Position numbers and translations under genes: made by a program. From a virus, in IMG/VR virus record IMGVR_UViG_3300008266_002469, positions 1 through 20,570 of that record: 20,570 nucleotides of DNA; one strand, given 5' to 3'. This document shows, in pieces, positions 1 to 20,570 of the stretch. Position 1 is the first letter of the stretch; each line of letters starts with the position of its first letter. Under the pieces are notes generated by a model. That model did no database searches and was not told the origin of the DNA. It saw only the letters and a list, made by a program, of their open reading frames with translations.

Positions 1-52
1 TGGAAAACAATCTCTGTAATCTCTGAAATAGAGAAGGATTGTTCTCTGCCAT
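1..52 (-). CDS. Probable portal protein (gp20-like), N-terminus only
   Basis: The first 17 codons of a gene that runs off the left edge: MAENNPSLFQRLQRLFS. An ATG at 52 follows the large terminase stop by 32 nt, and the gap holds the TATTTAT motif found before other genes here. Portals of T4-like marine phages often open with a short basic amphipathic stretch of the type LxxRLxRLFS, and a portal next to the terminase is a normal arrangement. In T4 itself genes 18 and 19 (sheath and tube) lie between 17 and 20, so here they must be elsewhere. The identification rests on 17 residues plus context and should be treated as probable only; another head or neck protein is possible. Confidence 0.5.
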   Translation of the reverse strand, partial: MAENNPSLFQRLQRLFS

Positions 53-69
53 ATTCTAAGCGCTTTTAG

Positions 70-77
70 ATAAATAT
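70..77 (-). promoter_or_regulatory. TATTTAT-type motif before the portal gene
   Basis: The coding strand reads GATATTTATC, 17 nt before the ATG at 52. It lies in the 32-nt gap after the terminase stop. It is one of seven copies placed just before gene starts and is a candidate late promoter or start signal. Here it is also nearly palindromic (AGATA-AA-TATCT on the plus strand). Confidence 0.4.
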
Positions 78-84
78 CTCTTGT

Positions 85-1656
85 TTACAATAACCACGTT
101 AAATCTTCGCTCTTGCCTCCCACATCATGCTTCCAACTTTCGTTTCTGTTCATGGCTCCTGTGTAGATAGTAGCGTTGTTTCTGGTAGCGTTTAGTGCTG
201 CTTTTGTGATATCGATTCCAGCTTGTCTTAATCTTAAAGCTGTATCTCTTACCCAAATGCCTTGACACATACACAATACCAAGTCGTCGTTATAGCCATT
301 CGCTGCCTGAGCTTTTCCTTCTTTCCAAATGAAAGTAGATAACTCATCCATGAATCGCTTGCTTCTGAATATAAGGCTTTTCTCGCGGGTTAGCAAATCA
401 AACTTACTAATTGCCAATGGTCGTACTTTATGAGACATTGTAAATCCAGCAACCATATCCGTCTTGTTAACTACGTCGTATCCTTTTGCTAGAAACACAT
501 CAGAATCTAAAACATCGCTCTTGTATGTATAATATAGGTTTTTGTAACTTCTATCTATAATTTGTTGAATAGTTGCCCAACCTACGTTGTTATTCTCTAC
601 TACTAGTAGTGCATCATTCCATTCCGTAGCAACACTAACAAGCATGTTGCCAAAGTCTTTTGTTGTTAGCTGTCCTTTGTATTCAGCTACTTGTGATAGG
701 TTCTCTGCATCAAGCACGTGGAATGCTGAATAGTCACTTCCATCACCTCGAGCAACGTCAGCTGTTACAATATAAGTCTTTCTGTAGTCTGGAAGTTCCC
801 AAACCCAATAACCGTTGTCAAAGCCTCTCTTTTCGATAGGCTCCATTGCAGTTGTTTGCAAGTACCATTGTATAAGGTTTGGATCCACAAGTGTGTTACC
901 CGAGCTACTGAAGTCACAATCACATTCCTGTGCTGCAAGTCTCATTCCAAGCTCAGCGTCTTGTCTGTCTCTCCACTCTTGGTTTCTTTCTGGGTGTACT
1001 TGCCAAGGTAGTCTGATGGTCTTGAATACGTTCTCACCAGCCTCTGCTCTGATCCAGATCTTATGAAAGAAGTTACCAGTGCCGTTTGGAGTTGATAGTA
1101 ATATACCTTGTCCTCCAGTAGATAACGTTTGTTGTAGTGATGCCCATAGCTCTTCTGCTCCATCTACGAAAGCTGCCTCGTCAATAATAACCAACGATAA
1201 CGCTTCTGAACGTCCAGATGTTCCTGTGCTTGCTACTGCTTTGATTTGAGAACCGTTTGATAGTCGCATTGAGAGTTTGTTACTCTCCGTACACTTCATC
1301 TTTAACCAACTTGGTAGGTTATCAAACATAACTCGAACCTTTGTTACGAGGTTCTTTGATGTGTTCTGGTCGATTGCTACTACAAGTACGTTCTTATCTG
1401 TGTGGAATAGAATCAACCATAAGCTATATGCAGCAATGAGGGTACTAATACCCAACTGACGTGACTTTAAGATGATTGCTCTATCATTCTCTAGAAAGTG
1501 GTCTAATGCCTCTTTCTGGTACGGATATAAGTGGAACGGAATCTTACCCCTTGTAGGGTGTTGAATCATACAATACTTGTTTGTAAAGTACGAAGGATCA
1601 GTGGCGCACTTAACGTACTCCTCTTTGATTATCTCTTTGAGAGTCTTTTCTGACAT
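85..1656 (-). CDS. terL: Terminase large subunit (gp17-like ATPase-nuclease)
   Basis: This is the DNA-packaging motor. It docks on the portal, pumps DNA into the prohead using ATP and cuts the concatemer. The protein is 523 aa with the full set of TerL motifs. The deviant Walker A is KSRQLGIST (64-72), in which the lysine comes first, as in many T4-like terminases. Walker B with the catalytic Glu is LVIIDE (155-160), and the coupling motif is STPNG (188-192). The RNase H-fold nuclease has acidic residues D300 (TADVARGDGSDY), E354 (VVENNN) and D457/D458 (NDDL). T4 gp17 is 610 aa, so this copy is shorter but complete. The start ATG has no Shine-Dalgarno sequence (AGGAG occurs about 25 nt upstream, too far). 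A 34-nt gap separates it from the gene before; the probable portal follows. No small terminase subunit could be recognised nearby. Confidence 0.97.
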   Translation of the reverse strand: MSEKTLKEIIKEEYVKCATDPSYFTNKYCMIQHPTRGKIPFHLYPYQKEALDHFLENDRAIILKSRQLGISTLIAAYSLWLILFHTDKNVLVVAIDQNTSKNLVTKVRVMFDNLPSWLKMKCTESNKLSMRLSNGSQIKAVASTGTSGRSEALSLVIIDEAAFVDGAEELWASLQQTLSTGGQGILLSTPNGTGNFFHKIWIRAEAGENVFKTIRLPWQVHPERNQEWRDRQDAELGMRLAAQECDCDFSSSGNTLVDPNLIQWYLQTTAMEPIEKRGFDNGYWVWELPDYRKTYIVTADVARGDGSDYSAFHVLDAENLSQVAEYKGQLTTKDFGNMLVSVATEWNDALLVVENNNVGWATIQQIIDRSYKNLYYTYKSDVLDSDVFLAKGYDVVNKTDMVAGFTMSHKVRPLAISKFDLLTREKSLIFRSKRFMDELSTFIWKEGKAQAANGYNDDLVLCMCQGIWVRDTALRLRQAGIDITKAALNATRNNATIYTGAMNRNESWKHDVGGKSEDLTWLL

Positions 1657-1690
1657 ACGTAACTGTTGTTTTTTATTAGCTCCTAGTAAT

Positions 1691-2026
1691 TTAACGGATT
1701 CCTCCAGGAGTCAATTGGTGCTGCATTTGCTCCCCCATTCCTACTTTTTCAAGTATGTATTGCATTGTTTCGCCATCTATGTCAATATCCTGTAAGGTCT
1801 TAATTACCATCTCAACTTTAGCTGCTACAGCAGGGTCTCCCATAAGCATGGTATTTTCTTCAACCTTAGCTGTGTAGTTCTTGTCAATGTAGTTGAAGAA
1901 TTCCTTCTTCTTATCGCCACTCAAATCTCCAATAGAGCTAATGCCGAACTTATCCATAGCCTTCTTAAAGAACTCTTGGTAAGCTGTGTCTTCTTGCAGA
2001 CGTTTAATTATATGCGATGTTTTCAT
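1691..2026 (-). CDS. Small helical protein of unknown function before terL
   Basis: 111 aa, charged and probably mostly helical. The segment with residues FFKKAMDKFG followed by KKKEFFNYIDKNY (about 19-51) resembles a conserved small protein seen next to packaging and head genes in marine T4-like phages; this is from memory, not from a search. The C-terminal half has a hydrophobic/acidic helix and ends GMGEQMQHQLTPGGIR. Its ATG overlaps the stop of the upstream gene by one base (TAATG), so the two are probably translationally coupled. From position and size it could be a prohead-core component or a small terminase, but it lacks a recognisable DNA-binding motif, so no function is assigned. Confidence 0.75.
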   Translation of the reverse strand: MKTSHIIKRLQEDTAYQEFFKKAMDKFGISSIGDLSGDKKKEFFNYIDKNYTAKVEENTMLMGDPAVAAKVEMVIKTLQDIDIDGETMQYILEKVGMGEQMQHQLTPGGIR

Positions 2027-2337
2027 TACTTAACGGTTTCTGTTTTAACATTTCTAAGAACTTGTAGCTTTGTCTCGTTGCTGAATCCCATTGACTCCAT
2101 AAACACAATAAACATGTCGGTAATTGACTCAGCTGATGTGAGTTCGCTGTCTTGCTTAATTCTCTCAACAAGTTTTTGTGCCATCTTGGTAGCTTTGCTA
2201 ACTTCTTCTTGTGGCTGCTCTTCTTCTGGTGCAGGTGCATCCATTTGAGCATTAGGATTTTGCTCCTCTTCTTCTTTCAAAATTGCAGCTATTTGTTGAC
2301 GAACTGCTTTTCTTAGTTGTGATTCTGTAATACGCAT
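2026..2337 (-). CDS. Acidic helical protein of unknown function with LRxxVRxQI motif
   Basis: 103 aa from the ATG at 2337. The frame is open for 20 more codons to an ATG at 2397, but that would overlap the end of the upstream gene, and the TATTTAT motif lies 15 nt before 2337, so MRITESQ is preferred. The N-terminal amphipathic helix ESQLRKAVRQQIAAILKE (5-22) is followed by a Glu/Pro/Gln-rich acidic linker (about 22-46) and a second helical part ending near MGFSNETKLQVLRNVK. A matching helix pattern ends the 63-aa protein at 3689..3880. The composition recalls T4-like prohead-core or scaffold proteins, but that is inference. One-base stop/start overlap (TAATG) with the next gene. Confidence 0.72.
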   Translation of the reverse strand: MRITESQLRKAVRQQIAAILKEEEEQNPNAQMDAPAPEEEQPQEEVSKATKMAQKLVERIKQDSELTSAESITDMFIVFMESMGFSNETKLQVLRNVKTETVK

Positions 2338-2352
2338 TAGTGTAGTTTTTAA

Positions 2353-2360
2353 ATAAATAT
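2353..2360 (-). promoter_or_regulatory. TATTTAT-type motif before the gene at 2337
   Basis: The coding strand reads GATATTTATTTAAAAAC, 15 nt before the ATG at 2337, directly after the stop codon of the preceding gene. It supports the shorter start chosen for that gene. Confidence 0.4.
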
Positions 2361-3025
2361 CAGTAAACCTTCTTATACGATAACATTTTTGGCTCATGTA
2401 GGTAATCTAACCTATCAAATCCAAAGTATTTTGCTTTGTATTGTGCTTGAGCATACTCATCGTAATCGTATTCTCCGTCAAAAAACGGCTTCAAGTCTCT
2501 ATAAGCTTTGTTCCAGTTTGTTTCTGATATGAACACTTCACAGAAAGCTATATGGCTTTTGTATTGCTCGAAGTCGTGAAAGTCGTGTTCGATATGGATA
2601 AGCTCAACCACCTTATCCTCCGTAATGTAATCAAGACAAAAGTCAACCATGTACTTTGGCTTGATGTTAAGCATCTTTACTAATCTCGGATACTTCTTGC
2701 TTAGCCTCTTTAACTGCTCCAAAGCTTCTCCTTTGTAAGCATATCTTGTATTAAGATGACAGTGGTCTAGAAACAAATGCGGATGCTTTTCTTCTTGCAC
2801 CATCCAATCTTGTATGCAAGCTGCTGCATCTGTTGGACTTCCTGGTACAAGGACGTGTCCTTTAATGTTGTTGTGTTGATGGTACAAACTCTCTATGTAA
2901 GTAAGCTCGTATCCAAATCTATCAAAAAACTCAGGAGCCACTAACCTTTCGAACACAGATTCGTCTGGTAGTGGCTCATTAATATATGGGCGTTGTACTA
3001 ACTTGTAATCTAGTACTCTAAACAT
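2360..3025 (-). CDS. Hypothetical protein, His/Asp/Tyr-rich, 221 aa
   Basis: Not recognised. A soluble-looking protein rich in aromatic, acidic and histidine residues. It has no signal peptide or membrane segment. Two histidine-acid clusters stand out: HLFLDHCHLNT near residue 90 and HIEHDFHDFEQY near residue 150. Such clusters could bind a metal, but they match no motif known to me. The ATG at 3025 shares one base with the stop of the upstream gene (TGATG), implying coupled translation; a GTG one codon earlier is also possible. The protein sits in the run of small genes before the large terminase, so a head, neck or packaging accessory role is plausible but unproven. Confidence 0.72.
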   Translation of the reverse strand: MFRVLDYKLVQRPYINEPLPDESVFERLVAPEFFDRFGYELTYIESLYHQHNNIKGHVLVPGSPTDAAACIQDWMVQEEKHPHLFLDHCHLNTRYAYKGEALEQLKRLSKKYPRLVKMLNIKPKYMVDFCLDYITEDKVVELIHIEHDFHDFEQYKSHIAFCEVFISETNWNKAYRDLKPFFDGEYDYDEYAQAQYKAKYFGFDRLDYLHEPKMLSYKKVY

Positions 3026-3435
3026 CACTTCTGGTCTTCTATGACTTTCAAAAAGTTTGTTTGTGCTGCTCCAAAGTTTTTCTTATCTTTGTTGTCAAAT
3101 GTAATTTTTTCAATCACACCATCCTTTTGCTTCATTGCACAAACTGTTGCATCAAAACGCTCCAATCCAGTTAGAGTGTAAACGATACCAAAGATAGCAG
3201 TTTTCTCTGTTACCTTAGCAATTAACTTTGCATCGCTAACAATTAGGTCAAGCATACCAAAGTCCTCTACATCAGCTTCAAAGATCATTTCTTCTCCTTT
3301 CATACCTAAGTATTTGAACAACGGCTTGTATCCGTGTGCTGTTTGAAATTCACGGAAATATGGAAGTCCTACCAGCTCTGGTGTTGACTTGTCTTCTTCC
3401 ACTTCTCTAAGTGGCATGAGGTTAATTAGTTTCAT
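3025..3435 (-). CDS. Hypothetical protein, 136 aa
   Basis: Not recognised. A mixed alpha/beta-looking soluble protein that starts MKLINLMPLREVEEDK and ends in a charged helix. It has no cysteine cluster, signal peptide or nucleotide-binding motif. The ATG at 3435 is only 4 nt from a TATTTAT motif, which lies immediately after the stop codon of the upstream membrane-protein gene, so this start looks firm. Its stop overlaps the next start (TGATG). N-termini with PLRE and a run of acidic residues occur in head-associated proteins of T4-like phages, but this is too weak to assign a role. Confidence 0.72.
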   Translation of the reverse strand: MKLINLMPLREVEEDKSTPELVGLPYFREFQTAHGYKPLFKYLGMKGEEMIFEADVEDFGMLDLIVSDAKLIAKVTEKTAIFGIVYTLTGLERFDATVCAMKQKDGVIEKITFDNKDKKNFGAAQTNFLKVIEDQK

Positions 3436-3439
3436 GTTT

Positions 3440-3447
3440 ATAAATAG
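3440..3447 (-). promoter_or_regulatory. TATTTAT-type motif before the gene at 3435
   Basis: The coding strand reads TAACTATTTATAAACATG, with only 4 nt between the motif and the start codon. If it is a -10 element, transcription would begin at or beside the ATG and give a leaderless or nearly leaderless message. Confidence 0.4.
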
Positions 3448-3660
3448 TTACTTTTTAGAATAAAAGCGAAATAAGATGGATAGACCAAAGAACAGTCCCG
3501 CTATACAGTACAAAGCGAAATTGGCGCCCCATAGACTGCCAGTCACCTGCATTAGCCAGTATTGTACTATATCGAATCCAAGAGGATTGAAGAACAGAGC
3601 TGCCATCATGCACCATGTTGCTATGGTCTGATTTGATATTTTTTTGTTGTCTACTATCAC
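3448..3660 (-). CDS. Small membrane protein with two predicted transmembrane helices
   Basis: 70 aa. Hydrophobic segments lie at about 13-38 (WCMMAALFFNPLGFDIV and on) and 46-65 (FALYCIAGLFFGLSILF), and the basic tail FRFYSKK probably faces the cytoplasm. Small membrane proteins with an FFNPLGFD-like motif occur beside head genes in marine T4-like phages (recalled, not searched); their role is unknown. The only start in this frame is a GTG at 3660. An ATG at 3667 lies one frame away, upstream of a run of seven A; six A would join that ATG to this frame, giving a start MEGDSRQQKISN. The true N-terminus is therefore uncertain. Confidence 0.7.
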   Translation of the reverse strand: MIVDNKKISNQTIATWCMMAALFFNPLGFDIVQYWLMQVTGSLWGANFALYCIAGLFFGLSILFRFYSKK

Positions 3661-3688
3661 CTTCCATTTACGTGGGTTTTGGTTAAAC

Positions 3689-3880
3689 TTATTTTCCTAG
3701 AATTTTACGAACTTGGCTTCGGATTATCTCACGAATTGTATTCTCCTTTGCGTTGATGTGCAAGGCTGCCATATACTTACGCAAAGCTTCTTTATTGCCG
3801 TCAGTGCATCCGACTATATCTCCACCATCTTTTTTATAGACGCAGTACTGATCTCCTACTTTTCTTGCTGTATACGGCAT
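3689..3880 (-). CDS. Small hypothetical protein (63 aa) with C-terminal IRxxIRxQV helix
   Basis: The start chosen is the ATG at 3880, four bases after the stop of the upstream gene; a longer frame to 3940 would overlap that gene by 56 nt. The N-terminal part, MPYTARKVGDQYCVYKKDGG followed by GCTDGNKEALRKYMAAL, is a common small phage/bacterial module: a short beta hairpin, then a Cys-x-x-(x)-x-x-K-EA helix. The function is unknown. The C-terminal 15 residues, IREIIRSQVRKILGK (49-63), form an amphipathic helix matching the pattern near the N-terminus of the protein at 2026..2337. The combination looks like a small core domain plus a portable tag. Confidence 0.68.
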   Translation of the reverse strand: MPYTARKVGDQYCVYKKDGGDIVGCTDGNKEALRKYMAALHINAKENTIREIIRSQVRKILGK

Positions 3881-3884
3881 AGTT

Positions 3885-4478
3885 TTACCACTTTCTGCAA
3901 GACCAGTAGCGAGCCTTGTGTCTTGGACCTGGTGTGTCACAACGGTGTCTTGCTCTAAATGATTTACGTCTTGCTGGATTTGACTTCTTTATTTTCATGT
4001 TAGGATCGCCAAAGTTCACTTTAACAACTTTATCACCCTTTTTAACATATACTTTGAATTTCTTTACGTCGCCTCTCATTGGCTTTCCCAATGGAACTTT
4101 ACGTCCTTGATACTCTGCTTCTGTAATTGGAAATTTACCAGACTTAATGTCTTCTAATAAAGCAATTGCACAACGTCTACATATAGTAGTTTCATAAAAA
4201 CCCATTGGCATTGCTCTTGTGGATCCGGTAGTTGTTGTTTGAGCTGGTTCGTCCTCATACATAGAGTTTTGGCTCATTGCTTGGTTAACAGCTTTGTAAT
4301 TCATATCACTTGAAGGGATTTTGTTATCCATGACCTCTTCATTTTGTGCATTTATTTTCTTAGCAGCTGCAACTGCTTTCTTATATGCTTCGGAACCTTT
4401 ACGAGCAGGCTTTCCACCTCTAGCTCTTTTTGCTCGAATGTTTGCCCACAACCCCTTTGATTCTTCAGATATGCTCAT
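3885..4478 (-). CDS. Basic protein with FGDPNMxIKK...RARHxCD cysteine module
   Basis: 197 aa in two parts. Residues 1-45 are Lys/Arg/Ala-rich (GLWANIRAKRARGGKP, then KAVAAAKKIN), a pattern frequent in marine phage head-region proteins. The C-terminal third reads KVNFGDPNMKIKK, then RRKSFRARHRCDTPGP and ends WSCRKW; this ending is a widespread uncharacterised module of marine T4-like phages (family memory, not searched). The link holds a CRRC pair near residue 100. The strong positive charge suggests nucleic-acid or scaffold contact. There is a 4-nt gap to the upstream gene and to the downstream 63-aa gene, so all are likely in one operon. Function unknown. Confidence 0.75.
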   Translation of the reverse strand: MSISEESKGLWANIRAKRARGGKPARKGSEAYKKAVAAAKKINAQNEEVMDNKIPSSDMNYKAVNQAMSQNSMYEDEPAQTTTTGSTRAMPMGFYETTICRRCAIALLEDIKSGKFPITEAEYQGRKVPLGKPMRGDVKKFKVYVKKGDKVVKVNFGDPNMKIKKSNPARRKSFRARHRCDTPGPRHKARYWSCRKW

Positions 4479-4482
4479 GCTA

Positions 4483-4968
4483 TTAAATATCGTCTATTTT
4501 CTCTCTTAACGCTTTCAGTTCATTATTTCCTATTTCTTCTATCACTTTGCCTGATGCATCGTCCCAGGTTTCTTTTACTCCATCTCCGGTTACAATGCTG
4601 GTTGTCTCTTTTGAGTATTCACTAATGAACTGCTCCAGGTCTCCGTAGAAGGACTCCATGTTTGCTTTATACAAAGCCTTTGTGTACTCCTCAATCTTTC
4701 CAGCCTTTTGAATTTCATGCTCCATATCAACAACACAATTGAAACACATCTTGTGTGTGTTCCATGCCCACTTGTGAACTGGGCTTTGCATTTTCATTCC
4801 ACATTTGCATGCAATTGGAATGATAATTTGCTTGCGAAAAGCATCCATCTTTGTCACAGTTTTCTTAACACCGTTTTTAATAGTCCAAGTCTTTCCAGAC
4901 TCTTCCCAGGTATCTCCTTCTTTGTGGTCAATAAATGATTTCTTTTCTGTCGTAACGTAATAACTCAT
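4483..4968 (-). CDS. Zinc-ribbon-like hypothetical protein
   Basis: 161 aa. Four cysteines are arranged as CKCGMK (about 54-59) and, roughly 20 residues on, HKMCFNCVVDMEHEI, consistent with one Zn-binding site of CxC...CxxC form. A charged helical region follows (EEYTKALYKANMESFYGD). The N-terminal part is rich in Thr/Lys with beta character. Proteins with a MCFDCVxxME-like motif recur in marine T4-like phages without known role (recalled). The ATG at 4968 overlaps the stop of the upstream small frame as ATGA, implying coupled translation. No enzymatic motif is visible. Confidence 0.75.
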   Translation of the reverse strand: MSYYVTTEKKSFIDHKEGDTWEESGKTWTIKNGVKKTVTKMDAFRKQIIIPIACKCGMKMQSPVHKWAWNTHKMCFNCVVDMEHEIQKAGKIEEYTKALYKANMESFYGDLEQFISEYSKETTSIVTGDGVKETWDDASGKVIEEIGNNELKALREKIDDI

Positions 4969-5212
4969 CGTGATTTGTATTTGTATTTGTCTAAAATATA
5001 TTGAACATGCTTGTCAAACTTACGCAAAGCTCTGCGTAATTCCAACTTAACACCTTCGTTAATCTTATCTGCTTCTGCTTGGTCACCTACACCTCTGTAG
5101 AATTCCTTACCACCAGTACTGCTGATGCTGATTGCAAAGGTTGCTTCTGGTGTTCCTTCTTCGCCTACAGCTTCAAAGTTCTTTTCGAAGTGTAGTGTGG
5201 TTTCAGTTTCAT
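4965..5212 (-). CDS. Small hypothetical protein with disrupted start (apparent 1-nt frameshift)
   Basis: Between the 915-aa gene and the zinc-ribbon gene the minus strand has an open frame of about 80 codons with protein-like content: it includes ETTLHFEKNFEAVGEEG and FYRGVGDQAEADK, and ends KYKYKSR. It stops at 4965 and overlaps the next ATG as ATGA, as a real gene would. No ATG, GTG or TTG opens it near its 5' end. The obvious ATG at 5212 is one frame off; it would join the frame if the AAA at 5207-5209 were AAAA, giving an 82-aa protein starting MKTETTLHFEK. A sequence or assembly error, a true frameshift or an unusual start are all possible. Function unknown. Confidence 0.55.
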
Positions 5213-5216
5213 TATG

Positions 5217-7964
5217 TTAAAATCTTAAATATCCTAAAATTTGATTTACGGGTGCAAATGCTCCAGTAAGCTTATACAACTTACCTTTGTATCTAAATAC
5301 TACACCTTCTGTTGGAACAATAGCTTCAAAGCCTCCAATATCCTTTAGTCTAAGTAATTGGTTTTTTAAAAACTTCATTGCAGCATCGCTGTCTGCTATG
5401 GTGTCGCTGTCTACTGCTGTTTGTATGCCCTTTATAGCAGCTGCTACGTCTTGTTTAATTTTCTTAGTAGCGTCGTTTGGGTTAACTGTAGTTAGGTTTT
5501 CGATATTCTTTAATATACGCACACCCAACTTCAAAAACAACCTTTCTACTGGTTGTAGTACTTCTTTCTTTGTTACCTCAACTTCTCCTGATTTGTCGAA
5601 TTGATCAAACCAATTCTTAAACTCCTCGTTTGCAATCTTTGCTTTAATTGCTGGTGATGGTATTGATTTGTCTGTGAATGCCCAACGGTTTACAATAAGC
5701 TCTCGTACTTCTTTTGGGATTTGGTATCCTAACTCATTTGCTTTCTTTTTCACAAAAACATTCCACCATTTACCAACATAGTCTTTTACTGTGTTGGTCT
5801 CCTGCATCTTGTACTTCTGTCTTACTGCATCTGCCATAGCTAGAAACTCCTTCTCCTGAGCGTCATAGTCAGCATCTTGTTTAATTGTGGCTGGGTTAGT
5901 TACTCCGACTTCAAATGTCTTTTCATCATTTCCGCTTTGCACTCCATCAAAAGCTGTCTGTAGTAGTTGCACTCCTTCAACATCATCTTTAATAGCTGTT
6001 CCAGCTTGGTCATATTCCTTAAAGTGGTGCATTCTTAGTAATGCTGCTCCATACGGAATTACGTTTTGCGTTTCTGGAAAGAGAATTTCTAAGTTGATAA
6101 ATCTTTTTCCGTTTTGGAAAAACTGCTCCTTTTGTTCTGGAGTCAGCTTATTTATTGCGTTCTCTAAGTCACGCATAGTTTCAACAAAGGCTGTCTTGAT
6201 TGGACCTCTATTTGCAAATTTCTCAGCTACTTGGTCTATTGTTTTACTCTCTTGGCCAAAATTCTTAAGCTCAGTTTTATTTCTTGCTGATCTTACCTTG
6301 CCATCCTTGTAAGTTACCATTAGGTTCTGACCGTCTAACTTTTCTTGTGCATATTCCAACTTGCCCGAAAGAGCAGCCTTTATCATGTCTTTAATGTCTG
6401 TGAAGGTGAGATCTAAATCCTCGTACGGATGAGCTAAGTGACCAGCTCCTCCTCCTTCTTGTAATTCTACTTTTTCTGCTATAAATGATGATGGCATTGT
6501 GTATTTTTCTAATTTTAATAATTTGATGAGTGTAAAGTATATTACTCCTCCTGGTAGAATTGATGCAGCTCCTAAGCCCATTGTCTTTATCACATCGCCC
6601 AATTGATCTCCTACTGCTTTTCTTTCTGCTGGTGTTAGGTTCTTCTTTCCTTGTGCTGCTTGCACAATCATTGCAAAGGCTTCTTTAGTTTCGTCTTTTT
6701 CTTGTGAGACCTTTTTGATAAAGTCCTTAAAGCGCATTTTTAACTTAGAAAAAAAATCGCTTGGTAGTATTTCTTCTGTTGTAGGCACTGCTGTGTTTGG
6801 TTGAAGTACGTTTTGTGTTCTTATCTTTACGTTTGGATACTTTGCTTTCAGCTGATCTACGGCTGCAAGGTTCTTTGTTGAGTCGTCTAAGAAATACACG
6901 TCGTCATACCCTTGTGCAATTTGATCCTCTATCCATTGTGATTTTTTGTAAGGATCGCTGCTACCTACTCCAATTACTGGTGCTTGTATTCCGATTGTTT
7001 TGAGGTAGTCCTCGACGGACTTGCTATCTGCTCTTGCAGTAAGTACTACAACCTTTCTATCGTTACCATCAGCATTAAGCATAGCTCTCATTACGTTAGT
7101 ATACTTTTTAAATTCCTTTGCTGACTTAATAGGACCACTAAATTCGCTAAAATCAAAAACATCTCCTTCTTGTTCATCATATACCGCATACTCAGCTGGA
7201 GTCATTGTTATCTTTTCACCAGTTGCTTTTTTAGTAATGTGTATTTTGGAGTCGGTGTGTACTAACGTGTCATCGAAATCAAATATGCGAAGCTTATCCT
7301 CATTTAGACTTTCAGAAGCTTTTTTTTTCAAAATACCGTAGACCTTATCTACGATTGCTTTGTCAGCTACGTTTGGGTAGTTGGTAGCAAATGCTTCCTT
7401 GTCATCGTTTTTTAAATCCGCTCTAAGTACGCTTGCGCTAACTCCTTTATTGTTCTCACTTTTGCCTGGTGCATATTTCTCTGCTTTGGGAGTTCTGTTT
7501 TGGTATGGTAGTGGTTTTACGTCTAATGGTAGCTCTACTACATTAACACCTTCTCTTGCATATTTTGATCCTGGCTCGTGCGCTTTTACAAAAGCTTGAA
7601 CTCGTTTGTAATCATCTCCTTTAGAACTTGCAGCAAGTGCGTAGCTTCCTGGCTTTGCAGTCTCAATGTACTTGTAAGCAGCAGTTATAGGACTTGTTAC
7701 TTCTGTCTTTTGGATAAGAATTTTATTATTACTCTTAGTCAACTCTCTCCAAATAGCAATGCTTTGCTCTCTTGTTATACCTTCTCTTGGCTCTGGGCCT
7801 ACTAAGATCATAACTTGACTCACGTTTGGTAGTTGTGAGTAGCGTGTTGCTAACTCAAGATGACCTCCGTGTGGTGGTTTGAATCCACCAGGGAATAGAA
7901 CAATTGTTTGTTCATCTAGTTCCTTTAGTAAGGATTCTGCTAAATAGTTACTTAATAAGCTCAT
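5217..7964 (-). CDS. Four-part fusion: HIGH-type nucleotidyltransferase, HAD phosphatase, LETM1-like segment, ligase-type nucleotidyltransferase
   Basis: 915 aa. Residues 20-215 form a cytidylyltransferase/NMN-adenylyltransferase-like domain: FPGGFKPPHGGH (24-35, HxGH at 32-35) and the late VSAS motif (175-178). Residues 225-385 form a HAD hydrolase: DFDDT (229-233, D229/D231), LTAR (T309), K340/K341 and LDDS (D360/D361). Residues 438-495 are hydrophobic, flanked by LTPAERK and MPSSF, resembling the core of LETM1-like domains. Residues 500-915 have ligase-superfamily motifs: KLDG (K542, probable nucleotidyl-lysine), RSARN (558-562), NLEILF (E626), EGVVF (886-890) and KLYKLTG (895-901). Phosphatase plus ligase points to nucleic-acid end repair, as in T4 Pnkp plus Rnl; the first domain could instead serve NAD metabolism. 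Substrates are unknown. The first 11 residues, MSLLSNYLAES, resemble the T4 capsid-targeting peptide. Its start overlaps the upstream gene by 17 nt. Confidence 0.85.
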   Translation of the reverse strand: MSLLSNYLAESLLKELDEQTIVLFPGGFKPPHGGHLELATRYSQLPNVSQVMILVGPEPREGITREQSIAIWRELTKSNNKILIQKTEVTSPITAAYKYIETAKPGSYALAASSKGDDYKRVQAFVKAHEPGSKYAREGVNVVELPLDVKPLPYQNRTPKAEKYAPGKSENNKGVSASVLRADLKNDDKEAFATNYPNVADKAIVDKVYGILKKKASESLNEDKLRIFDFDDTLVHTDSKIHITKKATGEKITMTPAEYAVYDEQEGDVFDFSEFSGPIKSAKEFKKYTNVMRAMLNADGNDRKVVVLTARADSKSVEDYLKTIGIQAPVIGVGSSDPYKKSQWIEDQIAQGYDDVYFLDDSTKNLAAVDQLKAKYPNVKIRTQNVLQPNTAVPTTEEILPSDFFSKLKMRFKDFIKKVSQEKDETKEAFAMIVQAAQGKKNLTPAERKAVGDQLGDVIKTMGLGAASILPGGVIYFTLIKLLKLEKYTMPSSFIAEKVELQEGGGAGHLAHPYEDLDLTFTDIKDMIKAALSGKLEYAQEKLDGQNLMVTYKDGKVRSARNKTELKNFGQESKTIDQVAEKFANRGPIKTAFVETMRDLENAINKLTPEQKEQFFQNGKRFINLEILFPETQNVIPYGAALLRMHHFKEYDQAGTAIKDDVEGVQLLQTAFDGVQSGNDEKTFEVGVTNPATIKQDADYDAQEKEFLAMADAVRQKYKMQETNTVKDYVGKWWNVFVKKKANELGYQIPKEVRELIVNRWAFTDKSIPSPAIKAKIANEEFKNWFDQFDKSGEVEVTKKEVLQPVERLFLKLGVRILKNIENLTTVNPNDATKKIKQDVAAAIKGIQTAVDSDTIADSDAAMKFLKNQLLRLKDIGGFEAIVPTEGVVFRYKGKLYKLTGAFAPVNQILGYLRF

Positions 7965-8484
7965 TACTACTATAAATAGTTTGTGTATTTGTTTGCCTGG
8001 CTATTTTTGCAATTTCTGCCTGCATGTGACGCATTTGCTGCTCTAAGCTTCTTATTTTGTCTACTAAAGATTCTTTTGTGTGTAAAAATAGGATGTCTGA
8101 TGCTACCACTTTTCCATTAACAAATAATCTATAATCCTTGTGTACTACTTCATCAACTGTCTGCTCTCCGATATATACTTTCTTAGTAAACCTTCCTTCA
8201 ATCAAACTCCTAGACTCTATTTCTTTTGATGCTGGGTTGTATGCCATATACTTTGATATGAAAAATAGCTTGTCGTTTGAGATGGATGCATCCATTGATG
8301 GCGTTCCTATTCTCAATACAAAAGGATTTTGATCATGTTTCTGTATAATTTCTGGCACACTCTCGCCTTTCCATTGTGGATGTATTGTTCTTATATGAAT
8401 CCTATCCATGTAAGGTCCATCTACAAGAAGGTTCAGTAACGGAGCTTGTATTGTTAAAGCCTTATAATGCTTAGTTGGTACCAT
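7948..8484 (-). CDS. Coiled-coil fibre-type protein (tail-fibre C-terminus-like)
   Basis: 178 aa. The N-terminal two thirds are beta-rich, with no known catalytic motif. The C-terminal third reads KDYRLFVNGKVVASDILFLH, then a heptad-like helix (KIRSLEQQMRHMQAEIAKIA, about 144-163). A short beta hairpin DYxLxVNGKV followed by a coiled coil is the usual end of trimeric phage fibres, where it acts as a trimerisation or chaperone segment. Its ATG lies 1 nt after the stop of the 1220-aa structural gene, so the two are probably made together and may interact. Its last 17 nt overlap the start of the 915-aa enzyme gene. A minor fibre or fibre chaperone is likely; the exact position on the virion is unknown. 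Confidence 0.65.
   Translation of the reverse strand: MVPTKHYKALTIQAPLLNLLVDGPYMDRIHIRTIHPQWKGESVPEIIQKHDQNPFVLRIGTPSMDASISNDKLFFISKYMAYNPASKEIESRSLIEGRFTKKVYIGEQTVDEVVHKDYRLFVNGKVVASDILFLHTKESLVDKIRSLEQQMRHMQAEIAKIARQTNTQTIYSSNELIK
7971..7979 (-). promoter_or_regulatory. TATTTAT-type motif before the 915-aa fusion gene
   Basis: The coding strand reads AAACTATTTATAGTAGTAATG, motif 6 nt before the ATG at 7964. It lies inside the 3' end of the upstream gene (codons for TIYSS), so its sequence is under double constraint. Confidence 0.38.
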
Positions 8485-8485
8485 G

Positions 8486-11400
8486 TTACGAGGTTTTTGG
8501 TGGTTTGATATAGTAAGGATCCGTTGTCACTCCTATCTTACAAAACTCAACACTATCTACTGCACACCCAAAATAAGATCCTGGGTCTCCTGATGGTTCA
8601 AACACAAGTTGTCCTGGTGTTCCATATTGTATAAGATTGATCTCGTACTCATCGTAGAGGTACCCAGTCACACTATCGTAGAATTGAATTGGTGGTATGT
8701 TATATCCGTTAGTTGTAATTTGATTACCTATTTTTACAATGTTTTGCGATGGTGGGTAGTAGCCTGGTTGTCCTTGTGTAGGTAGGCCATCGAATGGTGT
8801 AGAAACGTCGAATATATATAGCATTAGGTACGATCCGGTGTCTGGTTGGAACCAATTAGATGTGTTGGATCCTGATTGGTATCTTTTTAATCTAAACTTA
8901 ACGTTATATATACCTCCGTTTTCTGTAAACACGCTTCCAGTTAATGGTCCGCTAAATGGAAAATAGAATCTTCTTTGCTTGTATGCAGTTGCTTTTTGTG
9001 CTGTTGTAAAACCTGCGCCACTCGTTGTTATATAGGACTGCGATACATCAAATCTAGTAATACCTGCAGCTCCTGAGTTTACTGGAGGTTGTAAATCAAG
9101 GGATGATGATCCAAACGGATTGGATATGGATGCTGGTTTATAGGATGCACTAATAACTGCTCTATTAAAAGAGGCTGTGAATTGTGCGTTGGTAGGAATG
9201 AAGTCTATATACATTGCGGATCCATTAAGCTGAGAGTAGGTCTCTGAGAATTGATCAAAAAACTTCCAGGATGCCTGTACTGTTGCCTTTGATACTGCTG
9301 GCCTTACTGATCCAGGTCCTCCTTTTACATTACTTCCTGTTGGTGCTACACCACCAGCTGCATTGGCCACTTCAGAGTATATTGGGTCTCCTTCCGTTGT
9401 CCTCACTGCTTGTCCTAATCCAGGATATATCTCCCATGATGACGTATATATAAATTTACCATCAAATACACCAGCTCCAAGATCGGCAAGGGTAGTTCTG
9501 TTTAGCCATCTAGGAGCAAAGATTGGTTTATACGGCCGAAGTGCATTCCATCCTGTCCATTCGTGTAGTGTTGGGTCTGGTCCGTTGTATGTGGATCCTA
9601 TACCATAGCCATACCTCTTTGCTGAGTTGTAGTATCCCCCGAGATCATTGTATTGGAGCACTCTGCCGTATGCATTATTGAAGCTGAGTTGAGCATACAT
9701 TTGATCGTATGCTGGGTAGTATCTGCGACTACGTATTGTGCTACTTGTGAGAGAAGCTCTGAGATCCAATGATGCACTCTTGCCCCAACCTCCTACCATG
9801 TAGCTAAGTGCATTAGTTGGTGCAAATGAAGGTACTACAGTGTTGTCGTTACTACCTAACTGACAAAACGAGTGTGTGTTGTATGATGTGTTTGTGTTGC
9901 TACTAGCTGTTATATTTGCATAGGCCGATCCGTAAGCATTAATTGGAGGGCTAGTGCTTGAGAACATATACGGTGCAATTGCCGTGTTTCTATAAGTTGC
10001 GCTTTCTGTTACAATTGCCCAAATTGTTGGGTTAAAGAAAAACTTATAGTTTTCAACTCGACAAACGTTGCTTTCTATTTCCGATGTTAACGATAAGTTG
10101 ATTCCGTTTAAATACGTAACATACTCAGACTGCTTTCCTGTATGATCGTAGTACTCAAATTTAAAATCCACACTCTCTGATACCAAAGACTCAAATCCAG
10201 GAGGAGCGTTTATTGCATATTGGTATATTTCTGGGGTGTACCCATTCCTCTTTAGCGGAGTTACACTAATTTCACTCAAGTAAGCGGCAGCTGTCTTTGT
10301 AGTGTCAATTGACTTAATACGAAACAGCGGTCTACCATATCCATCGTTGTCGGCTAAGAGATCAAAAATAACCCTACCGTAATCTTTACGTTCCCCGGAG
10401 TTGTTTGCGATGTTACCAATAAACTTTCCAAACCTACTATCCGTTTGTGGATATCTAGCTCTTTCGCTATTTTTAGAAAGGTTGTATGCTTGAGCAAACG
10501 GAGTGGAATCGTAGAGCTGTGTAGACGCGGGTGCGCTATTTGCATACACCTCTAGTATTGTGTTAGCTTCCAGCACGCACACAAAGCTAAAACTAAACGC
10601 TTGACTCTTTTGGTATATCTGATATCCTTGAGTTGTGAGTATTGTCGTAATTGATCCTGCTGGTACTGGTAAGTAGGCTGAGTCCATTAGTACGTCCTCG
10701 TTGCGGGTAGCGTAGTATGTGTCTATTGAAGTCGCTGTTTCCCTATAACCCTTCCAAAAAGTTTCGAGAGTTAGTTGATCTAAGAAGTGGCCATACAGCT
10801 TAAATGGCGATACTTCTTTGGCATAAGATGTTGAGTTTACGTCTTTTGCATCTGTTAAATACTCTGTGCTAGCAACGCGTTGGTCGTTTATTATTTGATA
10901 GTCCCCAGAAAGGCTGTTTTGGCGATAAAAAGATTTAATCCTATAGACATTTCCTCCAATTGGTTTTAAGTCTTGAAAAGTAAATTGCAGATAAGACTGA
11001 CTTACTGTTGTGCTTGTTACGACTATTACTGGATCAATGTACTCTACTTCAGTTTTAATATCTTGCGATGATCTAAATGTGTGCGTTGCTGTTCGTTTGA
11101 GTGAGTTCTTCTTACTGCTATTAAAACTATCTACATTTACTTGTAGTGGTTTATCTAAAAGATACGAGCTTTTGTTTAGTACTCGTATTACCGTTCCTGC
11201 ATATTGACTAAGTTGTGTTGCTAGTGACTGAGTTTGCCCTGGTAGTACAAGATTATTGTATGGGTTAGTTTTTGCATATACGGCTGTACTTGATAAAGAT
11301 CTCGACGCTTTTGTATATGTGTTGCCTGTGCTGAGTATGACCAACGCTCCTTTATCATTACTTCTTGCATCAAACCCATTTGTTATCTGATATATTGTTC

Positions 11401-12148
11401 TGAACCTGTTTGTGTCTGTAAGAAGCTGCCCTCCTTGTATATCATAATCATCCTGTCTTACAGTATTTATTACTTGATTTGCTGTGGATGACACTCCTTG
11501 ATTCTTTAAAGCAAAGTCTCTAATGTTGCTATCTTGTATATCTTTGCTAGTTGCAGATACCTTATCAAATCCTTCAACATTTGCTGTTATGATAGATCCT
11601 GTGAGATATTTTATAGGATTGCCTGTACCCTTGCTATCCGTAGTAACGGTTTTTGCTGGTGCTACTATTTGTCCAATAGACACTTGTGGTGGTCTGTCAA
11701 ATACTAATGGACTTTCGTTTCTCTCAAAGGGTTGTATAAGTAATGGCTTGGCTATTATTAGGTTAAAGCCTTGACTATTTACATCGTCAGGCTCAATATA
11801 CTCGCCATCAGGTGTTGCATTTGCAACTCCAACGAAAGAAATACTTCCATATCCTTCAGCAGTTGAGTCTTGTACGTATATTGATACGTAGTAATTTCCA
11901 AACCTATCCCTAAATTCTGGTATCTCTGTCCGCACTGCATTGCCTAGTGCATCTAATACTTCAACCTCAAGTTGAGCAGAAGTGTGTAAGTTGATTGTTG
12001 ATGGGTAGAACTTAACGAGACTAACACCACCTCCAATGTAAGTAGGCATGTCTACAAACTCCACATAGGGTGAGTTACTTGACGTATCATGCACTCGGTA
12101 GGTTTGTTTTATAAAATCTCTCTTATAGAAAGGTTGTAGAAAATCCAT
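8486..12148 (-). CDS. Large virion structural protein (tail fibre or baseplate type)
   Basis: 1220 aa, rich in Ser, Thr, Tyr, Asn, Gly and short beta strands. It has no signal peptide, membrane segment or enzymatic motif, which is typical of fibre, baseplate or other tail-surface proteins. The N-terminus, MDFLQPFYKRDFIKQTYRV, then a beta-rich part with KFYPSTINLHTSAQLEVEVLD, looks like a distinct attachment domain of about 170 residues ending near IIAKPLLIQPFERNE. Several beta-sandwich domains follow; the last 120 residues look like one more. A TATTTAT motif lies 16 nt before the ATG, which follows the stop of the upstream gene by 28 nt; the next gene begins 1 nt after its stop. Adhesin versus baseplate role cannot be settled from sequence. 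Confidence 0.78.
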   Translation of the reverse strand: MDFLQPFYKRDFIKQTYRVHDTSSNSPYVEFVDMPTYIGGGVSLVKFYPSTINLHTSAQLEVEVLDALGNAVRTEIPEFRDRFGNYYVSIYVQDSTAEGYGSISFVGVANATPDGEYIEPDDVNSQGFNLIIAKPLLIQPFERNESPLVFDRPPQVSIGQIVAPAKTVTTDSKGTGNPIKYLTGSIITANVEGFDKVSATSKDIQDSNIRDFALKNQGVSSTANQVINTVRQDDYDIQGGQLLTDTNRFRTIYQITNGFDARSNDKGALVILSTGNTYTKASRSLSSTAVYAKTNPYNNLVLPGQTQSLATQLSQYAGTVIRVLNKSSYLLDKPLQVNVDSFNSSKKNSLKRTATHTFRSSQDIKTEVEYIDPVIVVTSTTVSQSYLQFTFQDLKPIGGNVYRIKSFYRQNSLSGDYQIINDQRVASTEYLTDAKDVNSTSYAKEVSPFKLYGHFLDQLTLETFWKGYRETATSIDTYYATRNEDVLMDSAYLPVPAGSITTILTTQGYQIYQKSQAFSFSFVCVLEANTILEVYANSAPASTQLYDSTPFAQAYNLSKNSERARYPQTDSRFGKFIGNIANNSGERKDYGRVIFDLLADNDGYGRPLFRIKSIDTTKTAAAYLSEISVTPLKRNGYTPEIYQYAINAPPGFESLVSESVDFKFEYYDHTGKQSEYVTYLNGINLSLTSEIESNVCRVENYKFFFNPTIWAIVTESATYRNTAIAPYMFSSTSPPINAYGSAYANITASSNTNTSYNTHSFCQLGSNDNTVVPSFAPTNALSYMVGGWGKSASLDLRASLTSSTIRSRRYYPAYDQMYAQLSFNNAYGRVLQYNDLGGYYNSAKRYGYGIGSTYNGPDPTLHEWTGWNALRPYKPIFAPRWLNRTTLADLGAGVFDGKFIYTSSWEIYPGLGQAVRTTEGDPIYSEVANAAGGVAPTGSNVKGGPGSVRPAVSKATVQASWKFFDQFSETYSQLNGSAMYIDFIPTNAQFTASFNRAVISASYKPASISNPFGSSSLDLQPPVNSGAAGITRFDVSQSYITTSGAGFTTAQKATAYKQRRFYFPFSGPLTGSVFTENGGIYNVKFRLKRYQSGSNTSNWFQPDTGSYLMLYIFDVSTPFDGLPTQGQPGYYPPSQNIVKIGNQITTNGYNIPPIQFYDSVTGYLYDEYEINLIQYGTPGQLVFEPSGDPGSYFGCAVDSVEFCKIGVTTDPYYIKPPKTS

Positions 12149-12164
12149 TTACAACTGTTTTTAA

Positions 12165-12173
12165 TATAAATAG
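12165..12173 (-). promoter_or_regulatory. TATTTAT-type motif before the 1220-aa structural gene
   Basis: The coding strand reads CAACTATTTATATTAAAAAC, 16 nt before the ATG at 12148, inside the 28-nt gap after the Rad50 C-lobe gene. It could give the structural genes a message separate from the DNA-processing cassette. Confidence 0.42.
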
Positions 12174-12176
12174 TTG

Positions 12177-12674
12177 CTAATGCTTAATATAGCTCAAATC
12201 ATCCTTACGATCAATTGTAAGTATTACGTCAACCATGTCTCGTACTACGTCAATGTGGCTAATAATCAAGCTGAACTTGAACGTATCTTTGAGGTAGTTA
12301 AAGAACATGTGCATTGAGTTGAGGTTAGAGCTGTCGAGTACTCCAAGTCCTTCATCGATTGCAATGAAGTTTGGTTTAGGTAGGTTGGTAATCTTGATCA
12401 ATGCCACGCGGATTGCCAGCGAACTCACAAATCTCTCCATCCCAGATGCCAACTCTAGTGGCCACTTGTTGTCATCGTATGCTATGTATACGTTGATATT
12501 CTTGCCATCTGTCTCAATCTCTACTGTGAAGTCAGTGACTTGAGCTAATATGTTGTTAACGTATGACTGGATGTATGGTATGGCTTTACTGATGAGTGAG
12601 TATGGGATACCATCTCTGCCAACAGCTTTAAGGTAGTAGCCATATGCTACCTGCTTTTCAGACAATTCCTGCAT
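12177..12674 (-). CDS. Rad50/gp46-type ATPase C-terminal lobe as a separate ORF
   Basis: 165 aa containing only the second half of an SbcC/Rad50 ATPase head. It has the ABC signature region LASGMERFVSSLAIRVAL (S77, G78, E80), Walker B with catalytic Glu FIAIDEG (D107, E108), the D-loop VLD (112-114) and a switch histidine in ISHIDVV (about 138-144). The segment KAVGRDGIPYSLISKAIPYI (16-35) is the usual junction between the returning coiled coil and the C-lobe. The matching N-lobe, Walker A and coiled coil are in the preceding ORF; the two overlap by 17 nt in a +1 relation. A working head needs both halves, so they should either associate as separate chains or be joined by frameshifting. Removing one A from the AAAA at 12680..12683 (T on the plus strand) also fuses the frames. 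Confidence 0.88.
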   Translation of the reverse strand: MQELSEKQVAYGYYLKAVGRDGIPYSLISKAIPYIQSYVNNILAQVTDFTVEIETDGKNINVYIAYDDNKWPLELASGMERFVSSLAIRVALIKITNLPKPNFIAIDEGLGVLDSSNLNSMHMFFNYLKDTFKFSLIISHIDVVRDMVDVILTIDRKDDLSYIKH

Positions 12675-15285
12675 GAAAGTTTTGAACCTCTTGATTAGCT
12701 ATATCTGCTTGCGCCTTTACTTTGGTAGCCTCTTCTCGTAATTCTTTAATAGACTCGTTTAAAACCTCGTTCGCTTGTATTGTAGCTAAGTTATCGTTAT
12801 AGGTCTTGATATTGGATTCTACCCGCTCTAACTTAGCCTTATACGTTTGTATTTGACTTTCGATTGACTCTGCCTTAGAATCCATCACATTTAGCCCGTT
12901 TGTCAGTCTTTGCTTCTCTGTTGCAACTCCTTCGAAGTACTTGTACTGAGCTTCTATGTCCTTATACTTCTCTAAGTAGTCCTCCACCTCTCTTCTTGAA
13001 GACAAGAACTCAGCAACATGCTTTTTATCGTCCTCTAACTCCTGTTTTGTCTTAATTGCATCTTTTACAAAGATATTCTCAACACAGTGCTTACAATTTG
13101 GATCATACTCATGCTCCTCTAACCTCTTTAGCTTATCCAGCTTTGTTGAGATTGTGACTTTATAGTGCTGTAACTTGGCATCTAGCTCTGTTTTTTGAGA
13201 TAGCATCATGCAGTAGTCTGCGTAGTCGGATTGGACTGCTCCTACGTCTCCCTTGCTAAACTCATCGCTGAGTCTGTTTATCTCAGCCTGCACCACCTCT
13301 ACCCTATCTTGTGTTGTTTTTAGGTCTGCCACCTTGCTCTCTACCTCCTTAAGCAGGCCTGTTTGTTGTGACTGTAGGGTGTCTAGATCAAGTCCATCTG
13401 CCTCAGTTAGTTTGATTTGCTCAGAGAGTGAAATAATTTGCTCATTTAGATCGCTTAATTGCTCTTGAATAGCGTTATACTCTGCTAACTTGGTTTTGTA
13501 TAGCTCTTGGTTTTGCTCCAAAGACATCTCCGCATCGCCAAGTGATTGCTCAAAGTCTTGCTTCTCATACTCCTCTAGCAACACTGTAGTGGTTCTTATC
13601 TCTTTACTCGCCAATTCATTGAGGTTGTCAAATATTTTTAAGTCAAGAAAGTTTGCAAGCAAGTCCTTTCTCTCACCTTGTGTCTTCTCTATGAAGCTGG
13701 AGTTATTACCTTGTAGTGATAGTGCTGTAAGTATGAAATCATCGAAGGTTCCCACGTAGGATTGGATGATCTTATCAGTGTCACGTCTTTGCTCTCCATT
13801 GAGTATAACCTTCTCTCCATCGTCGTTTACATACCAGAAGTCAATGTCTACACGCAACTTTCCGGCCAATGGACCTTTCTGATACTTTGTAGCTCTTTTT
13901 TCGATGAAATAGTCCAATCCGTTGAGTTCGAAGTTGAACTTACACCAGAAGCCATCCTTCTTTCTATTGAGTACTTGATCAGCTTTGCTTGCTCTATGAG
14001 AGTGATCGAATAGGCAGAAGCATAGTGAGTCTAAGGTTGCTGATTTGCCTGCATGATTGGGTGCAAATAGGCCACATATCCCATTTAGGTTATCAAAGTT
14101 GACTACGTTCCCCTCACCATAGCTAAACATATTATCGAACTCAAACTTCTTTGGAGTCCATACTACGTTGCGTACAAGCTCTCCAGCTATGAGAGACTGG
14201 TTAAACCCTTTATTTATCTCCAATATCTTAGCTTCGAGCTCATCGTCTATTCCATATGGCTCTAGGTATTCTTTTATTAAGGTCGTTTGGTAGTCAACAC
14301 TTCGAACGTCTAATCCTTGTAAACTGTCATCTATGTTTAATCCGTTCTGAGTCGCTATCTTATCCATGTTGGATACAATTACTTCTCCGTTCTTATACTT
14401 CTTTCTAATAGCGGCTAATGCCTTTTTAAGCTGTGCTGGTGATGTATTATATACTTTGGCACGTACGCTTGTCTTGGAAGTTATAGGAAGGTCGTCTGGA
14501 ACAATTCCATCGACTATATCAAATGTAAAGTATCCATAATCGTTTGGAATGTCAAAATGCTCAACAGTACGAGTTGGTACGTCAACAATTGCATACCCAT
14601 GTCCTTCAAATGATTCTCCGAAGTTTTGCTGTACGGTGCTTCCTGGGTAAAATATTAACGGATCCTCCTTTGAAAGGATTTGTCTTTTGTGAATATCTCC
14701 TAACAAAACAATATCATATCCAGCAAACGTATCCCAATCTAAACCATGAGCAATGTTTAAACCACTATCAACTTTACTATTAGCAATAGTTCCGTGGTAC
14801 ATTGCAATTAGTGTATCTGCCTTTCCTTCTAGAACATCTGCTGTTGCATACTCACTTGGTGCATCTAACAAAGACATGACTGCCAGCATTGTGTCACCTA
14901 CCTTATAGGTTCCGCTGTCTCTAAGATAAAATAAGTTAGGATGGTTCTGTGCTTCTACAATTGGCGTAAGAGCATCTAATCTATGATTATTATTTAAGTT
15001 TGCATCGTGGTTTCCGCAAATCACAATCGTAGGTCTAATGTCAGCTAAGTTATTAAATAAGTATGAAACCATATGGATCAACTCAGGACTCATGTCAGTC
15101 TTAGCGTGTACTATATCTCCACCAATAGTGATGATACTATCTTCTGGTAATTGCTTTGCGACTTCGAAAAGTTTATCAAATACCAACTTATACTCTTTGT
15201 GACGCTTCCAGTTTCTAATGTGTACATCAGCAATGTGAAGTATCTTGTCTACCTTCTTTAGGTTTATCTTGACTTTGTTTATCAT
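12658..15285 (-). CDS. Fused Mre11/gp47 nuclease and Rad50/gp46 N-lobe with zinc hook
   Basis: 875 aa. Residues 14-370 are an SbcD/Mre11/gp47-type metallophosphoesterase: DVH (D20, H22), GGDIVH (D57), GNHD (91-94), H164 and GDIH (196-199). From about 380 the chain becomes the N-lobe of an SbcC/Rad50/gp46 ATPase. The Walker A is FAPNHAGKS (407-415), in which Ala and His replace the usual glycines of GxNGxGKS. A long coiled coil follows, with a zinc-hook CKHC (731-734) and a return helix to residue 875. The complex resects double-strand ends for recombination and, in T4, recombination-dependent replication. In T4 the two proteins are separate; here nuclease and N-lobe are one chain, and the C-lobe lies in the next ORF. 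The start overlaps the primase stop (ATGA). Confidence 0.93.
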   Translation of the reverse strand: MINKVKINLKKVDKILHIADVHIRNWKRHKEYKLVFDKLFEVAKQLPEDSIITIGGDIVHAKTDMSPELIHMVSYLFNNLADIRPTIVICGNHDANLNNNHRLDALTPIVEAQNHPNLFYLRDSGTYKVGDTMLAVMSLLDAPSEYATADVLEGKADTLIAMYHGTIANSKVDSGLNIAHGLDWDTFAGYDIVLLGDIHKRQILSKEDPLIFYPGSTVQQNFGESFEGHGYAIVDVPTRTVEHFDIPNDYGYFTFDIVDGIVPDDLPITSKTSVRAKVYNTSPAQLKKALAAIRKKYKNGEVIVSNMDKIATQNGLNIDDSLQGLDVRSVDYQTTLIKEYLEPYGIDDELEAKILEINKGFNQSLIAGELVRNVVWTPKKFEFDNMFSYGEGNVVNFDNLNGICGLFAPNHAGKSATLDSLCFCLFDHSHRASKADQVLNRKKDGFWCKFNFELNGLDYFIEKRATKYQKGPLAGKLRVDIDFWYVNDDGEKVILNGEQRRDTDKIIQSYVGTFDDFILTALSLQGNNSSFIEKTQGERKDLLANFLDLKIFDNLNELASKEIRTTTVLLEEYEKQDFEQSLGDAEMSLEQNQELYKTKLAEYNAIQEQLSDLNEQIISLSEQIKLTEADGLDLDTLQSQQTGLLKEVESKVADLKTTQDRVEVVQAEINRLSDEFSKGDVGAVQSDYADYCMMLSQKTELDAKLQHYKVTISTKLDKLKRLEEHEYDPNCKHCVENIFVKDAIKTKQELEDDKKHVAEFLSSRREVEDYLEKYKDIEAQYKYFEGVATEKQRLTNGLNVMDSKAESIESQIQTYKAKLERVESNIKTYNDNLATIQANEVLNESIKELREEATKVKAQADIANQEVQNFHAGIV

Positions 15286-16205
15286 ATAGCCATTTTAAGG
15301 GTCACCAAGTCAAATAAGTCTACACTCGATGTATTTTCTATTAATTTTCTCATACCAGCAAAGCCAGTGTCATTTGGATCCTCCTCTAGAGGTATTAGCT
15401 TTACGTCTATTCCATTGTTAATAAACGTCTCTATAGCTTCTACTGACTTAGATAAGGCATCTGGGTCTAGTGCTATGTTGATTTCCTTCACTCCTTCCTC
15501 AATAATTTTAATTTGCAATTTGGTTAGGATAATCTTACCAAACAGTGGAATTGCATTTCGCTTAGTTGATATTGCATCAAAAGCTCCCTCCACTAATGTG
15601 ATTGGTTGAGTCCAATCTATTAGGTTTTCGAATCCTATAAAGTCCTTAGATACGTCTGGGTTGTTATGCTTGCGTCCTGCTTCTGTGTAGTAGCTTCTAC
15701 CAGTGAAGAAGTTTATGATGCCATGAGCATCGTAGCTTGGAACAATAATCATCCCACTGTACTCTCCACTCTCACAATAGCCTATTTGGTATTTTAAGAT
15801 GTCATACTTAGTCAAACCTCTCCTCTCTAAGAGATAGTGTAGTGCATTCTTAAAGTGAGGACTGTTTGGGTTGCCTTTCCATATTGGAATGTATTCATCT
15901 GGCAGTGTTACTTGAACTACTTGAGTATCTTGTGTAGGATTGTAGTGTTTTTTACTGCCAAGTTCAATAGCTTTCTGGACAAGATGCTTTACAGCATTGC
16001 TCTTCTTTAGAAGGCTTGCTATCGAGTTTCCTTTAGTATTACAAACCCAGCAATGAAACTTCTCAAGCAAAAAGTTTACTTGAAGCTTCTTCTTATGGTG
16101 ATTGCAGAATGGACAAAAGTATGCAGTTTCTCCTTTATTTCCAGGAGTACCAGCACCTAAGTGGCTGTCTACAATATTTTTAAGTTGCGCTTGGTTTATA
16201 TCCAT
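15282..16205 (-). CDS. DNA primase (CHC2 zinc finger plus TOPRIM domain)
   Basis: A DnaG/gp61-type primase that would lay RNA primers for lagging-strand synthesis. About 307 aa from the ATG at 16205; a TTG three codons upstream also fits. The N-terminal zinc-binding fold (from the ATG start) has CPFC at 31-34 and CWVC at 52-55 around a beta hairpin. The TOPRIM core has the conserved Glu in TLVEGAFDA and the DxD pair in IALDPDA. It is short, like phage primases, and has no helicase domain; a separate replicative helicase is expected outside the window. It lies between the endonuclease I gene and the Mre11-Rad50 fusion, with a 4-nt overlap downstream and a gap of about 24 nt upstream. Confidence 0.93.
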   Translation of the reverse strand: MDINQAQLKNIVDSHLGAGTPGNKGETAYFCPFCNHHKKKLQVNFLLEKFHCWVCNTKGNSIASLLKKSNAVKHLVQKAIELGSKKHYNPTQDTQVVQVTLPDEYIPIWKGNPNSPHFKNALHYLLERRGLTKYDILKYQIGYCESGEYSGMIIVPSYDAHGIINFFTGRSYYTEAGRKHNNPDVSKDFIGFENLIDWTQPITLVEGAFDAISTKRNAIPLFGKIILTKLQIKIIEEGVKEINIALDPDALSKSVEAIETFINNGIDVKLIPLEEDPNDTGFAGMRKLIENTSSVDLFDLVTLKMAI

Positions 16206-16228
16206 AGTAACCAATATACGCTAATCTC

Positions 16229-16630
16229 TTACAAATCCAACCACTCTTGTGGAATAGTTTTATCAGCGTATATGAATCCGTGCTTAACGCACCAATCAGC
16301 GTATGTTGTCGGTGACCCTTTTCTAATTTTGTTCTTGGAGTTCTGAAATACAAATCGAATGTCTAGTTCAGGATGCTGCTTTCTTATAAGCACGTGCTTC
16401 TTTCTATCCTCTACAACAAACCTTCCTTTAGTCTCTATAAAGATTCCGTTTGGAAGTCGGAAATCGGGTGTGTATGTGTGGTCAGTAGCTGGTACTGTGT
16501 ACTTAATTTTGTGTTTCTCGTACTCACCATCTATGTTGCGTTGCTTAAGTGCGCCATCAACAACCTCTTCGAGACCGCTTCTGTAACCGTTCTTAACTGC
16601 TGCTTGTCTTTTCGTAACCTTTCTTGCCAT
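16229..16630 (-). CDS. T7-type endonuclease I (Holliday-junction resolvase)
   Basis: 133 aa, closely matching T7 gp3 along its length. Shared stretches include RSGLEE near the start, HTYTPDF, LPNGIFIETKG, DRKKHVLIRKQHPELDIR, KGSPTTY and the near-terminal FIYADKTIPQEW. The catalytic residues E20, D55, E65 and K67 of T7 endonuclease I correspond to E21, D56, E66 and K68 here. It cuts four-way junctions and branched DNA so that replicated concatemers can be packaged, and may also break down host DNA. T4 uses the unrelated endonuclease VII (gp49) for this task. The ATG at 16630 overlaps the stop of the upstream structural gene by one base (TAATG). A basic C-terminal tail seen in T7 gp3 is missing. 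Confidence 0.96.
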   Translation of the reverse strand: MARKVTKRQAAVKNGYRSGLEEVVDGALKQRNIDGEYEKHKIKYTVPATDHTYTPDFRLPNGIFIETKGRFVVEDRKKHVLIRKQHPELDIRFVFQNSKNKIRKGSPTTYADWCVKHGFIYADKTIPQEWLDL

Positions 16631-18231
16631 TACATGTCGTATCTTATGATAAATGTTGTGTCCACATTTTGTGGTGGTTGTATTGGATGGCTTAGTGTTC
16701 CAATCACCAGTAGGTCATTGCTATCATTGTATAGGCCTACCCTTGATACATATGGTCTAAAATTTGAACCAGTTGCAAAGTCTTGTAATTCGTATCGATT
16801 TCTCTCTGAGTTATAGTAGTGTAACGTTGGGTTGTTACTGAATCCGAACTCACCTGGTGAGATTGTGCAGCTAATTTCGTTTTCGTATATAGTCGTCGTT
16901 CCTCTATACTCAACTTGTCCAATTGTTTTAGCTCCAGTGTTTAAATCGTAGGCGTATTGCGGATCGGTGATCACCGCTAATCCTTGCTTTCTTGCAACCA
17001 TTCCAAATGTAGCATATGGGTTGTTGTAGTAGGCAGCTAGGTTTAATGATTCGCTAGGATTAAAGGCTGTGCTATAGAACGCTACGTCCTCAATGTTAAC
17101 GACAGAGCCACTATTACCATATTCATCAGACCCCACAAAAATATTACACGCATTTACGCAATATGCTTCGCTGTTCTGCAAGGTATCTGTGAAGGTTGTT
17201 GTGTTAAGGGTTCCTGCGTATGCTTGTGATATTGTGTAGGTAGAGCCACTACGCATAAGCGTAAGAGCAGCTTGATTAATGTAAGCAAATGATGATGTAG
17301 CTGTTAGCGTTGTATACCCATTACTCTTTTGAAATTGTATTTTGTTACTGCCACTAAGGTGCGTTAATTGATATGGGTACCTAGATATAGCCTGCTTGTA
17401 CGTATTTCCGTTTTCATCAATTTTAATAATCTCCTCATTGGCTTTTTTTTCAAGTAGTATGCTTGCTGTTGAATTACTACTGGTGCTGAAGGCTAGTGTT
17501 ATTGCAAAGTCTTTGTTTTGGAAATTAAATAGGTCGTTAAGCTTTTCGCCATTAGGTGTTATTACAATTGAGCTTGTATCGTATGTGCTATTGTTTAGTT
17601 GAAATACAGTATGGTATCCTACAAGTGGGTATCCTATCTGAACGTTATTTAGTTCAACTGTTGATTGAAACTTATCATAATTGTAATCAAACGTATCGTT
17701 TAGTATATCTCCAAATTGCCTTGTATAGTTTGTAGGCTTTAGTGAGAATATTAGACTTTCAATTGGCATTCCTTGAGTTCCTGCAACGTATCTACTAGCA
17801 CTAGGTAGTACTAGATTACCATATCTATCGTCAGTCAACGTACCATAGTTCAGTATACTCACCTCTAAAGTTGTTCTCTCTACCTCTTCACCAAAGTTAC
17901 TCTGTGGTAGGCTTATTACATGTGCATCTTTGTGCAGGTAACGTGGATGTTGTGTGTGGTTAAGCTGTCCAAATGAAGCTTTTGCGTTAGTGTAATAAAA
18001 TCGATAAAACTGACTATCAATGCTATGCCATACTGAATTCTTTAGCTTGTAGTTGGTTGTAAAGTCTGATCCAGACACTGGAACTAGAGGGTTGTTTCCT
18101 AAATCCTCTGCATTAACATCAAGTACAGCCGAGTAGGTTGTAAATGCATCAGTACCACTAAAACGCTTATATGCTCTAAATGGAGTTAACCTTACGTCCG
18201 ACTGATCTAGATTTTTGAATATTCCTGCCAT
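16630..18231 (-). CDS. Virion structural protein with LamG-like centre, paralogue of the 357-aa protein
   Basis: 533 aa from the ATG at 18231 (MAGIFKNLDQSD). An in-frame ATG at 18267 lies inside the terminator hairpin and is rejected. The composition is Ser/Thr/Asn/Tyr-rich and beta-structured. The middle (about 200-410) has the look of a concanavalin/LamG-type jelly roll, including IEDVAFYSTAFNPSESLN near its end. Both ends resemble the 357-aa protein at 18307..19380: MAxI(F/Y)KN(L/F) at the start, and at the end FSNNPT followed by YVSRVGLYNDSNDLLVIGTL and a final beta strand. The ends may dock on the same partner while the centres differ. A likely fibre, baseplate or decoration protein; a motif and terminator lie just upstream, so it opens a new transcription unit. 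Confidence 0.78.
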   Translation of the reverse strand: MAGIFKNLDQSDVRLTPFRAYKRFSGTDAFTTYSAVLDVNAEDLGNNPLVPVSGSDFTTNYKLKNSVWHSIDSQFYRFYYTNAKASFGQLNHTQHPRYLHKDAHVISLPQSNFGEEVERTTLEVSILNYGTLTDDRYGNLVLPSASRYVAGTQGMPIESLIFSLKPTNYTRQFGDILNDTFDYNYDKFQSTVELNNVQIGYPLVGYHTVFQLNNSTYDTSSIVITPNGEKLNDLFNFQNKDFAITLAFSTSSNSTASILLEKKANEEIIKIDENGNTYKQAISRYPYQLTHLSGSNKIQFQKSNGYTTLTATSSFAYINQAALTLMRSGSTYTISQAYAGTLNTTTFTDTLQNSEAYCVNACNIFVGSDEYGNSGSVVNIEDVAFYSTAFNPSESLNLAAYYNNPYATFGMVARKQGLAVITDPQYAYDLNTGAKTIGQVEYRGTTTIYENEISCTISPGEFGFSNNPTLHYYNSERNRYELQDFATGSNFRPYVSRVGLYNDSNDLLVIGTLSHPIQPPQNVDTTFIIRYDM

Positions 18232-18235
18232 TGTG

Positions 18236-18243
18236 TATAAATA
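18236..18243 (-). promoter_or_regulatory. TATTTAT-type motif before the 533-aa structural gene
   Basis: The coding strand reads CAAGCATATTTATACACAATG, with 4 nt between motif and ATG. It lies immediately downstream of a terminator, so it is the best-placed candidate for a real promoter in this window. Confidence 0.5.
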
Positions 18244-18249
18244 TGCTTG

Positions 18250-18278
18250 TAAAAAGAAACCCTCCATATTTGGAGGGT
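18250..18278 (-). terminator. Rho-independent terminator after the 357-aa structural gene
   Basis: On the minus strand a perfect 8-bp stem (ACCCTCCA / TGGAGGGT, 18259-18266 with 18271-18278) closes a 4-nt loop and is followed by TTCTTTTT. A second, weaker hairpin (TTGAAT-CCT-ATTCAA, about 18284-18298) lies just before it. The element lies about 30 nt past the stop codon at 18307 and separates that gene from the next unit. Confidence 0.85.
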
Positions 18279-18306
18279 CTGTCCTTGAATCCTATTCAAA
18301 GAGGGG

Positions 18307-19380
18307 TTAGTAGTCTAATTTTACTTTTACTAAAACTTCACGATTGAAGGTCTTTAATAAAGGTTGGCTTAGCTTAGCAATTGCTAATAAACGGTTTTGA
18401 TCATCGTACATACCAATAGACGTTACATATACACTAGGGTTACGCAACATTGATGAGTGTACAAACGTTCCGTTGGATCCTGATACGTATGTTGGATTGT
18501 TTGAAAAATTAAATTGCTTGTTTGTAATCCTAACAAAATAGTGAGTTGAGTTTACTTTCTCCTCGCTTCTTGCTGCGAAGTAAGTTGATGCACTTATGCG
18601 AGAGAATAGAGATACCGCATTCTTAACTGTGTTGGATGTTGTTGTTCTATTAAATTCTGTAGTTGATACCATACCTAAAGATGAAGATAACAACGTGGCG
18701 TTAAACACCAATACACCAGCATCTGGATAGAATATGCCGTACACTTGGCTTCCGGTTGTTATACCAGAAGATCCGGACATAATGTTGAAAATCCGGCCTG
18801 AGCTACCTACTGACGGATCTGTGTTAGCTCCACTATCGTCGCAAAAAGTGAGGTAGCTTCCTGTTCCCCCAGAGCCACTTAAATGTCCACTACCACTAGC
18901 AATTCGAATCTCCCAGTTTCCTGGATCAATTTTCTGACGGTAGCGTGCTCTGTTTATGTTAATTATAAATACGTCGTCTGGTGTTACTTGACTAGTGCCA
19001 CTTCCAAAGCTAAATCCTAGATCAGTTGGTGGCAGTAGTAGATTGCGATATTGACTATAGATTGCGCGGGTTGGTGTGTCGTTCACGTTCTGTCCAACTG
19101 TGTTTGGATCTCCTACAGAGCCGCTGCCTCCTCTATGGCCGTATGCAACTGCAAATTGCACTGCTGCGTTTGTTGATGTTGATGGGTTTCTGTGGTATAC
19201 GTCTACGTAATATGCCCCTGCTACAGTCTGTTGTGTAGATGACGTAAAGAAACCTACGCCAGAAGCAAAACCACCAGATAATGGATTTATATTTTCTGAC
19301 CATAATGGGCTACTGACTACTTGCACATCTCCAACTATAAGGTCGTCTGCTGCGTTGAAATTTTTATATATTTCTGCCAT
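18307..19380 (-). CDS. Virion structural protein with conserved C-terminal module
   Basis: 357 aa, Gly/Ser/Thr-rich and beta-structured, without enzymatic motif or signal peptide. The start MAEIYKNFNAAD resembles that of the 533-aa protein. The C-terminal 60 residues (FNFSNNPTY, then PSVYVTSIGMYDDQNRLLAI, then a last strand VLVKVKLDY) form the same module. Modules of the form YVTxIGLYNDxxxLLAxAKLS end several tail or baseplate-associated proteins of large marine phages (family memory). The central part (about 30-290) has glycine-serine loops typical of surface-exposed virion proteins. The gene lies 11 nt after the stop of the 236-aa gene and ends before a strong terminator, so it closes a transcription unit. 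Confidence 0.75.
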   Translation of the reverse strand: MAEIYKNFNAADDLIVGDVQVVSSPLWSENINPLSGGFASGVGFFTSSTQQTVAGAYYVDVYHRNPSTSTNAAVQFAVAYGHRGGSGSVGDPNTVGQNVNDTPTRAIYSQYRNLLLPPTDLGFSFGSGTSQVTPDDVFIININRARYRQKIDPGNWEIRIASGSGHLSGSGGTGSYLTFCDDSGANTDPSVGSSGRIFNIMSGSSGITTGSQVYGIFYPDAGVLVFNATLLSSSLGMVSTTEFNRTTTSNTVKNAVSLFSRISASTYFAARSEEKVNSTHYFVRITNKQFNFSNNPTYVSGSNGTFVHSSMLRNPSVYVTSIGMYDDQNRLLAIAKLSQPLLKTFNREVLVKVKLDY

Positions 19381-19391
19381 TTTATATTATA

Positions 19392-20102
19392 TTATCTTGT
19401 TGCTTGTATGTCTGAGAAGGTAGCACTTAGGTTAATTGCTACACTAACGCTAACAGTTTTAAATCCTCCAGTCTCGTTTCCTATAATTGTTATTAAAGCG
19501 CTCTTTGCTTGTGTTGTTGGCTTTGCTCTTACAACAAACTTAGTACCAACTCGAGTAATCGTTGAACCAGCTGTAGACATTCCATTAACTTCATCATCTA
19601 GGAAACTTGTAGCACTTGTTGTACCAGCTCCTGCAAGAAGCGAATTAGACACTCCTTTAATAACTCCATCAGGTGCTACTTCTAGAGTACCAACTGTGTC
19701 GTCTGAGAATATTGCTGTATATCCAAGAGCGCTGTTTCCACCAGCTAAGTTTAGCGTACTTGGTGTTACTGTTACTGACTCTTGCAAGCTTGTTAAGCTA
19801 ATTGACCCTGGATTAATGCTGATTACTGGTATGCCTAGTACGTCTTTTGGTAGAGTTACTAACTTATAACGCATCATTTGGGCTTCGTCCGGGTTGGCTT
19901 CTACTACTGGCATGGCTTCAATTACAGCTCCGTAGTAGTTAGAACCTAAAGTGTGTGATGGATTCCACAGCGTGTAGTCGATCTCATCGTCGCTAAGGGC
20001 AAATTTTGTAATGTTTAATCTACCTCCAGCAGCTAAAATTTGTCTGCCTTTGTTTGTCAGTATTGCGTCTACTGTGACGGTGGAGTTATCTAAATATCCC
20101 AT
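19392..20102 (-). CDS. Conserved virion structural protein with Ig-like C-terminal half
   Basis: 236 aa. Residues 1-65 (MGYLDNSTVTVDAILTNKGR, then ITKFALSDDEIDYTLWNPSH and AVIEAMPVVEA) form a conserved N-terminal domain that I recall from tail-region proteins of Bacteroidota-type and marine phages. It often precedes variable domains, but its role is not established. The second half (about 100-230) reads as a bacterial Ig-like fold: SISLTSLQESVTVTPSTLNL, then TVGTLEVAPDGVIKG and a last SVSVAINLSATF. Ig-like domains on phage virions often give weak binding to carbohydrate surfaces. A TATTTAT motif lies 18 nt before the ATG. The gene is 51 nt downstream of the partial fibre gene and 11 nt upstream of the 357-aa gene. 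Confidence 0.75.
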   Translation of the reverse strand: MGYLDNSTVTVDAILTNKGRQILAAGGRLNITKFALSDDEIDYTLWNPSHTLGSNYYGAVIEAMPVVEANPDEAQMMRYKLVTLPKDVLGIPVISINPGSISLTSLQESVTVTPSTLNLAGGNSALGYTAIFSDDTVGTLEVAPDGVIKGVSNSLLAGAGTTSATSFLDDEVNGMSTAGSTITRVGTKFVVRAKPTTQAKSALITIIGNETGGFKTVSVSVAINLSATFSDIQATR

Positions 20103-20120
20103 TGGTACTTATTATTTTGA

Positions 20121-20129
20121 TATAAATAT
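20121..20129 (-). promoter_or_regulatory. TATTTAT-type motif before the 236-aa structural gene
   Basis: The coding strand reads ACAACATATTTATATCAAAA, 18 nt before the ATG at 20102, in the 51-nt gap after the partial gene. Spacing falls in the longer (15-18 nt) class. Confidence 0.42.
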
Positions 20130-20153
20130 GTTGTGTTAACTAAATTCTTTACG

Positions 20154-20570
20154 TTATCTTTGTAGTGGTGTATTTCTTGGAGTTGTTCCTGGGTTAGCTA
20201 TCACCACTCCACCACCACCTCTTTGTACTGGTGTCTGGTTGTTTGATGGACTTACTGCTATGTTTGCGCCTGGGCCAATTATTACTTCAATTACTGGACC
20301 TCCATCAATTGTATCAGGACTATCTACGTTTACATCAATAGCTGTTAACTTGCATCCATCGTATTTTTGATTACGCTGTCCTATGCTCGCTAATGGCCCT
20401 ACTTGATAATCCTGTACAGCTGTTTTATGATACGGTACGACTTTTAAGTTATCTATCGACATAGTTGCATTTCCCATAGCTGAGCTTTGGCTAGATTGTA
20501 CTTGTATGTATAGGCTGGGTCCGTCTGCTCTTGTAGTGTAGAGGTAGTTTGTTGTTGTTGTTGTTGGCGT
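20154..20570 (-). CDS. C-terminal part of a virion structural protein (5' end outside window)
   Basis: The frame is open to the right edge, giving 138 visible residues. An internal ATG at 20477 exists, but the 31 codons upstream are protein-like (TNYLYTTRADGPSLYIQVQS), so the gene most likely starts outside the window. Part of the sequence, RNQKYDGCKLTAIDVNVDSP followed by DTIDGGPVIEV, resembles a C-terminal module that I recall from large structural or fibre proteins of Bacteroidota and marine phages. The tail is Pro/Gly/Asn/Thr-rich and probably disordered (QRGGGGVVIANPGTTPRNT). It belongs to the same strand and likely the same late unit as the structural genes that follow. Exact function unknown. 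Confidence 0.65.
   Translation of the reverse strand, partial: TPTTTTTNYLYTTRADGPSLYIQVQSSQSSAMGNATMSIDNLKVVPYHKTAVQDYQVGPLASIGQRNQKYDGCKLTAIDVNVDSPDTIDGGPVIEVIIGPGANIAVSPSNNQTPVQRGGGGVVIANPGTTPRNTPLQR
20550..20564 (-). repeat. Short (ACA)5 repeat encoding poly-threonine
   Basis: Five ACA codons in a row encode TTTTT just upstream of TNYLYTTR in the partial structural gene. It is a short coding microsatellite, perhaps a linker. Confidence 0.5.

Follow-up and report, generated by a model that had tools for sequence, protein, structure and literature searches.

A putative virion-packaged polyprotein of a T4-type phage with prohead-protease-like sites between its enzyme modules

An open reading frame (ORF) of 915 codons in an uncultured phage fragment joins a HIGH-type nucleotidyltransferase, a HAD phosphatase, a hydrophobic segment and a ligase-type domain in one chain, which raises the question of whether these parts work as a single enzyme or are made together and then separated. 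Our answer, which we hold to be likely and in which we infer packaging, cleavage, injection and substrates, is that the product is a virion-packaged polyprotein of a T4-type phage, cut by the prohead protease into separate enzymes, which then enter the host together with the DNA. The folds, catalytic motifs, N-terminal tag, site distribution, head-gene context and module swapping described below were computed directly.

The ORF and the folds of its modules

The window, meaning the whole stretch of DNA that was analysed, is a 20,570-base IMG/VR record. Its terminase is 54% identical to the terminases of Microcystis phage Mel-JY01 and Flavobacterium phage immuto, and by sequence comparison the window phage is a member of the T4 superfamily. 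The ORF lies on the minus strand, from an ATG at 7964 down to 5217 (Table 1); in the reading-frame check the plus strand of this interval showed many stops. Values of dN/dS against relatives are 0.05–0.12 in all parts of the protein, and purifying selection acts along the whole ORF. An assembly chimera, named in the sequence-only reading as a possible source of the fusion, was excluded: the same order of parts is found in relatives with nucleotidyltransferase, HAD and ligase and in contig L001 from another metagenome, and since this independent contig repeats the order and is 92% identical across the part of the protein that it contains (745 residues), the gene is not an assembly join. A GTDB scan for cellular homologues gave just two matches, both on short metagenome-assembled contigs, so that such homologues are not evident.

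The catalytic residues picked out from the letters alone were confirmed (HGGH 32–35, D229/D231, D360/D361, K542 in EKLDG and EGVVF 886–890). Predicted structures agreed with the initial calls of a HIGH nucleotidyltransferase, a HAD phosphatase and a ligase-type enzyme, with K542 sitting in a nucleotidyltransferase fold. The domain searches proposed at that stage gave a divided result: phrog_415 (‘polynucleotide kinase’) matched residues 220–373 at E 2e-8, whereas the CTP_transf_like match found in the sequence-library search (E 0.011) was under the family cut-off, and the folds came from structure prediction.

The N-terminal enzyme was examined in the second structure model, which covered residues 1–505 (pLDDT 85). 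Structure comparison assigned about residues 19–220 of this model a PPAT/NadD-type fold (Z 12.8–14), which the PPAT and NMN adenylyltransferase groups match about equally, at 12–20% identity. The HIGH-type fold and the HxGH motif are common to this domain and to PPAT (CoaD), NadD and NMN adenylyltransferases; restoration of NAD or of another nucleotide cofactor is one possible role of a PPAT/NadD-like enzyme. The modelled fold is not that of a kinase, and the earlier idea that the first domain takes the place of the usual kinase found no support.

For the predicted HAD structure, the best counterparts among known structures are the 3′-phosphatase domain of T4 Pnkp, with Z 13.7 over 126 aa, and the bacterial Pnkp that belongs to the Pnkp-Rnl-Hen1 complex, with Z 12.9. 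A P-loop 5′-kinase was absent from the window protein in both sequence-library and structure searches. Compared by sequence with solved structures, the profiles of the HAD domain and of the hydrophobic segment behind it yielded nothing useful. An assignment of this segment to LETM1 was a weak lead only (E 0.08 in two of nine members), and phrog_415 proved uninformative as a marker in carrier genomes, because the model also matches half of the control genomes.

The C-terminal 410 residues were modelled with AlphaFold2 from an alignment of 58 relatives (pLDDT 94). The model matches the Naegleria ligase (Z 9.2 over 185 aa, 4.0 Å), T4 Rnl1 (8.9), T4 Rnl2 (8.5) and the trypanosome editing ligase TbREL1 (8.4), with tRNA ligases, DNA ligases and capping enzymes lower in the ranking. 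Foldseek alone gave no match to the domain at E <0.001, the ligase profile reached no solved ligase by sequence, and structurally several Rnl families tie. Residues E541, K542, D544, G545, E626, E886, G887 and K898 are invariant or nearly so in the 58 sequences. Motifs I, III, IV and V (KxDG, the motif III glutamate, EG(V/I)VF and YK(L/F)TG) are conserved, as is ARNK. In the model, residues 504–915 form a member of the RNA-ligase-type covalent nucleotidyltransferase superfamily.

Table 1. Coordinates of the putative polyprotein gene, its parts and neighbouring features in the window
Feature	Coordinates	Strand	Basis or remark
Large terminase subunit	85..1656	-	54% identical to Mel-JY01 and immuto terminases
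Putative polyprotein gene, 915 aa	5217..7964	-	ORF; dN/dS 0.05–0.12
Predicted RNA-ligase-type covalent nucleotidyltransferase, residues 504–915 (K542, E886-G887, YKLTG)	5220..6455	-	AlphaFold2 model, motifs
Putative junction sites IAE (495–497) and LQE (501–503), before ligase domain	6456..6482	-	pLDDT 36–42
Helical/hydrophobic segment, residues 403–486, optional	6507..6758	-	Structure model; weak LETM1_RBD hint
Predicted HAD phosphatase, residues 223–390 (D229, D231, D360, D361)	6795..7298	-	T4 Pnkp 3′-phosphatase fold; phrog_415
Putative junction site LNE, residues 220–222	7299..7307	-	Motif scan and structure model
Predicted HIGH-type nucleotidyltransferase, residues 19–220 (HGGH 32–35; SASVLR motif)	7305..7910	-	PPAT/NadD fold, Z 12.8–14
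N-terminal tag, residues 1–18 (MSLLSNYLAESLLKELDE), three [LI]xE motifs (E10, E15, E18)	7911..7964	-	Helix 3–16, pLDDT 55–63
Promoter-like motif TATTTATA, 7 bases upstream of ATG	7971..7978	-	Also before virion genes

N-terminal tag and [LI]xE motifs at the module junctions

In the scans, prohead-protease sites were given the T4 form [LI]xE, a cleavage rule that may differ in the carrier phages. The T4 sequence shows this form at LTE-65 of gp23, LLIE-9 of gp21 and LLRE-10 of gp24; cleavage of gp24 is stated in the T4 record, and we take LLRE-10 to be its exact site. The T4 propeptides comprise 65 residues in gp23 and nine in gp21 (PMC9958956), and the packaged T4 protein Alt has the sites ITE-6 and LTE-619, cleavage always taking place after glutamate (PMC5694885).

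The window protein contains six strict [LI]xE motifs, ending at E10, E15, E18, E222, E497 and E503; the first three belong to the tag and the others to module junctions. The three folded domains hold none against 6.8 expected, an outcome seen in 0.05% of shuffles when each domain was shuffled. The junction between the HAD domain and the hydrophobic segment has no strict [LI]xE in the window protein. Model pLDDT falls at the tag, at 390–402 and at 488–505, with a mild fall at 211–220; the linkers that join the modules have low model confidence. The tag resembles the capsid-targeting sequences of T4.

The same distribution was found over 123 relatives, where the density of [LI]xE per 1000 aa is 5.3 within the recognised domains but 19.6 in the rest of the sequence (3.7-fold), the outside/inside ratios of the control motifs being 0.96 for ExL (the reversed motif), 1.06 for LxD and 1.25 for LxK. 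At 103 of 115 ligase junctions, [LIVMF]xE immediately precedes the first glycines of the ligase domain. In a set thinned to <60% identity, by which kinship among the sequences is only partly corrected, 16 of 21 ligase representatives have a site no more than 8 aa upstream of the domain, against 3.0 expected, and 10 of 12 HAD representatives have one no more than 9 aa upstream, against 1.8 expected; neither count was reached in any of 2000 shuffles. Stand-alone HAD genes have varied tags, all ending in LxE directly before the domain, for example MKLLLENWREYLNE/SKLRVFD, MIKLKDLLLE/KKLRVFD and MLKLVDLLTE/KKLRVFD (the slash marks the domain border). One relative of 905 residues (L156) has just two [LI]xE sites in all, and these separate its three modules. 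When [LI]xE is counted along the complete N-termini of head-cluster proteins, it is enriched only about two-fold, and for this reason we base the argument on the tests at the junctions. Tag-less starts occur in many nucleotidyltransferase-first relatives, and the L153 lineage has separate untagged genes.

The motif might also mark a short, recurrent helix that serves in targeting or docking and is passed on together with the modules, the protein staying at full length in the particle. We consider this highly improbable. The tags are helical in the model and several LxE are present within one linker in some relatives, both in keeping with a docking helix; however, LxE is depleted within the domains too, which is expected of protease sites because internal ones would be cut, and the capsid-targeting sequences of T4 are themselves taken off by the protease (PMC7411985).

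Head-gene context and promoter-like motif

In three related contigs the putative polyprotein gene is part of a cluster that also contains genes for terminase, portal, S77 protease and major capsid protein, as well as scaffold-like genes. The S77 prohead protease is encoded in 16 of 18 larger carrier records, the two without it being contigs of 44 and 48 kb, and in three of nine mostly short carrier records. The window holds no S77 protease gene, being a fragment of 20 kb, and the protease link rests on relatives.

The promoter-like motif TATTTATA was found no more than 45 bases upstream of 13 of 19, 9 of 12 and 12 of 18 starts in three contigs, and its opposite orientation upstream of 1, 1 and 0 starts in the same contigs. 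Genes with TATTTATA belong mostly to the head-tail cluster and include the polyprotein gene in the three contigs and in the window. The T4 late promoter TATAAATA does not stand before these genes, but its reverse complement TATTTATA does, on the coding strand. With its place in the head-tail cluster and this motif, the polyprotein gene fits a late gene.

Some further features of the surroundings were recorded. The motif TATTTATA, in minus-strand reading, is found in the window at 3439, 7971, 12165, 18236, 18964 and 20121, upstream of late genes. Small minus-strand genes by the terminase (3025–3435, 2026–2397 and 3689–3940) carry the tags MKLINLMPLRE or MRITESQLRKAVRQQIAAILKE, or a C-terminal helix NTIREIIRSQVRKILGK, and their products are candidate packaged or core proteins. 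An SbcCD-type (gp46/gp47-like) gene is split in the window into two overlapping minus-strand ORFs (12177–12674 and 12658–15285) and is a single ORF of 1055–1061 aa in three related contigs; the split may come from a frameshift, from the loss of an internal piece or from faulty assembly. A T7-type endonuclease I (16229–16630, minus strand; PF05367, E 2e-59) lies amid the virion and recombination genes of this T4-type phage. In LR756508.1 (156507–158102) a single 576-aa ORF matches the S77 protease in two separate parts, as if divided by an insertion, which may be an intein.

Module swapping, possible role and relation to known systems

Scans of viral contigs found the ligase module in at least 586 stretches and the nucleotidyltransferase in at least 542. 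In the fetched set, the ligase is always C-terminal and the parts preceding it vary, in proteins of up to 1581 aa: 53 proteins consist of nucleotidyltransferase and ligase, 12 have the hydrophobic segment in addition, three a HAD domain and two both, and many other architectures are present. The survey of related phages suggested in the sequence-only reading showed the window's order again in contig L001 and the parts also as separate genes: the nucleotidyltransferase is the sole module in several relatives, the ligase stands alone in L032, L056 and L105, and a separate HAD gene is present in many large-phage contigs. Among close relatives, L002–L006 lack the HAD domain, and L007 and L008 lack both it and the hydrophobic segment. 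In L036 (4125–6239) a decayed HAD remnant without active-site motifs is situated between an intact nucleotidyltransferase and an intact ligase; the HAD domain is therefore dispensable. A Zeta_toxin/AAA_33-type P-loop kinase is part of the same protein in L076, and the other modules of relatives are HD (L081), ParB_N (L031), DUF6267 (L156), Pol-beta-like and HNH-like.

These data bear on the simplest alternative, a single multifunctional enzyme, made during infection and not packaged, whose three domains act as a unit on nucleic-acid ends or NAD. Such an enzyme would agree with the retention of every catalytic motif in one ORF and with purifying selection along the entire protein. In known repair systems Pnkp- and Rnl-type domains co-operate, and where phages counter anticodon nucleases by repairing RNA, HAD phosphatases act jointly with RNA ligases (review, PMC7824862). 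However, the gene is located among head genes and has a virion-type promoter motif, the protein bears a targeting-like tag, LxE sites confined to the junctions and low-confidence linkers, and its modules are freely gained and lost, also as separate tagged genes. The initial claim that one polypeptide does its chemistry as a unit probably does not hold, and we regard this alternative as unlikely.

Under the polyprotein reading, the protein would be synthesized late and drawn by its N-terminal tag into the prohead core, where the S77 prohead protease would cleave after glutamate at the [LI]xE motifs of the tag and the module junctions. The predicted products are the nucleotidyltransferase (residues 19–222, about 22 kDa), the HAD phosphatase with a hydrophobic tail (223–497, about 31 kDa) and the RNA-ligase-type enzyme (504–915, about 47 kDa). 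The mature enzymes would remain in the head, enter the host with the DNA and act ahead of phage gene expression. Phosphatase and ligase would most likely mend nucleic-acid ends, such as those of tRNAs cleaved by host nucleases, and the HIGH enzyme would make or restore a nucleotide cofactor. The link to T4 Pnkp/Rnl-type end repair, proposed from the sequence alone, was borne out by the phosphatase and ligase folds, which fit RNA or DNA end repair after removal of a 3′-phosphate; relatives add the P-loop kinase, which together with phosphatase and ligase would make up a full end-repair set.

The tag, the sites and the head-gene context would also fit packaged or prohead-associated enzymes whose work is done inside the head during its assembly and not in the next host; their substrate would be the DNA of the phage itself, on which they would clean up ends or seal nicks, either ahead of packaging or after it. 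DNA can indeed be a substrate of ligases and 3′-phosphatases, but the nearest structures to the ligase domain are RNA ligases, and accessory modules as varied as HD, ParB, Pol-beta and kinase are easier to picture as an arsenal for injection than as parts of an assembly step, so that we think action within the head improbable.

In its general form the polyprotein proposal is more tentative. It is possible, at somewhat less than even chance, that the heads of T4-superfamily phages are loaded in advance with a set of enzymes for repair and counter-defence, which is made as one polyprotein, cut by the prohead protease and brought into the host along with the DNA, and which restores cut tRNAs or depleted cofactors before gene expression. 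Such a set would comprise the nucleotidyltransferase, 3′-phosphatase and RNA ligase and, in relatives, also the kinase, Pol-beta, HD, ParB and the ligase-like DUF6267. If this is true, tailed phages deliver enzymes by a strategy like the polyproteins of animal viruses, in which one gene, one targeting tag and the maturation protease free many enzymes. LxE junction sites by a T4-type head cluster would then be a rule for spotting injected enzymes in uncultured phage contigs, and RNA repair delivered in the virion, beyond post-infection expression, would become testable. The cultured relative Flavobacterium phage immuto brings a test of packaging within reach.

Precedents exist for the packaging of enzymes (T4 Alt), for capsid targeting sequences, for enzymes of RNA repair and for multidomain injected polyvalent proteins (PMC5512222). 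The literature search found no T4-type polyprotein with prohead-protease-like junction sites, no virion-packaged RNA ligase and no paper on DUF6267. The T4 internal proteins (Alt, IPI-IPIII) likewise have a short N-terminal tag ending in (L/I)xE, a late head-gene context and the S77 protease; they carry one effector each, whereas the window protein has several enzymes per chain with sites between them. With T4 Pnkp/Rnl1 and bacterial Pnkp-Rnl-Hen1 the protein has in common the HAD fold (Z 13.7 and 12.9) and the RNA-ligase fold (Z up to 9.2). Unlike these systems, it has no kinase, includes a PPAT/NadD-type enzyme and is predicted to be preloaded in the virion.

Polyvalent proteins (Iyer et al. 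2017, PMC5512222) combine enzymatic domains of different kinds in one large phage protein, for which packaging and injection with the DNA are predicted. As in the window protein, at least two such domains are found per polypeptide, and ParB and Pol-beta modules are common to both families. Processing of polyvalent proteins is assigned mainly to internal zincin peptidases, present in about 36% (PMC5512222); the window protein differs in having no HExxH and, instead, prohead-protease-like sites at its junctions. Their 2H domains are reported without RNA-ligase association (PMC5512222), whereas the ligase module is constant in the window family. The window protein is best read as a prohead-protease variant of polyvalent proteins. 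Phage immuto links both types: in the same genomic place it has a 907-aa protein in which a similar HIGH nucleotidyltransferase is fused to a protease-like domain with HExxH, and the gene that follows encodes a tagged HAD protein.

Two observations on relatives may be added. DUF6267 (PF19782), found at residues 520–905 of L156 and in L150, has KWDGSP and EGGEGYV, which by eye resemble ligase motifs I and IV, and may be a second divergent ligase-type module. In the immuto record (L282), the stretches 115–3439 and 10615–11915 drew attention: this phage has a Pol-beta/HIGH-nucleotidyltransferase/HExxH protein, a tagged 5′-nucleotidase-like HAD protein and two unrelated proteins with the common tag NF(N/D)L(R/K)(S/K)FL(T/V)ENKLT.
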